In this document: in pieces, positions 1 to 64,000 of the stretch
Position numbering within the stretch: position 1 is the stretch's first letter
How the letters are laid out: each line of letters opens with the position of its first letter
From: Mycolicibacterium tusciae JS617
GTDB taxonomy: Bacteria; Actinomycetota; Actinomycetes; Mycobacteriales; Mycobacteriaceae
Direction of reading: 5' to 3'
Length of the DNA: 64,000 bases
NCBI RefSeq assembly: GCF_000243415.2
Contig: NZ_KI912270.1
Span: 4,340,001-4,404,000, forward strand
Program-made: the position numbers and the translations under genes
The notes under the pieces: generated by a model
What the model was told of the DNA's origin: nothing
Databases searched by the model: none
Seen by the model: only the letters and a program-made list of their open reading frames with translations

Positions 1-1050
1 CGCGCCATCGGCCACGGTTGGGGTAATGGGCCAACCGATCCGTCGGACGCCGAAAAGATTCCTGTCACAACGGATACGCCGTTCTGCGCATACTCCGCGG
101 CGAAGGCGATCACGACGACCGTCGTGCACATGTTGGTCGAACGTAAAGAGTTCTCACTCGATGACCGCGTGTGCGACTACCTGCCGGCCTACACCAGCCA
201 CGGCAAGGATCGGACCACCATCCGGCACGTGATGACCCACAGCGCAGGCATTCCGATCTACCGCGGACCACGCGTCGACCTCAAACGCATGGACGACAGC
301 GAGTACACCCGTGAGCAGCTCAGCGCGCTGAAGCCGCTGTACCGGCCCGGCCTCGTGCACATCTACCACGGGCTGACATGGGGACCGCTGATGCGTGAGA
401 TCGTTTCGGCGGCCACCGGTCGGAACATTCGCGAAATTCTCGCCACCGAGATCCTCGACCCGCTGGGCTTCCGCTGGACTAATTACGGGGTTGCGCCCCA
501 AGATGTTCCGCTGGTCGCCCCAAGCCACGCCACGGGGAAACCCATGCCCGGGCCGATGGAGAAGGTGTTCAGCCTCGCCGTCGGCGGGTCGATGCACAAT
601 ATCATCCCGTTCTCGAACTCGCCGCAGTACCTCACCAGCGTGCTGCCGTCGTCCAACAACATCTCGACGGCCAACGAGCTGTCGCGTTTCGCCGAGATTC
701 TGCGCCGCGGTGGCGAACTCGACGGGGTGCGGGTGCTCAAGCCTGAAACCCTGAAGGCCGCGGTGAAGGAGTGCAGGCGGCTACGCCCCGACGTGGCCAC
801 CGGTCTGGTGCCGCTGCGCTGGGGTACCGGATACATGCTGGGCTCCAACAGATTCGGCCCGTTCGGCCGCGACGCGCCTGCCGCCTTCGGTCACACCGGC
901 TTGAGCAACATCGCGGTGTGGGCCGACCCTGAGCGCGGCCTGGCCGCCGGTCTCATCAGCAGCGGCAAGCCGGGCGGGCATCGCGAGGCCAAGCGTTATC
1001 CGGCGCTGATGGATCTCATCGCCGCCGAGTTGTCGCGCACACCGCGATAG
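1..1050 (+). CDS. Beta-lactamase-family serine hydrolase (5' end outside window)
   Basis: The reading frame is open from base 1, so the true start lies to the left. The first Met in frame (124) is not the start, because the class C/esterase active-site motif SxxK is read upstream of it as SAAK at 94-105. The second motif is probably YHG in the stretch VHIYHG near 355-372, and FGHTG near 886-900 fits the KTG-like third box. Proteins of this fold (PF00144) are usually periplasmic or cytoplasmic esterases and D,D-peptidase relatives. True beta-lactamase activity is not implied. Its last 55 bases overlap the converging gene on the other strand. Confidence 0.85.
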   Translation, partial: RAIGHGWGNGPTDPSDAEKIPVTTDTPFCAYSAAKAITTTVVHMLVERKEFSLDDRVCDYLPAYTSHGKDRTTIRHVMTHSAGIPIYRGPRVDLKRMDDSEYTREQLSALKPLYRPGLVHIYHGLTWGPLMREIVSAATGRNIREILATEILDPLGFRWTNYGVAPQDVPLVAPSHATGKPMPGPMEKVFSLAVGGSMHNIIPFSNSPQYLTSVLPSSNNISTANELSRFAEILRRGGELDGVRVLKPETLKAAVKECRRLRPDVATGLVPLRWGTGYMLGSNRFGPFGRDAPAAFGHTGLSNIAVWADPERGLAAGLISSGKPGGHREAKRYPALMDLIAAELSRTPR

Positions 1051-2132
1051 ATTCCGCGCCGCACAATCACTGACATCAGGATCCGTTCGAACGACCATGC
1101 GGGGAACCGGAAGGGCTTTCCGTTCGGCGCGAAGACCTCGAGACCATCGGGCTGGATTCCGAGGATCGAACCCCACCTCCGACTCGCGGGACGGAAGGAA
1201 CGCAGCGGCTGATCGGCGAACTCGGCCAAGATGTTTCGCGCGAGCAGCCCGTCCGCGCGGTTGCGCGCCGAGCTGCGAAGCGGATCGGTGGCGGCGACGT
1301 CGCCGATCGCGAAAACGCCGCGGTGATCGGGAACCCTCAGCTCGGGCGTGACGCGAACGAATCCGTGCTCGTCGAGAAGCTCGGCCGGCAACCAGTCCGT
1401 GTTGGGCCGAACGCGACCGATCGTCCACAGCACGGCGTCAGCGGATGCGGATGGCTGACCAGTGCTGAATTCGACTGGCGTGCTGGTGATGTCATCGCAC
1501 TCAAAGCCGTCGGGGATCACGGCGCGGTGGCCCGGATGTAGCCGGACCCCGGCCTCGACGAGCTGACTGCGCACCCGATCCCAGGCGCGGTCGTGGTGGT
1601 GTTCCAGCGCACGCTCACCGGGGAAGTACAACTCGACCCGCTTGTTCGGCCACGTCCTAGCCACGTTGTACGCACTGCTCACCGCCGCCGCGCCGCCTCC
1701 GATGACGATCACCGATTCGGCGGTGGCCAGGCGGTCGTGCGTGGCACGCAGCCCGGCAACGATCTCATCGGCCGACTGCAGTTCGGGCCTGCGCCAGAAG
1801 CCGTTGGTAACCCCCGTCGAGATCACCAGCGCGTCATACGGTTCGACGGTGGCGATGCCGTCGGGACGGTCCAGGAAGACCTTCCCCGCGGCCAGATCGA
1901 CGCCGGTCAGCGTCCCCTGGACCGTGCGCACCCGGTCGAGGCCGCGGAACTTGTCGAAGGGAATCCAGTTGTGCCTGGCCCACTCGCCCGGCCGGGACAG
2001 CCGCCAGCCCAGCTCTTGGCCGCTGACCAGACCCGGCTTGGCCGAGATACCGACGACCTCGGCGTGTTTGGCAAGTTTGATCGCGGTGAGCACGCCGCTG
2101 TCTCCGAGCCCGGCGATGACCACACGTCGCAT
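996..2132 (-). CDS. FAD/NAD(P)-dependent pyridine nucleotide-disulfide type oxidoreductase
   Basis: A 378-residue flavoprotein of the NDH-2/AIF-like group. The N-terminus has a dinucleotide-binding loop (GLGDSG, residues 8-13), a second Rossmann loop follows (IGGGAAAV, about 144-151), and the FAD-binding FAIGD motif is near residue 265. No redox-active CxxC is visible, so it is more like a quinone or ferredoxin reductase than a thiol reductase. It is the last gene of a same-strand series; only 15 bp separate it from the PPOX gene upstream. The electron acceptor is unknown. The 3' end overlaps the converging serine hydrolase. Confidence 0.85.
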   Translation of the reverse strand: MRRVVIAGLGDSGVLTAIKLAKHAEVVGISAKPGLVSGQELGWRLSRPGEWARHNWIPFDKFRGLDRVRTVQGTLTGVDLAAGKVFLDRPDGIATVEPYDALVISTGVTNGFWRRPELQSADEIVAGLRATHDRLATAESVIVIGGGAAAVSSAYNVARTWPNKRVELYFPGERALEHHHDRAWDRVRSQLVEAGVRLHPGHRAVIPDGFECDDITSTPVEFSTGQPSASADAVLWTIGRVRPNTDWLPAELLDEHGFVRVTPELRVPDHRGVFAIGDVAATDPLRSSARNRADGLLARNILAEFADQPLRSFRPASRRWGSILGIQPDGLEVFAPNGKPFRFPAWSFERILMSVIVRRGIYRGVRDNSAAMRSISAG

Positions 2133-2147
2133 GCGGTCACCATAGCG

Positions 2148-2570
2148 TCAGCGCAGCTTCTCGCCGTAGACCCGCTCCACGGTCATCGTCATCAGCACCC
2201 TGCGATCGGACACCATCACCGACCGGTATTCATCCCAATCCGGATGCTCCCCGGCGGCGCTGCGGTAGTAGTCGACGAGTGCCTCGACCTCGGGGCCGTT
2301 CGGGTCCGTCCCCGGCCCGGTGAGCGTCACCGCCCCCTCGGCGGTGGCCCAAGCCCAGCCATCGACGCTGGTGACCTCGATCGCGGCGCGCGGGTCCCGA
2401 CGCAGATTGGCGGTCTTGGCGCGACCCTCGGTCATCGATACGTAGATGGTGTCGGCGTCGCGGTCGTAGAACGGCGTCACCGGGGACAGTTGCGGCAGGC
2501 CATTGGACTTGATGGTGGCCAGCACTCCCAGTCGGCTCTCGGCGAGCAGCGTGCGCGGGTCGAAGGTCAT
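2148..2570 (-). CDS. PPOX-class F420-dependent oxidoreductase-like protein
   Basis: A 140-residue single-domain split beta-barrel protein with the order typical of the family: an N-terminal LGVLATI strand, then PQLSPVTPFYD, YVSMTEGRAKTANLRRDP and a C-terminal MTMTVERVYGEKLR. Relatives in mycobacteria (Rv1155/Rv2991 type) bind coenzyme F420 or flavin and reduce small substrates. The substrate here cannot be told. It sits 10 bp after the cyclotransferase gene and 15 bp before the FAD oxidoreductase, so co-transcription is likely. Confidence 0.85.
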   Translation of the reverse strand: MTFDPRTLLAESRLGVLATIKSNGLPQLSPVTPFYDRDADTIYVSMTEGRAKTANLRRDPRAAIEVTSVDGWAWATAEGAVTLTGPGTDPNGPEVEALVDYYRSAAGEHPDWDEYRSVMVSDRRVLMTMTVERVYGEKLR

Positions 2571-2580
2571 GTGTTCCGTT

Positions 2581-3384
2581 CTAGTCCGAAGGGATGCGCA
2601 CGCGGAACATCTTCGGCCAATACTTGCCGGTGATGAGGAACTCGTCGCCGTCGATGTGCGCGATGCCGTTCAGAACCTTTTGGGTGTCGCGCCCCGCGGC
2701 CTCGGCCAACTCGCTGGCATCCACGACGGTGTTCACCTCGCCGGTCGCCGGGTCGATCCGCACGATCGCGTCGGATGTCCAGATGTTGGCCCACACCTGA
2801 CCGTCCACGCATTCCAGTTCATTGAGGCCCCGCACCGGACTGCCGTCTCGGGTGACGGCGATCGAGCCCGTTTCCTCGAAGGTTTCCGGGTCGTGGAATA
2901 TCAGCCGGTCGGATCCGTCGCTGCGAATGAGTCGATCCCCGGCGTTGCACAGCCCCCAACCCTCGCCGTTCACAGGCACCTCACGCAGCGGCGTCATGGT
3001 CACCTTGTCCCACTCGACGGCGACGTTGTTCTGCCAGGTGAGCTCCCAGATCCGGTCACCGACAACCGTGATTCCCTCGCCGTAGTAGTTGTTGGGTGCC
3101 CCGACGGCGCGCAGGACAGCGCCGGTTTCCGGATCGAGTTCACGCAGCTGTGATTGCCCCGCGACGCCGGTGCCCTCGTAGAGGGTGGGGCCGTCGAACT
3201 CCAGGCCCTGGGTCCAGGCCGACGTGTCATGCGGCATCTCGGCGAGCACCTCGGGCTTGATCGTCGGGACAGGCGCCTTCGTTGTGCTCGTCTCGGTGAC
3301 TGCCGCCGGTTGCCCGCTGCCGCAACCCGCGACCAGCGCCATCACCGCGGCGGCCCACACGACACTGTTGCGCATAGAACCCAT
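2581..3384 (-). CDS. Glutaminyl-peptide cyclotransferase-like lipoprotein
   Basis: This 267-residue protein has a signal peptide ending in a lipobox (LVAGC, Cys about residue 21), so it should be exported and lipid-anchored. The mature part carries the five-bladed propeller signatures of plant/bacterial-type glutamine cyclotransferases (PF05096): AWTQGLEFDG, LYEGTG, LNELECVDGQVWANIW, LNGIAHI and FLITGKYWPKMFRV. The family cyclises N-terminal glutamine to pyroglutamate. A second in-frame ATG lies at 3375 and could be the real start. It follows hrpA by 12 bp. Confidence 0.88.
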   Translation of the reverse strand: MGSMRNSVVWAAAVMALVAGCGSGQPAAVTETSTTKAPVPTIKPEVLAEMPHDTSAWTQGLEFDGPTLYEGTGVAGQSQLRELDPETGAVLRAVGAPNNYYGEGITVVGDRIWELTWQNNVAVEWDKVTMTPLREVPVNGEGWGLCNAGDRLIRSDGSDRLIFHDPETFEETGSIAVTRDGSPVRGLNELECVDGQVWANIWTSDAIVRIDPATGEVNTVVDASELAEAAGRDTQKVLNGIAHIDGDEFLITGKYWPKMFRVRIPSD

Positions 3385-3396
3385 AGATACCCGTTC

Positions 3397-6300
3397 TCAC
3401 GGTCGGATGGCGTCGATCGCGCGGTAGATTCGCTTCTCGCTCACCGGTCGAGCGGTGCCGAGTTGCTGCGCCCACAGGCTGACCCGTAGTTCCTCGATCT
3501 GGCGCGCGATATCGCGGACGTCGTCGGCGGCCGCGCGGGTGGGTGACAGTGCGCCGACGAGGTCGTCGAGGGCGTCTTGAACGTCGTGCACCCGCTGCAT
3601 CCGATCGCGGTCCGCGCCGATCGCCTGCGGCAGCCGGTCCAGCCGCCGGTTGATGGCGGTCAGGTAGCGGGCGAGATCGGTCAGCCGGCCGGCCCCGGTG
3701 GCGGTCACGAAGCCCTTCGGCATGAGCCTGTCGAGCTGGTCGCGGATGTCGGCGATCGCGTCGGCCTGTGCGGGCGGCGGCGCAGTGGGCAACGCGAGCT
3801 CGACGTCGTGAGCCGCGGCGAGCACCTTCTCGACCTGGCCGAGGATCGCCTGGGTCGTGGGCACAAGTTGTTGGGCGAGGAGATTTTGCAGGGCGGTGAA
3901 CTCGGCGCGTGTCCACACCGGTGCCGGTACGAGTCTGTCGGCCGCGGCGTCGGCGCAGTCGTCGAGCAACCCCGCAAGCGACCCGTCCGGATTCGCGCCC
4001 AACATCAGCCGGGTGCGTGGATCCAATGCTCGCTCAAGGCTCTTCGCAGGCGACGGCACCGCCAGCCGCAACAGCCGCCGGATTCCCGGCACCATCGCAG
4101 CGGCCTGCTCGGCCTCGGTCGGGAACACGCGAATATCGACCGTGCTGCCGGTGTCGGCGAGGGCCGGAAAACCGCGCACGGCATGCCCGCCGCTGGAGCG
4201 TTCGACGGTGCGCGGCAGCTCGTCGAGGTCGTCGGGCCAGGCGCGAAGGCCCGTGCGTTCCAGCTCGCCCGCCACCGCCTCGGCGACGGCGCGACGGATC
4301 GGCGCGGCGAGCTGTGACTGCAGAGCCTCGAGATCTTTTCCGCGCGCGACCTCCTCGCCGTCGGACTCGACGGCGAACGTGACCCTCAGGTGCGGCGGCA
4401 GCTTGTCGAGGTCGAACGCGTCGATCGGCACGAGGATGCGGGTCAGGCGGTGCAGTTCACGCTGAAGTGCCTGCAGTATCGGCTCACCGGCGGGTGCGAT
4501 CGATGCGAGGACCGCGCGGGCGGTGTCCGGTGCGGGAACGAAGTTGCGGCGCAAATCCTTTGGCAGCGACTTGATCAATGCGGTGATGAGCTCCTCGCGC
4601 AGAGCCGGTACCTGCCAACTGAATTCGTCACCACCGAGGCGGGCCAGCACCTCGACGGGCACGTGCACCGTCACGCCGTCGTCCTCGGCGCCTGGCTCGA
4701 AGCGGTACGTCAGCGGCAGTGAGAGATCCTCGGCGCGCCACGCGTCCGGTTGCTCGACGACGGCCGCATCTTCTGGATCCTTGCGCAGCAGGTCGTCCCG
4801 CGTCAGCGTGAGCAGGTCGGGTGTCTTGTGCCGCTGCTTTTTCCACCAACCGTCGAAGTGCCGCGCCGAGACGACGTCGGCGGGGATGCGAGCGTCGTAG
4901 AAGGCGTAGATGTCCTCGTCCCCGACGAGAAGATCGCGGCGGCGCCCACGCTCCTCCATCTCCGCGAGTTCCTCACGCAGCCGGGCGTTATCGCGGAGGA
5001 AGTGGTGATGGGTCTGCCAGTCACCCTCGACGAGCGCGTGCCTGATGAACAGATCGCGGGCCAGCTGTGGATCGAACTGCGCGTACCCGACACGACGGCC
5101 GACCGCGAGCGGCAGGCCGTACAGCGTCACCCGTTCGAAGGCCATGACCTCGCCCCGGCGGGCACCCCAGTGCGGCTCGCTGTAGCTGCGTACCAGCAGA
5201 TGCGCGCCGACCCGTTCTACCGCCTCCGGCTGGATCCGCGCCGCGATGCGCCCGTACAGCCTGCTGGTCTCGACCAGGTCGGCGACGACGATCCATCTGG
5301 GCGGGCGCTTGGTGAGCACCGAGCCGGGGGCGAGGACGAACTTCATGTTGCGCGCGCCCTGAAAATCGCGGGATTCGCCCTCGCGCAGCCCGATGTGAGA
5401 CAGCAGACCGGCCAGCAGCGCCGCGTGCACGCGGGCCGGGTCAGCGGGTTCGCGATCGTCGGACTCTCTGATGCCGAGATCGCGCGCGATGGAGCGGAGC
5501 TGCCCGGTGAGGTCCTGCCATTCACGGATGCGTAGGTAGTGCAGGAACTCCTCGCGGCACATCCGGCGAAACGCGTTGCCCGACCGTTCCTTTCGTTGCA
5601 AACCCAAATAGCGCCACAAATTCAGATACGACACGAAATCCGAATGCTCGTCGGCGAACCGGGCATGCTTCTGGCGCGCGGACTCCTCGCGGTCGGCCGG
5701 CCGTTCGCGCGGGTCGGGGATCGACAACGCGGCGGCCAACACGAGGATCTCCCGCACGCAGCCCTCGTCGTCGGCCTGCAGAATCATGCGGCCGAGACGG
5801 GGGTCGACGGGCAATTGGGCAAGACGGCGGCCGACGTCGGTGATGACGCCGTTGGTATCGAACGCGCCGAGTTCCTGCAGCAGCACGACACCATCGCGGA
5901 TGCTGCGCCGCTCGGGCGGGTCGAGAAATCCGAATGTCTCGATATCGCCGAGGTTCAATGCCGCCATCTGAAGGATCACTGCCGCCAGGTTGGTCCGCAG
6001 GATCTCGGGATCCGTGTAGCGCGGTCGCGATGTGAAGTCGTCTTCGGAGTACAGGCGGATGCACACACCGGGGGCGGTGCGCCCCGACCGGCCGGCCCGC
6101 TGGGCGGCGGACGCTTGCGAGATCGGTTCGATCGGCAGTCGCTGCACCTTGGTCCTGCGACTGTAGCGCGAGATGCGGGCGGTGCCGGGATCGACGACGT
6201 AGCGGATGCCTGGCACCGTCAGCGAAGTCTCGGCGACGTTGGTGGCCAACACGATTCGCCGGCTGCTTCCGCTGGGCTGGAAGACCCGCTGCTGTTCGGC

Positions 6301-7341
6301 GGTTGGCAGGCGGGCGTAGAGCGGCAGCACCTCGGTGTTCTTGAGGTGGCGCAAAGCCTCTGCGGTGTCGCGAATCTCGCGTTCGCCGGACAGGAATACG
6401 AGGACATCGCCCGGCGGTTCGGCCTCCAGCTCCTGCACCGCGTCGACGATGGCCTCGGTCGGATCGCGTATTTCCGTGCGGACTATCTCGTGATCGGGAT
6501 CGTCGGGATCAGCTGAGTTCGACTCGGCGGCGGTCGGCGCTCCTATGGGGACCTCGAGCGGCCGGTAGCGAATCTCCACCGGATACGTCCGGCCGGACAC
6601 CTCGACAATCGGGGCGCCGCCGCTCGGTCCATATTCGGCTCCGCCGAAGTGCGCCGCGAACCGTTCCGGCTCGATCGTCGCGGATGTGACGATCACCTTG
6701 AGGTCGGGCCGCCGCGGCAATAGCTCGCGCAGATAGCCGAGAAGGAAGTCGATGTTGAGGCTGCGTTCGTGGGCCTCATCGAGAATCAGCGTGTCGTAGC
6801 GCAGCAGGCGCCGGTCGCGCTGGACCTCGGCGAGCAGGATGCCGTCGGTCATCAGCTTCACAAGGGTGCGGTCACTGGCCTGATCGGTGAACCGCACGGT
6901 GTAGCCGACCGCCTCACCCAGCGGCGTGCCCAGCTCGTCGGCGATGCGCTGGCCGACCGTGCGCGCGGCGAGGCGCCGCGGCTGGGTGTGCCCGATCGTG
7001 CCGCGGATACCGCGACCGAGTTCGAGGCAGATCTTCGGCAGCTGCGTCGTCTTGCCCGACCCCGTCTCGCCGGCGACGATGACGACCTGATGGTCGGTGA
7101 TCGCCTTGGCGATCTCGTCGCGGCGCTCGCTGACCGGAAGATCGGGATAGGTGATGGTCGGCACGGCGGCCAGGCGGGTGGCGATCAGCCCTTCGGCCGT
7201 GGCGATCTGCCCGGCAACCTGTCGAAGCTTGTCGGGCCCGGCGCCGCGAAGGTTCTTCAGGCGACGGCCCAGGCGGGCGGCGTCGCGGATCGTCAGGCCG
7301 TCGAGGCGCCGGCGAAGCTGCGCGACTGACGGCTCGGACAT
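3397..7341 (-). CDS. hrpA: ATP-dependent RNA helicase HrpA (DEAH box)
   Basis: A 1314-residue protein, close to the usual length of about 1300. Walker A is GETGSGKT (91-98), the DEAH box is at 188-191 in [10 protein letters not shown], and SATIEPERF (motif III) and [12 protein letters not shown] (motif VI) follow. After the helicase core come the HA2/ratchet, an OB-fold region ([21 protein letters not shown]) and the long HrpA-specific C-terminal DUF3418 part. In E. coli HrpA acts on mRNA and rescues stalled ribosomes. It lies 17 bp after the MTHFR-like gene and 12 bp before the cyclotransferase, all on the same strand. Confidence 0.95.
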
Positions 7342-7358
7342 CTCAGGTCGAGGCCGGT

Positions 7359-8261
7359 TCAGGGCTTATCGGGCGACCAGTAGGCGAGCATCTCGGCGAA
7401 CGTCGTAAAGGCCGGTGTGGAGACGCCGTAGGTCGCCTCGAGGTGGATGCTCAGTGGGAAGCCGAGCTCGCCGACGCCGTCGACCACCCGCTTGTACAGG
7501 TCGACCATCAGCTTGCGCTTCTCCGTCGGCTCGCTTGCGGCCAGCTGTTTGACGAACTCCTGCTCGGCGGCGACGGCGGAGTTGCCCGGATCCTGGATCA
7601 GCCAGTTGATGAGGCCGACGTTGCTCTCCACCTTCGGCACAAAGCCGAACGACAGCAGGATCTCGGGACGGTGGTCGGTTTCGGAGGCGAAATTGCGGAG
7701 GAACCCGACGATTGCATCGGAGTACAACAGCTGGGTCATGCCGTACGTGGCGCCCTGGTCGCATTTGAAGTTGAAGCGGCCATGCTCGCCCTCGCGGGTC
7801 GGAATCAGGATTACGCCGCGGTTGGGCACGAGGTCGTCGTAGATCGACAGCGCATCGGTGGGGGCGACACCGGAGCCCTCGCCGTCGCTCATGGTGCGCG
7901 GCACGCCGACGAACGCGATGCCGTCGAACCCCGCCGAACTCAGATCGGTGAGCCGCTGCCGCAGCGCCGACTTGTCCAGGAAGGCCGTGACCTGGGTGCA
8001 GAGGCCGTTGATTCCGGCCAGCTCGGGCCTGATCTCGTTCCAGAAGTCCAGGACGTCCATCTTCGGCTTCATCTCGATCGGCCGGTCGTCGTCCTCTTCG
8101 ATCATCCCCGGGATCATGACGTGCCGGATTCGGCCAGCCAGCCCCGTCTCCGCGGAGCACCTCAGCACCTTCTGCGCTTCCTCCAGCGCCCGTTCACGAC
8201 CGTCCGTCGGGCCTTCTCTGTTCGGCGCAACGAGCTCGAGCGCGATGGTGTTGAGCGTCAA
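7359..8261 (-). CDS. Mycobacterial-type methylenetetrahydrofolate reductase
   Basis: A 300-residue protein that matches the pattern of the mycobacterial MTHFR-like family (Rv2172c type), once listed as conserved hypothetical. These are small, reported as flavin-free, and distant from classical MetF. Visible landmarks are [12 protein letters not shown] at the N-terminus, [47 protein letters not shown] (the strongest MetF-like block) and [18 protein letters not shown]. The reaction would be 5,10-methylene-THF to 5-methyl-THF for methionine synthesis. It is divergent from selO and first in a possible operon with hrpA. The assignment to this family is from memory of its sequence pattern. Confidence 0.75.
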
Positions 8262-8384
8262 CGAACTGCTCCCCTAATCCCGGTGAAACGTCCCTCGGCT
8301 GGCGGGTCGACGATGACCACACACGCATTTGCCGGGGCCCTTACCCTACAGACCCGGCCTGTGATTCTCCGTAGTCTGGGTGAT

Positions 8385-9848
8385 GTGAGCGTTGCACCCG
8401 ACCTGGACGACCGCTTCGCACGCGAGTTGCCCGAGCTGTCCGTCCGCTGGCAGGCCGAAACCGCGCCAGAACCGCGTCTGCTTGTTCTCAATGAGCAGCT
8501 GGCCACCCAGCTCGGCATCGAACCCGGGTGGCTGCGCGGCCCTGACGGGGTGCGATTTCTAACCGGCAACCTGGTGCCCGAGGGTGCGGTGCCCGTGGCA
8601 CAGGCCTATGCCGGACACCAGTTCGGCGGCTATGTTCCTCGTCTGGGCGACGGCCGGGCACTGTTGCTGGGCGAACTCGTGACGGCCGATGGCGGCCTTC
8701 GCGACCTGCACCTCAAGGGTTCGGGAAGGACACCGTTCGCCCGGGGCGGCGACGGTCTTGCGGCGGTCGGGCCGATGCTGCGCGAATACATCATCAGCGA
8801 GGCCATGCACGCGCTTGGCATTCCGACCACGCGGTCGCTGGCGGTGGTCGCCACGGGGCGCACTGTGCAACGCGAAACGCCGCTGCCGGGCGCGGTGCTG
8901 GCCCGTATCGCGAGCAGCCACCTGCGGGTCGGCACCTTCCAGTACGTGGCGGCCGACGGCGACGCCGACGTGCTGCGGCGGCTGGCCGATTACGCCATCG
9001 CGCGGCACTACCCGGATGCGGCCGACGCCGACAATCGCTATCTCGCACTGTTCGACGCCGTGGGTTCCGCGCAGGCGGCGCTGATCGCACAGTGGATGCT
9101 CGTCGGGTTCGTGCACGGAGTGATGAACACCGACAACATGACGATCGCGGGCGAGACCATCGACTACGGGCCGTGCGCCTTCATGGACGCCTACGACCCG
9201 GAGGCGGTGTTCAGCTCGATCGACTCGTGGGGCCGTTACGCCTACGGCGCCCAGCCGTCGATCGCCGGGTGGAATCTCGCTCGGTTCGCCGAGACGCTGC
9301 TGCCGCTGATCGCCGACGACCAGGACCGTGCGGTGGAACTCGCCCAGGAGAGCCTCGCCGGATTCGGGCAGCGGCTCCAAGGTGCGCTGGCCTCGGGGAT
9401 GCGCGCGAAGCTCGGGTTGGCCGCCGACTTGGACGAGGACGGGACCGAAGGCGTGGCGACACCGTTGATGAACGACGCGCTCGCGCTGCTTACCGAAAGC
9501 CACGTCGACTTCACCTCGTTCTTCCGCAACCTCGGCCACGCCGCCCGCGGTGACACCGAGCCGGCGCGCGGGATGTTCATGAACCTCGCCGGGTTCGACG
9601 AATGGCTCACCCGGTGGCGCGCGCTGAACCCCGATGCTGCGGGAATGGACCGGGTCAACCCCGTCTACATTCCGCGCAACCATCTCGTCGAGGAGACGCT
9701 GGAGGCCGCGACTGGTGGCGACCTGGCACCGCTGGGGAAGCTCCTGGAAGCCATCAGCGCACCGTACGACGAGCGTGATGGCTTGCAGCGCTACGCCGAA
9801 CCCGCACCCGAGGACTTCGGCAAGTACCGAACCTTCTGCGGAACGTGA
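8385..9848 (+). CDS. selO: Protein adenylyltransferase SelO (YdiU family)
   Basis: The pseudokinase-fold SelO family transfers AMP from ATP to Ser/Thr/Tyr of target proteins, linked to redox stress. Diagnostic blocks are [36 protein letters not shown] (Lys and Arg for nucleotide), [22 protein letters not shown], and [20 protein letters not shown] with the Asn and Asp metal ligands. The GTG start at 8385 gives 487 residues, close to the E. coli length of 478, and begins with the usual [16 protein letters not shown]. Upstream in-frame starts at 8313 (ATG) and 8361 (GTG) add residues not typical of the family. The C-terminal redox Cys seems to be in YRTFCGT. It ends 5 bp from the converging sigma gene. 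Confidence 0.93.
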
Positions 9849-9853
9849 CGTTG

Positions 9854-10462
9854 CTACGCGATATCCGGTTGGAGCACCGCGACGTCGGCCATGTCGGCGG
9901 CCAGGTGGCCAAGCGCGAACCGTAACCGCTTGCGCGCGCGCGACACCCGGGACATGACGGTGCCGATCGGAATGTCCATCAATACGGCGGTCTCGGCATA
10001 GGTGTAATCCAGGACGTCGGCGTAGTAGATCGCCGTCCGCGATCCCTCGGGCAGCGTCGCCATGGCCGACGTGATGTCTGGGTTCGGCACCGCATCCAGG
10101 AAGTCCGCCTCGGCGGAACGCGGCGCGTCCGCCAGTCGCCGGGCAGCGTCGAAGCCGTCCCACTCGGCGATCTCGTCGATGGAGACCTCGGCGGGTCGAC
10201 ACTGCTTCGATCGATACCCACTGATCCACCGGTTGTGCAGGATCCGGAAGAGCCACGCCTTGAAATTGGTGCCGTCGGAGAAGGTGTGGAAACCGGCGTA
10301 CGCATGCATCAAGGCGTCCTGCAGTAGATCCTCGGCGTCGGCGTCGGAACGGGTCAGCCGGCGCGCGCCCCGGGACAGCATGTCCAGGAGGGGTTCTGCC
10401 TCCACGGTGAAGCGCGCCGCGAGATCGGTCTCGGACTCGGGTGTGCTGGTGACTACCTTCAT
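9854..10462 (-). CDS. ECF sigma factor, SigR/SigH-like
   Basis: A 202-residue ECF sigma factor with only sigma2 (about residues 22-90, DAEDLLQDALMHAYAGFHTF ... FKAWLFRILHNRWI) and sigma4 (about 130-185, LPEGSRTAIYYADVLDYTY ... GTVMSRVSRARKRLR). The wording resembles the thiol-stress SigR/SigH group, but no ZAS anti-sigma gene (HxxxCxxC) follows: the next gene is the converging selO. It has no SnoaL tail, unlike SigG/SigJ. Strong ribosome binding site GGAGGG is 6 nt before ATG. Its upstream region carries a 27-bp element shared with the ahpD-like gene, then three palindromic repeats. Confidence 0.9.
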   Translation of the reverse strand: MKVVTSTPESETDLAARFTVEAEPLLDMLSRGARRLTRSDADAEDLLQDALMHAYAGFHTFSDGTNFKAWLFRILHNRWISGYRSKQCRPAEVSIDEIAEWDGFDAARRLADAPRSAEADFLDAVPNPDITSAMATLPEGSRTAIYYADVLDYTYAETAVLMDIPIGTVMSRVSRARKRLRFALGHLAADMADVAVLQPDIA

Positions 10463-10520
10463 GATGACCCTCCAGGTGCTCGGCTTGGCTCTTGGTAATG
10501 AGCCTTACGCCCGGGGCCCG

Positions 10521-10547
10521 GAAGCGGACCCTTGCAAACCCGTAGTC
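10521..10547 (-). promoter_or_regulatory. 27-bp shared upstream element, copy 1 (sigma gene)
   Basis: A 27-bp block about 58 bp upstream of the sigma start is 23/27 identical to a block 26 bp upstream of the ahpD-like gene (11318-11344), in the same orientation relative to its gene. The constant parts on the plus strand are GAAGCGGACCC and AAA and CCGTAGTC. Two more CCGTAGT units follow at 10554-10568. Such a conserved arrangement suggests an operator or core promoter for a common regulator, possibly the adjacent LAL-type LuxR protein. The function is inferred. Confidence 0.55.
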
Positions 10548-10573
10548 GGAAATCCGTAGTCCGTAGTCGCGCC

Positions 10574-10859
10574 GTCCTGTGCCCTAACGGGTTGATCGCA
10601 TGCACGTAGTGCAGGTAATCAACCGGTTAAGCGCGTTGATCCCACGCCTAGGTCGCGGCGGCGGGCCGTCCTGTGCCCTAACGGGTTGATCGCATGCACG
10701 TAGTACTAGTAATCAACCGGTTAAGCGCGCTGCGAGATTTTTTGGCAGTTCTAGGTCGCGGCGGGCGGTCCTGTGGCCTAACGGGTTGATCGCATGCACG
10801 TAGTGCAAGTAATCAACCGGTTAAGCGCGTTGATCCCACGCTTAGGTCGCGGCGGCGGG
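10574..10859. repeat. Three tandem copies of a ~94-100 bp palindromic repeat
   Basis: Copies start at 10574, 10668 and 10768. Each begins GTCCTGTG and contains an inverted repeat: left arm TAACGGGTTGAT (10585-10596 in copy 1), right arm ATCAACCGGTTA (10618-10629), one mismatch. In copies 1 and 3 the loop has an inner hairpin TGCAC-GTA-GTGCA. Copy 2 has a changed loop and a replaced segment (GCTGCGAGATTTTTTGG). A third element GTTGATCCC in copies 1 and 3 could pair with the right arm instead. Each copy ends in CTAGGTCGCGGCGG or nearly so, which in copy 3 is the last codons and stop of the ahpD-like gene. The remaining bases of the gene-free stretch 10463-10841 hold the sigma leader and the 27-bp element. 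Confidence 0.9.
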
Positions 10860-11291
10860 CACCGAGCGGAAGCTGATCGCCATCCGGTTGTAGGCGTTCA
10901 TCATGCTGATCGCGATGGTCAGGTCCACGAGTTCTGATTCGTCGAAGTGCGCCGACACGGCTTCGTAGTCGCTGTCGGGGACACCTGTGGTCGCTACCCG
11001 GGTCACCGTCTCCGCCCAGGCCAAGGCGGCCTTTTCGCGGGCGTCGAACACCTGGCCTCCCTCGCTCCACACCGGCACCAAGGCGATCTTCTCGTTGCTG
11101 ACCCCGAGTTCGCGCAGCTCGCGGGAGTGCATGTCGATGCAGTAGGCGCAGCCGTTGATCAGCGACACCCGTAGATACACGGCGGTCAGGAGCTCCGGAG
11201 CAAGCCCCGATTGGCTGGCGTAGACATGGACGCCGGCAAGCGCTTTCATGCCGCGGGGCGCAACCTCGTTGTAGTTGATGCGTTCACTCAT
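10842..11291 (-). CDS. AhpD-like carboxymuconolactone decarboxylase family protein
   Basis: A 149-residue alpha-helical alkylhydroperoxidase-like protein. The active-site signature CxxC-x3-H is visible as CAYCIDMH (about residues 52-59), preceded by LRVSLINGCAYC, which is the AhpD/CMD pattern. The tail EYESELVDLTIAISMMNAYNRM-like block (here ESELVDLTIAISMMNAYNRM) is typical for the subfamily found beside ECF sigma and LuxR genes. It probably reduces peroxides using a thiol partner. The 27-bp shared element lies just upstream; the 3' end merges with palindromic repeat copy 3. Confidence 0.9.
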   Translation of the reverse strand: MSERINYNEVAPRGMKALAGVHVYASQSGLAPELLTAVYLRVSLINGCAYCIDMHSRELRELGVSNEKIALVPVWSEGGQVFDAREKAALAWAETVTRVATTGVPDSDYEAVSAHFDESELVDLTIAISMMNAYNRMAISFRSVPAAAT

Positions 11292-11317
11292 GACTTCAGC
11301 CTGGCAGGCGGGAGGCT

Positions 11318-11344
11318 GAAGCGGACCCCGGTAAATCCGTAGTC
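11318..11344 (-). promoter_or_regulatory. 27-bp shared upstream element, copy 2 (ahpD-like gene)
   Basis: This is the partner of 10521-10547 with 23/27 identity. It lies 26 bp before the ATG of the ahpD-like gene, between that gene and the LuxR remnant. Reading towards the gene, it runs GACTACGGATTTACC then GGGTCCGCTTC. The short distance to the start means that a factor bound here would cover or abut the promoter. A dyad CTTCAGCCT...AGGCTGAAG (11294-11321) also surrounds the leader. Confidence 0.55.
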
Positions 11345-11349
11345 TGCGC

Positions 11350-11813
11350 TCAACTCGCCCACGACATGGTGCGCAGCTGTCTGCGGGAGCTGATGTCGAG
11401 CTTCACGAAGACCTTCCGCAGGTGCCATTCGACGGTGTGGCTGCTGATGAACAGCTGGGCACCGATCTCCTGGTTCGTCATACCGTCACCCGCCAGCCGG
11501 GCGATCTGGGCCTCCTGAGCAGTGAGCTCGCCTCCGGAGCTGACCGGCTGCTTGCGCACCTTTTCGCTGAGTTGGGTGCCGGCATCGATACGCCTGTTCA
11601 TGCGTCGCAGCCATTCCCCGTAACACAACCGAGCGCGGGCGAGATGCACCACGACGCGGGTGCGGCCCAGGCGTTCGATCGCCTCGGTGAAGAGCGCATC
11701 GGCACGGTCGTCGGCGGCGAGCATGGCCTGCGCACACGCGACTGCGCCCCGGCCCCAATCGGTTTCACTGGATCCTGCGCACTCCTCCAGACGGCTCAGC
11801 GCCTGCGTCCGGC
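11350..11813 (-). pseudogene. C-terminal remnant of a LAL-family LuxR regulator
   Basis: The frame reads from a stop at 11839 through text typical of the end of the about 900-residue LAL regulators: CAQAMLAADDRADALFTEAI, then ERLGRTRVVVHLARARLCYG, then EWLRRMNRR. It ends in a full LuxR helix-turn-helix (ELTAQEAQIARLAGDGMTNQ then EIGAQLFISSHTVEWHLRKV). The ATPase and most of the TPR part are missing. The linker between DAGTQL and the HTH is also shorter than expected: the usual block with YEMF and ERARREL is absent. The left break coincides with the 3' end of the nitroreductase gene. The ATG at 11724 could still yield a 124-residue DNA-binding fragment. Confidence 0.75.
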
Positions 11814-12479
11814 CTATCCGTCGATGAACGTCACCGTCTCATCGAGCGGCGCCCGACCGTTGTCGACGAAAGCCACGTCTGGATCCTCGTAGCCGATCGA
11901 CATTCCGCAGAACAGCATGAGTTCCGGCGGCGGTGACGTCACCGCGTCGACCGACTTGCGCACCTGCGACCACGCCATCTGAGGGCAGCTGTGCAGCCCT
12001 TCGGCACGCAGCAGCAGCATCACTGTCTGCAGATACATGCCGAGGTCGGACCACTGCGGCATACCGAGGTCGCGGTCGATGTAGCAGAACAGTGCCACCG
12101 GTGCCCCGAAACACTCCCAGTTTCCGATGGCGGCCCGCGTCCGCGCCTCCCAGTCCTCCCGCGCGACGCCGAGGGCGGTGTAGCGGTCCCTGCCGAACGC
12201 CGATCGACGTTCGCCGTACGGGGATTTCAGCTGGGCCGGATACATCACATACTCGCGCTCATCCCACGGGTCGCTGTTGGCCACGCGCTCGGTGGCGACC
12301 TTCTTGAGCTGCGTCAGCGGCTCGCCGGTGACGACGTAGATGTTCCAGGGCTGGATGTTCGATCCGGATGGCGATCGTGCGGCCGCGGACAGCACACGCT
12401 CGATCACCTCACGGGAAACCGGTCGATCAGTGAAGCCCCGCACCGCCCGCCGCGTCTTGACCGCCTCGTAGACGTCCAT
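11814..12479 (-). CDS. Nitroreductase family protein
   Basis: An FMN-dependent oxidoreductase of 221 residues. TRRAVRGFTDRPV and SPSGSNIQPWNIYVV at the N-terminus are FMN-phosphate and ring contacts; WSDLGMYLQTVMLLLRAEGL and the C-terminal FCGMSIGYEDPD are standard for the family. The ATG at 12479 is 2 bp after the upstream SDR stop, and begins MDVYEAVKTRRAVRGF; an upstream in-frame start at 12512 would overlap the neighbour and is less likely. Substrate unknown. The gene probably belongs to one unit with the SDR and maybe the TetR gene. Confidence 0.9.
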   Translation of the reverse strand: MDVYEAVKTRRAVRGFTDRPVSREVIERVLSAAARSPSGSNIQPWNIYVVTGEPLTQLKKVATERVANSDPWDEREYVMYPAQLKSPYGERRSAFGRDRYTALGVAREDWEARTRAAIGNWECFGAPVALFCYIDRDLGMPQWSDLGMYLQTVMLLLRAEGLHSCPQMAWSQVRKSVDAVTSPPPELMLFCGMSIGYEDPDVAFVDNGRAPLDETVTFIDG

Positions 12480-12481
12480 GG

Positions 12482-13237
12482 CTAAGCCTTGGCAGCCGCT
12501 TCGAGGATCCACTCCTCGAGGCGGGTGTCAAACAGGGTCGCGCCGTCCGCGGGGACCAGCGTGCGTTGTTCGAGCTCGATGCCCCAGTACCGTGCCTCGG
12601 GATCGGCGATGACCTCGCGGCTGTCGCCGCGCGCGGTCAGCGAGGTCCTGATGGCGTCGGGAAGCAAAACCGGCTCGGGCCCGCCGATTTCGACGATTCC
12701 GTTCACCGGTTCATTGACCGCGGTGATGGCGACGCCTTCCGCGACGTCGGCACCGGCCATCGGCTGGAAGAGGGCGGGTGGCATCCGCACCGTGCCATCG
12801 ACAGTCGCCGAGTCGGCGAGAGTCTTGACGAACTCGAAGAACTGTGTCGCGCGGACGATCGAGAACGGAATGGGTCCCTCGCTGATCAGCTTCTCCTGCA
12901 ACAGCTTCCCCTGGAAGTAGCCGGAGTGCGGGGCGAGCCGGTCGGTGCCTACCACCGACAGCGCGACGTGGTGTCCGACCCCGGCGTCCTTCTCGGCGGT
13001 GAGCAGGTTGGTGGTCGCGGTGCGGAAGAATTCCGCTGCCGCATCGTCGAGCGTCGGCGAGTTCGATACGTCGACGACAACCGACGCGCCGGCGAGAACC
13101 GCTGCCAGCCCCTCGCCGGTGAACGTGTTCACGCCGGTCGACGGTGCGGCGGCCACGACATCATGGCCGTGTTCGTCCAGGGTGTGCACCAGCTTGGAGC
13201 CCACAAAGCCGGTACCTCCGATGACGACGATTCTCAT
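12482..13237 (-). CDS. NAD(P)-binding atypical SDR (NmrA-like)
   Basis: A 251-residue Rossmann protein starting MRIVVIGGTGFVGSKL, the atypical SDR/NmrA dinucleotide signature. The start at 13237 has a good ribosome binding site (GGGAAGG) and removes ten unlikely N-terminal residues. SVVGTDRL and YFQGKLLQE fit the active-site area of NAD(P)H-binding isomerase/reductase-like members; later IVEIGGPEP resembles other members used as NADPH sensors or quinone reductases. Followed at 2 bp by the nitroreductase, suggesting a joint redox role. Confidence 0.85.
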   Translation of the reverse strand: MRIVVIGGTGFVGSKLVHTLDEHGHDVVAAAPSTGVNTFTGEGLAAVLAGASVVVDVSNSPTLDDAAAEFFRTATTNLLTAEKDAGVGHHVALSVVGTDRLAPHSGYFQGKLLQEKLISEGPIPFSIVRATQFFEFVKTLADSATVDGTVRMPPALFQPMAGADVAEGVAITAVNEPVNGIVEIGGPEPVLLPDAIRTSLTARGDSREVIADPEARYWGIELEQRTLVPADGATLFDTRLEEWILEAAAKA

Positions 13238-13307
13238 GATGGGCCTTCCCGTTGGTTTGTTTCTCAACTCCTATGACCGGGGAGGCGTCGATTCTGTGAC
13301 AGCCGGG

Positions 13308-13889
13308 TCACCGCACGAGCGGCGCCAGATGTTTCCTGGCGTAGGCGGCCACCGCGTCGTCGTCGGTGACGTCGAGCACTTTGGAGCTGACCTGGACCAG
13401 GGAGGCGGCCAGCCGGATGTGTAGTTCGGCCACGGCAAGGAGGTCGTCATCTGGCATCGTCGCGCCCGCCGAACGCAGCGCCTTGGCCATCGCGGTGGCC
13501 GCGCTGATCAGAAAGGTCCTGGCCTCGTCGAACATTCCGGTCACCGCGGTGAAGTCGCCGTCCAACTGCAGAAACCTGCGCATCACCGGTTCACCGGTCA
13601 GCAGCCGGATGCCTTCGCGGAATGCGGCGACGGCGGCTTCGGCCGGACCATTGTCGATCGCCACGGTCTGCAGCCGCGCCATCGCGAAATCGAAGGTCTG
13701 CCTGCCCAGTTCGGTGATCAGCGCCTCCCGGCTGGGGAATCGCCGGTACAGGGTGCTTCGGCTGACACCGGCTTGTCGGGCGATCACTTCCATGCTCAAC
13801 CGGCCGACGCCGACGAGCGCCACCTCCTCGGCGGCGGCCTTCAGTATCGCGGCCTCCTGCTGGGTGGGGCTGGCGTTGGTGCGGCGCAT
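13308..13889 (-). CDS. TetR family regulator (partner of MpaB gene)
   Basis: A 193-residue one-domain-plus-ligand-pocket regulator. The helix-turn-helix is VIARQAGVSRSTLYRRFPSR (about residues 34-53). The rest is a helical ligand-binding domain with an unusual mid section RFLQLDGDFTAVTGMFDEAR. It starts 14 bp after the MpaB gene on the same strand. The most likely target is the perfect inverted repeat upstream of that gene (14881-14909), so it probably represses its own operon. The ligand is unknown. Confidence 0.9.
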   Translation of the reverse strand: MRRTNASPTQQEAAILKAAAEEVALVGVGRLSMEVIARQAGVSRSTLYRRFPSREALITELGRQTFDFAMARLQTVAIDNGPAEAAVAAFREGIRLLTGEPVMRRFLQLDGDFTAVTGMFDEARTFLISAATAMAKALRSAGATMPDDDLLAVAELHIRLAASLVQVSSKVLDVTDDDAVAAYARKHLAPLVR

Positions 13890-13903
13890 CCGGTCACCCC
13901 AGG

Positions 13904-14860
13904 TCAGCGGGCTGGACAGCCAGCTGGCGGCGCAAAGGAATCCAGCGCGACCGATCGATGTACATGCACGAGCTTCTCGTATTCGATTCGATTGCGCGCC
14001 AACGGGATAAGCAACAGTTTATCGGGAAGCACCCGCCACGCCAACTGCAGCACACGGCAATACAGTGCGAACTCGAGGTCGTGACGCGACTCCCATCGGA
14101 AGCCGGTCAGGTCACGGATCCCCGGATGCAGGATGCCGAAGGAGCACACCTTAAGGACGTGGCCCGCCACGGGTCGCAGTACCAGCCACGGCGGTGTCAG
14201 CAGCCGACGTAGCGGCGCGGGCAGCACCAACGTCGGCAGCGGCAGCCTGGTCAGATCGAGGGTCACCTTTTGCAGGAATGCGTTGGCCTGTAGTTCATCT
14301 CGCACCATCGACTCGTAGTAGTCGGTGGCCTCGGCATAGGTCGCGGGCAGCTTCGCGCTCTTCCCCGGCAACTCGAGTGCGGCGAAGGCGTCGAGCAGTT
14401 GCGCGTATGCGAGTTCGCGTTCGGCATCGGACAGGACGATCCCGGTGCACGGCGTGAAGGAGTTCAGCACCAAGAACATTCCGCTGACCGCGATCCAGTT
14501 CCACAGTTTCGGATCGAGCGCGCTGTATCTCACGTCGGCGAAGTCACCCGTGCCACGACCGCGCACCTCCCTGTGCATCATCTTGAGCCGATCGGCCTCG
14601 GCGACCTTGTCTTCTGCATCACCCCAGATGGCAAGGAGAGCCGAAAACCCGCTGCGCACACCGCGATCGGCGAAGTTGGCGGCAAAGCGGCCCGTCTTGT
14701 CCACCGCCGCCGCCACCGGGACGAGGGCGACCTCGTCGAAGGCGGCCGCGCCGAAGAGGCCGCCGAGGGTGCTCCCGCTGTGCTTGCGGAACTCGACCAG
14801 AACCTTCGGCCGTACGGATTCGGTGTCGTGCGTCGAGGAAGTCTCGACAGGTGCGACCAT
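13904..14860 (-). CDS. MpaB-family (DUF2236) oxygenase
   Basis: A 318-residue member of the DUF2236 family, heme-dependent oxygenase-like proteins related to rubber oxygenase and mycophenolate MpaB. KMMHREVRG carries a conserved His-Arg, and WIAVSGMFLVL ... TPCTGIVLSDAE, DYYESM, RVLPDKLLLIPLARNRIEYE follow the family order. I prefer the ATG at 14860, which has GGAGGG 5 nt upstream, over a GTG at 14887 that lies at the promoter itself. The operon partner is the TetR gene. Substrate unknown. Confidence 0.85.
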   Translation of the reverse strand: MVAPVETSSTHDTESVRPKVLVEFRKHSGSTLGGLFGAAAFDEVALVPVAAAVDKTGRFAANFADRGVRSGFSALLAIWGDAEDKVAEADRLKMMHREVRGRGTGDFADVRYSALDPKLWNWIAVSGMFLVLNSFTPCTGIVLSDAERELAYAQLLDAFAALELPGKSAKLPATYAEATDYYESMVRDELQANAFLQKVTLDLTRLPLPTLVLPAPLRRLLTPPWLVLRPVAGHVLKVCSFGILHPGIRDLTGFRWESRHDLEFALYCRVLQLAWRVLPDKLLLIPLARNRIEYEKLVHVHRSVALDSFAPPAGCPAR

Positions 14861-14880
14861 CTCGCCCTCCGATGCATCGG

Positions 14881-14918
14881 TTGACACAAAGGCTATCCAT
14901 TTGTGTCAACATGTCAAT
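14881..14918 (-). promoter_or_regulatory. Promoter and TetR-type operator of the mpaB-tetR operon
   Basis: A perfect 10-bp inverted repeat TTGACACAAA (14881-14890) / TTTGTGTCAA (14900-14909) with a 9-bp spacer lies 21 bp upstream of the mpaB start. On the minus strand a -35 TTGACA (14913-14918) and a -10 TAGCCT (14890-14895) are spaced 16 bp, with the operator covering both. This is the layout of an autorepressed TetR operon. The assignment to the neighbouring TetR is inferred. Confidence 0.7.
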
Positions 14919-14923
14919 GACCG

Positions 14924-16138
14924 CTAGGGCTCCAGAATCAGCACCGTGACGTCCGGCGGAGCCCCGATCCGGACCGGCGGACCCCAAAACCCCGCACCGC
15001 GGGTGACGTACAGCTGGGTGTCGTCGACGGTCGACAGGCCCGCCAACGATGGCTGCACCATCGTGACGACGTAGTGGAACGGCCACATCTGCCCGCCGTG
15101 CGTGTGGCCGGACAGCTGCAGATCCACCCCGCGTGCGGCGGCCTCGGAGACCAGCACCGGTTGATGGGCGAGCAGGACCGTCGGACGCGACAGGTTGACC
15201 CCCGCCAGGGCGCGGTCGAAGTCCGGGGGGTCGTCGCGTTGCGCGCCTGCGATGTCGTTGACGCCGACGAGATCGAACGCCGCGCCGCCGCGCCGGATCG
15301 CCGTGTTCTCGTTGCGCAGCGGCTGGACGCCCAGCCGCTCCAGTTCGGTCAGCCACGCGGCGGTGTCGTCGACGAAGTACTCGTGGTTGCCGGTGACGAA
15401 GAACGTTCCCTCGGGGGCGGACAGGTCCCGTAACGGTGCGGCCGCCGCGCCGAGCTGCTCGACGGTGCCGTCCACCAGATCGCCCACGATCGCCACCAGG
15501 TCCGGCTCCGCGGCATTGATGGTGTTGACGATCTGCTCGGTGTGCGCCCGTCCGGCCAATGGCCCGAGATGGATGTCGGACACCACGGCGATGCGGAATC
15601 CGCGCAGGGCCGGGTCCAGCCGGCGCAGGCGCACCGGGACCTGGAGGAGATCGGGCGGGCCGAGTGCGGTCGCGGCGCCGATCCCGACCAGGCCGACCGA
15701 CGCGGCCCCGGCGGCGACCGCAGTGGTCCGCGCGATGAACATCCGGCGGTTCAGCGCCGGCCGCGCACTTTCGGCAGTGGCGGACGATTCTTGCGGTTGA
15801 CCCTTGATCCAGGGGCGCAGTGCAAGCCGCACCGGCTCTGCGACGAGCAGTGTCAGGAACAGGTAGACGAGCAGGCCGAACCACAGGTAACCCGGCCACG
15901 CGTACCAGCCCGACCTGGGTACATCGACGAAACGCGGCACCACGAGCGTCGCGACTAGCAACAGCGCGAGCGCGACGAGCACCGCGGTGAGAATCCGCCT
16001 CGTTCGCCCCGGCCCGGTGGTGTCCTTGACCAGCCGCTTCCACAGGTAGAGGTTCATCAGCGCCAGCACCGCGCTGAGCGCAACGATGAACATTCCCGCC
16101 AGCCTAGGCAGCGCTGCTAGATCGTCTCGCAGAGACAA
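14924..16138 (-). CDS. Membrane-anchored calcineurin-like metallophosphoesterase
   Basis: About 404 residues. Three or four membrane helices at the N-terminus (residues about 14-32, 47-68, 80-104) are followed by a twin-arginine-like RRMFIARTTAVAAG segment and the catalytic domain. All metal motifs are present: SDIHLGP, GDLVDG, GNHEYF, LAHQP and SGHTHGGQMWP. This is the YkuE-like group, so the enzyme should sit on the outside of the membrane, acting on phospholipid head groups or similar esters. Start is TTG at 16138; ATG at 16093 would leave a shorter first helix. A paralogue lies at 57385-58608. Confidence 0.9.
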   Translation of the reverse strand: MSLRDDLAALPRLAGMFIVALSAVLALMNLYLWKRLVKDTTGPGRTRRILTAVLVALALLLVATLVVPRFVDVPRSGWYAWPGYLWFGLLVYLFLTLLVAEPVRLALRPWIKGQPQESSATAESARPALNRRMFIARTTAVAAGAASVGLVGIGAATALGPPDLLQVPVRLRRLDPALRGFRIAVVSDIHLGPLAGRAHTEQIVNTINAAEPDLVAIVGDLVDGTVEQLGAAAAPLRDLSAPEGTFFVTGNHEYFVDDTAAWLTELERLGVQPLRNENTAIRRGGAAFDLVGVNDIAGAQRDDPPDFDRALAGVNLSRPTVLLAHQPVLVSEAAARGVDLQLSGHTHGGQMWPFHYVVTMVQPSLAGLSTVDDTQLYVTRGAGFWGPPVRIGAPPDVTVLILEP

Positions 16139-16142
16139 GAAT

Positions 16143-16165
16143 GGAAGGGTCCGCGGATCCCTTCC
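16143..16165. promoter_or_regulatory. Near-perfect palindrome at the metallophosphoesterase start
   Basis: GGAAGGG (16143-16149) and CCCTTCC (16159-16165) flank TCCGCGGA, itself a palindrome, plus one unpaired T. It lies between the divergent metallophosphoesterase and helR genes, right next to the metallophosphoesterase start and about 10 bp upstream of the helR -10. It may be an operator for either gene or a leader hairpin. Confidence 0.35.
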
Positions 16166-16175
16166 ACTTCCAACG

Positions 16176-16208
16176 TATAACGCACATGGGGGCTTGCGGC
16201 AAGGCCCC
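16176..16208 (+). promoter_or_regulatory. helR promoter with rifamycin-associated element (RAE)
   Basis: A -10 box TATAAC (16176-16181) is followed after 7 bp by a 20-bp imperfect inverted repeat at 16189-16208 with arms GGGGCTTGC and CAAGGCCCC around GG. As I recall it, this equals the published RAE motif found upstream of rifamycin resistance genes in actinomycetes, including helR. The element would sit at or just after the transcription start. No good -35 is visible. Downstream, GCCTA...TAGGC (16230-16244) could form a small hairpin before the GTG start. Confidence 0.75.
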
Positions 16209-16261
16209 GGTCATGCCGCACAATCGTCCGCCTAGGCTTTAGGCACCGATTTTGGGGGCAT

Positions 16262-18460
16262 GTGTCAACTCAGGACTACGACGACGAGCTCCGCTCCGAG
16301 CAGGGTTACGTCGACGGGCTGTACACGCGACTGGACGCTGAACGTGCGCGTGTGAGGGCCCGATACCGCGCTGCGCTCGGGGCCGACGTCGACCGCATGG
16401 ACGGCGGCACGCTCGTGGCCCGCGACAGCGAGGTGCGCGCGCTGGCGAAGCAGGCCGCACGGCTGGACGTCGCCGACGACGGGCTCTGCTTCGGCCGGCT
16501 GGACAGCGTCACCGGCCACCGGTCATACATCGGGCGGATCGGCATTCTCGACAAGGACAACGAATACGATCCGCTGCTGCTCGATTGGCGGGCGCCCGCG
16601 GCTCGCGCGTTCTATGTCGCGACCGCTGCGACACCGGAGAACATGCGTCTGCGCCGCCAGTTCCATACGCGCGGCCGACGGATCGTCGACTTCACCGACG
16701 AGGTCCTCGGCCGCCCCACCGGTGATGAACGCGGGGACGACGCACTGCTGGCCGCCGTCAATGCGCCGCGCGGGGAGGGCATGCGCGACATCGTCGCGAC
16801 GATCCAGGCCGAGCAGGACGAGATCATCCGGCTCGAGCATCCCGGAGTGCTGGTGATCGAGGGCGGGCCCGGCACAGGCAAGACCGTGGTGGCGCTGCAC
16901 CGCGTCGCATACCTGCTCTATACGCAGCGCAAGCGGATCGAACGCCACGGCGTTCTGGTGATCGGTCCCAACCCGGCGTTTTTGAACCACATCGCTCGCG
17001 TGCTGCCGTCGCTGGGCGAGTCCGACGTCGTGTTCATGACCGTCGGAGACCTCGTGCCCGGTCTGCGCGTCACCGCCGAGGACGCCGACGAGACCGCACG
17101 AATCAAGGGATCGTCGAAGATGCTCGACGTGCTCGCGGCTGCGATCGCGGATCGCCAACGGCTGCCCAATGATCCGCTGCCGATCGAACTGGCGGACGTC
17201 ACGGTGCGCATCGACGCGGAAACCGCCCAGTGGGCCCGCGAGGAGGCACACGCGAGCGGTAAGCCACACAACGAGGCGCGCGCGGTTTTCACCGAGATCA
17301 TCACCTACGTCCTCACCGAGCGGGCGATAGCACGCATCGGCAAGGGCTGGCTGACCCGCGACGACCGCAACGCATGGGAACAGCTGCGGACGAACCTGAT
17401 CGACGAGCTTTCCGACAATGCAGTGTTCACCGCCGCGCTCGACGCGCTTTGGCCGATGCTGACACCGCAGGCGCTGCTGGCCGAGTTGTACTCCTCGCCA
17501 GAACGGCTACGCACCGCACAGGCCGACGAGGTGCTGTATCGGGCCGAAGGCGATTCCTGGACCGTCTCGGATGTCCCGTTGCTCGACGAACTCGTCGACC
17601 TACTGGGTCGTGACAACGTGGCCGACGCCGCCGCCGAGCGGGAGCGCAAGGCGGAGACCGCGTTCGCGGCCGGGGTGCTGGACAACATGATCAGCCGCGA
17701 GGACCTGATGGACGACGAAGACCATCTGCTCGCACAGGACATGCTGTACGCCGAGGATCTGGCGGAGCGGTTCACCGAGCGCGACACCCGAGAGCTCGTC
17801 GAACGCGCGGCCGCAGACCGGGATTGGACGTACCGGCACGTTGTCGTCGACGAGGCTCAGGAACTGTCCGAGATGGACTGGCGGGTGCTGATGCGGCGCT
17901 GCCCGAGCCGGTCGTTCACCGTGGTCGGTGATCTGGCCCAGCGTCGATCCGCGGCCGGGGCGACGTCCTGGGACGCGATGCTCGAGCCGTATGTGCCCGG
18001 CCGGTGGATCTACCGGTCACTGTCGGTGAACTACCGCACGCCTGCGGAGATCATGACCGTCGCCGCGGCGCTGCTCGCGGAGTTCGCGCCCGACATTCGC
18101 CCGCCGGATTCGGTGCGCGCGTGCGGTGTGATGCCGTGGTCGCGTCAGGTCACCGATGACGAATTGCCGATGGCCATAGGGGAATTCGTCGATGGGGAAG
18201 CACAGCGAGAAGGCACCAGCGTGGTCATCGGGCCGCCGGATGTCCCCGGTGCGGTGCCGCCGTCGGAGACGAAGGGCCTCGAGTTCGACGCCGTCCTGGT
18301 GGTCGATCCGGACCGGATCCTCGCCGCCGGGCCGCGCGGCGCCGCCGAGTTGTACGTCGCGCTGACCCGTGCCACCCAACGGCTGGGAGTTCTCCATCGC
18401 GCTCCCCTGCCGCGGGCACTGAGTGGACTCGCCGGATCCCGAGACGCGCTCGCGAAATAG
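16262..18460 (+). CDS. helR: HelD/HelR-type RNA polymerase recycling ATPase
   Basis: A 732-residue UvrD/SF1-like protein of the HelD family. The N-terminal coiled-coil arm (ELRSEQGYVDGLYTRLDAER) enters the RNAP secondary channel in known structures; then YIGRIGI and DWRAP (1A side), Q-motif IQAEQ, Walker A GGPGTGKT (201-208), Walker B VVDEAQE (about 527-533), and C-terminal ETKGLEFDAVLVVDP and YVALTRATQRL. HelD proteins dislodge stalled RNAP; the HelR group displaces rifamycin and gives tolerance. The RAE upstream supports HelR rather than general HelD. GTG start with TTGGGGG just before it. HelR versus housekeeping HelD still needs phylogeny. Confidence 0.88.
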   Translation: MSTQDYDDELRSEQGYVDGLYTRLDAERARVRARYRAALGADVDRMDGGTLVARDSEVRALAKQAARLDVADDGLCFGRLDSVTGHRSYIGRIGILDKDNEYDPLLLDWRAPAARAFYVATAATPENMRLRRQFHTRGRRIVDFTDEVLGRPTGDERGDDALLAAVNAPRGEGMRDIVATIQAEQDEIIRLEHPGVLVIEGGPGTGKTVVALHRVAYLLYTQRKRIERHGVLVIGPNPAFLNHIARVLPSLGESDVVFMTVGDLVPGLRVTAEDADETARIKGSSKMLDVLAAAIADRQRLPNDPLPIELADVTVRIDAETAQWAREEAHASGKPHNEARAVFTEIITYVLTERAIARIGKGWLTRDDRNAWEQLRTNLIDELSDNAVFTAALDALWPMLTPQALLAELYSSPERLRTAQADEVLYRAEGDSWTVSDVPLLDELVDLLGRDNVADAAAERERKAETAFAAGVLDNMISREDLMDDEDHLLAQDMLYAEDLAERFTERDTRELVERAAADRDWTYRHVVVDEAQELSEMDWRVLMRRCPSRSFTVVGDLAQRRSAAGATSWDAMLEPYVPGRWIYRSLSVNYRTPAEIMTVAAALLAEFAPDIRPPDSVRACGVMPWSRQVTDDELPMAIGEFVDGEAQREGTSVVIGPPDVPGAVPPSETKGLEFDAVLVVDPDRILAAGPRGAAELYVALTRATQRLGVLHRAPLPRALSGLAGSRDALAK

Positions 18461-18489
18461 GCGTCGCGCAATCCAGGTTGAACCCGAAC

Positions 18490-18846
18490 ATGAGCGATCT
18501 CAAAGGCGACCTCTCGCAGTTCGGGCCCAACGCTCCCGGCTACACGTGGACACGGGCCGATGACGTCGCACCCCTGCAGGTGTTTCCGGGCATCACCGTC
18601 AAGCCACTGTGGGAGGGCGACAACGGCGCGAAGGCATTCGTCACCGAGCTCGAACCGGGCGCGGTGTGGGGCAAAGAAGACCACCACAGCCCGGGTCCCG
18701 AGGAGGTCTTCGTGGTGTCGGGAGTGCTGAACGACGGGGCGCAGGACTATCCGGCCGGCACCTTCCTGCACGCACCGGCCGGTTCATGGCACGTGCCGCA
18801 GTCGGTCGACGGGTGCGTCCTGTTCGTCTTCTACCCCGAGGGTTGA
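18490..18846 (+). CDS. Cupin-domain protein (ChrR-like fold)
   Basis: A 118-residue single cupin. The first motif is read in GAVWGKEDHHSPGPEEVFVVSG (His, His, Glu ligands) and the second in GTFLHAPAGSWHVPQS (His). Similar short cupins occur as anti-sigma-like or acetylacetone-cleaving-type enzymes; there is no N-terminal zinc anti-sigma domain here, so no such role is claimed. The ATG at 18490 is chosen; a TTG at 18478 is next to the only AGG. It starts 29 bp after helR and may be read through from it. Confidence 0.8.
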   Translation: MSDLKGDLSQFGPNAPGYTWTRADDVAPLQVFPGITVKPLWEGDNGAKAFVTELEPGAVWGKEDHHSPGPEEVFVVSGVLNDGAQDYPAGTFLHAPAGSWHVPQSVDGCVLFVFYPEG

Positions 18847-18851
18847 GACGC

Positions 18852-19571
18852 CTACCTCCAGGCGAAGACGGGTTGTTCGAGCTCGTCGACCGGGTCGTGG
18901 CGACCCTCGAGGCACAGCCACCGCAGTTGCAGCAGCACCGCCCCGGTGGGCGCATGGATCAGGTCGTTGCCCAGAGGGATCTGAACGACGGGGCGCGGGC
19001 TCTCGGGGATGCTGATGAATCGCGGCGAATCATCGCGCTGTAGTTGATGCAGGCCGACGCGGTAGACCGCCACCACCTCATCGGGTGCGGGCCGCAGGTC
19101 GAGTCGTCCGCCGCCCCAGATGACCACCGGGGTGATCACGTAACCGGACCGGGTCGGGTAGTCGTCGAGCAGACCCAGGACAGCCGTGTGGGGCAACGCG
19201 ACACCCACCTCTTCGTCGAGTTCGCGCAGCGCGGCGTCGACGGCATCTTCGCCCGGATCCAGCCGGCCGCCGGGCAGCGCCCACTGGGCGGGGTGCGACG
19301 AGAGGCGTGATGTCCTGCGGCACAGCAGAAAGGCGGCGCCGCCCGAGACGTCGATCATGCGGCCGTCGAGGCCGGCCTCCGGCAGCAGCCGGCCGGCGAT
19401 CCAGTCGTCGACGGGTGCGGGATCCACCCGATCCTCTCCGAGTTCGGAATCGACCAGGACCACGGCGACCGCGGCATGCTTCTTCGTCGGGTCGGTCACG
19501 GCGCGGCGTTGGTGCCCGGCGAGCTGGTCGCGGACCCGTTCGCGGAGGGCGTCGTCGTAGGTGACCGTCAC
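18852..19571 (-). CDS. NUDIX hydrolase
   Basis: A 239-residue NUDIX protein with an intact box: GGRLDPGEDAVDAALRELDE followed by EVGV, matching GX5EX7REUXEEXGU. Flanks (CRRTSRLSSHPAQWALPGG before it) resemble the CoA pyrophosphatase/NudL-type group. The frame is open far upstream, but homology begins at GTG 19571 (VTVTYDDALRERVRDQL); the longer frame only mirrors the opposite-strand dioxygenase. It is divergent from that gene with 54 bp between them, and converges on the cupin gene 5 bp away. Confidence 0.88.
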   Translation of the reverse strand: MTVTYDDALRERVRDQLAGHQRRAVTDPTKKHAAVAVVLVDSELGEDRVDPAPVDDWIAGRLLPEAGLDGRMIDVSGGAAFLLCRRTSRLSSHPAQWALPGGRLDPGEDAVDAALRELDEEVGVALPHTAVLGLLDDYPTRSGYVITPVVIWGGGRLDLRPAPDEVVAVYRVGLHQLQRDDSPRFISIPESPRPVVQIPLGNDLIHAPTGAVLLQLRWLCLEGRHDPVDELEQPVFAWR

Positions 19572-19625
19572 CGCTCGACCATATGTTGTGCGCGCGTCGA
19601 GCCGTTTGGCCACATACTCGATGTG

Positions 19626-20498
19626 ATGAGCCGGGTCGACGACGTCATGCCTGCAGCGTTCATCGGGCACGGCAGCCCGATGAACGCCCTCGAACACAAC
19701 CGCTTCACGACGGCCTGGCGGGACTTCGGCCGTAGCGTTCGGCGCCCGCGCGCCGTCCTCGCCGTCAGCGCGCACTGGTACATCAACGCGACAGCCGTCA
19801 CGACGATGACGAGACCTCGGACGATTCACGATTTTTACGGCTTTCCGGAGGAACTCTTCGCCGTGGACTACCCGGCACCGGGGCTGCCGGAACTCGCCGA
19901 AGAAATCGCCGACACCGTTCACCCGACCTGGATCGGTGCGGATGTCGACAGTTGGGGCATCGACCACGGCACATGGTCGGTGCTCACGCATGCCTTCCCG
20001 GACGCCTCCATCCCTGTGGTCCAGCTGTCGATCAACGCAGACCGGCCACTGGACTACCACTTGGACCTCGGTGCCCGCCTGGCGCCGCTTCGAGCGCAGG
20101 ACATCCTGATCCTCGGAAGCGGCAACATCGTTCACAACCTCGCGAGCATGAAATGGGATTTGGGGGACACGGGCTTCGACTGGGCGCGGCGGTTCGATGA
20201 CGCCGCACGGGACCAGATGCTGCACGGACCGGACTGCTTCGGTCGACTCGTCGACCATTCCGACTTCGACGCCGCGGTGCCCACACCCGACCATTTCCTG
20301 CCGTCGGCGTACTTCGCCGGGTTGGCGGCGGCGGCGAGCCAAACCGCAGACGTCCTTGTCGACGGATACACGTACGGGTCGCTGTCGATGATGTCCTACA
20401 CGCTGGGTGCATCGGTGCCGCCCGGACCCGCGGACGGCGCGCACCGTGTGCCGGCGTCGGTGCAGCCAAGCACGTCGCCGGCCGATTCCAATATTTGA
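19626..20498 (+). CDS. Extradiol dioxygenase, 4,5-DOPA dioxygenase (YgiD) family
   Basis: About 290 residues of the LigB superfamily. AAFIGHGSPMNALE gives the first His ligand, VLAVSAHWY the second, FPEELFAVDYPAPG and WGIDHGTWSVLTHAFPDASIP the core, and ILGSGNIVHNL the last His. Bacterial YgiD-type enzymes open catechol rings in a zinc- or iron-dependent way; the physiological substrate is unknown. ATG 19626 or 19647 could start; the former is chosen. The C-terminal 25 residues are low in complexity. Confidence 0.88.
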   Translation: MSRVDDVMPAAFIGHGSPMNALEHNRFTTAWRDFGRSVRRPRAVLAVSAHWYINATAVTTMTRPRTIHDFYGFPEELFAVDYPAPGLPELAEEIADTVHPTWIGADVDSWGIDHGTWSVLTHAFPDASIPVVQLSINADRPLDYHLDLGARLAPLRAQDILILGSGNIVHNLASMKWDLGDTGFDWARRFDDAARDQMLHGPDCFGRLVDHSDFDAAVPTPDHFLPSAYFAGLAAAASQTADVLVDGYTYGSLSMMSYTLGASVPPGPADGAHRVPASVQPSTSPADSNI

Positions 20499-20523
20499 GC
20501 GGCCCCCTCCGCCCTTCGATAAA

Positions 20524-20546
20524 TATGTATGTGCTATGCATATATA
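20524..20546. promoter_or_regulatory. AT-rich dyad over the marR start codon
   Basis: TATGTATG (20524-20531) and CATATATA (20539-20546) form an imperfect 8-bp inverted repeat (7/8) that spans the ATG at 20536. In a GC-rich genome this AT-rich dyad stands out and is the expected kind of MarR autoregulation site. A possible -10 (GATAAATAT) overlaps its left side. Confidence 0.45.
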
Positions 20547-21009
20547 CGTGCTGCAATCGCGCTATGACCATCTCGACGAACTGCTGACGCGCCTTCATGT
20601 CGCGCGCCAGCGACCGAGTTGGCGGCGCCGTCTTCTCGACGGGAACACGGTCGCGAACGTTTCGACACTGCGCGTGCTGCGGGCGGTCGAGCACGCTCAG
20701 CAGACCGGTGATGGGGCCTCCATCAGCGACGTCGCGGAGTACATGGCCGTCGAACATTCGACCGCCAGCCGAACCGTAGGTGCTGTCGTCGCCGCCGGTC
20801 TGCTGACGAAGGAGTACGCCACCGACGACCAACGCCGATGCGTGCTGGTGTTGACCGACGTCGGCCGCAAGGCGCTCGCGACGGTGACCGATCGCCGCCG
20901 CGAACTGGTCGCCGAGACCATCTCCGACTGGCCCGACGCCGACGTCGACACCCTGGTCGCCCTGTTGGATCGACTGACAGAGCGATTTGAGTTCTCGGTG
21001 GGCCGATGA
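20536..21009 (+). CDS. MarR family regulator
   Basis: A 157-residue winged-helix regulator: NVSTLRVLRAVEHAQQTG, ISDVAEYMAVEHSTASRTVG (recognition helix) and LLTKEYATDDQRRCVLVLTD (wing). Start at 20536, inside the AT-rich dyad. Its stop overlaps the start of the MFS gene (ATGA at 21006-21009), so the two are translationally coupled. It probably controls that exporter. Confidence 0.9.
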   Translation: MHIYVLQSRYDHLDELLTRLHVARQRPSWRRRLLDGNTVANVSTLRVLRAVEHAQQTGDGASISDVAEYMAVEHSTASRTVGAVVAAGLLTKEYATDDQRRCVLVLTDVGRKALATVTDRRRELVAETISDWPDADVDTLVALLDRLTERFEFSVGR

Positions 21010-22256
21010 CGGCAGCGGCCACCGCCCCACCGCGGCCCCGCAGCGCACTCGGGCTGATGTTCGACCCCGTCTTCGGGGCGCTGTTCTGGGGCAAGATGTT
21101 CGCCGTCGTGGCCGTATGGACGCACGGCATCGTCGCGGCGATCGTGATGTACGACGCGACGCATTCGGCGCTGATGGTCGGCATGGTCGGGGTCGTGCAG
21201 TTCGGACCTCAGCTCATCCTGAGTCCGACCAGCGGCAAGTGGGCCGACACCGGCAACCCCGCGCGTCAGATCCTGCTCGGCAGAATGATGTGTGTAGCCG
21301 GTTCAGGTTTCGCGGCGGTGTGGCTGTTCGCCGACTCGGATCTCAAGGGCATGGCGATCGCGATCCCCGTGCTCATCGGATCCCTGCTCGTCGGGTTCGG
21401 TTTCGTGGTGGGCGGCCCGGCGATGCAGTCGATCGTGCCGAATCTCATTCGCGAGGGCGAACTCTCGACCGCCATGGCGCTCAACAGCATGCCGATGACC
21501 GTCGGCCGCATCGTCGGGCCGGCAACCGGCGCCTACCTCGCCGCTCATCTCGGTTCGGCCTCTGGATTCGCCGTCAGCGCCGCGCTGCACCTCATCTTCG
21601 CGATCTTCCTGCTCGTGGTGACCTTCCCGTCGCCTCCCGAACGTCGCGCGGGCACCGACTTCCGCGTCCGCACCGCGATCAGGTACGTGTGGCGGGACCG
21701 TCCACTGCTGCTCGCGCTGGTCGCGGTGACGACCGTCGGGATCGCGTCAGATCCGTCGATCACGTTGACCCCGTCGATGGCCGACGAACTCGGCGGCGGC
21801 ACGCATCTGGTCGGATTGTTGTCCGCGAGCTTCGGCATCGGCGCTGCGGTCGGTATGACGGTGCTGGCGATCATGGGGGGCCGGATGGCCTCTGCGCGGG
21901 TGTCCTCGATCGGTTTGGTGGGTCTGGCCGCCGGCTGCGCGTTGCTGACGATCGGAACGACGTCCGCCGTGGCGATGGCCGGATTCGCGCTGTCGGGTCT
22001 GGGTTTCGGCTGGGCGATGACCGGGCTGAGTACGGTCGTGCAGGAGCGCGCACCCGAAGAGTTGCGCGGCCGGATCATGGCGCTGTGGTTGGTCGGGTTC
22101 GTCGGCTCGCGGCCAATCGCCGCCGTACTGCTCGGCGGGGCCGCAGACCTGGTCAGTGTGCAGGCCGCGTTCGCGGTGGCCGCGGCGCTGACCGCGGTCG
22201 TGGCGCTGTGGTGCCGACCGTCGAATCTGGTGGGCCGTCTCCCCACCCGGATCTGA
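21006..22256 (+). CDS. MFS exporter (MFS_3/EntS-like)
   Basis: A 416-residue transporter with about 12 hydrophobic segments, beginning LMFDPVFGALFWGKMFAVVA and with QFGPQLILSPTSGKWADTGN as the loop 2-3 signature. The second half has LSGLGFGWAMTGLSTVVQER and RGRIMALWLVGFVGSRP. This pattern fits the DHA3/EntS group of drug or siderophore exporters. Coupled to the MarR gene by ATGA overlap, which suggests an inducible efflux pair. The substrate is not readable. Confidence 0.88.
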   Translation: MTAAATAPPRPRSALGLMFDPVFGALFWGKMFAVVAVWTHGIVAAIVMYDATHSALMVGMVGVVQFGPQLILSPTSGKWADTGNPARQILLGRMMCVAGSGFAAVWLFADSDLKGMAIAIPVLIGSLLVGFGFVVGGPAMQSIVPNLIREGELSTAMALNSMPMTVGRIVGPATGAYLAAHLGSASGFAVSAALHLIFAIFLLVVTFPSPPERRAGTDFRVRTAIRYVWRDRPLLLALVAVTTVGIASDPSITLTPSMADELGGGTHLVGLLSASFGIGAAVGMTVLAIMGGRMASARVSSIGLVGLAAGCALLTIGTTSAVAMAGFALSGLGFGWAMTGLSTVVQERAPEELRGRIMALWLVGFVGSRPIAAVLLGGAADLVSVQAAFAVAAALTAVVALWCRPSNLVGRLPTRI

Positions 22257-22263
22257 CGCCAAC

Positions 22264-23067
22264 ATGCTGACCGGAGTCTCGGAGACGGCGCTGCTGACGC
22301 TGAACGGCAGGGCACACCAAGCCCGTCACCCAAACGCCATCATCGATGACCCGATGGCCATTCGGGTCGTCGATGCGATCGACTTCGACTTCGACAAGTT
22401 CGGCCGACGCAAGGGCCAGGAGATGGCCCTGCGGTCACTCGCCTTCGACCGCGCCACGACGCAGTACCTGACCCAACATCCGACCGCCACCGTGGTCGCG
22501 CTCGCCGAAGGCCTGCAGACGAGCTTCTGGCGCCTCAGCAGCGCGCTGCCCGACGCCGAATTTCGGTGGCTCACCATCGACTTCCAACCGATCATCGACC
22601 TGCGGCACCGTCTGTTGCCCGCATCGCCGCGGATCACCAGCCTTGCGCAGTCGGCGCTCGACTATTCATGGATGGACAGGGTGGACACCGGCAACGGCGT
22701 CTTCATCACTGCGGAGGGCCTGCTGATGTATCTGCAGCCCGACGAGGCAATGGGCCTGATCACCGAGTGCGCCAGGCGTTTTCCGTGCGGGCAGATGATC
22801 TTTGACCTGCCGCCGGTGCTGGTGAAGAAGTTCGCCAAAAAAGGCCTGAAGTCCTCCAAGGAGTACCGCGTTCCGCCGATGCCGTTCAGCCTGTCGGCCA
22901 ATCAACTGGCCGACCTGGCCAATACCGTGCCCGGTATCCGGGCCGTACACGACCTGCCCATGCCCGAGGGCCGCGGCTTCGTGTTCAAGAAGCTTTTCCC
23001 GGCCTTCTGGCAGTGGCGGCTGACCAAGCAGATCCGCGGCGCCTACACGCTGCTGGAATTCGGCTGA
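22264..23067 (+). CDS. LCM/PPM-family SAM-dependent methyltransferase, variant motif I
   Basis: A 267-residue member of the leucine carboxyl methyltransferase-like family common in mycobacteria. Family blocks are SETALLTLNGRAHQARHP, VVALAEGLQTSFWRL, WLTIDFQPIIDLRHRLLP, and GVFITAEGLLMYLQPDEA. The SAM loop is altered: where most members have GxGxDTRxxRL, this one has AEGLQTSFWRL. That variant is seen in a subfamily, so SAM use is probable but not certain. It begins 7 bp after the MFS gene and may be co-transcribed. Confidence 0.8.
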   Translation: MLTGVSETALLTLNGRAHQARHPNAIIDDPMAIRVVDAIDFDFDKFGRRKGQEMALRSLAFDRATTQYLTQHPTATVVALAEGLQTSFWRLSSALPDAEFRWLTIDFQPIIDLRHRLLPASPRITSLAQSALDYSWMDRVDTGNGVFITAEGLLMYLQPDEAMGLITECARRFPCGQMIFDLPPVLVKKFAKKGLKSSKEYRVPPMPFSLSANQLADLANTVPGIRAVHDLPMPEGRGFVFKKLFPAFWQWRLTKQIRGAYTLLEFG

Positions 23068-23221
23068 GCCGGTTCGAATTCGATGTCGTGCAGGCTGGAC
23101 AGCTTGCCGCTCGTCAGACAGGGTCGCAGCCGCCGCACTGGCAGGCCGCGTGGCCAGATTCCGACGAATGTTGTCCATCAGGCAACTGGCCCGCCCCATC
23201 CCGGCTCGGCAGTGTGGCGGT

Positions 23222-23923
23222 ATGACCAACCAGCAACATGCTCCGTCGACCGCCGCCGCAGGTGATCCGGCCGAGTGGAACCTTCCGGACTCCGAGATCT
23301 GTTCCGCGGCTTTGCGATTAGCGATCGACGTGTCGCCGGCCTTCCTCACCAACCACTGCGTCCGAAGCTATATCTTCGGGCGCGAGCTCGCCGCGGCCAA
23401 GGGGTTGCGCAGTGGTGTCGACTATGACGACGAGCTGGTCTTCCTGGTTTGCCTCCTGCACGACCTCGGCGTCACCGACTACGGTCTCGGCGACCAGCGG
23501 TTCGAGATCGACGGCGCCGATGCCGCGGCGCGCTTCCTTCGTGAGCGCGCCGTTCCCGACGATCGGGTCACCACGGTGTGGCAGGCCATTGCGCTGCACA
23601 CCAGTGTCGGGCTGGCGGAACGGTTCGGCCCCGTACAGTCGCTGTCCTACCTCGGAATCTCGCTGGACATCAACGGCATCGACAAGGATCTGCTCTCGCC
23701 CGGGTTCGCCGAGCGGGTGCACGCCGCATGGCCCCGGCAGAACCTCGGCTATGCGATCACCGCGGCCATCGCCGACGGCACCCGGTCCAACCCGATGAAG
23801 GCGCCCCCGTTCTCGTTTCCCGCTCACATCCACTCGCTGATCAACGGTGGGCCGCCGCTCAGATTCCTCGACCTCGTCGCCGCCTCGGGTTGGGGGGATC
23901 AGCCCTTGGAGTCGCCTGGCTGA
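23222..23923 (+). CDS. HD-domain protein, cyanamide hydratase-like
   Basis: A 233-residue HD-superfamily protein. Ligands can be placed in NHCVRSYIFG (His), VCLLHDLGVTDYG (HD pair), and AIALHTSVGLAE (His). The layout AFLTNHCVRSYIFGRELA is typical of proteins annotated as cyanamide hydratase-like, for most of which the substrate is unknown. The start at 23222 follows a 154-bp intergenic gap with no feature I can support. Interesting given the cyanase 36 kb away, but there is no functional link in sequence. Confidence 0.82.
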   Translation: MTNQQHAPSTAAAGDPAEWNLPDSEICSAALRLAIDVSPAFLTNHCVRSYIFGRELAAAKGLRSGVDYDDELVFLVCLLHDLGVTDYGLGDQRFEIDGADAAARFLRERAVPDDRVTTVWQAIALHTSVGLAERFGPVQSLSYLGISLDINGIDKDLLSPGFAERVHAAWPRQNLGYAITAAIADGTRSNPMKAPPFSFPAHIHSLINGGPPLRFLDLVAASGWGDQPLESPG

Positions 23924-24038
23924 GGTGACACCCGCGCTGATGTCGCAAATGGAAACCCACCGGTGTCGAAATTCGTGATGGACACCGGGCCGTGCAGGCC
24001 CAAGCATGGATGCCGCTAGCCAGGAGAGGCGGTTGGGG

Positions 24039-25137
24039 ATGACGATCAGTGTGGCCGAGCGCGCGGAACTGCGGACGGCGGTGGGCGAGCTGCTGCGCGA
24101 GAAGTGCACCGAAGACGACGTGCGCCGTGTGATGAGCACCGACGACGGCTTCGATCGCGAGCTGTGGAGCCGGCTGGCTGAGCAGGGCGTTCTCGGCATG
24201 CTCGTCGACGACGACCATGGAGGTCTCGGTTTCGGCCCGCTCGAACTCGAAGCCGTCGCCGAGGAAACCGGTGCGGCCCTGCTGCCCGCCCGCGCCGTTC
24301 ATTTCCAGTGCGGTGCTGACGGTCGCACTTATCCAGGCCGCGGGCACGGCCGACGACAAGCAGCGGCTGTTACCGGGGTTGACCGACGGCACGATCATCG
24401 GCACTGTTGCGCTGACGGGAAAGTCCGGCTCGTGGACGGTGGACGGTATCGACGTGCGCGCCGACGCCGACGGCACGCTCTCCGGCGCCGCGCACTACGT
24501 CACCTGGGGTCAGGTGGCCAATGTCGTACTCGTGGTTGCTCGCACCACCGACGGTGTCGCAGTGTTCGAAGTCGCGACGGATGCAGACGGCTTCGAGCGC
24601 ACCGCCGCAACGGTTTTCGATCCGACCGTGCGGTTGTCCACGTTCACCTTCGCGAACACACCCGCACGTCGGCTCGGCACCGCGGGTTGGGAAGCCGTGC
24701 AGACGGCGCTGGACTACGCGGTCATCGCGTCGGCCGGTGAACAGGTGGGCGGATCGCGGCGCATCTTCGACATGACCGTCGAATACCTCAAGACCCGCGT
24801 CCAGTTCGGCAGGCAGATCGGTAGCTTTCAGGCACTCAAGCACATGGCCGCCGACCTGCTGCTCGACGTCGAGAATGCGACGTCGGCTGCCCAGCACGCC
24901 GCCGCCGAGAAGGCCGCGGAGAGCGAGGCATCCGACGGGGCAGTGGCGTTGGCCGGCTTCGCCTGCGCCGAGGCGTACGAGAGCATCGCCATGAACGCGA
25001 TCCAGATGCACGGCGGTATCGGTTTCACGTGGGAACATCCCGCCCACCTCTTCCTGCGCCGGGCGCGCACCGGACTGCAGCTGTTCGGCGGCCCACGGCT
25101 GCATCGCGAGCGGTACCTCACCTCGAAAGGTGCCTGA
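24039..25137 (+). pseudogene. Acyl-CoA dehydrogenase disrupted by a 4-bp duplication
   Basis: The N-terminal part (ISVAERAELRTAVGELLREK ... LEAVAEETGAALLP) and the C-terminal part (FISSAVLTVALIQAAGTADD ... IQMHGGIGFTWEHPAHLFLR) of one FadE-type protein are in different frames. They join at 24285-24292 where CCCG occurs twice; deleting one copy restores ALLPAPFISSAV and gives a normal protein of about 364 residues. The C-terminal frame also has VEYLKTRVQFGRQIGSFQAL. This member looks like one subunit of an alpha2beta2 pair with the next gene. A 4-bp tandem duplication is a likely real mutation; assembly error is possible. Confidence 0.85.
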
Positions 25138-25138
25138 C

Positions 25139-26332
25139 ATGACGACCCCGGCCCTGCCCACCCCCGACGAACTGCGCGCCGAGGTCCGAGACTGGTTGCG
25201 CGACAACTGGACTCCCCTGCCCAAATCAACCGATCCCTGGGCGTCGTCCCCGGAGCGCATCGCGTGGCTGGAGAAGGTCCTCGACGCCGGCTACGCGGTG
25301 CCGACCTATCCCGCCGACTGGTTCGGCCGTGGATACCCGAACAAGCTGGCCAACGTCATCGGGCAGGAGTTCGCGGCGATCAAGGCGCCGGGTTCGCGTC
25401 AGGACAAATACAACATCCCGGCCAACACCGTGCTCGCGCTCGGCACCGGAAAGCTCAAGGACGATCTGCTGCGCGGCTTTCTCGTCGAGCGGTCCCGCAC
25501 CTGCCTGCTCTACAGCGAGCCGGGCGCCGGCTCCGACCTAGCCAGCGTGCGCACCACAGCGGTGAAGCAGGGCGATCAGTGGGTGGTCAACGGGCAGAAA
25601 GTGTGGACGTCGGGCGCACAGACCGCCGACTACGCGCTGCTGCTCGCCCGCACCGACTGGGACGTGCCGAAACACAAGGGGCTGAGCCTGTTCATCATGC
25701 CGATGAAGCAGCCGGGCATCGACGTGCGGCCGCTGGTGCAGATCACCGGCGAATCCCACTTCAACGAGGTGTTCATCAGCGACGCCACGGTGCCCGACGA
25801 CTACCTGCTCGGTGGCGAGGGCAACGGCTGGCGGGCATTGCAGACGGCACTGGCCTACGAGCGCTCCATCATGGGTGACACCGGGCGCGGCTCACGAAAC
25901 CGCAAGGCCGACAGCCTGATCGAACTGGCCCGCGAAAACGGCGTGCTCGACGATCCGGCCGTCCGCTATCCCCTGGCCGCGGTGCTGGCCATGCGCGAAC
26001 TCAACAAGCTCAACAACGCCCGCGCCAAAGCCGCTACCGCACAGGGCACGTCGAGTTCGATCATGTCCCTCGGCAAGCTCGCAATGTCGAAGATCCTGCA
26101 CACCGAGGCGGCGATGAAAACACAGATCATCGGCGCCCAGGCACTGTTGGCCGGACCCGACAATCCGGAAGCCGACGACGTCAACTTCCTCACGCTGAAT
26201 GCGTTCTTCACCTCGATCGGCGGTGGCACCGACCAGATCCAGCGCAACATCATCGGGGAACGCGTGCTCGGCCTGCCGAAGGAACCCGAAGCCGACCGCG
26301 ATATCCCGTTCCGGCAGGCTCGCCGGAGCTGA
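25139..26332 (+). CDS. Acyl-CoA dehydrogenase
   Basis: A 397-residue FadE-type flavoenzyme. N-terminal LRAEVRDWLRDNWTPLP, then YSEPGAGSDLASVRTTA and WVVNGQKVWTSGAQTADY (FAD/substrate), a mid domain FNEVFISDATVPDDYLLGGE, and the C-terminal TDQIQRNIIGERVLGLP. ATG 25139 is preceded by GAAAGG 8 nt away. It follows the broken FadE gene directly, and a CoA-transferase gene follows 5 bp later. Such paired dehydrogenases usually act on steroid or branched-chain CoA side chains; the substrate is an inference. Confidence 0.92.
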   Translation: MTTPALPTPDELRAEVRDWLRDNWTPLPKSTDPWASSPERIAWLEKVLDAGYAVPTYPADWFGRGYPNKLANVIGQEFAAIKAPGSRQDKYNIPANTVLALGTGKLKDDLLRGFLVERSRTCLLYSEPGAGSDLASVRTTAVKQGDQWVVNGQKVWTSGAQTADYALLLARTDWDVPKHKGLSLFIMPMKQPGIDVRPLVQITGESHFNEVFISDATVPDDYLLGGEGNGWRALQTALAYERSIMGDTGRGSRNRKADSLIELARENGVLDDPAVRYPLAAVLAMRELNKLNNARAKAATAQGTSSSIMSLGKLAMSKILHTEAAMKTQIIGAQALLAGPDNPEADDVNFLTLNAFFTSIGGGTDQIQRNIIGERVLGLPKEPEADRDIPFRQARRS

Positions 26333-26337
26333 CCCAC

Positions 26338-28656
26338 ATGTCCGACACCTACGATCCACCGCTGCTCGGCACCCGGATTGTCGATCTGACCTCGGGCCCG
26401 ATGACCGCCGTGGGACGACTGTTCGCCGATTTGGGCGCGCAGGTCATGGTGGTACGGGTGCCCGGTGTCACCGGCGACGACGTCGTCGGACCGCGCATCG
26501 ACTCGGTGCCGATCCAGACCGCGATCAACCGCCACGGCTTGGCGGAGCTCGAGGTCGACGCGCCGACGGGGCCCGAGTTCGACGGGCTGCTCGCCGGTGC
26601 CGACATCCTGATCGAGAACACCCGACCGGGATCGGCGGCCGAAGCGGCGTTGTCGGTGCGCGGCATCCGCGCGCGGCATCCGTCGCTGGTGATCCTGTCG
26701 ATCAGCGACTTCGGCCGCGACAACGACTATTCCAATTGGCAGGGCACCGGGCCGGTGTTCCACGCGCTGTCGAGCGAGTTGTCCAGATCCGGAATCCCTG
26801 GTCGAGAACCACTGATACCGCCGGCAGAGCTGCCCTATCAGGTGGCCGCCGCGCAGGCCGCCGTGCTGACGACTGCCGTCTATCTGGATCGGCTGCGCAC
26901 AGGCGAGGGTGATCTGATCGACTTCTCGGTTCTCGACGGCGCGATGCAGACCCTCGATCCACCGTTCGGCTCGGCCGGAAGTGCGTCGGCCGGAGTTGCG
27001 GTGAGCGCGCAGCAGCGCGACTTCGACGCCGAACAGCAGCGCTACCCGATCATTGCCTGCAAAGACGGTCATGTCCGCATATGCATTCTTGCCAGGCGGC
27101 AGTGGCAGGGCATGTTCACCTGGATGGGCAGCCCGAACGAGTTCGCCGACCCCGCCTATGACAAGCTCGGAAAGCGTTTCAGGTCACCGGATCTGCTCGC
27201 AGCGATCAAGCGTTTCTGTGCGGACAAGACGCGCGCGGAGTTGGAGTCGCAGGGGCAGGCCCACGGCGTGCCCACCGCGGCGGTGCTGACGCTGTCCGAG
27301 GCATTGAACGCCGCCCACTTCACCGCGCGTGGTTTCTTCCGCGACGTCGAGCTGGGCGTGGGGGTGGTGGCCCCGATTCCGATGGGAGTCAGCGAGATCG
27401 ACGGCCACCGCGCAAGTGCACTCAATATCGCGCCTGGCCACAATATCGAATCACCAAGTAATGCACCGCTTTTAGCGAGCCGGGAGCGTCGCGGCCAGGG
27501 TCTTCCGCTGGAGGGCATCCGCGTGCTGGACCTCGGTGTCATCGTCGTCGGCGCCGACAGCGGCCGACTCTTCGGCGACCTGGGTGCCGACGTCGTCAAG
27601 ATCGAACACTCCGCGCATCCCGACGGCCTGCGGATCGGCAAGCCGACGACGATGACGCAGCCGTTCGCCGCGGGTCACCGCAACAAGCGCTCGATCGGCA
27701 TCGACATGCGCACGGCCGAAGGCCGCGAGTTCGCGCACCGCCTGGTGAAGCTCTCCGACGTCGTACTGACGAACTACAAGCCAGGCGTCGCCGAGGCACT
27801 CGGGATGGACCACGCGACACTTCGGCAGATCAACCCCGGAATCGTCGTCGTCGACAGTTCGGCGTACGGCCCGACCGGACCCTGGGCCAAGCGGCTCGGG
27901 TACGGACCGCTGGTCCGCGCCGCCGTCGGATTCACCAACCTGTGGACCTATCCGGGCGAACCCGAGACGTTCTGCGACACCGTCACCGTCTACCCGGATC
28001 ACGTCGCCGCCCGGATCGGCGCACTGTCCGCGATCGCCCTGTTGTTGCGCCGGGAACGCACCGGATCAGGCGGGTCGGCCAGCATCTCCCAGGCCGAGGT
28101 CATGCTCGGCCACCTCGCGGCCGACATCGCCGCCGATGCCCTGCGGCGAGGCGGGCGCCACCGGTCCGACGCCCCCGCCGACGACGGTGTCTGGGGGCTG
28201 TTCCCGGCGGCGGGCGAGGACAGGTGGATCGCGATCACCGTGCGCGACGACGCCGACCGGAAAGCACTGCGCGACGTGGTCGGTGCGTCGGAATCAGACG
28301 AGCGTGGCGCGATCCGCGCCTGGACGTTGCGGCACTCGCACATCGAGGCGATGGACAAGCTGCAGGCCGCAGGCGTACCTGCGGGCGCAGTGATGCACGC
28401 CGATGAGCTCCCCGCCTGGGGGTACTACGAGCAGCGGCGCGCGTTCCGGGAAGAGCTGCATCCGCACGCAGACGTCCCGTTCGTGATGGAGAACGTGCAG
28501 ATCCACTGTGCCCACGTGGCGGACCCGCCGCTTCTGCAGGCACCGCTGCTGGGTGAGCAGACCGCCGAGATAGCCGTAGAGCTGCTCGGCCTCGATCCCG
28601 CGGAGATCGAGGAGCTGCACGAGCGCGGCGTGCTGGAGACTCCGGCGGTCTCGTAG
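26338..28656 (+). CDS. Double-length CaiB/BaiF family CoA-transferase
   Basis: A 772-residue protein made of two tandem CaiB/BaiF (family III CoA-transferase) domains. The first half runs from LGTRIVDLTSGPMTAVGRLF to about residue 375; the second starts at GIRVLDLGVIVVGADSGRLF. In the second half the block YPDHVAARIGALSAIALL keeps the Asp of the catalytic position. In the first half the same block reads LPYQVAAAQAAVLTTAVY, so the Asp is replaced by Tyr. The first half may be structural. It sits 5 bp behind the acyl-CoA dehydrogenase and probably activates the same substrate. Confidence 0.85.
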   Translation: MSDTYDPPLLGTRIVDLTSGPMTAVGRLFADLGAQVMVVRVPGVTGDDVVGPRIDSVPIQTAINRHGLAELEVDAPTGPEFDGLLAGADILIENTRPGSAAEAALSVRGIRARHPSLVILSISDFGRDNDYSNWQGTGPVFHALSSELSRSGIPGREPLIPPAELPYQVAAAQAAVLTTAVYLDRLRTGEGDLIDFSVLDGAMQTLDPPFGSAGSASAGVAVSAQQRDFDAEQQRYPIIACKDGHVRICILARRQWQGMFTWMGSPNEFADPAYDKLGKRFRSPDLLAAIKRFCADKTRAELESQGQAHGVPTAAVLTLSEALNAAHFTARGFFRDVELGVGVVAPIPMGVSEIDGHRASALNIAPGHNIESPSNAPLLASRERRGQGLPLEGIRVLDLGVIVVGADSGRLFGDLGADVVKIEHSAHPDGLRIGKPTTMTQPFAAGHRNKRSIGIDMRTAEGREFAHRLVKLSDVVLTNYKPGVAEALGMDHATLRQINPGIVVVDSSAYGPTGPWAKRLGYGPLVRAAVGFTNLWTYPGEPETFCDTVTVYPDHVAARIGALSAIALLLRRERTGSGGSASISQAEVMLGHLAADIAADALRRGGRHRSDAPADDGVWGLFPAAGEDRWIAITVRDDADRKALRDVVGASESDERGAIRAWTLRHSHIEAMDKLQAAGVPAGAVMHADELPAWGYYEQRRAFREELHPHADVPFVMENVQIHCAHVADPPLLQAPLLGEQTAEIAVELLGLDPAEIEELHERGVLETPAVS

Positions 28657-28689
28657 CATTCGAAGCGGTAGGACCACCACCTTCGAGTG
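28657..28689. promoter_or_regulatory. Dyad upstream of the lysR gene
   Basis: CATTCGAAG (28657-28665) and CTTCGAGTG (28681-28689) form a 9-bp inverted repeat with one mismatch and a 15-bp spacer. It fills the gap between the CoA-transferase stop and the LysR start. It could be a LysR-type site for autoregulation or a hairpin. Confidence 0.4.
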
Positions 28690-28697
28690 CGGCAGGG

Positions 28698-29630
28698 ATG
28701 GACATCGACTTCACCAGGCTCAGGTACTTCGTGGCTGTCGCAGACGAGCTGCACTTCAAGCGAGCCGCGGACAAGTTGATGATCACACCGCCCCCGCTCA
28801 GCAAGCAGATCAAGCTGCTGGAGAAGGAACTCGGCGGACCGTTGTTCGAGCGCGGCTACCACGATGTGCGGTTGACGGCGCTCGGCCGACGACTGCTCGG
28901 TCCGGCGCGCGAGATTCTGCGACAGGTAGACGACTTCAAAGCCACAGCCGCGCAAGAAGTCGAGGGGAACACCCCGCTCCGGGTGAGCGCCACCGCCTAT
29001 GCCCCTTCGGATCTGATCGCTGCGGTGGAGGCCGTGCTCGCGAAACTGCCGGGCCCCAACGAGTTCAGCGTCCCGGGGTCGGCGGCCGAGGTCACCGCCA
29101 AGCTGATCGCCGGCCACGCCGAATTGGGTTTGATCCACCTGCCCGCCAGTGACAAACGCTTGCGCTACAAGGTGGTTGCCCAATACCAGGGCGCGATCGC
29201 GGTCCGGTTCGACGATCCATTGGCCGCCAAGGATATGGTGGCGATCGAGGAGTTGCGCGATCGCGATGTCGTCATCGACGTCGCGCGACCCAACCCCGTG
29301 GTGCTAGCCGGATTGACCCGCAATCTGAACCGCAAGGGCATCCACCGCATCGTCCGTACGACAAACCAGCGGGGCGGCGAGGTCGAGATGGCCACCCAGG
29401 TGTTCAATCGGCACCTCGTCGCGGTAGTCAGCTACGCGCCCGATTCGTTCATCGGCAAGATGTTCTCACCGCCGGAGTTCAAGCTGATCCCGGTGGACGA
29501 AAGCACCTGGGCACCGGTGCAAATCGCGCTTGCATGGGTACCCGAACGGCTTGGGGACCGGACTGGCGAGATCGAGTCGGCGGCCGACCGCATCGCTGAC
29601 GGGCTGGGCCCGGTGCGCCGTGGTGCGTGA
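28698..29630 (+). CDS. LysR family regulator
   Basis: A 310-residue regulator. The N-terminal winged helix is classic: LRYFVAVADELHFKRAADKL, then MITPPPLSKQIKLLEKELGG and LFERGYHDVRLTALGRRLL. The effector domain follows from about residue 95. It is co-directional with the acyl-CoA block 41 bp upstream, and may control that block or the SDR gene that ends 5 bp away on the other strand. The inducer is not readable. Confidence 0.92.
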   Translation: MDIDFTRLRYFVAVADELHFKRAADKLMITPPPLSKQIKLLEKELGGPLFERGYHDVRLTALGRRLLGPAREILRQVDDFKATAAQEVEGNTPLRVSATAYAPSDLIAAVEAVLAKLPGPNEFSVPGSAAEVTAKLIAGHAELGLIHLPASDKRLRYKVVAQYQGAIAVRFDDPLAAKDMVAIEELRDRDVVIDVARPNPVVLAGLTRNLNRKGIHRIVRTTNQRGGEVEMATQVFNRHLVAVVSYAPDSFIGKMFSPPEFKLIPVDESTWAPVQIALAWVPERLGDRTGEIESAADRIADGLGPVRRGA

Positions 29631-29635
29631 GCCGA

Positions 29636-30619
29636 TCACGCGATCAGGCGTTCGCTCAGATCCCACAACCGCCGCGCCGACTCGGGATTGACCGCATGCG
29701 GTGCCACGCCCTTCAACACGAGCGGCTCGGTACCGAACTCGAACCGTAGCTCCGATTCGTTGAGTACGGCAATGTCGTTGTCCTTCAGGTAGACACCGCC
29801 GATGTCGTCGAGAAGGGGGTGGGCCGCCGCGAAAACGCTGGTGCTGGCCCCCTGTTGCAGCGTCTTGAACTCGTGTTCGGGATCGACGACGGGGTTCCCG
29901 TCGTCGTCGAGAACTCCCATTGCACGCAATTCATCATCGGTGATCGAGGGCCCAAGGCTAGTTCCGTAGGCGATACCCGGGTGCAGGGCGTAGCCGCGGA
30001 TGCCTTCGGCGCGCCAGCGCCGATCCAGTTCGACGGCGAACAGGACATTGGCCGTCTTGGACTGACCGTATCCGAGCAAACCGTCGTAACCGGTCGTGAA
30101 ATGCGGGTCATCCCAACGTATGTCGGAGAAAGCGTGTCCGCCGGACGAGACGTTGACGACCCTGGCGTGGCCGGCCGCACGCAGGGCAGGTAGTAGGCGC
30201 AACGTCAATTGGAAGTGGCCGAGATGGTTCGTCGCGAACTGTGCTTCGTACCCGCGGGCATCACGCACCAGATCGCCGCCCATGATTCCAGCATTGTTGA
30301 GCAGGACGTGCAGCCCACGCCCCGATGCGAGGTACCGACGGGCGAAGGCGTCGATGGACTCCGGGTCCAACAGGTCCAGCTGGTCGACATCGACATTTTT
30401 CATACCGTCGAGGGCGGCGGCCGCACGATCGGGATGGCGTGCCGCGACGGTGACGGCCGCACCGGCCTTGCTCAATGCGCGCGTGGTCTCGAGGCCGAGT
30501 CCGACGTGCCCGGCGGTGACGATGACATTCGTGCCGGACAGGTCGAGGCCGCGCAGCACGTCGTCAGCCGTCGAGGATGCGGTGAATCCGGATTCCAGGG
30601 GACGTTGTCGATGAGTCAT
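29636..30619 (-). CDS. SDR oxidoreductase (retinol/protochlorophyllide reductase-like)
   Basis: A 327-residue short-chain dehydrogenase. The coenzyme motif is TAGHVGLGLETT instead of the usual TGxxxGIG; then LNNAGIMGG, VVNVSSGGH, and the catalytic YGQSK. ARH after the second strand suggests NADP preference. Its ATG at 30619 has GGGAGAACC just upstream. It is divergent from a TetR gene, and the 95 bp between them hold two matching dyads, so it is very likely repressed by that TetR. Confidence 0.9.
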   Translation of the reverse strand: MTHRQRPLESGFTASSTADDVLRGLDLSGTNVIVTAGHVGLGLETTRALSKAGAAVTVAARHPDRAAAALDGMKNVDVDQLDLLDPESIDAFARRYLASGRGLHVLLNNAGIMGGDLVRDARGYEAQFATNHLGHFQLTLRLLPALRAAGHARVVNVSSGGHAFSDIRWDDPHFTTGYDGLLGYGQSKTANVLFAVELDRRWRAEGIRGYALHPGIAYGTSLGPSITDDELRAMGVLDDDGNPVVDPEHEFKTLQQGASTSVFAAAHPLLDDIGGVYLKDNDIAVLNESELRFEFGTEPLVLKGVAPHAVNPESARRLWDLSERLIA

Positions 30620-30648
30620 GGTGGTTCTCCCAGTACGATGAAATAAAT

Positions 30649-30687
30649 GGAACAGTGCTCCGAATAACTATACGGAACACTGTTCCG
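30649..30687. promoter_or_regulatory. Twin TetR operators in the SDR-tetR divergent promoter
   Basis: Site A GGAACAGTGCTCC (30649-30661) and site B CGGAACACTGTTCCG (30673-30687) share the half-site GGAACA. Site B is a perfect 7-bp inverted repeat around one base; site A has two mismatched pairs. Centres are 25 bp apart, with an AT-rich stretch GAATAACTATA between, suitable for -10 boxes. The regulator is most probably the TetR protein encoded just to the right. Confidence 0.7.
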
Positions 30688-30713
30688 CTTAGGCAAGTGT
30701 GGAACGGGGCAGG

Positions 30714-31271
30714 GTGGACAAGACGCAGGCACGCCCGGTGCGAGCGGATGCGACACGCAACATCGGCGCGGTCATCGAGGCGGCCAAGGCGGTGTTCGCG
30801 GAGTCTGGTGTCGATGCGCCAGTGCGTCAGATCGCGACCCGCGCGGGCGTCGGCGTCGGCACGTTGTACCGGCACTTCCCCCAGCGTGCCGACCTGATAG
30901 TCGCCGTCTTCGAGCACGAGATCGATGCGTGCGCCGCGGCGGCACCCGAGTTGGCCGAGCGCCACGAGCCCGGGGATGCGCTCACCGAGTGGATTCGTCG
31001 CTACACCGAGCTGCTCGGCACCAAGCGCGGACTCGCCGCGGCACTGCACTCCGGTGACCCGGCTTTCGACGCACTGCCGACCTACTTCGAGGGACGCCTG
31101 ACACCGGCGCTGCAGGTGTTGCTGCAATCCGCGATAGCCGCGGGCGAGGTGCGCGCGGACGTCGACGCCGTCGACCTCCTCCATGCCGTCGCCCACCTGT
31201 GCGCGTCCCCAGACGCCGACCGGGCCGCCCGCATGGTGGACCTCCTCATCGGCGGGCTGCGTCCCGAATGA
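30714..31271 (+). CDS. TetR family regulator
   Basis: About 185 residues. ARPVRADATRNIGAVIEAAK leads into the helix-turn-helix VRQIATRAGVGVGTLYRHFP. The C-terminal domain resembles the SbtR/TetR_C_ group (ALHSGDPAFDALPTYFEGRL). GTG 30714 is chosen; GTG 30699 is possible. The stop overlaps the helicase start as ATGA (31268-31271), so a regulator is coupled to a large RNA helicase. Targets are likely the twin dyads upstream. Confidence 0.88.
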   Translation: MDKTQARPVRADATRNIGAVIEAAKAVFAESGVDAPVRQIATRAGVGVGTLYRHFPQRADLIVAVFEHEIDACAAAAPELAERHEPGDALTEWIRRYTELLGTKRGLAAALHSGDPAFDALPTYFEGRLTPALQVLLQSAIAAGEVRADVDAVDLLHAVAHLCASPDADRAARMVDLLIGGLRPE

Positions 31272-33805
31272 GCACCCCGAGCCTGCTGCGCGACCCGAGC
31301 GATCTGTCCGCGCTGCACGCGCAGGCCGGAGACGCCGACGAGCTGTTCACCGCCTTCGCCGCGTGGGCGGAAGCGCAGGGCACGGTGCTGTACCCGGCGC
31401 AGGAGGAAGCGCTGATCGAATTGGTCAGCGGGGCGAACGTCGTGCTGGCTACGCCGACCGGGTCGGGCAAATCGCTGGTGGCCACCGGGGCCCTCTACGC
31501 AGCCCTGGCGGCGCAACGACGTAGCTATTACACCGCCCCGATCAAGGCGTTGGTGAGCGAGAAGTTCTTCGCCCTCTGCGAGGTGTTCGGCGCGGCCAAT
31601 GTCGGCATGCTCACTGGAGATGCCGCGGTCAACCCAGGCGCACCGATCATCACCTGTACCGCGGAGGTGCTGGCCAACATCTCGTTGCGAGAAGGCGCTG
31701 ACGCTGACATCGGTTTGGTGGTGATGGACGAGTTCCATTTCTACGGAGATCCCGACCGCGGCTGGGCCTGGCAGGTTCCGCTGCTGGAGTTGCCCAGGGC
31801 CCAGTTCCTGCTGATGTCAGCCACCCTCGGCGGCGTCACGTTCCTGCGTGAGGACCTGACGCGGCGCACCGGCAGGCCGACGGCTCTGGTCGCCAATGCG
31901 CTACGCCCGGTGCCACTTCACCATTACTACGCAACCACTCCGATGCACGAGACGATCGGCGATCTGCTGGAGACCAAGCAGGCACCGATCTACGTCGTCC
32001 ACTTCACCCAGGCCTCGGCACTGGAGCGCGCGCAGGCGCTGATGAGCGTCAATGTGAGCACCAAAGAAGAGAAGAAGGCGATCGCCGAACACATAGGCCA
32101 GTTCCGCTTTTCTACCGCGTTTGGTACCACCTTGTCACGACTGGTCCGGCATGGGATCGGCGTTCACCACGCCGGGATGCTGCCGAAGTACCGGCGGCTG
32201 GTGGAGCAGCTCGCCCAGGCCGGGCTGCTCAAGATCATCTGCGGCACAGACACTCTCGGCGTCGGAATCAACGTGCCGATCCGGACCGTCGTCTTCTCCG
32301 CGTTGTCGAAGTACGACGGCACACGCACCCGGCTGCTCAATGCCCGCGAATTTCATCAGATCGCCGGCCGGGCGGGACGGGCAGGCTACGACACCGCGGG
32401 CACCGTCGTCGTGCAGGCGCCCGACCATGAGGTGGAGAATCTCAAGCAGTTCGCGAAGGTCGCCGATGATCCGAAGAAGCGACGAAAGCTGGTGCGCCGC
32501 AAAGTGCCCGAGGGCATGGTGCCGTGGAGCGAAAAGACGATGACCAAGCTGGTGGATGCCGCCCCAGAGCCGCTGACCAGCAATATGCGGGTGTCGACCG
32601 CGATGATTCTCGACGTCGTCGACCGGCCCGGTGACCCGTTCGCAGCGATGCGCCGGCTGCTGACCGAGAACCACGAGCCACGAAAGCGTCAGCTTCGCCA
32701 CATCCGCGAGGCGGTCGGCATCGCCCGCTCGCTGCTGCAGGCGGGCGTGGTGGAGCGCCTCGACGAACCGGAGTCCGATGGGCGTCGCTATCGGCTGACG
32801 GTGGACCTGCCGCCGGACTTCGCGTTGAACCAACCGCTGTCGACGTTCGCCTTGGCCGCGGTCGATGTGCTCGATGCGGCGGCTGAAACTTATGCGCTGG
32901 ATGTCGTCTCGGTCATCGAGGCGACGCTCGAGGATCCCCGCCAGATCATGGCCGCACAGCTGAAAAAGGCTCGCGGGGAGGCCATCGCGGAGATGAAGGC
33001 CGAGGGCATCGAATACGACGATCGGATGGAACTGCTGGACGACGTCACCTATCCCAAGCCACTCGAGGAACTGCTGGGGCATGCGTATGAGGTGTATCTG
33101 CAGAGCAACCCGTGGGCCGCCGATGGGGAGTTGTCACCGAAGTCGGTGGTCCGCGAGATGTGGGAGCGGGCGTTCACGTTCCGCGAGTACGTCAGCGTGT
33201 ACGGATTGACCCGGGCGGAGGGCGCGGTGCTGCGCTACCTGTCCGACGCCTTCAAGGCGCTGCGGTCCGGAGTGCCCGCAGCGGCGCGGACCGAGGAGCT
33301 CACCGACATCGTCGAGTGGCTCGGCGAGCTTGTGCGTCAAGTCGATTCGAGCCTCCTTGATGAATGGGAGGAGCTCACCAGCCCCGACCAGCCGTTGGAT
33401 GCGCCGGTGGCAGTCCCCGCCCGCCCGCGTCCGCTGACGGGGAACGAGCGGGCGTTCACCGCGATGGTGCGCAATGCGTTGTTCCGGCGCGTCGAGTTGT
33501 TCGCGCGACGGCGCTGGTACGCCCTTGGCGAATTGGATGCCGCCTCGGGGTGGACGTCGGACCGCTGGCAGGAGGTCGGCGACGAGTACTTCGCCGAGCA
33601 CGACGATGTGGGTATCGGGGCCGACGCCCGCGGCCCGGCGCTGTTGATCATCAACCGGCAACCGGGCGAGTGGCGGGTGCGCCAGATCCTCGACGACCCG
33701 GCGGGTGACCATGACTGGGGCTTCGAGGTCGAGGTGGACCTGGAGGCCTCCGACGAGGAGGGCGTGGCGGTTCTTCGTGTCGTCGAGGCGGGGCGGCTCG
33801 ACTAG
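31268..33805 (+). CDS. DEAD/DEAH-box helicase with DUF3516-type C-terminus (Ski2/Mtr4-like)
   Basis: An 845-residue SF2 helicase. Walker A ATPTGSGKS (61-69), motif Ib YYTAPIKALVSEKFF, Walker B VVMDEFHFYG (DEFH at 154-157), SAT at about 178-180, and motif VI HQIAGRAGRAGYD. The part from about residue 400 onward (KKRRKLVRRKVPEGMVPWSE, then a helical arch and FALNQPLSTFALAAVDVLDA) fits the actinobacterial DUF3516 group. Likely role is RNA unwinding or turnover. ATG 31268 is chosen for the coupled overlap; an upstream ATG at 31199 lies within the TetR gene. Confidence 0.9.
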   Translation: MSTPSLLRDPSDLSALHAQAGDADELFTAFAAWAEAQGTVLYPAQEEALIELVSGANVVLATPTGSGKSLVATGALYAALAAQRRSYYTAPIKALVSEKFFALCEVFGAANVGMLTGDAAVNPGAPIITCTAEVLANISLREGADADIGLVVMDEFHFYGDPDRGWAWQVPLLELPRAQFLLMSATLGGVTFLREDLTRRTGRPTALVANALRPVPLHHYYATTPMHETIGDLLETKQAPIYVVHFTQASALERAQALMSVNVSTKEEKKAIAEHIGQFRFSTAFGTTLSRLVRHGIGVHHAGMLPKYRRLVEQLAQAGLLKIICGTDTLGVGINVPIRTVVFSALSKYDGTRTRLLNAREFHQIAGRAGRAGYDTAGTVVVQAPDHEVENLKQFAKVADDPKKRRKLVRRKVPEGMVPWSEKTMTKLVDAAPEPLTSNMRVSTAMILDVVDRPGDPFAAMRRLLTENHEPRKRQLRHIREAVGIARSLLQAGVVERLDEPESDGRRYRLTVDLPPDFALNQPLSTFALAAVDVLDAAAETYALDVVSVIEATLEDPRQIMAAQLKKARGEAIAEMKAEGIEYDDRMELLDDVTYPKPLEELLGHAYEVYLQSNPWAADGELSPKSVVREMWERAFTFREYVSVYGLTRAEGAVLRYLSDAFKALRSGVPAAARTEELTDIVEWLGELVRQVDSSLLDEWEELTSPDQPLDAPVAVPARPRPLTGNERAFTAMVRNALFRRVELFARRRWYALGELDAASGWTSDRWQEVGDEYFAEHDDVGIGADARGPALLIINRQPGEWRVRQILDDPAGDHDWGFEVEVDLEASDEEGVAVLRVVEAGRLD

Positions 33806-33834
33806 CGCTAGGTCCTGTCGGCAGTCCTATCACC

Positions 33835-33884
33835 GAGATTGAACTCAGGGCTGCGATCGGCTGAACAACCCTGTGTTCAATCTC
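33835..33884. terminator. Long hairpin between converging genes
   Basis: A 16-bp stem (GAGATTGAACTCAGGG at 33835-33850 with CCCTGTGTTCAATCTC at 33869-33884, one mismatch) and an 18-nt loop lie between the helicase and the converging small membrane protein gene. There is no T-run, which is common for mycobacterial terminators. GCGATCGGCT occurs in the loop and again just after the hairpin. Confidence 0.6.
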
Positions 33885-33921
33885 GACTGTAGGAGCGCGA
33901 TCGGCTTGTTGGGAGCTGCGT

Positions 33922-34266
33922 TTAGCCCCCGATACCGTTGTCCAGGCCTAGGTGGGTTCCGAAATACCAACCGACGCCGACTAGCTGGGCTACCACGACC
34001 ACAACTAGCGCGATCAAGGCGACGAGCAATGCGACCGCGCGTGCCCGTGCACTGATCGGCACAAGAGCGACGACCAGAAATAGGACGGCCAAACCGAACT
34101 CGGCCCACTGGAGCAGCCGTTTAGGCGTGCTTACCGCTTCGTCGTAATCAGTGAGGTGCCCGTCGGGAAAGCCGGCGAAATATAGGTCCATGGCCGCGTA
34201 GAGCCCCAGCCCCAGTGCCGCCACGGCGTAGAGCAGGCAGGCCACGCGCACGGCTGAAGGACTCAA
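33922..34266 (-). CDS. Small membrane protein of unknown function
   Basis: About 114 residues with three predicted membrane segments: VACLLYAVAALGLGLYAAM, WAEFGLAVLFLVVALVPI and VALLVALIALVVVVVAQLVG. Start is taken as TTG 34266, whose TTGA overlaps the stop of the HD gene upstream; a longer frame to 34353 exists but runs within that gene. I do not recognise the family. It is the last gene of a tightly overlapping MFS-HD-membrane protein operon. Confidence 0.65.
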   Translation of the reverse strand: MSPSAVRVACLLYAVAALGLGLYAAMDLYFAGFPDGHLTDYDEAVSTPKRLLQWAEFGLAVLFLVVALVPISARARAVALLVALIALVVVVVAQLVGVGWYFGTHLGLDNGIGG

Positions 34267-34859
34267 CGATCGATCCCTCGGTGGCCCGAGCGGACCAGTG
34301 CGTTTTGGGGACGCAGGAAGCCGGGCTGCTGCAGCGTGCGGATGGCACGCCATGTCCCCGAGGGGATCACCCGCTTGAAGAAGACATCGGCGTCAAAGGT
34401 CGCACGGATTTCGTCGACGTAGGAACGCGGCAGACCGAAGCGGATCCGGCCCTGGCTGACGTCGACGAGGTCGGCTCGGCGGACCGCCTCCACCAACGCT
34501 GCGTATGGTCGGGTCGGACCGTACCGGAACAGCCGATGATGCTCGGCGACGGTGAGCGCCAATTCATCTGACCAACTTTCGCGGCCCGTCTGCTGCAACC
34601 ACGCATCCTGCGCCTCGATCGACGGCACCAGGTAGTCGAGCGTGTCGAACGCCGCCAGATCGTGAAAGGCCGCTGCGATGGCGAGCTTGTCGTCGCGGTC
34701 GGCATAGTCCGGCGTGAGCGCGCGCGCGAAGTTGATCACGCGATACACATGCGCCTTGTAACCGTCGTAGCCGGCGTCATCACCGTGGGCGCGGTGGCGA
34801 TGGGATTCCAGAATCTCTTCGGCGAGGGCCGAGCTGTGAAGGACCTCCGGCGTCGTCAT
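34263..34859 (-). CDS. HD-domain phosphohydrolase-like protein
   Basis: A 198-residue HD-fold protein: YKAHVYRVINFARAL (His), AIAAAFHDLAAFDTLDYL (HD), LTVAEHHRLFRY (paired His), and ALVEAVRRADLVDVSQG (Asp). Order and spacing fit a metal-dependent phosphohydrolase. Start ATG overlaps the stop of the MFS gene (ATGA, 34856-34859). The substrate is unknown; coupling to a transporter suggests it acts on an imported compound or a nucleotide signal. Confidence 0.82.
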   Translation of the reverse strand: MTTPEVLHSSALAEEILESHRHRAHGDDAGYDGYKAHVYRVINFARALTPDYADRDDKLAIAAAFHDLAAFDTLDYLVPSIEAQDAWLQQTGRESWSDELALTVAEHHRLFRYGPTRPYAALVEAVRRADLVDVSQGRIRFGLPRSYVDEIRATFDADVFFKRVIPSGTWRAIRTLQQPGFLRPQNALVRSGHRGIDR

Positions 34860-36226
34860 CGGGTAGGCACAGCCACAATCCAGGCGCTGCCCTGCTCGCG
34901 GTCGAGCACCGTCTCGCCCTTGTTCTTCAACCCGAAGATGTAGACCAACAAGCTCACGCCGATTATCACCGTGACGTAGATGATGAACAGGGTGATGTGA
35001 TCGGGCTTGGCGGCCTGGTACAGCAACGGGGCCGTACCCCCGAACGCCGAGTTCGCCAGCGCGTAGCCCAAACCGACTCCCAGCGCGCGGATTTCAGCGG
35101 GGAACAGCTCCGCCTTCACGATCGCGTTCACCGACGTGTAGCCGGTGATGATGACGTAGCCGACGGCCAGGATCAGGAATGCCATGACCGCCGACGTCGT
35201 CTTCGGCAGGTAGGTGAGCAGCACGTAGGTGTAGATCACGCCGGACACCCCGAAGAAGATCAGCAGCGGCTTGCGTCCGACCCGGTCGCTGATGAGCCCG
35301 CCCACCGGCTGCAGCAGCATCAGGAAAATCAGGCCCAACAGGTTGACCCACGTCGCCGTCATCGCACGGTCAGATCCGAAGGTGGACTTGACGATCGCGG
35401 GCGCGTTGACGCTGTAGGTGTAGAAGGCCACCGTACCGCCGGCCGTGATGAGGAAGACGAGCAGCAGGGGCCGCCAGTGCGTGGTGAACAACGTCTTCAG
35501 GGAGCCGGCTTCGCGGTCCTTGCCTTCACGGATGGATTCCAGATGGGATTCGCTGAGCGACTCGTCCATCGAGCGCCGGATCCACAGGACCACGAGGGCC
35601 GCGACGCCGCCGATGAAGAAGCCGATCCGCCAGCCCCACTCGTGCATCGCGTCGTCATCGACGAACTGCAACGCGATCAGCAGCGTGAACTGTGCCAGGA
35701 CGTGGCCGCCGACGAGGGTGACGTACTGGAACGACGACAGGAAGCCGCGCCGATTCGCCGTCGCCGCCTCCGACATGTACGTCGCCGACGTGCCGTACTC
35801 ACCGCCGGTGGCGAACCCCTGCACAAGCCGGGCGAGGATCAGGATCACCGCCGCCCAGTAGCCGATGCTCTCGCGCGTCGGCATGACCGCCACGACGAAC
35901 GAGCACGTCGACATGACGGTGATGCTGAACATCAACGCCGCTTTACGACCGCGCCGGTCGGCGAAGCGCCCGAAGAACCACGATCCCACCGGCCGCATGA
36001 CGAAGGTGACCGCGAAGATCGCGTAGATGTAGACCGTCGAGTTGGTGTCGGCCTTATCGAAGAACTGCGCCTCGAAATAGGAGGCGAAGACCGTGTAGAC
36101 GTACACGTCGTACCACTCGACGAGGTTGCCTGCCGAGCCCTTGATGGTGTTGAGCACCGCCCGCCTGGTGCTCGTCGGGGCGCGCGTCGGACCGGACTGG
36201 GTAGGAGTCGGCGTCGCATCGCTCAT
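34856..36226 (-). CDS. MFS metabolite:H+ symporter (MHS family)
   Basis: A 456-residue transporter. Signatures of the MHS (KgtP/ShiA/ProP-like) group are GNLVEWYDVYVYTVFASYFE, WFFGRFADRRGRKAAL, RLVQGFATGGEYGTSATYMS and LISDRVGRKPLLIFFG. It should import a carboxylate, shikimate-like or betaine-like solute with protons. First gene of a three-gene unit. A related transporter lies at 54185-55561. Confidence 0.9.
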   Translation of the reverse strand: MSDATPTPTQSGPTRAPTSTRRAVLNTIKGSAGNLVEWYDVYVYTVFASYFEAQFFDKADTNSTVYIYAIFAVTFVMRPVGSWFFGRFADRRGRKAALMFSITVMSTCSFVVAVMPTRESIGYWAAVILILARLVQGFATGGEYGTSATYMSEAATANRRGFLSSFQYVTLVGGHVLAQFTLLIALQFVDDDAMHEWGWRIGFFIGGVAALVVLWIRRSMDESLSESHLESIREGKDREAGSLKTLFTTHWRPLLLVFLITAGGTVAFYTYSVNAPAIVKSTFGSDRAMTATWVNLLGLIFLMLLQPVGGLISDRVGRKPLLIFFGVSGVIYTYVLLTYLPKTTSAVMAFLILAVGYVIITGYTSVNAIVKAELFPAEIRALGVGLGYALANSAFGGTAPLLYQAAKPDHITLFIIYVTVIIGVSLLVYIFGLKNKGETVLDREQGSAWIVAVPTR

Positions 36227-36323
36227 TGGGGCGACGCTAGCCGAATCGGGCAGGCGCAGAGGTATTTCGGGTTCACGGCCGGGCGATCATTAGCTCACCT
36301 AACGGGGGCGTAGAGTCGCTGCC

Positions 36324-37388
36324 ATGGAATACCGCAGCCTCGGACGAACCGGGATCCAAGTAAGCCCGCTGTGTCTTGGCGCAATGATGTTCGGCAGCTT
36401 CGGCGAGCCCGATCACGACAAATCGATCGCGACGATCCACGCCGCACTCGATGCCGGCATCAATTTCATCGACACCGCCGATGTCTACTCGCAGGGCGAA
36501 TCGGAGGTCATCGTCGGCAAGGCGCTCGCAGGGGGCAAACGCGACGATGTGGTCCTCGCGACAAAAGTCAACATTCAGATGGGTGTACCGCCGGGGTCCC
36601 CACCCGGCACCAAGGGCGATCCCAACAAGCGCGGCAACTCTCGGCGCTGGATCATCCGAGAAGTCGAGGACAGCCTGCAGCGATTGAACACCGACTGGAT
36701 CGACCTCTATCAGATTCACCGCCCCGACTCAGACACCGACATCGAGGAGACTCTGTCGGCGCTGACGGAACTGCAGCGGGCGGGCAAGATCCGTGCGTTC
36801 GGATCGTCGACATTCCCGGCGCATCAGATGGTTCATGCGCAGTGGGTCAGCGAGAGGCGTGGTCTCGGCCGGTTCGTGACCGAACAGCCGCCCTACTCAC
36901 TGCTGGTCCGCGGAATCGAGGCCGACGTTCTGACGGTGGCGCAGGAGTACGACATGGGCGTGCTGCCGTGGAGTCCGCTCGCCGGTGGCTGGCTCACCGG
37001 TGGCTACCGCAAGGACAAGGAACTACCTGAGTCGAAGCGAAGTTCCCTGATGCCGGGCCGGTTCGACATGTCGCGCCCGGAGAACCAGCGCAAGCTCGAG
37101 GCCGCCGACGCGCTCGGACAGCTGGCCGATGATGCCGGCCTGTCGCTGATTCACCTGGCGCTGGCATTCGTCATGCAGCATCCGGCGGTCACCGCGCCGA
37201 TCATCGGCCCGCGCACCCTCGACCACTTGAAATCCCAGCTCGGCGCCACCGAGGTCACGCTATCGGTCGACATCCTCGACAGGATCGACGAGATCGTGCC
37301 GCCCGGATCGACGCTCTCGCGGGGCGACGTTGGCTACTTGTCGCCGTCGCTGACCGATCCTTTCCGCAGGCGTCGCCGCACCGCCTGA
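36324..37388 (+). CDS. Aldo/keto reductase
   Basis: A 354-residue TIM-barrel NADPH oxidoreductase. Catalytic residues are visible: Asp and Tyr in DTADVYSQGESEVIVG, Lys in VVLATKVNI, and His in DLYQIHRPD. The C-terminal NADP loop is PAVTAPIIGPRTLDHLKSQL. An insertion GVPPGSPPGTKGDPNKRGNS after the Lys strand is typical of the YajO/tas-like subgroup. Divergent from the MFS gene with a 97-bp gap. Confidence 0.93.
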   Translation: MEYRSLGRTGIQVSPLCLGAMMFGSFGEPDHDKSIATIHAALDAGINFIDTADVYSQGESEVIVGKALAGGKRDDVVLATKVNIQMGVPPGSPPGTKGDPNKRGNSRRWIIREVEDSLQRLNTDWIDLYQIHRPDSDTDIEETLSALTELQRAGKIRAFGSSTFPAHQMVHAQWVSERRGLGRFVTEQPPYSLLVRGIEADVLTVAQEYDMGVLPWSPLAGGWLTGGYRKDKELPESKRSSLMPGRFDMSRPENQRKLEAADALGQLADDAGLSLIHLALAFVMQHPAVTAPIIGPRTLDHLKSQLGATEVTLSVDILDRIDEIVPPGSTLSRGDVGYLSPSLTDPFRRRRRTA

Positions 37389-37437
37389 CGGGCGGCAAGG
37401 GTTTGCGCTCGGCGGGCATAACCGCTTTCCTGTTGTG

Positions 37438-38241
37438 ATGCCTGACATAAATCGTCGCCGCGTGATGCAGATCGCCGGTCTCGGCGCGCTGGCGGCCAGT
37501 GTGTCCCTGCCCACCGCCAACGCCGAGCCGTCGACCAGCGCTTACCTCTTTGAGGACAACTTCGACGGAAAGGCCGGTTCGGCCCCCGACTACTCGAAAT
37601 GGGAGCCGGCCTACGAACGCGAGAGCATGGAGGATCCCACTTTCTGGGAGTTGCCCGGGAACGTCGGCCAGTATCGCGACGATCGGAAGAACCTCTACCT
37701 GGACGGCAAGTCCAACCTCGTGATCAAAGCCGCCAAGGAGGGCGACACGTATTACAGCGGCAAGCTCTTCGGCAGGTACCGGGGCCCCATCAACACCACC
37801 TGGGAAGCCAGGATCAAGTTCGACTGCCTCACTCCGGGCTGCTGGCCGGCCTGGTATCTGGCCAACAACAGTCCGAACAACGGCGGCGAAGTCGACATCA
37901 TCGAGTGGTACGGCAACGGCAGCTGGGCTCCGGGAACCACCGTCCACGCCAACCTCAACGGCGGAGAACACGTCAGCCACACCATCGCACCGGACAGTGG
38001 GTGGCACCGGTGGCGCGCGCAGTGGACCGAATCGGGCATCAGCTTCTGGCTGGATCACACCGACGGTGCGTCGCCGTACTTCACCGTGACACCCGACTCC
38101 CTGCCCAATTACCAGTTCAACACCCCCGGTTACACACTGTTTCCGATCGTAAATCTTGCGGTCGCCGGTTCCGGTGGTGGCGATCCCAGCGGCGGCACCT
38201 ACCCAGCGACGATGCTCGTCGACTGGGTTCGCGTGTGGTAG
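37438..38241 (+). CDS. Secreted glycoside hydrolase family 16 protein
   Basis: About 267 residues. A twin-arginine signal (NRRRVMQIAGLGALAASVS ... ANA) precedes a GH16 beta-jellyroll with catalytic GGEVDIIEWYG (ExDxxE). YLDGKSNLVIKA, TWEARIKFDCLTPGCWPAWY and the terminal MLVDWVRVW are family marks. GH16 enzymes cut beta-1,3/1,4-glucans or galactans; a role on environmental polysaccharide or on the cell's own glycans cannot be separated. Start at ATG 37438; GTG 37435 directly precedes it. Confidence 0.93.
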   Translation: MPDINRRRVMQIAGLGALAASVSLPTANAEPSTSAYLFEDNFDGKAGSAPDYSKWEPAYERESMEDPTFWELPGNVGQYRDDRKNLYLDGKSNLVIKAAKEGDTYYSGKLFGRYRGPINTTWEARIKFDCLTPGCWPAWYLANNSPNNGGEVDIIEWYGNGSWAPGTTVHANLNGGEHVSHTIAPDSGWHRWRAQWTESGISFWLDHTDGASPYFTVTPDSLPNYQFNTPGYTLFPIVNLAVAGSGGGDPSGGTYPATMLVDWVRVW

Positions 38242-38255
38242 CGCGGGAGCGGTCC

Positions 38256-39086
38256 ATGCAATTCGGGATCTCCACCTTCGTGACCGACGACGGAATCGAC
38301 CCGGTATCGCTCGCGAAGGCGATCGAGGAGCGGGATTTCCACTCGCTCGTGATCGCAGAGCACACGCATATTCCGGCAAGTCGAGAGTCGGCGTATCCGG
38401 CGGGCGGTGAGCTGCCGTCGATCTATTACCGGACGCTGGACCCGTTCGTCACCCTGGCCGCCGCGGCGGCGGTGACCTCCAGGATCGAGCTGTTCACCGG
38501 AATCGCGCTGCTCATCCAGCGTGATCCGATCATCACCGCGAAGGAAGCCGCGAGTATCGACCTGATCTCCGGCGGCCGGTTCGTGTTCGGGGTGGGCGCC
38601 GGCTGGAACATCGAGGAGTTGCGTCACCACGGCACCGACCCGAAGACACGCGGTGCGCTGCTCGACGAGCGCATCGAGGCCATCCGGGAACTGTGGACAA
38701 ACGAACCCGCCGAGTATCACGGCCGCTACGTCGACTTCGATTCGTCCTACCTGCGGCCCAAGCCGGTGCGCAAGCCTCATCCGCCCATCTACATCGGCGG
38801 CGATTCCGATGCCACTGTCAAGCGAGTGATTCGGCACGAAGCGGGCTGGATTTCCAATCCGCTGCCCGTGGACCATCTGGCCAAACGCATCGGACAGCTC
38901 CGTTCCGGTGCGGGCCATGACGCCCCACTGGCTCAGTTCGGCACGCCCGCCGATCCCGACTACTGGCGTGCGGTCGAGGACCTCGGATTCGGGCAGGTGG
39001 CGCTGCTCCTGCCCACCAAGCCGCTCGACGAGTCGTTGCGGCTACTCGACACCTACGCCGAGAAGGTCTCCAAGTACCGCGGCTGA
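38256..39086 (+). CDS. LLM-class F420-dependent oxidoreductase
   Basis: A 276-residue luciferase-like TIM barrel. MQFGISTFVTDDGIDPVSLA, EHTHIPASRES, FTGIALLIQRDPIITAKEAA, and SGGRFVFGVGAGWNIEELRHHG give the F420-binding pattern of mycobacterial LLM proteins of the TIGR03619 type. A longer frame to 37599 merely shadows the GH16 gene. The start at 38256 has GGGAGC upstream and lies 14 bp after GH16, so both may share a transcript. The substrate is not known. Confidence 0.92.
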   Translation: MQFGISTFVTDDGIDPVSLAKAIEERDFHSLVIAEHTHIPASRESAYPAGGELPSIYYRTLDPFVTLAAAAAVTSRIELFTGIALLIQRDPIITAKEAASIDLISGGRFVFGVGAGWNIEELRHHGTDPKTRGALLDERIEAIRELWTNEPAEYHGRYVDFDSSYLRPKPVRKPHPPIYIGGDSDATVKRVIRHEAGWISNPLPVDHLAKRIGQLRSGAGHDAPLAQFGTPADPDYWRAVEDLGFGQVALLLPTKPLDESLRLLDTYAEKVSKYRG

Positions 39087-39098
39087 TGCGGTTGCGGC

Positions 39099-39938
39099 TC
39101 AGCCGCTTTCGGCGGCCGCCCTGGCGCGCTCCTTCATCGAGGCGACCACTCCGCCGTCGTTGAGGATGTCGGTGCCAGTGAGATAACCGGCGCCCTCGCT
39201 CGCGCAGAAGGCGAGGAGCGCACCCATTTCCTCCGGCTTGCCCCACCGCGGGACCGCGGCGTCGGCGACCATCGCCCCCGCACCCGCCTGCTCCTCGAGC
39301 CGGCCCATCTCGGTGTCGATCGATCCGGGGGAAACCGACACAACGCGCAGCCCCCTGCCGTTGAACCTCTCGCACTGCGACGTGCTGTACCACCGGACGA
39401 AGCTCTTGCTGATCGCGTAGGCGATACCGGATCGCGCCTCGGCACCGGCGATGTCGCAGGCCGACAGCATCGCAGTCATGAAGGCGGCTTCGTCGGTCAG
39501 CGCCGTCGGGAACTGTGCGGCCGGGATCAACTCGTCGGGCAGCAGGTGCGCCGCCATGGATGCCACGTTGACGATCGCCGCACCCTCGGCTGCCGCCGCG
39601 TAGAAGACCTCGTTGACGTTGAGCGTGCCCACCGCGTTGGTCCGCATGACGTAGTCGGCGCCGCCCATGCTGGGGCTGACCCCCGCCGTGTGAATGACCG
39701 AGGCAACCGTCCCGAGGCCGGAAGCGGTTTCGAAAAGCCGGGTGACCGCGTCCCGGTCGGTGACGTCGCAGTTGACGACGGTGGTCGCGACGCCGAGTTC
39801 CTTCAACCCGTCGGCCGCAGCGTCGAGACGCTCCTGCCTGACATCACCGAGGACGACCGAGTGGTCCCTCCCGACGATCCTTGCCGTGGCCAACCCCATG
39901 CCGCCCGCACCGCCGGTGATCACCGAGACTCGAGTCAT
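39099..39938 (-). CDS. SDR family oxidoreductase
   Basis: A 279-residue classical SDR: TGGAGGMG coenzyme loop, D at the end of strand 2 (GDVRQERLD, suggesting NAD), HTAGVSPS, VNVASMAAH, and catalytic YAISKSFVRW. A long insertion between the Ser and Tyr (LLPDELIPAAQFPTALTDEA) resembles 3-alpha-hydroxysteroid dehydrogenase-like enzymes. It converges with the LLM gene, 12 bp apart. Confidence 0.92.
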   Translation of the reverse strand: MTRVSVITGGAGGMGLATARIVGRDHSVVLGDVRQERLDAAADGLKELGVATTVVNCDVTDRDAVTRLFETASGLGTVASVIHTAGVSPSMGGADYVMRTNAVGTLNVNEVFYAAAAEGAAIVNVASMAAHLLPDELIPAAQFPTALTDEAAFMTAMLSACDIAGAEARSGIAYAISKSFVRWYSTSQCERFNGRGLRVVSVSPGSIDTEMGRLEEQAGAGAMVADAAVPRWGKPEEMGALLAFCASEGAGYLTGTDILNDGGVVASMKERARAAAESG

Positions 39939-40057
39939 ATGCCGACGTTACATTCTGCGATCCGAGTGTCACAGCGCTGCCCGCGCGTTTGAGCATCCCG
40001 TAGGGTGGTTACGTCTACTAATTAGCCGATTCGAATCCAGACCCTGGAGTGATGCTG

Positions 40058-40333
40058 ATGCCTTCTATCAAGACCACTTTGGGTGCCGTTGCGGTCGCCG
40101 GTGGGTTTGCAGCAGCAGCCCTCGGCATGGGCGCCGGACTTTCGATCGCCCAGCCGCCACCATGTTCGGTCCCCGGGGGCGAGGTACCGCCACCCCACGC
40201 CCCGCCGAAACCGACCCAGGTCTGGCTTGGAGAGCCCGTGGTATGGACGTCGGGTTGGGGCGGCCGCTGGGGTGTCTGCAAGAGCGGCCAGATGCTCACA
40301 CTGTCGTCGAACATCGTCACCGGCGGCGGTTAG
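40058..40333 (+). CDS. Small secreted Pro-rich protein, unknown
   Basis: 91 residues with a cleavable signal (TLGAVAVAGGFAAAALGMGA then GLSIAQ) and a mature part of about 60 residues, rich in Pro, with two Cys (PPPCSVPGG and WGVCKSG) that could form a disulfide. ATG 40058 is 8 nt after CTGGAG; ATG 40052 and GTG 40049 are alternative starts. Short exported proteins of this kind are frequent in mycobacteria. No function can be given. Confidence 0.75.
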   Translation: MPSIKTTLGAVAVAGGFAAAALGMGAGLSIAQPPPCSVPGGEVPPPHAPPKPTQVWLGEPVVWTSGWGGRWGVCKSGQMLTLSSNIVTGGG

Positions 40334-40343
40334 AACTCACCCC

Positions 40344-40368
40344 GTTTGGACGGTGTAACACCGGGTAA
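40344..40368 (+). promoter_or_regulatory. SigF-type promoter of the alcohol dehydrogenase unit
   Basis: GTTT (40344-40347), 15 bp, GGGTAA (40363-40368). This equals the mycobacterial SigF consensus (GTTT-N15-17-GGGTAT/A). The predicted start would be near 40375, about 25 bp before the dehydrogenase ATG. A second identical layout is at 43867-43891 on the other strand. Confidence 0.72.
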
Positions 40369-40399
40369 GCGCGCGGGAACCGCCGACGAAGGGCATCCC

Positions 40400-41548
40400 A
40401 TGCGCGCAATGGTTTACCGAGGGCCATACAAGGTGCGGGTCGAGGAGAAGGACACTCCGCCGATCGAGCACCCAAACGACGCCATTGTCCGAGTGACGAT
40501 GGCCGCTATCTGCGGCTCAGACCTGCACCTCTACCACGGCTTGATGCCCGACACCAGAGTCGGTATGACGTTCGGCCACGAATTCATCGGAGTCGTAGAG
40601 GAAGTCGGCCCGTCTGTCCAGAACCTCAAACGGGGCGACCGGGTGATGGTGCCGTTCAACGTCTACTGCGGATCGTGCTACTTCTGCGCCCGCGGCCTTT
40701 ACTCCAACTGCCACAACGTGAATCCGAACGCCACGGCGGTGGGCGGCATCTACGGCTACTCCCACACGTGCGGCGGCTACGACGGCGGCCAGGCCGAGTT
40801 CGTGCGGGTCCCGTTCGCCGATGTCGGGCCGGCGATCATCCCCGAGTGGATGGATGACGAGGATGCGCTGCTCTGCACTGACGCGCTTGCCACCGGGTAC
40901 TTCGGCGCACAACTCGCCGACATCGCCGAAGGCGACACCGTAGCGGTGTTCGGTGCCGGACCTGTCGGTCTGTACGCCGCGAAGTCAGCGTGGCTGATGG
41001 GAGCGGGCCGCGTACTCGTGATCGACTACCTGGAGAACCGACTGCAGAAGGCACGCACCTTCGCTCATGCGGAGACCTACAACTTCGCAGAACACGACGA
41101 CATCGTCGTCACGATGAAGAAGGCCACCGGTTATCTTGGCGCCGACTCCGTGATCGACTGCGTCGGCGCCGAAGCTGACGGGAACTTCCTGCAGCACGTC
41201 ACGGCGACGAAGCTGAAGCTGCAGGGCGGTTCGCCGGTCGCACTGAACTGGGCCATCGACTCGGTTCGCAAGGGCGGCACGGTGTCGGTAATGGGTGCCT
41301 ACGGGCCCATGTTCAGTGCCGTCAAGTTCGGCGATGCGATGAACAAGGGTCTGACAATTCGCATGAACCAGTGTCCGGTCAAACGGCAATGGCCGAGGCT
41401 CTTCTCGCACATCCAGAACGGTTACCTGAAGCCCAATGACATTGTGACCCACAGAATCCCGCTCGAACACATCGCCGAGGGTTACCACATCTTCTCGTCC
41501 AAACTGGACGACTGCATCAAGCCCATCGTCCTCCCCCAGGCGAGCTGA
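40400..41548 (+). CDS. Zinc-dependent alcohol dehydrogenase (formaldehyde dehydrogenase-like)
   Basis: A 382-residue medium-chain dehydrogenase. Catalytic zinc ligands in MAAICGSDLHLYHG and TFGHEFIGVVEEVG; structural zinc cysteines in CGSCYFCARGLYSNC; NAD loop VAVFGAGPVGLYAAK. The insert AVGGIYGYSHTCGGYDGGQA is typical of the glutathione-independent FDH/threonine-like branch. Start at 40400 leaves a leader matching the SigF promoter. The partner gene follows after 10 bp. Confidence 0.93.
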   Translation: MRAMVYRGPYKVRVEEKDTPPIEHPNDAIVRVTMAAICGSDLHLYHGLMPDTRVGMTFGHEFIGVVEEVGPSVQNLKRGDRVMVPFNVYCGSCYFCARGLYSNCHNVNPNATAVGGIYGYSHTCGGYDGGQAEFVRVPFADVGPAIIPEWMDDEDALLCTDALATGYFGAQLADIAEGDTVAVFGAGPVGLYAAKSAWLMGAGRVLVIDYLENRLQKARTFAHAETYNFAEHDDIVVTMKKATGYLGADSVIDCVGAEADGNFLQHVTATKLKLQGGSPVALNWAIDSVRKGGTVSVMGAYGPMFSAVKFGDAMNKGLTIRMNQCPVKRQWPRLFSHIQNGYLKPNDIVTHRIPLEHIAEGYHIFSSKLDDCIKPIVLPQAS

Positions 41549-41558
41549 AGGAGTAGTC

Positions 41559-42140
41559 ATGGTGTACACGGCCGATCATCCGCCCATCCCCGACAGCGAC
41601 GAACTGCGGGAGCGCATCCCCGGCTGGGGTGTCGACCTGGATCCCGCAGACCGTCCCGCGGTTCCGCGGATGCGGTTCGACCCGGACGCAACTGGCGCGC
41701 ACTGGGAGATCCCCGAGCAACAGCATGAGAACTGGCCGCGGGAACGGTCCATCGAACACGAGCGACTGACACCGGTTTTCGGCACGTCCACTCCACCGCG
41801 CGGGTTATCCGGCGTGATCCGGAGATACGCGTACCGCCGTTACAGCGAGGGGCGCGCCGCGCGCTGGCTGCTGCTGATCGGCGCCGATCGCGTCGACGCC
41901 ATCGAGAGCCACCTGGCGTCCTTCGTGACGCTGCGGCCCGACAACCCGATCACCGAGACGGGCGTGCTGACCGAAATCACTCACAACGGGTGGAAGGCAC
42001 GGGTGGGCACCACCCGCGTCGACAACTCGCACAGCTGGATAGACACCGTCCTCGTCGCCGGACCATGGGTGGCGACCGCAGCGCTGCTCGCAAAACTTGG
42101 CCGGACGCGCCAGAAGCGCCGCCGCGTCCGGCTCAAGTAG
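41559..42140 (+). CDS. Conserved hypothetical protein in the dehydrogenase unit
   Basis: A 193-residue protein with a strong ribosome binding site (GAAGGAG). The N-terminal half is acidic and Pro-rich; the second half contains RRYAYRRYSEGRAARWLLLI and a hydrophobic VAGPWVATAALLAKLG before a basic tail (RQKRRRVRLK). It may be membrane-associated by its C-terminus. I do not recognise the family. Location suggests it is co-induced with the dehydrogenase under SigF. Confidence 0.75.
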   Translation: MVYTADHPPIPDSDELRERIPGWGVDLDPADRPAVPRMRFDPDATGAHWEIPEQQHENWPRERSIEHERLTPVFGTSTPPRGLSGVIRRYAYRRYSEGRAARWLLLIGADRVDAIESHLASFVTLRPDNPITETGVLTEITHNGWKARVGTTRVDNSHSWIDTVLVAGPWVATAALLAKLGRTRQKRRRVRLK

Positions 42141-42151
42141 TGCTCGCGTAA

Positions 42152-42274
42152 TTACGGATGGTCCGCGTCGGGCGGGCCCTCCGGCGGCGGCGTTGCGTAT
42201 GCCGGGCTCACCGGCGGTACCTTCGCCTCTTGCTGATCGCCGGATTCGTCATCGTCCGGCGCGGGTGCTGTCAT
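42152..42274 (-). CDS. 40-residue acidic Pro-rich protein
   Basis: A short ORF on the minus strand: MTAPAPDDDESGDQQEAKVP ... PDADHP, stop TAA. A strong ribosome binding site GAGGAGC lies 8 nt before the ATG, and it begins 12 bp after the hemerythrin stop, so it would be the third gene of the SigF-type unit. The composition (Asp, Glu, Pro) is like small stress proteins of mycobacteria. No function known. Confidence 0.6.
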   Translation of the reverse strand: MTAPAPDDDESGDQQEAKVPPVSPAYATPPPEGPPDADHP

Positions 42275-42286
42275 TATCGTTGCTCC

Positions 42287-42871
42287 TCAATGAATTTGCG
42301 GATCCGGTGGATTGTCGGCCGCCCTTCCGGTCAAGGCGTCGCGAACGTGATCGACCGTGGCAGTGGCCATCCCCACCGTCTTCAGTACGGCCGGGCTCGG
42401 GGGCGTGTCCGGATGCGGCCGAGTCGGGGCGATCTTTTTGGCCGCTTCCAGTTTTTCACCCATCTTCACCAGGTCCGCGTGGGAGATGGCCGCTTCGAAA
42501 GCCGGCCACACCACGTCTTGTTCGTAGGCGATGTGCTCCCGCCCGGCCTTGACGAACGCCTTCAACGCCTCCTGGTAATCGGGATCGCCGGGGACGCCAT
42601 CCTCGAGCCGCTGGAGGAGCCTTTTGCCCTCCTGCTCTTGTGCGATAGCCGCGTCGGCCAGTGCATCTCCGTCTTTCACCAGCTCACGCACCGCCGGCCA
42701 GAAGAACTGCTCTTCGATGGCTTCGTGCTGAGACTCCGCGATCACCAGGTTTGTCACCATGGTGTCGAGACCGCTGCTGGTCGCGCCGCTGCCGCTTGGC
42801 GCGTCGTCAAGCACCTCGAGCATGCCCAACACGCTCTTATGGTCCTGACGAAGGAACGTCAATGCGTCCAT
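42287..42871 (-). CDS. Hemerythrin HHE-domain protein
   Basis: A 194-residue protein with one HHE cation-binding four-helix bundle: FLRQDHKSVLGMLEVLDD (His), AESQHEAIEEQFFWPAVREL (His, Glu), and AGREHIAYEQDVVWPAFEAA (His, Glu). The tail carries KIAPTRPHPDTPPSPAVLKT. Mycobacterial members bind di-iron and protect against peroxide or NO; several are SigF-controlled. Start 42871 has AAAGGAG 8 nt upstream; it lies 28 bp after the Mn-catalase gene. Confidence 0.92.
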   Translation of the reverse strand: MDALTFLRQDHKSVLGMLEVLDDAPSGSGATSSGLDTMVTNLVIAESQHEAIEEQFFWPAVRELVKDGDALADAAIAQEQEGKRLLQRLEDGVPGDPDYQEALKAFVKAGREHIAYEQDVVWPAFEAAISHADLVKMGEKLEAAKKIAPTRPHPDTPPSPAVLKTVGMATATVDHVRDALTGRAADNPPDPQIH

Positions 42872-42899
42872 ATTCGACTCCTTTCGGCTGAAACGGCGA

Positions 42900-43796
42900 T
42901 CACGTTGTGGCGGTGTGTTGCTCGTGAGTGAAGACCTTCTCGGCATCGATTGCCGGCTCGCCGTCGGGGTTGGCCTCGGCGCCGGTGTTCTGGCGCAGAG
43001 ATGTGCCCAACCACTGCTCTTCTGGCTTTTCGACGTAGTCCCACTCGACACCTTCGGGCCACGGACCCTGGCCCTCGTTCCACGGCCCGCGGACGGATTG
43101 GCCGTTGCCGTTGCTCATGTTGAACGCGACGTTCTGGAAGCGCGGGTCACCGGGCAGCTGGCCCGGCGGGAAGTTCACGGGAAGCTCGTTGAGCGCGGCC
43201 GTGAACTGCTGGTAGTGCGCGATCTCCCGGGTCATCAAGAAGGTCAGGGTGTCCTGGACGCCAGGATCGTCGGTGAACTGTTTCAAGTACTCGTAGACCA
43301 CCTTGGCCCGCGACTCGGCTGCGAGGTTGTTGCGCAGGTCCACGGTCGGGTCGCCGTTGGCGTCGATGAAGGCACCGGTCCAGTTGTTGCCCGCCGAATC
43401 CTTGACATCGGGGCCACCACCACTGAGCACCAGGAACATTGGATTGACGGCGACCTGGTGAATCGCCTGCTCGCGGCCGTCCTTGCTGGCCACCGCGGGC
43501 ATCCAATCGCACCGCTGATTGGCGATCTTGAGGTCGTCGTTGAGGCCGTCGAGCAGCATGGTGATCGTCGATCCGACCATCTCGAGGTGGCTCAGTTCCT
43601 CGGTGGCGATATCCATGAACAGGTCGTACATCTTCGGGTTCTTTTCCCGCAGTACGAAAGCCTGGGTGAAGTACTGCAGCGCGGCGGTGAGTTCGCCATT
43701 GGCGCCGCCGAATTGCTCCATGAGCAGGCTGGCGAATCGCGGGTCTGGTGCGGCCACCCGCACCTCGAATTGAAGATCTTTGTTATGTGTGAACAC
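42900..43796 (-). CDS. Manganese catalase
   Basis: A 298-residue di-manganese catalase. The N-terminus VFTHNKDLQFEVRV is diagnostic; metal ligands fall in ANGELTAALQYFTQAF (Glu), IATEELSHLEMVGSTI (Glu, His), ESRAKVVYEYLKQF (Glu) and TREIAHYQQFTAAL (Glu, His). It converts hydrogen peroxide to water and oxygen without heme. Start is GTG 43796 with GGGAG before it; the frame to 43934 is not used. First gene of the unit driven by the SigF-type promoter. Confidence 0.95.
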   Translation of the reverse strand: MFTHNKDLQFEVRVAAPDPRFASLLMEQFGGANGELTAALQYFTQAFVLREKNPKMYDLFMDIATEELSHLEMVGSTITMLLDGLNDDLKIANQRCDWMPAVASKDGREQAIHQVAVNPMFLVLSGGGPDVKDSAGNNWTGAFIDANGDPTVDLRNNLAAESRAKVVYEYLKQFTDDPGVQDTLTFLMTREIAHYQQFTAALNELPVNFPPGQLPGDPRFQNVAFNMSNGNGQSVRGPWNEGQGPWPEGVEWDYVEKPEEQWLGTSLRQNTGAEANPDGEPAIDAEKVFTHEQHTATT

Positions 43797-43866
43797 GTCA
43801 TCTCCCGAACTGAAAATTATTGTTAGAGGCCTCGTCCGCGGGGCTGTGGACCGAGGTAACGACCGC

Positions 43867-43891
43867 TTACCCGAGGCCGAAGCGCTCAAAC
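43867..43891 (-). promoter_or_regulatory. SigF-type promoter of the Mn-catalase unit
   Basis: On the minus strand GTTT (43888-43891), 15 bp, GGGTAA (43867-43872), exactly the mycobacterial SigF pattern. The start would be about 62 bp before the GTG of the catalase. SigF control of hemerythrin/Mn-catalase units is known for mycobacteria in general. Confidence 0.72.
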
Positions 43892-44017
43892 GGGCGAATC
43901 TGCGCCGGATGGCGCGAAATTCAGGATCGGGCAACGCGTTTCAAGATCGTCGGAATCAGCTGGGCGGGTGGACCACAACCCCGGGCGTTCCATGGGCCCC
44001 AAGTTGCGCCAACGTTG

Positions 44018-44128
44018 CTCGCCGGCCACCTGTTCATCAGCCCTCGCACGGTGGAATGGCACCTCGGCAATATCTTCGGCAAGCTCGGCGTGACATCTCG
44101 CCGCGAGCTACGAGGGCTGCGCGGATAG
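44018..44128 (+). pseudogene. Remnant of a LuxR-family helix-turn-helix
   Basis: Only the last 36 codons resemble a gene: LAGHLFISPRTVEWHLGNIF then GKLGVTSRREL, the recognition part of the LuxR HTH. The preceding bases do not continue a LuxR domain; the open frame to 43820 passes through the catalase promoter. This is the second LuxR fragment in the window, after 11350. Probably the relic of a lost regulator. Confidence 0.65.
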
Positions 44129-44138
44129 CGCCTACAAC

Positions 44139-44864
44139 TCACCGGCTGGCTGCGGCGTCGCGAAGTATCTGCTGCAGTTGATCCATCGATGTGCCGGGTT
44201 CGAGGCGCAATTGCGTATCCGTTTCCTCCGACGTCCCCCCCGATTGCGCCGGCGGCGGAGGTGTCGCCGTGGCGCCCGGCGGTGGCGGAGGTGGGGGCGG
44301 CGCGACCTGTGCGGCGTCGATCTTCGCATTGAGTCGGCGCAGCGCGTCGGCGCGGAGCACCTGGCGCTCCGGATCCGCGTCGGCGTTTCCTGCGAAGCAA
44401 CCCGGCGGCGCCTGTTCGACAACGGTTCGCGCACTGACGTATTGGGCCACCGCGGTGCGCCCATCGAGCACCGCGGCGGCACGGTCACCCAATGTCTCGC
44501 GGACAAGCTGGAGGTTCACCCGTGCCGCGCACGATTCGGCAGGCTCCGTGCGGGCCAGGCTTTCATTAAATTGGTGGTCCGCCTCCTCCAGACGGTTGTC
44601 GAGCACCGCCAGACTGCCTGCGGCGAAGTACGCCTTGGCCGGCTCGATCACATTGAGCACGGTGAGTGAATCCACTGCGCGGCGCAGTCCGGCGTTATCC
44701 CGTTCGGTGAACGCCGAGGCGGCGGAATGTCCGGCGATCACGACCGAGAGCGACTTGACGATCACGACGACGAGCAGCAGCGCAACCGGTGCGGAGAACA
44801 GCAGCAAGTGACGACGCAGCCGCAGCCGCGCGGGTCCGGTTCGCCACCACGTCAGGACCGTCAC
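44139..44864 (-). CDS. Membrane-anchored protein, last gene of MoxR/VWA operon
   Basis: A 241-residue protein with one N-terminal membrane helix (LLLFSAPVALLLVVVIVKSL), a tetratricopeptide-like helical middle (AYFAAGSLAVLDNRLEEADH) and a low-complexity Pro tail (VAPPPPPPPPGATATPPPP). GTG start overlaps the previous stop as GTGA. In this operon type such proteins are thought to hold the VWA partners at the membrane. No catalytic residues seen. Confidence 0.75.
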   Translation of the reverse strand: MTVLTWWRTGPARLRLRRHLLLFSAPVALLLVVVIVKSLSVVIAGHSAASAFTERDNAGLRRAVDSLTVLNVIEPAKAYFAAGSLAVLDNRLEEADHQFNESLARTEPAESCAARVNLQLVRETLGDRAAAVLDGRTAVAQYVSARTVVEQAPPGCFAGNADADPERQVLRADALRRLNAKIDAAQVAPPPPPPPPGATATPPPPAQSGGTSEETDTQLRLEPGTSMDQLQQILRDAAASR

Positions 44865-45835
44865 GGCGTCACGTCCACGCTGACAAACCTGCTGCGGCGC
44901 AGGTCGCGCAGCACAAGGTAGAGCTCGATCAGGATGAGGACCGCGGCGCCCAGCGCTGGCAGCCAGTACGTTTCGGTCTCTCCCCCCGCTGAGGCCAGAG
45001 CCGTCGTTGGCTCTTGCGCGCTGCTCTCAGGCAGCTCCGCGGTCAGCGGTGCGTCATTCGAGCGCGCGACGAACGGCACACCCAGCTGGTCGGCGACCGC
45101 CCGCAGCGTCGTCTCGTCGGCGGCGGAGCGTTCGATGTCGGTGCCGGGAATGGGGCCCCCGGCGGGGCTGCCGTAGCCGAGCACCGCCCCACCGTCGATC
45201 GCCTCTGCCGGCGGAACGAATTCCCGTGCAGGCAGCTCTGACTCAGGGGCGCCGGCACCGAGGTAGAAGACCAGCGTGGTGGCCCGCGGATACTGCTGGA
45301 CCGCGCTGATCAACTGATAGCGCAGCACAGTGCTCGCCGCACCGGCATTGGTCAGTGTGACGGCGTCGGGGCCGTACGCATACGGGGTGATGGTGTCCAG
45401 GACCGGCCGCAGGCTCCAGGTATCGGCCGAGAGCGGCCAGTCCAGCGAAGGGGCAGAGGAGAACCCGATGACGGCGAACCGCGCCCGCGGGTAGCGGTCG
45501 ATCAGCGCCCCGAGATCGTCGCGCGCCACCTCCATTCGCGTTCGGCCTTCGAGGTCGCGCACCGCCATATTCGGCGAGCGGTCGACGACCAGGAACACGT
45601 TCGGTTCTGTGTCCCCGGCGATACGTGTGGGGGCCTCGTCGCCGGCCACGATCGCTACCCGAGTGGCCGCGATGACAAGCAGCAGTGCCGCGAACGTGAC
45701 GAGAAGCCAGCGCCACAGCATCGTCCGGTTGCGTCCGGCCGCCCGCCAACGGCGCAGTGCGAGGATCTGCGCCACGATCAGCAACGCCGCCATGGCAACG
45801 AGGAGTAGCGGAGGTAGCACCGGATGCAGCGTCAT
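44861..45835 (-). CDS. VWA-domain membrane protein (BatA-like)
   Basis: About 324 residues. Two helices at the start (LLLVAMAALLIVAQILALRR, WLLVTFAALLLVIAAT), then a VWA domain from VFLVVDRSPNM. The MIDAS motif is DxSxN (DRSPN) rather than DxSxS. A final helix (LPALGAAVLILIELYLVLRD) follows. Such pairs act with MoxR ATPases as chaperone-like assembly factors. ATG 45835 overlaps the preceding TGA. Confidence 0.85.
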   Translation of the reverse strand: MTLHPVLPPLLLVAMAALLIVAQILALRRWRAAGRNRTMLWRWLLVTFAALLLVIAATRVAIVAGDEAPTRIAGDTEPNVFLVVDRSPNMAVRDLEGRTRMEVARDDLGALIDRYPRARFAVIGFSSAPSLDWPLSADTWSLRPVLDTITPYAYGPDAVTLTNAGAASTVLRYQLISAVQQYPRATTLVFYLGAGAPESELPAREFVPPAEAIDGGAVLGYGSPAGGPIPGTDIERSAADETTLRAVADQLGVPFVARSNDAPLTAELPESSAQEPTTALASAGGETETYWLPALGAAVLILIELYLVLRDLRRSRFVSVDVTP

Positions 45836-46806
45836 CGCCGCACCACCAGCGGCCACAGCACCAGACCGGCCAGCGCCGTCAGGGCCAATATCAGTGGTAT
45901 ATCGGGTGTTTCGGTGGCGCGGACGGCCGCACCCTCGGCTGCGGTCGGCGGCGGCGGATGGTCCCTGATCTCGGTCAAGGCGACCACCGTGTTGGAGTTC
46001 GGGGAGTACGAGCGGCCGCCGCTCTCGCGGGCCAGGGCGTCCAGCGCGCCGTTGGGCGTATCGGTAAACAGAATATTGACCTGAACAGAGGCATCCTGCG
46101 CCAGACCGCGGACCGCATCGGGGGTGAAGATGGTCGGCCGGGTGTCACCGGGTGCGCGAAGCGATCCCGGCCCGACGTAGATCAGCGAACGCCGCTGTGC
46201 CGGCTCCTGATCGGAGGACGGGAAGCCCGTCAGGCACATCGCCAGAACGTCCTCGACACCGCCGGCGTAGTTGACGTAGGACACGCCAGACACCCAGGTG
46301 GCCGCGTCGCCCGATTGCTCCGTTGCAGCCGCATAGGCATTGAACTGCGCTGCTGCGTATTGATAGTCACGTGTCAGCGGTACTATCCGCCGATCAGCTG
46401 ACGTCAACCCGATGCGCTCGGTGCCGAAGGCCGTCACCGCCTCGGCGAAGTAGCGCAGTGTGGCACGGACGGCCGGGTCGGTTGGTGGGCCACCCATGCA
46501 CAGCATGATGTCCTCGGGCTGGACTCCCTGGGATTGCCGTGCGGCTGAAGGTAATCCGATCGGACGGGCGGCGGCGACCACGGAGGCACCGAAGATTACC
46601 GTCAACAGAACGATTGCGGCCACGGCCGACAACGTGCGTAGGCGGGCCGCCCGCCGGTACTCCGGAAGCCGGGTCAGCCGTCCGACGTTGGCAAGCAGCC
46701 GCACCCGCCGATGCTCGGAACGCATCGGCTGCAGCAGCACCGCTGCGATACAGATCGCCAACGCGAGACAGCCTGCAATCGCCACTACCCACCAGCTCAA
46801 CTCCAC
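45832..46806 (-). CDS. VWA-like membrane protein, degenerate MIDAS
   Basis: A 324-residue protein, N-terminal helices WWVVAIAGCLALAICIAAVL and LSAVAAIVLLTVIFGASVVA, an extracytoplasmic domain and a C-terminal helix IPLILALTALAGLVLWPLVV. Where a VWA MIDAS is expected, the sequence reads DIMLCMGGPPT, with no DxSxS. It may have lost metal binding. Start GTG 46806 overlaps the previous gene by 10 bp. Confidence 0.75.
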   Translation of the reverse strand: MELSWWVVAIAGCLALAICIAAVLLQPMRSEHRRVRLLANVGRLTRLPEYRRAARLRTLSAVAAIVLLTVIFGASVVAAARPIGLPSAARQSQGVQPEDIMLCMGGPPTDPAVRATLRYFAEAVTAFGTERIGLTSADRRIVPLTRDYQYAAAQFNAYAAATEQSGDAATWVSGVSYVNYAGGVEDVLAMCLTGFPSSDQEPAQRRSLIYVGPGSLRAPGDTRPTIFTPDAVRGLAQDASVQVNILFTDTPNGALDALARESGGRSYSPNSNTVVALTEIRDHPPPPTAAEGAAVRATETPDIPLILALTALAGLVLWPLVVRR

Positions 46807-47270
46807 GAGTGGATCAGCTCCTCGGCCGAGTCACTCGCCGCCCCGACATCGACGACCGTGTCGGCGTTGAACTGGGCGTCGATCAGCTCCGCCAAAACCG
46901 GTGCGGCCGAGGCCAGCTCGCCAGCGGCGATGGCGTCCACCTGCATGTACTCGGCCCTGGCACCGGTCGCCGCGTGCAGGAATGCCCGCAGCTCCCGGCT
47001 GACGGCTGCGGCGGCGGGCGCCGCGGCCAGTTCACCGGCACGGTAACGCTCACCGATGGCGCGCACTGTTCGGGCGGATCGTCGTTTGACCAGCTCGCTG
47101 CGGGCGGCTCCGATGACGGGCAAGCCGCGAATCCGGCGCCCGGGCATCGTGAACACGAACACCGCTGCGTACCAGCCGATCAGGACCAGCAACAGCAGGA
47201 CCGCAAGCCACAGCCACCACGACGAGTAGGGCGTGGGTCCGATGATGAAGCGAACGAGCTCATCGGACAC
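46797..47270 (-). CDS. DUF4381-like membrane protein
   Basis: A 157-residue protein with one helix (WWLWLAVLLLLVLIGWYAAV) and a soluble domain with AVSRELRAFLHAATGARAEY. Position between the DUF58 and VWA genes and the helix-then-basic layout fit the DUF4381 component of MoxR operons. GTG start overlaps the DUF58 stop by 11 bp. Confidence 0.7.
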   Translation of the reverse strand: MSDELVRFIIGPTPYSSWWLWLAVLLLLVLIGWYAAVFVFTMPGRRIRGLPVIGAARSELVKRRSARTVRAIGERYRAGELAAAPAAAAVSRELRAFLHAATGARAEYMQVDAIAAGELASAAPVLAELIDAQFNADTVVDVGAASDSAEELIHSWS

Positions 47271-48132
47271 GGGCGAATGCTCCGGTCATCGAGGTCAGCC
47301 CGGCCCTGATGCGTGTGCTGCCGGTGAATCTGGCATGGGGCACACCATGTGTCGTCATGAATGTCGAGAGTTGTTCCCGGCGTCCGAATTCGGCCCGGCG
47401 GTAGGCCTCCACAACCTGCGTGCCGAGCGCAGCGCCACCCAGTACGACGCGGCCGACCGCGACGTCGTATCCGTCGTCCTCATCATCGACGGACCCCACC
47501 GCGGCCATGTCGGCGACCATGGCCCACAACACGTCGTGCCGTGCGGTGAGTTGAGTCAGAACCTCGCTGAGACCGTCGCTGATCTCCGGCTCGTCGGACA
47601 CGACAAAGATCAGCAACGGGCGCCGGTAGTGCTTTGCCACCCAATTCAGTTGTGTGACAACGCTGCTGGGTGCAGGTGCAGTCGCGGTGTGGTGATGAAA
47701 CCGGTGCAACATGCTCTCGATGTGCGTCTCGCCTCGCCGCAGGCGGATGTCGACACACCCGCGGACGTCGCCGAACACCATCCCGATCTCGTCGGATCGA
47801 CGCAGCGTGATCAGACCGATAGCGCCGATGACATGCGATGCGATGTCGCGCTTGCGCTCGCCCGATGGAGCCTGCGCGACGGTGTTCCGGCCGGCGTCGG
47901 CGACAACGAGAATCTTGTGGTGCTTCTCGGAGACAAAGCGTTTGATCAGGACGTGGCCCGACCGAGCGGTGGCCTTCCAGTCGATATCGCGGACGTCATC
48001 GCCCGGCACATACGGCCGCAGGTCGTCGAACTCGAGGCTGCGGGTGTGCACCAACGCGTACCGGCCACCGTCCAACAGTCCGGTCGTGTCGCGGCCGAAG
48101 TACTGCTTGGCGCGGTCGAGATGGGAGCCCAT
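47260..48132 (-). CDS. DUF58 domain protein
   Basis: About 290 residues. The DUF58 core is clear: RSLEFDDLRPYVPGDDVRDI then DWKATARSGHVLIKRF. A VWA-like fold follows (KILVVADAGRNT). Start ATG 48132 lies 4 bp after the MoxR stop. In known systems DUF58 proteins are the direct partners of MoxR. A longer frame to 48180 only reads into moxR. Confidence 0.88.
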   Translation of the reverse strand: MGSHLDRAKQYFGRDTTGLLDGGRYALVHTRSLEFDDLRPYVPGDDVRDIDWKATARSGHVLIKRFVSEKHHKILVVADAGRNTVAQAPSGERKRDIASHVIGAIGLITLRRSDEIGMVFGDVRGCVDIRLRRGETHIESMLHRFHHHTATAPAPSSVVTQLNWVAKHYRRPLLIFVVSDEPEISDGLSEVLTQLTARHDVLWAMVADMAAVGSVDDEDDGYDVAVGRVVLGGAALGTQVVEAYRRAEFGRREQLSTFMTTHGVPHARFTGSTRIRAGLTSMTGAFARVR

Positions 48133-48136
48133 GACC

Positions 48137-49138
48137 TCACGGCACCCGCACCGCAGCCAGCACCGCGTCGACCACCACATCAGGTGTGAGCTGCAAACTG
48201 GCCGCCTCGAAGCCGAGGATCAGGCGGTGCCGCAGCACGCGATGCGCAACCCGGGCCACATCGTCGGGCACGACGTGGTTGCGGCCTCGGACAACGGCAA
48301 GGGCACGCGCTGTCCGGCAGAACGCGATCGTCGCCCTCGGGCTCGCACCGTATTCGATCAACCGGGCGATGTTCGCCGCGAGATGCCGTTCGGGTTCCCG
48401 TGTCACGTTCACCAGTCGGCTGGCGTACTCGATCAAGTCCCGGTCCATGTACACGGTTCCGACAAGGTGTTGCACGCGCCGAATATCGTCGATCCCGACC
48501 ACCGGCGACGTGCGGTGGTTCTTCTCGTAGAGGCCGGCGTCCATTCGCAAGACGACCTCGACCTCGTCGTTGACCGAGGGGTACGCAACGAGTTCCTTGA
48601 GCATGAATCGGTCGGTCTGCGCCTCCGACAGCGGGTAGGTGCCCTCCTGCTCGACCGGGTTCTGGGTGGCGATGACCAGGAAGGGCTCGGGGATCGCGTA
48701 TTCCACACCGGCGATCGTGGTCTGGCGTTCCTCCATCGCCTCGAGCATCGCGCTCTGGGTCTTCGCGCTGGACCGGTTGATCTCGTCGAGCAACACGATA
48801 TTGGTGTGCACGGGCCCGAGTTGGGTGACGAAGGAGTTGGTGGCCGCCTCGTAGATCTGGGTGCCGATGATGTCGCTGGGCAACAGGTCGGGGGTGCACT
48901 GGATGCGGCGGAATCCGGCCTGGATCGATTCCGCGATGACGCGGGCGGCGGTGGTCTTGGCCAGGCCGGGAACGCTCTCGATCAGCAGGTGCCCACCGGC
49001 GAGGAGGGCGATGAGCAGGGACTCCCGAAGATGTTCCTGACCGACCACTTTGGCCGAGAAGGCCGAGGACACCGCCGCCACCACGCGTTCGGCTTCTGCC
49101 AGATCCCGCTGGTCAAGCCGGGGTTGCGGGGCGGTCAT
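48137..49138 (-). CDS. moxR: MoxR-family AAA+ ATPase
   Basis: A 333-residue AAA+ protein. Walker A is SVPGLAKT (55-62; the usual first Gly is Ser), Walker B IVLLDEINR, sensor 1 FLVIATQNPVEQEGTYPLSE, and sensor 2 region GASPRATIAFCRTARALAVV. It heads a six-gene operon with DUF58, DUF4381-like, two VWA-type proteins and a TPR-like protein. Function of such units is in folding or metal insertion of cell-envelope or secreted complexes. Confidence 0.93.
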   Translation of the reverse strand: MTAPQPRLDQRDLAEAERVVAAVSSAFSAKVVGQEHLRESLLIALLAGGHLLIESVPGLAKTTAARVIAESIQAGFRRIQCTPDLLPSDIIGTQIYEAATNSFVTQLGPVHTNIVLLDEINRSSAKTQSAMLEAMEERQTTIAGVEYAIPEPFLVIATQNPVEQEGTYPLSEAQTDRFMLKELVAYPSVNDEVEVVLRMDAGLYEKNHRTSPVVGIDDIRRVQHLVGTVYMDRDLIEYASRLVNVTREPERHLAANIARLIEYGASPRATIAFCRTARALAVVRGRNHVVPDDVARVAHRVLRHRLILGFEAASLQLTPDVVVDAVLAAVRVP

Positions 49139-49209
49139 AAAAGCCTTCCTCGTGCGGACAAGTCCCGCCTGGAGTACCCGGCCACGGTGATCTCACGCGT
49201 GGCACCGCG

Positions 49210-49575
49210 TCACTGCGGCGGAATGAGCACCGTGTAGAGGTCCGTGATGGCGCCGCCGGCGATCACTGCAGCATCGAAACCGGACATGCTGGTCTGTCCG
49301 GTAGTCGGGTCGACGAGATGCCAGGCCAGATAGCCGAAGTTCAGCAGCTGGTGCACCGGCCCCGAGGCGGCGAACTGCTGATCGCCGAGCTGCTCCTGTA
49401 ACGCCACACATTTCGCTTCGAGCGCATCACGGCCGGTGCTCACACCCTCGGCATCGGTCCAACGCACATCCGGTGCGTAGGTGCGTTCGATCGCGGCCAG
49501 CCGTTTGGCCTCATCGCGTTCGTTGAAGACTTCGAGCAGGTTCGCCAGCATCAGGGTTTCGATCGGGTCACTCAT
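49210..49575 (-). CDS. SnoaL/NTF2-like protein
   Basis: A 121-residue cone-fold protein: ANLLEVFNERDEAKRLAAIE, YAPDVRWTDAEGVSTGRDAL, and FGYLAWHLVDPTTGQTSMSG. There are no clear catalytic His/Asp pairs. ATG 49575 (5 nt after GGAG) or ATG 49578. It follows the thioesterase by 8 bp on the same strand. Could be an enzyme on polyketide-like compounds, or only a binding protein. Confidence 0.82.
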   Translation of the reverse strand: MSDPIETLMLANLLEVFNERDEAKRLAAIERTYAPDVRWTDAEGVSTGRDALEAKCVALQEQLGDQQFAASGPVHQLLNFGYLAWHLVDPTTGQTSMSGFDAAVIAGGAITDLYTVLIPPQ

Positions 49576-49583
49576 CATGTCTC

Positions 49584-50435
49584 CTATTTCCGGCCGAAGT
49601 ACAGCTCTTGGGTCGCGATGCAGACCAGCTGGCCCGCCCGGTTGTACATCGTCGACGTCGTCAGTCCTCTGCCGGCGACGCCACTGGGCGAAGCCTGGTC
49701 GGACAGTACCCAATCCGACAAGTCGGCGGGCCGGTGAAACCACAGGGCATGGTCGATGAGCGCGTTGAAAGTACCGATGGGTGTGTGTCCCCGCCGTGCG
49801 AGGGCCGCCTCGACCATGGTCGTGCCCGACAGGTACGCCAGTAGGCAGCTGTGCAATACCTCGTCGGCAGGTACGGAACCGTTGGGCCGCCACCACATTC
49901 GCATTCGTCCAGGCGGCTCGGGCAACTCGAGGGCCAGGCGCGGTGGTGCGTCGACGTAACGCAGATCGAACGCCTGCGGCCGAATCCAATGTCCGTCCAG
50001 CTCGTCGGCGTAGTCCGCCAACTGCTCCTGGATCGGTGGAAGGGCCTCAGGATCGGGGACATCGGGCATCGGCTGGTAGTAGTCGAGCGACTCGATCGGC
50101 GCACTGAAGGATGCGAGCACCTCGAGCAGGATCTGACCGTTCTGGCGCGCCGTGATCTGGCGAGTCGACAACGAGCCGCCGTCGCGTGCCACATCGATGA
50201 GGAAGTCGACGGGCTCGCGGGCGTCGCCGGCCCGCACGTAGCACACGTGCATGCTGTGCGGTGTCCGTCCCGGCGCCGTCAGGCTCGCCGCCATCAACGC
50301 CTGCCCGGCGATATGGCCGCCGACGATGTAGTGAGCCGGATTGTCGAGCTGTCGGGCGCGGAAGTGGTCGTCGTCGACACGATCGACGTGGAGGGTGGCG
50401 ATAACGTCGGCCAGGCTCGGCGGGCGGTATGTCAC
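49584..50435 (-). CDS. Acyl-CoA thioesterase, TesB family
   Basis: A 283-residue double-hotdog protein. NPAHYIVGGHIAGQALMAAS and PHSMHVCYVRAGDAREPVDF are in the first hotdog; the second has LLAYLSGTTMVEAAL and IDHALWFHRPADLSDWVLSD with the Asp, then the Gln in IATQELYFG region. It hydrolyses acyl-CoA to free acid and CoA. GTG start at 50435; the longer frame to 50555 has no family support. First of a two-gene unit. Confidence 0.9.
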   Translation of the reverse strand: MTYRPPSLADVIATLHVDRVDDDHFRARQLDNPAHYIVGGHIAGQALMAASLTAPGRTPHSMHVCYVRAGDAREPVDFLIDVARDGGSLSTRQITARQNGQILLEVLASFSAPIESLDYYQPMPDVPDPEALPPIQEQLADYADELDGHWIRPQAFDLRYVDAPPRLALELPEPPGRMRMWWRPNGSVPADEVLHSCLLAYLSGTTMVEAALARRGHTPIGTFNALIDHALWFHRPADLSDWVLSDQASPSGVAGRGLTTSTMYNRAGQLVCIATQELYFGRK

Positions 50436-50618
50436 CTGCGCATCATGCCGCAACGGTGACGACACGCTGCAGGTGCCTCGTCGCCGTCGAGGTCTAACGT
50501 GGCGGCATGTCATTGCCTTGGCGCATCTGCGCGAGCACGGGGTACCGGCCGACATGGCTGTACCTGTCCCGATTCGGCGGCCGCCCAGAGTAATTCACGC
50601 CTCACGCGCGTCGGCTCG

Positions 50619-50643
50619 GTTACGTCGGTCAGATCGCGGGTAT
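50619..50643 (+). promoter_or_regulatory. SigF-like promoter before the 38-residue protein
   Basis: GTTA (50619-50622), 15 bp, GGGTAT (50638-50643). The -10 is a perfect SigF match; the -35 has one change. The start would lie only a few bases before the ATG at 50653, so the transcript would be nearly leaderless. Weaker evidence than the two sites at 40344 and 43867. Confidence 0.45.
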
Positions 50644-50652
50644 GGGTGGTTC

Positions 50653-50769
50653 ATGACGTCTCCGGAGCCCGCCAACGAAACCGACGAAATTCTGACCACA
50701 CCCGCGACCCCGGGAGCACAAGCGCTGCCGACGGAGGCCGATGAGGACGACGAGACAGCGCAGGAATGA
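50653..50769 (+). CDS. 38-residue acidic protein
   Basis: A short ORF (MTSPEPANETDEILTTPATP ... EDDETAQE), very acidic. Its stop overlaps the start of the PPOX gene (ATGA, 50766-50769), an arrangement that suggests real translation and coupling. It resembles the 40-residue acidic protein at 42152-42274 in size and composition but not in sequence. No function known. Confidence 0.5.
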   Translation: MTSPEPANETDEILTTPATPGAQALPTEADEDDETAQE

Positions 50770-51191
50770 GTGCTGACCGTTCGCTGACTACCGACGACCT
50801 CGAGTTCCTCCGGCGCCCCCTGCATGGATTCCTGTCGGTGGCCAAGGGCCCCGTTCCGCCGCAGCCTCGGCCGGTGTGGTTCGAGGCGACCGCCGAGGGC
50901 ACGGTCCAATTGTTCACGGGCCCAGACACTCTCAAGGTACGGCGCGTGCGTGACGACCCCCGCGCCTCGCTCGTCGTCGCCGCACCGGTGGGTGAACGGG
51001 AGCGGTGGGTTTCCGTCGCAGGCCGCGCCACCGTGGAATCCGACGGCGGACATGACCTGGCCGCCCGTCTGGCCGCGCGCTACTGGGATCTCGACGACCC
51101 GGCCCGCGCAAAGGATCTCGCCGCGATTCTGGCCGAGGACCAGGTGCGTTTCGTCATCCACCCGGAGCGCGTGAGTCGCTACGCGTATTGA
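50766..51191 (+). CDS. PPOX-class pyridoxamine phosphate oxidase-like protein
   Basis: A 141-residue split-barrel flavin/F420-type protein: LRRPLHGFLSVAKGPVPPQP, PVWFEATAEGTVQLFTGPDT, VRRVRDDPRASLVVAAP and the C-terminal VRFVIHPERVSRYAY. The substrate is unknown. Translationally coupled to the small acidic ORF. Converges with the lipoprotein gene, 4 bp apart. Confidence 0.88.
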   Translation: MSADRSLTTDDLEFLRRPLHGFLSVAKGPVPPQPRPVWFEATAEGTVQLFTGPDTLKVRRVRDDPRASLVVAAPVGERERWVSVAGRATVESDGGHDLAARLAARYWDLDDPARAKDLAAILAEDQVRFVIHPERVSRYAY

Positions 51192-51195
51192 GGAG

Positions 51196-51741
51196 TCAGG
51201 CCAGCGGCTGCCCGTCCTTGGTCAGCACGTGCCACTCACCGCCGAAAAGGTCCAAGCCCTGCCCTCCGGCGTCCTTGTCGCTCTTGTCGCCCGCATAGTG
51301 GTACAGCGGGTGGCCCTTGTAGGTCACCTGATTGCCGCCGTCGCGGCGTGGAGTCGTCGCCGCTGCGCTCGCGTCGATTCCGATGCCGCCGGCCGGGTTG
51401 CCCTTGGCCAGCAGGGGCAGCCACGTATCGGCACACACGTCGTAACAGGTGGGGTCGTTCAACGGGTCCGTGGTGAACGCGTACACGGTGCGGCCCGAGC
51501 CGTCCACGATGATCTGTCCCAGATCACCACGGTCGTCCATTTCCAGCGAGACGTCCCCGACGGGCGGAATCTGATCGGTCGAGGGGATCGGGTTGGGCGT
51601 GGCCGTTGCCTCTGTTCTCGGGGTGGCCACCGTCGTCGCCGTCTCGCCAGCCGTCGACGATTCGGTGGCGGCTTGATTGGCGAACGCGGCACACGAGGTC
51701 AACGCAGCGACGCTGACCAGCAGGATCGGAAGCGGGTGCAT
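51196..51741 (-). CDS. Lipoprotein with secreted-repeat (COG4315) domain
   Basis: 181 residues. Signal with lipobox LTSC (Cys about residue 17), then a Thr/Pro-rich linker, and two repeats of the PF03640 type: LGQIIVDGSGRTVYAFTTDP and GNQVTYKGHPLYHYAGDKSD. WLPLLAKGNPAGG between is usual. Two Cys in CYDVC may bind a ligand or form a disulfide. Members are envelope proteins without known activity. Confidence 0.85.
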   Translation of the reverse strand: MHPLPILLVSVAALTSCAAFANQAATESSTAGETATTVATPRTEATATPNPIPSTDQIPPVGDVSLEMDDRGDLGQIIVDGSGRTVYAFTTDPLNDPTCYDVCADTWLPLLAKGNPAGGIGIDASAAATTPRRDGGNQVTYKGHPLYHYAGDKSDKDAGGQGLDLFGGEWHVLTKDGQPLA

Positions 51742-51794
51742 GGAATTTTCATTTCCACCTGCGGTGCGGATCAAACCCACAGTGGTGTGTGCCA

Positions 51795-53267
51795 CTAGGC
51801 CGGTGCGACGCGATCCGCCCATGGAAGTGCCTGTTCGAGCTGGGCCGCCAACCGGATGAGCAGCGACTCGCCCGCCAGTGGGGCGACGAACTGGACGCCC
51901 AGCGGCAGGCCCGCCGCTGTCCAGTGTGTCGGCAGCGTGATCGCGGGCCGCCCGGTGATGTTCGCCAGCTGCGTGTAGGGCACCCAGCCGAGGTTCTTGT
52001 CCACCATGTCGTCGACGATCTTCGTGAAGCGCAGGATCCGGGCGGTGCGCGTCTTGATCAACAGGTCTGCGCCGTGCTGCAACGCCACCGGCAGATCGAA
52101 CTCGCTGATCTTCGGCGGTGGAGTGGCCAGCGAGGGCGTCATCAGCAGGTCGTAGGACTCGAAGAAGGTGGTCAACCGGCGGGTGTGCTCGTGACGCTTC
52201 TGCACCGCGTCGACGTAGTCCACGCTGCTGGTGGCGCGGCCGAGCGCCGCCATGATCAGGGTGTCGCGCTCGAACAACTCGTCGCCCGCGCCGCTCACGC
52301 GCTTGGCCTCGGCGAGTTCCCAGGCCGTGTAGACGAACCACCCGAGCAGGAACTCCCGGGCCAGCGCGGCATCGTCGTCGAAGGGCGCCTGGGGCAGTTC
52401 GTCGACGTGGTGGCCCAACTCGGTCAGTGCCGAAACCGTCGCCTCCACAGCCGCGTAGGCCTCGGGATCGGGCGAGGGATTGATCGCCGTCGGCACTCGC
52501 ACACCGATCCGCAGCTTGCCGGGCTCTGCTCCCACGTACGACGCGAACGGCGCGTCCGGCATACCGGGCACAAAGGGTCCCGACGGTTCGCCGCCGGCGA
52601 TGACGTCGAGCATCGCGGCGGTATCGCGCACCGTGCGCGAGACGACACCCTGCACGGCCGCCCCGTGCATGGCCTCGCCCGTCGCCGGCCCCGAAGGTGT
52701 CAGCCCGCGGCCGGGTTTCAAACCGACCAGCCCACAGCTGGCGGCCGGGATGCGGATCGACCCGCCGCCATCGCTCGCACCGGCACACGGCACGATCCCC
52801 GCCGCGACCGCGGCTGCGGACCCACCCGACGAACCACCCGGCGAGCGCGCAAGATCCCACGGATTGCGCGACGGCCCCCACGCGACGGGCTCGGTGATCC
52901 CCTTGGCCCCGAACTCCGGTGTGTTGGTCTTGCCGAAGATGACCAGGCCCGCGTCGATCCACCGCTGGACGACGGTGGCATGCGCGGTGGCGGGCAGCGA
53001 CATCAGTGCGCGCGATCCATTCGAGGTCGGCAGACCGGCGTAGTCCTGCGACAAGTCCTTGATCAGGAACGGGACGCCGGCGAACGGGCCGCTGAGGTCG
53101 GCCGTCGGGGCCGCGGGGACCTCGCGCACGATCGCGTTGATCCGCGGGTTCACCGCGGATGTGCGCTCCTGCGCCAGCGTCAGCAGCTCGGCCGCTGACA
53201 CCTCCTTGTCGGCGACCAGTTTTGCCAAGCCAGTGGCGTCATATGTCCGGTACTCCTCGAAGTTCAT
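51795..53267 (-). CDS. Amidase signature family hydrolase
   Basis: A 490-residue amidase with the Ser-cisSer-Lys triad: Lys70 (FLIKDLSQDYAG), Ser146 in SPGGSSGGSAAAVAAG, and nucleophile Ser170 in DGGGSIRIPAASCGLVGLKP. Length and the C-terminal NITGRPAITLPTHWTAAGLP are normal. It would hydrolyse an aliphatic or aryl amide to the acid and ammonia. Not the GatA branch, since there is no gatC/gatB around. Confidence 0.93.
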   Translation of the reverse strand: MNFEEYRTYDATGLAKLVADKEVSAAELLTLAQERTSAVNPRINAIVREVPAAPTADLSGPFAGVPFLIKDLSQDYAGLPTSNGSRALMSLPATAHATVVQRWIDAGLVIFGKTNTPEFGAKGITEPVAWGPSRNPWDLARSPGGSSGGSAAAVAAGIVPCAGASDGGGSIRIPAASCGLVGLKPGRGLTPSGPATGEAMHGAAVQGVVSRTVRDTAAMLDVIAGGEPSGPFVPGMPDAPFASYVGAEPGKLRIGVRVPTAINPSPDPEAYAAVEATVSALTELGHHVDELPQAPFDDDAALAREFLLGWFVYTAWELAEAKRVSGAGDELFERDTLIMAALGRATSSVDYVDAVQKRHEHTRRLTTFFESYDLLMTPSLATPPPKISEFDLPVALQHGADLLIKTRTARILRFTKIVDDMVDKNLGWVPYTQLANITGRPAITLPTHWTAAGLPLGVQFVAPLAGESLLIRLAAQLEQALPWADRVAPA

Positions 53268-53410
53268 GATCTGACGGTATGTCTCGCCGGGGCTGCGCGG
53301 TGCCGCGTCGGCGCGCTTAAGTGGTTGCTTGCCGTCATCAGGTGCGTGCGATCCACCGCTTAGGCATACGACCTGAGCTCCCCGGCGCTCGACGTGGCTA
53401 TCGTGGCGCC

Positions 53411-54184
53411 ATGAGCCTCGTCACCTACGAGTTGGACGATCACATCGCCACGATCACGCTCAATCGGCCCGAGGCGCGCAACGCCATCAACGGTGCTCTC
53501 CGTCAGGAACTGAACGCGGCGTGGGAGCGGTTTCGCGATGACCTCGATGCCTGGGTCGCAATCCTCACCGCGAATGGGGACGTGTTCTGCGCCGGCGGTG
53601 ACCTCAAGGACGGCGAGGGCTCGGTCGGCACCTTCGGCGGCACGTTCTGGGAAAAGCCGACGATCAACTCCTTCGAGAGCGGAATGGAACTGTTCAAGCC
53701 GACGATCGCAGCCGTGAACGGCCCGTGCGTCGGCTACGGGGTGACCGGAGTTCTGTTCTGCGACTTCGTCTTTGCCTCCACTGCGGCCACGTTCTCGTTC
53801 CCGGAGGTGACGCTCGGCGTGCCCACCATCGTGGGGGCGATCCGCCTGCCCGAGCGGCTGCGCTGGGCCGACGCCATGGAACTGCTGCTGACCGGTGCGC
53901 CGATGACGGCCGAACGCGCCAAAGAGGTTGGCCTGGTGTGGAAGCTGGTCGAGCCCGACGACCTGCAGGCCCAAGCGCGCGCATGGGCGCAGACCCTGAC
54001 GAAAGCAGCGCCCCTGGCACAGCGCGCCACCAAGGAGGTGGCGTGGCGCACCGCGAACATGGGGTGGATCGAGTCAGTCCGCTTCGGCGAGACGATGCGC
54101 AAAGTCGCCGCCGCCACCGATGATGTCGGCGAGGGAATCCAGGCGTGGCGGGAGAAGCGGACGCCACAGTGGCGGGGCCACTAA
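53411..54184 (+). CDS. Enoyl-CoA hydratase/isomerase family protein
   Basis: A 257-residue crotonase: ITLNRPEARNAINGALRQEL, DVFCAGGDLKDGEG (oxyanion loop), IAAVNGPCVGYGVTGVLFCD, and FSFPEVTLGVPTIVGAIRLP. At the first catalytic Glu position of hydratases (the GxxGxG..EL region) the segment reads GVTGVLFCDFVF, and the second has PEVTLGVPT with a Glu earlier; hydratase activity is therefore not certain. Start ATG 53411; the upstream 143 bp hold no other feature. Confidence 0.9.
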   Translation: MSLVTYELDDHIATITLNRPEARNAINGALRQELNAAWERFRDDLDAWVAILTANGDVFCAGGDLKDGEGSVGTFGGTFWEKPTINSFESGMELFKPTIAAVNGPCVGYGVTGVLFCDFVFASTAATFSFPEVTLGVPTIVGAIRLPERLRWADAMELLLTGAPMTAERAKEVGLVWKLVEPDDLQAQARAWAQTLTKAAPLAQRATKEVAWRTANMGWIESVRFGETMRKVAAATDDVGEGIQAWREKRTPQWRGH

Positions 54185-55561
54185 TCAGGTGGACGCTTTC
54201 TCGAACGCAACCGGAGGGGGCGCATCCTTGGTGCCGGGGGTTTCGGTGCCGTTGAGCGGACAACGCGTCGTCTCTGGGACGCGCCAGAGCGCAACGGCGC
54301 CGATCACGCAGGCAGCCATCATGTAGTAGGCGGGGAACAACACGTCGCCGGTCTCATTGGTCAGCCAATCATTCACGGCTGGAGCGGTACCGCCGAAGAT
54401 CGACGTCGACACGTTGTAGGCGATCGCGAAACCCGCAAAGCGCACATGGGTGGGGAACATCGCCGGAAACGTCGCCGAGATCGTGGCCAACTGCGGCACG
54501 TACAGCAGCCCTAGGACCGCGTATCCGACGATCGCGCCGACCAGGTTTGTACCCATCAGCAGGAACATCGGCACGCCGGCCACGAAGAGCCCGATCAGCG
54601 AGACCCACCACACGGGCTTACGCCCCACGCGATCGGACAGCAGCCCGACGAAGGGGAGGAAGACCATCATCGAGAGCATGCCGATGATGGGAACGATCAG
54701 CGATTGATCGGCCGTCAACCCGATCTGTGTCTCGAGGTAGGTCGGCATGTAGGTGAGCAGCGTGTAGTTCACCACGTTCAATGCGACGACTAAGCCGCCC
54801 AACTGCAGTATGGGCCGCCAGTACCCGGCGAGCAGATCGCGGAACTGTGTCGTGGTCTGGTTCTCCGTCTTGCCCTCTTGCTCGAGTTCGCGGAATACCG
54901 GCGTGTCCTCGAGTCGCGACCGCAGGTAGATGCCGATCAAGCCGAGCGGCGCCGCCACCAGGAACGGTAATCGCCAACCCCACGCGTGCATCTGGTCGTC
55001 GCCGAGGGCGAGCGAGAATCCCAGCATCAGCAGTGCCCCGAATGAGAACCCGGCCAGGGTGCCGAATTCCAGAAAGCTCCCCATCATCCCGCGGCGACGA
55101 CTGGGGGCGTATTCAGCCATGAAGGTTGCGGCGCCGCCGTACTCACCGCCGGTGGAGAACCCCTGGATCATTCGCAGGAATACCAGCAGGAACGGGGCCC
55201 ACAGACCGATGGAGGCGTAGGTCGGAAGGAGGGCGACGCAAAAAGTCGCACCGGCCATCAACAGGATCGTCATCGCCAGGACCTGCTTTCGGCCGAGGCG
55301 ATCTCCCAGCGGGCCCCAGACGAATCCACCGAGCGGTCTCACGAGGAACGAGACCGCGAACGTCATCAATGCAAGCAAGGTCGCCTGCTGCGTGTCTCCG
55401 GGAAAGATCGCCGCGGAGATATACGTCACGCCGTAGGCGTAGATGCCGTAGTCGAACCACTCGGTTGCGTTGCCGATCGCAGAGGCTGCGACGGCCTTTC
55501 GTGTGACTTCCGGCGGTGGTTCGTGCTCGGCACCCGCTGATTGAGCTGCACCGGAGTTCAC
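54185..55561 (-). CDS. MFS metabolite:H+ symporter (MHS family, ProP-like)
   Basis: A 458-residue transporter: GNATEWFDYGIYAYGVTYIS, WGPLGDRLGRKQVLA, RMIQGFSTGGEYGGAATFMA, and LLSDRVGRKPVWWVS. WFDYGIYAY is the ProP-like variant of the MHS family. Imports a small zwitterion or organic acid with protons. GTG start. It directly abuts the crotonase stop on the other strand, so there is no room for a separate terminator. Confidence 0.9.
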   Translation of the reverse strand: MNSGAAQSAGAEHEPPPEVTRKAVAASAIGNATEWFDYGIYAYGVTYISAAIFPGDTQQATLLALMTFAVSFLVRPLGGFVWGPLGDRLGRKQVLAMTILLMAGATFCVALLPTYASIGLWAPFLLVFLRMIQGFSTGGEYGGAATFMAEYAPSRRRGMMGSFLEFGTLAGFSFGALLMLGFSLALGDDQMHAWGWRLPFLVAAPLGLIGIYLRSRLEDTPVFRELEQEGKTENQTTTQFRDLLAGYWRPILQLGGLVVALNVVNYTLLTYMPTYLETQIGLTADQSLIVPIIGMLSMMVFLPFVGLLSDRVGRKPVWWVSLIGLFVAGVPMFLLMGTNLVGAIVGYAVLGLLYVPQLATISATFPAMFPTHVRFAGFAIAYNVSTSIFGGTAPAVNDWLTNETGDVLFPAYYMMAACVIGAVALWRVPETTRCPLNGTETPGTKDAPPPVAFEKAST

Positions 55562-55677
55562 ACGTTCCCCCTAGTCCGACGGATTCCACGCATTCCGACC
55601 CATGCCGTGCACAAACCCGTCGCGGTATATCCATACGAGCGCCGCAGCAAACGTCGCCCGACATGTTCGGCAGCACG

Positions 55678-57258
55678 CTACCGTTCATCGCCGTCGGGCT
55701 CCTGCCGTTCATCGGTTTCCCTCGCGCCGTCGGCGGGTGTCGGTTCCAGCGCGACGCTCCATGCTCGTTCGGCGGCCGCGGCGGCCCGCGCCTGGATCTC
55801 GGCCGGCCGCAGCTGCACCACCCGACCCACCGCGCGGCGAAGGCCGGGGGCCCCACGCACTCTCAAGAGGTTGCCTACCCGCCCCGCCCGGTAGCGCAGC
55901 GGTGAGCCGATGAATTCGCCCATCACCACGCCCGCCCCGATCGCCAGTGCCGTCGCCGCCGCGGCCGCCGCTTGAGCGATTCCCTGGCCGTAATCCTGGT
56001 CGACGACGAAATAGAACACCGCCCTGAACACGGCCAGGCCTGGGAGCATCGGTGTGATTCCGGCGGTCGCCGTCACCAGAGCCGGCGCCTGCCGCCGGAT
56101 GGACGACAACGTCGCCAGCAAGCCGACCCCCACCGCGGCGGTCCCCGTGGCGAACACCTGGCCGAACCCTCCGCTCGCGAGGCCGATCAGTACCAGCTCA
56201 GCGAGGCCGGCCACGACTCCGGCGGTGGCCACCGCGCGGAAACGTGCGTAGCTGACGATGGTCAGGCACGCACCCGCCAAGGCCGCGCCCGATACGGCGA
56301 GCGCCATCCGCCCCGGCCCACTCGGCATGATGAAGGTCTCCGTCGCGTCGACCTGGAGTCGGATCGTGATGTCGGCAACAGCAGCGACCTGAAGTCCGGC
56401 GAGAATACCGACCACGATGCCCGCCGTCATGAACAGAACGTCACCGAGCCGAGCGACGGCGGTCAGCATGTATCCGGTGAGCGCATCTTGTACCGAGCCG
56501 ACCAGCGTCAGCCCGGACAACAGCATCACGATCCCGGTGGCCACCAGCGCGGTCGGCCCTTGGTCGGCGTACAGGTAGGCGGCCACGGCGACGAGGGTGG
56601 CGATGAAAGCTCCAGCCGCCTGCTGGAAGAACAGAGGTGTCCCGATCCGGTGCAACAGTCGATTCACCCGATCGATGACCGCTGACGTCACCGCGGCCAA
56701 AAGGCACGTCAACCAGGAGCCACCGAAGAGCATCGCGATGCCGAGAGCGAAGCCTGCCCATCCCACGGTCACAACCCATCGCGGGTACGGGTGCGGGCGC
56801 GCAGTCAACTCGTCCATCGCTTCGTGGGCCTGATCGACCGAGACACCACCGGAGGTGATCCGCCGGACCAACCGATCGAGCACCGCCAGCCTCGAGTAGT
56901 CGGTGGACCGAGCGTGGGCCGACCGCACGATGGTGACGGGCGGGCTGGCCTCCGTGGTCATCGCCGAGGCGAAGATAGTGGTGACGAAAACATCGATGAC
57001 ACAGTCATGGAGCTGATAGGCCGCGGCCACGTCTTGAGCAGTCACGACGACATCCGCGGTGCCCGAGCCGGATGACAGCATCACCTCGGCAAGCCGCACG
57101 GTCAGATCGAGCACCTTGCGGGTGTGAAGATCGTCGACGCCGCCCGCCAGCCGGCTTCGCTGTCCGGCCGATGGAGCGGGGTCACGACGCCCGAGCAGCG
57201 GAATTCTCAGTCCGAGCCGGCGTCGGTCTGTGTTCCCTTCGTGGGCAGGATCTGTCAC
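55678..57258 (-). CDS. Threonine/serine exporter (ThrE family)
   Basis: A 526-residue exporter. The N-terminal ThrE domain has LDLTVRLAEVMLSSGSGTAD, then VTVGWAGFALGIAMLFGGSW and about ten membrane helices; LSGLTLVGSVQDALTGYMLT and ITPMLPGLAVFRAVFY are signature stretches. A family member of C. glutamicum exports threonine and serine using the proton gradient. Start GTG 57258. A perfect palindrome lies 34 bp upstream. Confidence 0.9.
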   Translation of the reverse strand: MTDPAHEGNTDRRRLGLRIPLLGRRDPAPSAGQRSRLAGGVDDLHTRKVLDLTVRLAEVMLSSGSGTADVVVTAQDVAAAYQLHDCVIDVFVTTIFASAMTTEASPPVTIVRSAHARSTDYSRLAVLDRLVRRITSGGVSVDQAHEAMDELTARPHPYPRWVVTVGWAGFALGIAMLFGGSWLTCLLAAVTSAVIDRVNRLLHRIGTPLFFQQAAGAFIATLVAVAAYLYADQGPTALVATGIVMLLSGLTLVGSVQDALTGYMLTAVARLGDVLFMTAGIVVGILAGLQVAAVADITIRLQVDATETFIMPSGPGRMALAVSGAALAGACLTIVSYARFRAVATAGVVAGLAELVLIGLASGGFGQVFATGTAAVGVGLLATLSSIRRQAPALVTATAGITPMLPGLAVFRAVFYFVVDQDYGQGIAQAAAAAATALAIGAGVVMGEFIGSPLRYRAGRVGNLLRVRGAPGLRRAVGRVVQLRPAEIQARAAAAAERAWSVALEPTPADGARETDERQEPDGDER

Positions 57259-57291
57259 CGATCAGGAATCGATGTGCCCGCGACGTGTCGC

Positions 57292-57307
57292 GGTCATGAG
57301 CATGACC
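57292..57307. promoter_or_regulatory. Perfect 16-bp palindromic site upstream of thrE
   Basis: GGTCATG-AG-CATGACC, two 7-bp arms and a 2-bp centre, located between thrE and the metallophosphoesterase, 34 bp before the thrE GTG. It could be bound by a dimeric repressor. The regulator is not in the neighbourhood. The site also holds two ATG triplets, so chance should be tested. Confidence 0.4.
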
Positions 57308-57384
57308 ATGTTCGTTCCATATCCGACGGAGTGGCGCTTCAAACCCGTTGGAGGTGTGGCTGCGCGACAGACTCGGTGGTGAAG

Positions 57385-58608
57385 TCAGGAGCTGCGATGG
57401 ACCGGACGGGTTACGGACGGCTCCGCGCAGCGCAGGGTCAGCAGGGTGATCTCGCTGGGAGCGAACACCCGGAAGGGCGGACCCCAGAACCCTGTCCCGC
57501 GGCTGGTGTACAGCTGAGTCCGCTCACCATGTCGACTCAGTCCAGCCACCACCGGTTGATCCAGTCGGACAAGGTAATTGAACGGCCAGATCTGGCCGCC
57601 ATGAGTGTGTCCCGAAACCTGGAGATCGACGCCGGCCCGCACGGCGTGCGAAACCTGCTTTGGTTGGTGCGCCAGCAGGAATACCGGCAGCGTGCACTCG
57701 GCACCTGTGAGGGCGGCATCGAGATTTGCGCCGTGCCCGTCGACACCGGATGCCTTGGCGGTGGCGTCGTCCACGCCGGCGACGATGAGCTGATCCCCGC
57801 CGCGTTCGACGATGACGTGGCGGTTGTGCAGTGCAGCCCAGCCGATGCTCTCCATGTAATCCAGCCACCCCTGCGCCTCGCTGAAGTACTCGTGGTTGCC
57901 GGTGACATAGACACGCGCCGAGGCGGCCTTCACCGCCGCCAACGGGCTCGCCTGCTTCTCGCGCACCTGGACCGTTCCATCGGCGATATCGCCGACGTGA
58001 CACACGACGTCGGCGCCGAGGCCGTTGACCCGATCGACGACGGCGGCCGACCACCGCGCCCGGTCGATCGGCCCATAGTGGGTGTCGGTGATGAGGGCAA
58101 CCCGCAGGCCATCCAGACCCCGGCCGAGCCGGTCGATGGTCACCTCGATTTCCCGGACGCGCGGAACTCGCATCGCCTCGAAGTAGCCCCAGCCGAGGAG
58201 GGCCGCGACGACGACAAGGACGCCGGCCGCGACCCAGCGTGACCGCGCTGGGTCCGGGACCCCCGCGCCGAGCAGCACCAGGCGTGCGATCTGGCCCAGT
58301 ACCGACCAGACGAACAGCACCCACGCCGCGCCCAGCAGCGCATCGCCGACCGCGGCGGCCCCGTCGAGATGCCTGCGGCCGTGCCCGAACACCATCAGCG
58401 ACGGCAGGGCGATAGCCGCCGCGACGAAGAAGAGGGTGCCCGCCACGAACACGGCCGTCGGCCATACCGCTCCGGACGCCAGCAGCGTCCACCACGGCAC
58501 ACCGAACAGCAGCAGCACGATGGCCACCACCACCGCCAGGCGGCGACGATGGCGGGACCGCCGTGGCGGGTCGAGTGATTCGACTACGTCGGCCGGGATG
58601 TCTGTCAT
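57385..58608 (-). CDS. Membrane-anchored metallophosphoesterase (paralogue)
   Basis: 407 residues, same architecture as the gene at 14924: three or four N-terminal helices (VVVAIVLLLFGVPWWTLLAS, AALLGAAWVLF...VLGQIARL) followed by the phosphoesterase with ITDTHYGP, GDIADG, GNHEYF, LAHQP and SGHTHGGQIWP. The first motif has THYGP instead of SDIHLGP, but the DxH is kept. Start ATG 58608; TTG 58611 directly precedes. It may act on envelope phosphoesters. Confidence 0.9.
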   Translation of the reverse strand: MTDIPADVVESLDPPRRSRHRRRLAVVVAIVLLLFGVPWWTLLASGAVWPTAVFVAGTLFFVAAAIALPSLMVFGHGRRHLDGAAAVGDALLGAAWVLFVWSVLGQIARLVLLGAGVPDPARSRWVAAGVLVVVAALLGWGYFEAMRVPRVREIEVTIDRLGRGLDGLRVALITDTHYGPIDRARWSAAVVDRVNGLGADVVCHVGDIADGTVQVREKQASPLAAVKAASARVYVTGNHEYFSEAQGWLDYMESIGWAALHNRHVIVERGGDQLIVAGVDDATAKASGVDGHGANLDAALTGAECTLPVFLLAHQPKQVSHAVRAGVDLQVSGHTHGGQIWPFNYLVRLDQPVVAGLSRHGERTQLYTSRGTGFWGPPFRVFAPSEITLLTLRCAEPSVTRPVHRSS

Positions 58609-58836
58609 CAATGACGACGTTACCGAGGGATTCGAGGGCTCGCCGCGCCGACAACTCGGTACGCGATCGGCCTCACAACCGGCCCGGCCGGGTCGTGAAG
58701 AGAACGTGACACGGTCCTGTTCGCCGCTTCACATCGATGACACGGCCGCCGGGCAGGCTCGCGCAGATACCTAAATGCCGCCCGGCCGCCGACGCCCTGG
58801 CGCTGATCGCCCATCGACGACGGAAGAAGCGACGCC

Positions 58837-59691
58837 ATGTCCTACGTGGAACCCCCGCAGTTCGTAACGAAGATGATCGACGCCGGTGAAAACAAGGTGT
58901 TCATGTCCACCCGAGACACCGTGATCCGTGCCTACATGGCCGGCGCCATCCTCGCCTTGGCCGCGGCGTTCGCGGTCACGATCACCGTGCAGACGGGTAA
59001 CGCCCTCATCGGGGCAGTGCTGTTTCCGGTCGGTTTCTGTCTGCTGTATTTGATGGGCTTCGACTTGCTCACCGGAGTCTTCACGCTGGTTCCGTTGGCG
59101 TTGCTCGACAAACGGCGTGGCGTCACGATCCGGTCAATGCTGCGCAATTGGGGCCTGGTATTCGTCGGCAATTTCCTCGGCGCGCTGACCGTGGCGCTGA
59201 TGATCGCCATCACCGTGACCTACGCATTCACCGTGGATCCGAACGAGGTCGGCCAGAAGCTCGGGGAGATCGGAACCAGCCGCACTGTCGGATACGCCGA
59301 CCACGGTGCCGCCGGAATGCTGACCCTTTTCATCCGCGGCGTGCTCTGCAACTGGATGGTCTCGACCGGTGTCGTCGCAGCAATGATGTCAACTTCGGTG
59401 ACGGGCATGGTAATCACCATGTGGATGCCCATCATGCTGTTCTTTTACATGGGCTTCGAACACTCGGTGGTGAACATGTTCCTCTTCCCGTCCGGACTCA
59501 TGCTCGGCGGTGACTTCTCGGTCGCGGACTATTTCATCTGGAATGAGATCCCCACGGTGGTAGGCAATCTCGTCGGCGGACTCGCGTTCGTCGGGCTCAC
59601 CCTCTACGCGACGCACGCCCGCACCGGTATCGAGTGGAATCGTCCGACCGATCCCACCGACTTCAAGCTGCCCGCCGAGGCGAACGCATGA
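58837..59691 (+). CDS. Formate/nitrite transporter family channel
   Basis: A 284-residue FNT protein with six helices, including MAGAILALAAAFAVTITVQT, LLYLMGFDLLTGVFTLVPLA, GNFLGALTVALMIAITVTY, and FIRGVLCNWMVSTGVVAAMM. GFEHSVVNMFLFP is a diagnostic stretch with the conserved His and Asn. FNT channels pass small monovalent anions (formate, nitrite, hydrosulfide). Its stop overlaps the start of cyanase (ATGA), so cyanate is a reasonable but unproven cargo. The 228 bp before it hold a promoter region that I could not resolve. Confidence 0.92.
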   Translation: MSYVEPPQFVTKMIDAGENKVFMSTRDTVIRAYMAGAILALAAAFAVTITVQTGNALIGAVLFPVGFCLLYLMGFDLLTGVFTLVPLALLDKRRGVTIRSMLRNWGLVFVGNFLGALTVALMIAITVTYAFTVDPNEVGQKLGEIGTSRTVGYADHGAAGMLTLFIRGVLCNWMVSTGVVAAMMSTSVTGMVITMWMPIMLFFYMGFEHSVVNMFLFPSGLMLGGDFSVADYFIWNEIPTVVGNLVGGLAFVGLTLYATHARTGIEWNRPTDPTDFKLPAEANA

Positions 59692-60143
59692 GCCGGGCTG
59701 ATATCACGGCGCAAATCAGCGCCGCTCGGCTGGCGAAGGGGCTCACGTGGCAGCAGCTCGCCGACGCCATCGACAAGCCGGTGGTGTGGACAGTCGCGGC
59801 ACTGCAAGGCCAACAACCGCTTCCGGCCGAATCCGGCAAGGTGCTCGTTGACATGCTCGGCCTCGACGAGTCGGCGGTGGCGGTGTTGGCGGCGGTACCG
59901 ATGCGCGGCGGGCTACCCGGCACAGTGCCCACCGACCCGACGATTTACCGCTTCTACGAAGCACTTCAGGTCTACGGCGGCGCCATCAAGGAACTCATCC
60001 ACGAACAGTTCGGCGACGGCATCATGAGCGCCATCAACTTCAGCCTCGATGTCGAGCGCAAGGCCCATCCTGACGGAGACCGTGTGGTGGTGACCTTCGA
60101 CGGGAAGTTCCTGCCCTACGCGTGGACGGCGGCCGACGGCTAG
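59688..60143 (+). CDS. cynS: Cyanate hydratase (cyanase)
   Basis: A 151-residue cyanase. The N-terminal helical domain (ISAARLAKGLTWQQLADAID) and the catalytic domain with Arg88 and Glu91 in IYRFYEALQVYG and Ser114 in GDGIMSAINFSLDVE are in the right spacing (E. coli Arg96, Glu99, Ser122). It forms a decamer and turns cyanate plus bicarbonate into ammonia and CO2. Translationally coupled to the FNT gene. Confidence 0.97.
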   Translation: MSRADITAQISAARLAKGLTWQQLADAIDKPVVWTVAALQGQQPLPAESGKVLVDMLGLDESAVAVLAAVPMRGGLPGTVPTDPTIYRFYEALQVYGGAIKELIHEQFGDGIMSAINFSLDVERKAHPDGDRVVVTFDGKFLPYAWTAADG

Positions 60144-60152
60144 CTATTCCAA

Positions 60153-60728
60153 GTGACTAGTCTTTCGGGCGTGCTCGATGCCTTATGGACCGCCGCGACC
60201 CGGCATCCGTTCCTCGATGCGGTGCGCGACGGCACCATCGCCGACGTGGACTTCAACCGGTGGCTGGCCCAGGACGCACTATTCGTCGCCGATCTGCTCA
60301 CCTTCCAGTCGCGGCTGCTCGCGCGTGCACCTCGTCCGGCTCAGGGCGTCCTCGCGGGGGGCTGCGTCGCACTGGTCGACGAGCTGGACTGGTTCGAAGT
60401 GCAGGCGGCCCGTCGAGGCGTAGGGCTTGAGCAGCCGGCCTTACCGGCAACGCTCGCTTACCGCGAGCTGCTGCTGCGGCTGGACACCGTGCCCGTCGAC
60501 GTCGCGTTGACGGCGCTCTGGGTCATCGAGACGGTGTACCTGGACGCGTGGTCGTCGGCCGCCTCGAGCTCGTCACCATTGCGTGAGTTCGTCGAGCATT
60601 GGACCGCGCCGGCCTTTGCCGCTTACGTGGATGCACTCGGCGAACTGGCGACCCCCGAAGGCCACGACGAACTGGTCGCCGAGGTGCTCACGCGTGAGGT
60701 GGCGTTCTGGGATATGGCGCTGACATGA
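60153..60728 (+). CDS. TenA-like protein lacking the catalytic Cys
   Basis: A 191-residue TenA/THI-4 superfamily helical protein. HPFLDAVRDGTIADVDFNRW, then Asp41 in LAQDALFVAD and Tyr103 in LAYRELLL are TenA positions, and Glu182 in REVAFWDMAL is the C-terminal one. At the nucleophile position (Cys in TenA) it has ALTALWVIE, i.e. no Cys; a Glu lies four residues on. It may be of the TenA_E type or a non-catalytic partner. GTG start 9 bp after cynS; the stop overlaps the next gene (ATGA). Confidence 0.85.
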   Translation: MTSLSGVLDALWTAATRHPFLDAVRDGTIADVDFNRWLAQDALFVADLLTFQSRLLARAPRPAQGVLAGGCVALVDELDWFEVQAARRGVGLEQPALPATLAYRELLLRLDTVPVDVALTALWVIETVYLDAWSSAASSSSPLREFVEHWTAPAFAAYVDALGELATPEGHDELVAEVLTREVAFWDMALT

Positions 60729-61339
60729 CCCTCTCCGGTCGACTGTGGTCCGCCAATGCCGACTTGGCCGCCGACGCGTTGGCGCATCCGTTCATCCGTG
60801 GGCTCGGTAACGGCTCACTGAACCGTGAAATTTTCGCCGGCTATGTCGCCCAGGATGCGTTCTTCCTCGAAGCCTTTGCGCGCGCGTACGCTTTGGCCCT
60901 GGCTCGCAGCTCCGATACGCCCACGCTGATCGCGTTGGCCGGCTTGATCGCCGGTGTCGCCGACGAGTTGGGGCTCCACAACTCCTATGCCGCGCGCTGG
61001 GGCATCGATATGGCCGGCGTCGAACCCTCGCCTGCGACGCTGGCCTATACCGACTTTCTTCTCGCGACCGCGGCAACACACGCGCTGGGCGTGACGCTCG
61101 CGGCGATGACTCCGTGCATGCGCCTCTACGCCTGGCTCGGGTCGTCGCTGGATGCGGGCGCAGCCGGTCAGTACGCGGAGTGGGTAGAGACGTACGCCGA
61201 TGCCGGCTTCGGCAGTCTGGCATCGGCGCTCGAAGGCCTACTCGACCAGCATGCCGACGACAGCCCTGCTGTCAGTGAGGCTTACCGGCGCGCGATGCGG
61301 CTCGAGGTGCAGTTCTTCGAGTCAGCACTGCCACTCTGA
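60725..61339 (+). CDS. TenA-family protein with catalytic Cys
   Basis: A 204-residue TenA protein with the expected active-site set: Asp44 in VAQDAFFLEAFARAY, Tyr108 in LAYTDFLL, Cys131 in MTPCMRLYAWLG, and Glu194 in LEVQFFESAL. TenA aminohydrolases take ammonia off thiamin-derived pyrimidines (salvage). No thi gene or TPP riboswitch was noted nearby. Coupled to the first TenA-like gene and followed by the P450 gene after 22 bp, so a heteromeric pair is conceivable. Confidence 0.88.
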   Translation: MTLSGRLWSANADLAADALAHPFIRGLGNGSLNREIFAGYVAQDAFFLEAFARAYALALARSSDTPTLIALAGLIAGVADELGLHNSYAARWGIDMAGVEPSPATLAYTDFLLATAATHALGVTLAAMTPCMRLYAWLGSSLDAGAAGQYAEWVETYADAGFGSLASALEGLLDQHADDSPAVSEAYRRAMRLEVQFFESALPL

Positions 61340-61361
61340 GAGCGCGACTACGCTCCGCTGG

Positions 61362-64000
61362 ATGAAACTGGGACCGTCTCCAGCCCCCGAATTGGATGGA
61401 ATCCCCTCCGCCGAGGGCGCTCTTCCTGGGCCGGAACTACTGGTCGGGCGCCCGTACGCGCTGCCGATCGACCTCTTCGGCGAACTGCACGGCCCGTTGT
61501 TCTACGCCGACTACGACGGCGAGCGCAAGCTCTATGCCTGTTCTGCCGAATTGGTCGAGGAGCTGTGCGACGAGGACCGATTCGCCAAGAACCTCACCAA
61601 ATCGCTGGACCGAGTCCGGCCGCTGGCCGGCGACGGACTCTTCACGAGTTACTACGGCGAATCCAACTGGCAGAAGGCCCATGACGTCCTGCTGCCCGGT
61701 TTCAGCTACGCCGGGCTGCGCAACTACCACTCCGCGATGCTCGACATCAACTGCGAGCTCATCAACCGTTGGGACGCCAGCGTCGGCAAGCAGCCGGTCG
61801 ACGTGTCCACCGACCTTCAGAAGCTCGCGATGGACACCGTCGGGCTGGCCGGATTCGGAGCCAGATTCAACTCCTATGACTACGACGGCCTGGCTCCGAT
61901 CCCCGCGAGCTTCACCGCGGCGCTGTCCGAGGTGTTCCAAAACGGGACGACGCCCGAGTTCAATGCCGAGCTGGCCAATCTGCATGCGTATTTCGATGAC
62001 CTGACCGCCGCCCACCGATCCGGTGCGGCCGAGGCGGCGGACGACCTTCTGTTCGTCATGCTCGGCCACGATGACAACGGTGCGCCGCTGCTCGATCGGG
62101 ACAATATCAACAACCAGATCATGACCTTCCTGATCGCAGGTCAGCTCACCACCTCCGAGCTGATGCCCACTACGGTGTACAACGTCGTGCATCACCCCGC
62201 AGTGCTGGCCCGCGTACGCGCCGAGGCGGACGAGGTGTTCGGAACCGACGACGACTACCTGCCCACGTACGATGACATCGGCAGGTTCAGCTATCTGCGC
62301 CAGGTCATCAACGAGACGCTGCGACTGTCCCCACCGGTGCTGGAGTTCGATCGAATGGCGTTGTCGGACACCGTCATCGGTGGACAGTATCCCGTCAAGA
62401 AGGGTGAGGCTGTCTCGGTGATCACCGGAGCGCTGCACCGTCAGCCGGAGTGGGGCGACAACGTCGAGTTCTTCGACCCTGACCGCTTCTCACCGGAGCG
62501 GTCCGAGTCCCGTCCCGCCAGCCTGTTCAAACCGTTCGGCACCGGGGCACGTTCATGCATCGGACGCCAGTTCGCGCTGCACGAGGCGACCCTGGCAATC
62601 GCGCGCCTGATCCACCGGTACCGGCTCATCGACTCGCAACACTATGCGCTGCAATGGGATAGCCCCACCAGCCGGCGTCCGGTCGGGTTCCATCTCGACC
62701 TCATCCGGCGTAGCGCCGACGACCGTCGAACCCACGTCACGACCGCGGCGGCCACCTCCCCTCAACCGACGGCCGGTCCTGTGGGAGCCGTCAGAGCCGG
62801 CACCACCTTGGCGGTGCTGCACGGTTCCAACCTGGGCACCTGCCGGGCGCTCGCCAAACAACTGGCGGAGGAGGCCGCCGACAAGGGATGCCAGACATCC
62901 GTTGCGCCGCTTGACAGTGCAGCGGGCCGATTGCCCGAAGTCGATGTCACGCTGATCGTCGCATCGTCCTACAACGGCCAGCCCACCGACGATGCCCGCG
63001 CATTTCTGGCCTGGCTCACCGGAGGTGACGCGGCGCTGGACGGCACACCGCTTTTCGCGGTGCTGGGAGTCGGCGACCACAACTGGGCCGACACTTATCA
63101 GGCCATACCCAAGCGCATCGACCAAAGGCTGGGCGAGCTGGGCGGCATATGCCTGGTGCCGAGGGCTTCGGCCGACACCTCGGGTGACCTCACTGGCACC
63201 GTCGAGGAGTTCTCCACCGCGCTCTGGGCAGCCGTCACCGAGCGTTTCGGCGATCCAGACGCCGCCCCCGTCAGCGACACCGATGAACCGCTCTATGAGC
63301 TGCACCCGATTACCGGTCCGGTGACGACGGCCATCGACAGCCGCTTCGCAGTGACGCCGATGACCGTGCTCGAGAACACCGAGCTTGTCAGCGACGCGGC
63401 CTTCGGGCAGGCCAAACACTATGTGCGCGTTGCGCTTCCTGAAGGCGCCGACTATCACACCGGCGATCACCTGACCGTTCTCGCTGACAATCCGCCCCAA
63501 CTGGTCGACACAGTGGTCGAACTGCTCGAGATCGACCCCGACCTGCGTCTGTCGATCAACCCGCGACGTAGTTCCCGGCGCCTCATCGCCCTGGATCGCG
63601 AAGTCAGTGTGCGCGAGCTGCTCACTCATTTCGTAGAGCTGCGAAAGCCGGCGTCGCGCAGTCAATTAAAGCGACTGGCGGCCGCTAACCCGTGTGTTCC
63701 CGAGCGGCAGCGTCTCGAAGAACTCGCGGCGGCGAACGAGCCTTCAGTACTCAGCACCCTTGAATGCCTGCTGGAGTTCCCCGCGTGCGAGGTGACGGGC
63801 GAAGAACTGCTTGAACTTCTCGAGCCGATGACGCCTCGGCACTATTCCATCGCGTCGTCATCGCGGTTGTCACCACAGGTCGTCGGGCTGGTCGTCAGTG
63901 TGCTCGGTGCACCCGCCCGCTCGGGCCACGGTCGGTTCACGGGCGTGGCTTCCAACCATCTCGCCGCGATCGCGCCGGGAGAGCTGATCCGGGCCCGGGT
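61362..64000 (+). CDS. CYP102-type self-sufficient P450/NADPH-P450 reductase (3' end outside window)
   Basis: 879 residues are visible; family length is about 1050. The P450 domain has DGLFTSYYGESNWQKAHDVL, the ExxR helix INETLRLSPP (Glu318, Arg321), and the heme loop PFGTGARSCIGRQFA (Cys399). The I-helix reads FLIAGQLTTSELM where P450 BM3 has AGHETTS, so the acidic residue before Thr is Leu. The flavodoxin domain starts near residue 477 (LAVLHGSNLGT), with ASSYNGQPTDDA and GDHNWADTYQ, and the FAD domain has RHYSIASSS. Likely acts on fatty acids or alkanes. No clear ribosome binding site, so it may depend on tenA upstream. Confidence 0.92.
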   Translation, partial: MKLGPSPAPELDGIPSAEGALPGPELLVGRPYALPIDLFGELHGPLFYADYDGERKLYACSAELVEELCDEDRFAKNLTKSLDRVRPLAGDGLFTSYYGESNWQKAHDVLLPGFSYAGLRNYHSAMLDINCELINRWDASVGKQPVDVSTDLQKLAMDTVGLAGFGARFNSYDYDGLAPIPASFTAALSEVFQNGTTPEFNAELANLHAYFDDLTAAHRSGAAEAADDLLFVMLGHDDNGAPLLDRDNINNQIMTFLIAGQLTTSELMPTTVYNVVHHPAVLARVRAEADEVFGTDDDYLPTYDDIGRFSYLRQVINETLRLSPPVLEFDRMALSDTVIGGQYPVKKGEAVSVITGALHRQPEWGDNVEFFDPDRFSPERSESRPASLFKPFGTGARSCIGRQFALHEATLAIARLIHRYRLIDSQHYALQWDSPTSRRPVGFHLDLIRRSADDRRTHVTTAAATSPQPTAGPVGAVRAGTTLAVLHGSNLGTCRALAKQLAEEAADKGCQTSVAPLDSAAGRLPEVDVTLIVASSYNGQPTDDARAFLAWLTGGDAALDGTPLFAVLGVGDHNWADTYQAIPKRIDQRLGELGGICLVPRASADTSGDLTGTVEEFSTALWAAVTERFGDPDAAPVSDTDEPLYELHPITGPVTTAIDSRFAVTPMTVLENTELVSDAAFGQAKHYVRVALPEGADYHTGDHLTVLADNPPQLVDTVVELLEIDPDLRLSINPRRSSRRLIALDREVSVRELLTHFVELRKPASRSQLKRLAAANPCVPERQRLEELAAANEPSVLSTLECLLEFPACEVTGEELLELLEPMTPRHYSIASSSRLSPQVVGLVVSVLGAPARSGHGRFTGVASNHLAAIAPGELIRAR

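What the first reader, a model, noticed from the sequence alone, without database searches (positions are those of the whole stretch)
16176..18460. helR with a rifamycin-associated element at its transcription start
The gene is a HelD-family RNAP-recycling ATPase, and a 20-bp inverted element at 16189-16208 (arms GGGGCTTGC and CAAGGCCCC) just after a TATAAC -10 box equals, as I recall, the rifamycin-associated element of actinomycete resistance genes. Together they predict a rifamycin-inducible tolerance locus. The element lies at or downstream of the start site, which would fit control by RNAP stalling or a leader mechanism rather than an ordinary upstream activator. A small hairpin (16230-16244) follows.
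Basis: partly seen in the sequence, partly recalled or inferred. Interest (0 to 1): 0.8.

Follow-up and report, generated by a model that had tools for sequence, protein, structure and literature searches.

The report
Two-way promoter before rifamycin-protection gene helR
The gene is a known kind of RNA-polymerase rescue protein under a known rifamycin-response element, but comparison with relatives suggests that this element is really the shared middle of two promoters pointing in opposite directions, which makes the unsolved question of how these bacteria sense rifamycins directly testable.

Summary
Confirmed: a HelD/HelR RNA-polymerase-recycling ATPase (16262-18460) stands behind a rifamycin-associated-element (RAE) palindrome (16189-16207). 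Both are known kinds.

New, from 234 distinct RAE sites: on both sides, at mirrored distances, lies a -10-like motif: sense CANAAT-like (A27 and T31 in 230/234) and antisense TANNNT (225/234). Of 80 helR loci fetched by protein, 46 have palindrome and flanks and 33 neither. The antisense motif persists whichever way the upstream gene runs. I infer that the palindrome carries the overlapping -35s of two back-to-back promoters with equal 19-nt spacers, the antisense one nearer to consensus.

A caution: the left motif can also be read as a weak sense -10 (YANNNT in 215/234), so its direction rests on its first base and on the -35 spacing.

The conserved sense start is predicted near 16231, beyond the RAE; an RNA-leader mechanism has little support. 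How rifamycin tips the balance (polymerase alone, or an unknown palindrome-binding protein) is open. No transcript data were available.

The parts
16189..16207 (.). RAE palindrome GGGGCTTGCGGCAAGGCCC (19 bp, centre 16198)
   Evidence: 234 distinct sites compared
16194..16199 (+). inferred sense -35, TTGCGG, inside the RAE
   Evidence: most frequent form at this place, 172 of 234; TTG itself was required by the search pattern
16219..16224 (+). inferred sense -10, CACAAT, 19 nt after the sense -35
   Evidence: A27 and T31 in 230 of 234 sites, 117 of 120 non-redundant
16230..16234 (+). predicted sense transcription start region (about 31-nt leader)
   Evidence: inference from the -10 position; leader length from 16231
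16197..16202 (-). inferred antisense -35, TTGCCG on the minus strand, overlapping the sense -35
   Evidence: 172 of 234; TTG itself was required by the search pattern
16172..16177 (-). inferred antisense -10, TACGTT on the minus strand, 19 nt after the antisense -35
   Evidence: TANNNT at this offset in 225 of 234, 111 of 120 non-redundant, next offset 3 of 120
16165..16165 (-). predicted antisense transcription start (G on the minus strand)
   Evidence: inference from the -10 position; plus-strand C in 97% at this column
16176..16181 (+).
16142..16166 (.). inverted repeat TGGAAGGG / CCCTTCCA at the 5' end of the predicted antisense transcript; only weakly shared by relatives
   Evidence: fold of 16105-16165 minus strand z -1.77; small excess of pairing at centres -38.5 and -40.5
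16262..18460 (+). helR/helD, class II RNA-polymerase-recycling ATPase, 732 aa
14924..16138 (-). divergent neighbour, metallophosphoesterase (TTG start of the longest ORF at 16138); could receive the antisense transcript here

Best explanation
helR encodes a HelD/HelR protein expected to pull rifamycin-blocked RNA polymerase off DNA. Its control region is a composite of roughly 80 bp, not just the 19-bp RAE. The two arms of the RAE palindrome supply the -35 elements of two housekeeping-sigma promoters that point away from each other, each with a 19-nt spacer to its -10 (sense CACAAT, antisense TACGTT). As the -35s overlap, only one polymerase can engage at a time. The antisense promoter has the more canonical elements, so without drug it should capture polymerase and hold the sense promoter low. 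Rifamycin shifts the balance to the sense promoter. Shown by sequence: the mirrored, co-inherited motifs. Inferred: that both are active promoters, that they compete, and that competition is the off state. Not known: the step by which the drug tips the balance, either polymerase alone or a protein bound to the palindrome.
For: 234 distinct sites: antisense TANNNT at one exact offset in 225 and sense A27/T31 in 230, before two sites were turned, no other offset reached 15 for antisense TANNNT or sense YANNNT. Left and right halves, each scored alone, give the same orientation in 232 of 234. The non-redundant set of 120 gives 111 and 117. Protein-fetched helR loci: palindrome and flanks both present 46, neither 33, palindrome only 1, of 80. 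The antisense -10 is kept in 124 of 130 sites with a co-directional upstream gene and 101 of 104 with a divergent one (rough gene call). Antisense is closer to consensus: first -10 base T in 229 of 234 against C in 218 of 234 for sense; -35 TTGCCG in 172 of 234. A natural remnant, L065, has lost the antisense -10 and the antisense TTG arm together while keeping TTGCGG and CAAAAT (one case). The review PMC10719064 reports that mapped promoter P2 of M. smegmatis helD has its -35 in the RAE and that deleting the upstream RAE half abolishes induction.
Against: No transcript ends or expression data were available. The left motif also reads as YANNNT on the sense strand in 215 of 234, so by the lenient rule used for the sense -10 its direction is ambiguous. 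The TTG of both -35s was part of the search pattern and is no independent evidence in the 234 sites. With any first base, sense ANNNT also occurs at +29 in 24 of 120. A polymerase stalled by rifamycin on the antisense promoter should also block the shared -35, so competition alone does not explain induction; in the B. subtilis system a 17-bp shortening that brings the promoters into steric conflict abolished induction. Beyond the core the palindrome is conserved where not asked for (columns -3, -2, 12, 13 at 98-100%; -4 91%, 14 77%), which -35 recognition does not explain and which looks like a protein site. A whole-column mirror test did not peak at the palindrome centre; only the -10 landmarks mirror. 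The consensus scan found no promoter, but it allows 16-18 nt spacers only. Five bidirectional promoters tested in E. coli showed too little basal activity for competition (abstract of PMC12825309).
Confidence: 0.47

Rival explanations
1. The palindrome is the operator of a dedicated, still unknown rifamycin-responsive transcription factor. It covers the -35 of the sense promoter (repressor, or activator that replaces or remodels the -35), and the left motif is an accessory or a second promoter that the same dimer controls symmetrically.
For: 19-bp palindrome conserved beyond the core, with a slight excess of complementary letters further out at -6/+16 (50 of 120, 36 expected). The two papers consulted on this point treat the factor as unknown. 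SoxR, a MerR-type factor on a bidirectional promoter with a 19-bp spacer in one direction, steers polymerase to one orientation (PMC12825309 section 19).
Against: No regulator among the five gene clusters that make up 215 of 232 called downstream ORFs; the 17 others were, but for one transporter, not annotated. The palindrome is centred about 33 bp upstream of the predicted sense start, which is unusual for an ordinary activator. It does not by itself explain the conserved antisense TANNNT.
Confidence: 0.32
2. The left motif is a sense promoter (read as CANNNT at 16171-16176, or TATAAC) in tandem with P2; rifamycin relieves interference of the first promoter with the second, as described for mycobacterial rpoBC.
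For: ANNNT reads as a possible -10 on both strands, and the left motif is YANNNT on the sense strand in 215 of 234. P1 and P2 are reported for M. smegmatis helD; the rpoBC precedent (PMC6181997 passages).
Against: No conserved -35 or extended -10 on the sense strand to the left. With T as first base the sense reading holds in 46 of 234, the antisense one in 225. The reported P1 start, about 20 bp upstream of the RAE, does not fit this motif: in the M. smegmatis-like locus it would fit TACCCT (-36 to -31), whose second-base A is found in 3% of 234 sites.
Confidence: 0.14
3. The left motif is simply the promoter of the divergent upstream gene.
For: In this window a metallophosphoesterase gene diverges with its start at 16138, about 27 nt from the predicted antisense start.
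Against: The motif is kept in 124 of 130 sites where the upstream gene runs the other way.
Confidence: 0.03
4. The RAE acts as RNA: a hairpin in a leader transcript that senses stalled polymerase.
For: A transcript of 16186-16262 folds somewhat better than shuffles (z -1.92, 7 of 200 shuffles as good).
Against: The free pair -1/+11 is complementary in 62 of 234 against 52 expected (6 of 1000 shuffles as high) and in 26 of 120 non-redundant sites against 21, a weak excess; no clear covariation near the start site; no Rfam match; the predicted sense start lies beyond the RAE.
Confidence: 0.04

Closest known systems
HelR/HelD class II (M. abscessus MAB_3189c, S. venezuelae SVEN_6029, M. smegmatis MSMEG_2174)
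   Same: Full-length match to the NCBIfam HelD_MYCSM and motor_HelR_2 models; 75% identical to M. smegmatis HelD of PDB 6YXU with the ED tip of the primary-channel loop; RAE upstream.
   Different: Nothing notable seen in the protein.
Rifamycin-associated element (RAE)
   Same: 19-bp palindrome upstream of rifamycin-resistance genes: helR, rox, arr, rph, rgt.
   Different: Described in the passages read as a 19-bp palindrome that overlaps the -35 of P2. Here it is found embedded, in nearly every site compared, in a symmetric pair of -10-like motifs, one of them read as antisense.
B. subtilis helD/pps dual-promoter rifampicin alarm (PMC12802891)
   Same: A sense and an antisense promoter upstream of helD, the antisense the stronger (there measured; here inferred from consensus).
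   Different: There the promoters converge with starts 39 bp apart and collide; here they are inferred to diverge and share their -35 region.
Bidirectional promoters and PsoxS/soxR (PMC12825309)
   Same: Pseudo-symmetric promoter that can engage polymerase in two orientations; 19-bp spacer in the soxS direction.
   Different: Here both spacers are 19 nt and the symmetry centre is a palindrome at the shared -35; no regulator known.
Mycobacterial rpoBC promoters I and II (PMC6181997)
   Same: Two promoters whose balance rifampicin changes. Promoter II has the motif CGCTATNGTT; the antisense strand here reads CGCTATANGTT in consensus, one base longer.
   Different: Tandem, not divergent.

Membership tests
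HelD/HelR class II | Full-length match above the curated family cut-off | tested here: met
   HelD_MYCSM 1419 bits (cut-off 1051), motor_HelR_2 1386 (1100); motor_HelR of the other branch 476, below its 750
HelD/HelR class II | Primary-channel loop with acidic tip (Glu484-Asp485 of M. smegmatis HelD) | tested here: met
   ED aligned in the window protein; role of the tip from PMC10719064 passages
HelD/HelR class II | Removes rifamycin or stalled polymerase and protects the cell | not testable with these tools
   needs biochemistry
RAE | 19-bp palindrome upstream of a rifamycin-resistance gene | tested here: met
   exact in the window; also before arr and before an rgt-like gene in the own genome
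RAE | Letters equal to the published RAE | not tested
   recalled; of the original papers one was asked for and is not held, the others were not asked for
RAE | Confers induction by rifamycin | not testable with these tools
   reported in PMC10719064; needs expression data here
B. subtilis-type convergent dual-promoter alarm | Two convergent promoters | tested here: not met
   by consensus only: inward TANNNT at most 46 of 234 on the left and below 10 on the right; the left motif as inward YANNNT 215 of 234, the right motif as inward has G first in 200 of 234; no outer -35 conserved
Bidirectional promoter | Two promoters in opposite directions sharing core sequence | tested here: inconclusive
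   sequence arrangement found; transcription in both directions not tested

The most novel reading that the evidence does not exclude
The RAE is not a transcription-factor site at all: the symmetric promoter pair is itself the rifamycin sensor, and RNA polymerase, the drug's target, chooses an orientation according to its drug-bound state, switching on arr, rox, rgt, rph and helR across Actinomycetes without any dedicated regulator.
Probability: 0.18. Interest if true: 0.9.

Novelty: new variant of a known kind. Interest (0 to 1): 0.6.

Why it matters
How RAE genes sense rifamycins is described as unresolved in a January 2026 paper (PMC12802891 passages). If the RAE is the shared -35 of two opposing promoters, the question becomes concrete: one antisense start to look for, a competition to measure in vitro, and a clear test of polymerase-only against regulator. 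It would also tie the actinobacterial element to the B. subtilis two-promoter alarm, as a possible convergent solution with a different geometry.

Tried and rejected
RNA leader or hairpin: disfavoured for lack of clear covariation, an ordinary fold at 16230-16262 and no Rfam match; the longer stretch 16186-16262 folds somewhat better than shuffles. Convergent-promoter reading: disfavoured because canonical -10 elements read outwards and no outer -35 is conserved. Antisense motif as the neighbour's promoter: rejected. HelR versus housekeeping HelD as separate groups: not supported; in the tree RAE-positive and RAE-negative genes are interleaved. Chance: flank-only scoring with the palindrome ignored gives 72.8 at this site and at most -9.6 elsewhere on both strands of the window. 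Whole-column mirror symmetry: tested, negative; only the -10 landmarks mirror. Generic sigma-70 scan: no hit, but its spacers stop at 18 nt. Search for a regulator gene directly downstream of RAEs: none among the five main clusters. Not done: structure prediction (a solved structure at 75% identity exists) and presence/absence profiling of candidate regulators.

Limits of the counts: the genomes searched for the palindrome (118, 200, 345, 61 and 246) overlap. The 237 loci gave 234 distinct sites; duplicates and sites too close to a contig end were dropped, not counted apart. All 234 were chosen by the exact pattern GGGNCTTGNNGCAAGNCCC, so columns inside it are biased; the flanks are not. The 80 helR loci were chosen by protein, as the best 80 of at least 569 places. 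In one search the 33 loci with neither feature include L065, a remnant with a composite score of 28.3. Two sites (L300, L321) were turned by hand, which changed 224 to 225 and 231 to 230. Gene names of the RAE clusters rest on one or two members each: both arr members and the rox member's best family (an unnamed FAD-protein subfamily) pass their cut-offs, but the rifampin-monooxygenase, Rph, HelR and Rgt models score below theirs; three of these ORFs are cut by the locus end, the Rgt one is not. Seventeen of 232 ORFs fell outside the five clusters; many look like wrong-frame ORFs, one begins like rox, one is a DHA2 transporter. In one search, at 3 mismatches, the tool's reversed-pattern control also hit this genome 4 times, so the rgt site there rests on its exact fit to the 19-bp pattern and on its flanks (score 77.5).

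Full report
What the window holds. The ORF at 16262-18460 (732 aa, GTG start) is a HelD/HelR RNA-polymerase-recycling ATPase. It passes the NCBIfam cut-offs for HelD_MYCSM and motor_HelR_2, matches PDB 6YXU, M. smegmatis HelD, over nearly its whole length, is 75% identical to it and keeps the acidic ED loop tip. The window lies in a 7.3-Mb genome. The palindrome GGGGCTTGCGGCAAGGCCCC is at 16189-16208. With up to 3 mismatches the genome has three such places: before helR (exact), before arr (1 mismatch) and before an rgt-like glycosyltransferase gene on the minus strand (3 mismatches). At 3 mismatches the reversed control pattern also hits (4 times), but the third site fits the 19-bp pattern exactly and has the full flanks (77.5). 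That this palindrome is the published RAE rests on recollection of its letters and, by test, on the genes it precedes.

Known background. PMC10719064 (section 9 read; passages) says that two promoters were mapped for M. [quoted passage not shown] PMC12802891 (abstract, sections 48-49 and passages) describes a convergent two-promoter rifampicin alarm in B. subtilis and calls the RAE mechanism unresolved. PMC8655204 (passages) maps RAEs to two HelR sub-branches. Recalled or cited through these, and not read: Spanogiannopoulos 2014, Surette 2022, Hurst-Hess 2022 (not held).

Comparison. The samples overlap. A hundred further regions were taken by place. The 237 loci gave 234 distinct sites.

Result. 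Counting C of CTTG as 0 (window 16193), the columns outside the palindrome with the highest information are A27 (99%), T-17 (98%), T31 (98%), A-16 (97%), A-21 (96%) and A29 (96%). For these figures the left side was oriented by the right half only and the right side by the left half only; the two orientations agree in 232 of 234. Read outwards, the columns are -10 elements: antisense TANNNT at -16 to -21 (225 of 234) and sense CANAAT-like at +26 to +31 (A27 and T31 in 230; with first base C or T 218) (before two sites were turned 224, 231 and 219). In one search no other offset had 15 or more of antisense TANNNT or sense YANNNT. Their midpoints, (31-21)/2 and (27-17)/2, equal 5, the palindrome centre. 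From TTGCGG (+1 to +6) and TTGCCG (+9 to +4 on the other strand) both spacers are 19 nt; the TTGs themselves were required by the search. In 120 non-redundant sites (below 80% identity) the counts are 111 and 117. Several exceptions are shifts of about one base (list).

Direction of the left motif. ANNNT is its own reverse complement, so the left motif can also be read as a sense -10: YANNNT in 215 of 234, TANNNT in 46. I prefer the antisense reading because its first base is the canonical T in 229 of 234, a TTG lies 19 nt away as on the other side, and no -35 or extended -10 is conserved to the left. This is an argument from consensus, not a demonstration.

Controls. (1) The 80 helR loci chosen by protein and scored with a matrix made from the other 234 sites: palindrome and flanks both present in 46, neither in 33, palindrome alone in 1 (L088). 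One of the 33, L065, is a remnant: it keeps TTGCGG and CAAAAT, but has lost both the antisense -10 and the antisense TTG arm. L088 has lost the antisense -10 and keeps the sense ACAAT. (2) With the palindrome ignored, the flanks score 72.8 here and at most -9.6 elsewhere on either strand of the window. (3) The upstream gene is co-directional in 130 sites and divergent in 104 by a rough coding call; the antisense -10 is kept in 124 and 101. So it is not merely a neighbour's promoter. (4) All gene classes show it: non-redundant sites with both elements are helR 41 of 42, rox 26 of 29, arr 19 of 20, rgt 8 of 9, rph 4 of 5, other 12 of 15. (5) Against the idea: whole-column mirror similarity does not peak at the palindrome centre, so only the landmarks mirror; and with any first base, sense ANNNT is found at +29 in 24 of 120 as well.

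Asymmetry. The antisense promoter looks the stronger: its -10 begins with T in 229 of 234, while the sense -10 begins with C in 218. The one free base of the palindrome core makes the antisense -35 TTGCCG in 172 of 234 and TTGCGG in 39; TTGCCG is closer to TTGACA. The antisense strand reads CGCTATANGTT in consensus; a motif CGCTATNGTT is named for the strong rpoBC promoter II (PMC6181997 passages), one base shorter, so this is a likeness only.

Regulon. Of 232 sites with a called downstream ORF, 89 cluster with helR, 62 with rox, 26 with arr, 23 with rph and 15 with rgt (one or two members of each named by family models, several below the curated cut-offs). One further ORF is a DHA2 transporter (L197). 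No regulator is among these; the other 16 ORFs were not annotated.

Mechanism. Best reading: two back-to-back promoters share the RAE as overlapping -35s, with the antisense one dominant at rest. What is shown is sequence architecture and co-inheritance. That both fire, compete and set the off state is inferred. The drug step is unknown. A difficulty is that a polymerase arrested on the antisense promoter would also occlude the sense one, and in B. subtilis a 17-bp shortening that brought the promoters into steric conflict ended induction. The palindrome is conserved beyond its core even where that was not asked for (columns -3, -2, 12 and 13 at 98-100%, -4 at 91%, 14 at 77%), which argues for a bound protein. 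SoxR on PsoxS/soxR shows how a factor can steer polymerase to one orientation of a bidirectional promoter with a 19-bp spacer. I therefore leave polymerase-only sensing at 0.18 and a dedicated factor as the main rival.

The published P1. In G077, whose HelD is 96% identical to that of M. smegmatis, a TACCCT lies at -36 to -31, which would fit a start about 20 bp upstream of the RAE. The A it needs is present in 3% of the 234 sites (column -35), so P1 does not seem to belong to the conserved element. This is inference; I did not see the TSS table.

Novelty. In the held library (10 searches) I found no description of an antisense promoter in the RAE or of the composite; these searches show listings, and I read parts of eight papers. 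One search (bidirectional promoter with rifamycin) gave two papers whose titles and abstract openings concern other subjects. Subscription papers are mostly missing, so it may be in print elsewhere. The helR gene and its RAE are a new member of a known kind; the composite is what is offered as new.

Noticed in passing
L004:227-1455 (own genome, G000:C4 about 1500894-1502122): The rgt-like rifamycin glycosyltransferase behind the third RAE reads in two frames (pieces match Rgt profile 1-185 and 141-404), so it looks frameshifted although its RAE composite is intact.
   Followed up: partly
L197:1-1233 minus: A DHA2-family efflux transporter lies behind an RAE-type element, outside the five usual rifamycin-resistance families.
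   Followed up: partly
L321 and L319 (a family outside the window's class): Two sites from elsewhere in the phylum keep the composite with a different palindrome centre, suggesting an old element.
   Followed up: partly
window 16142-16166: Inverted repeat TGGAAGGG/CCCTTCCA at the predicted 5' end of the antisense transcript; relatives conserve the CCTTCC half better than the pairing.
   Followed up: partly
L065 and L088, upstream of helR: Two eroded elements that kept the sense -10 and lost the antisense -10; in L065 the antisense TTG arm is gone too. The other 32 element-less loci of the 80 were not studied further.
   Followed up: partly
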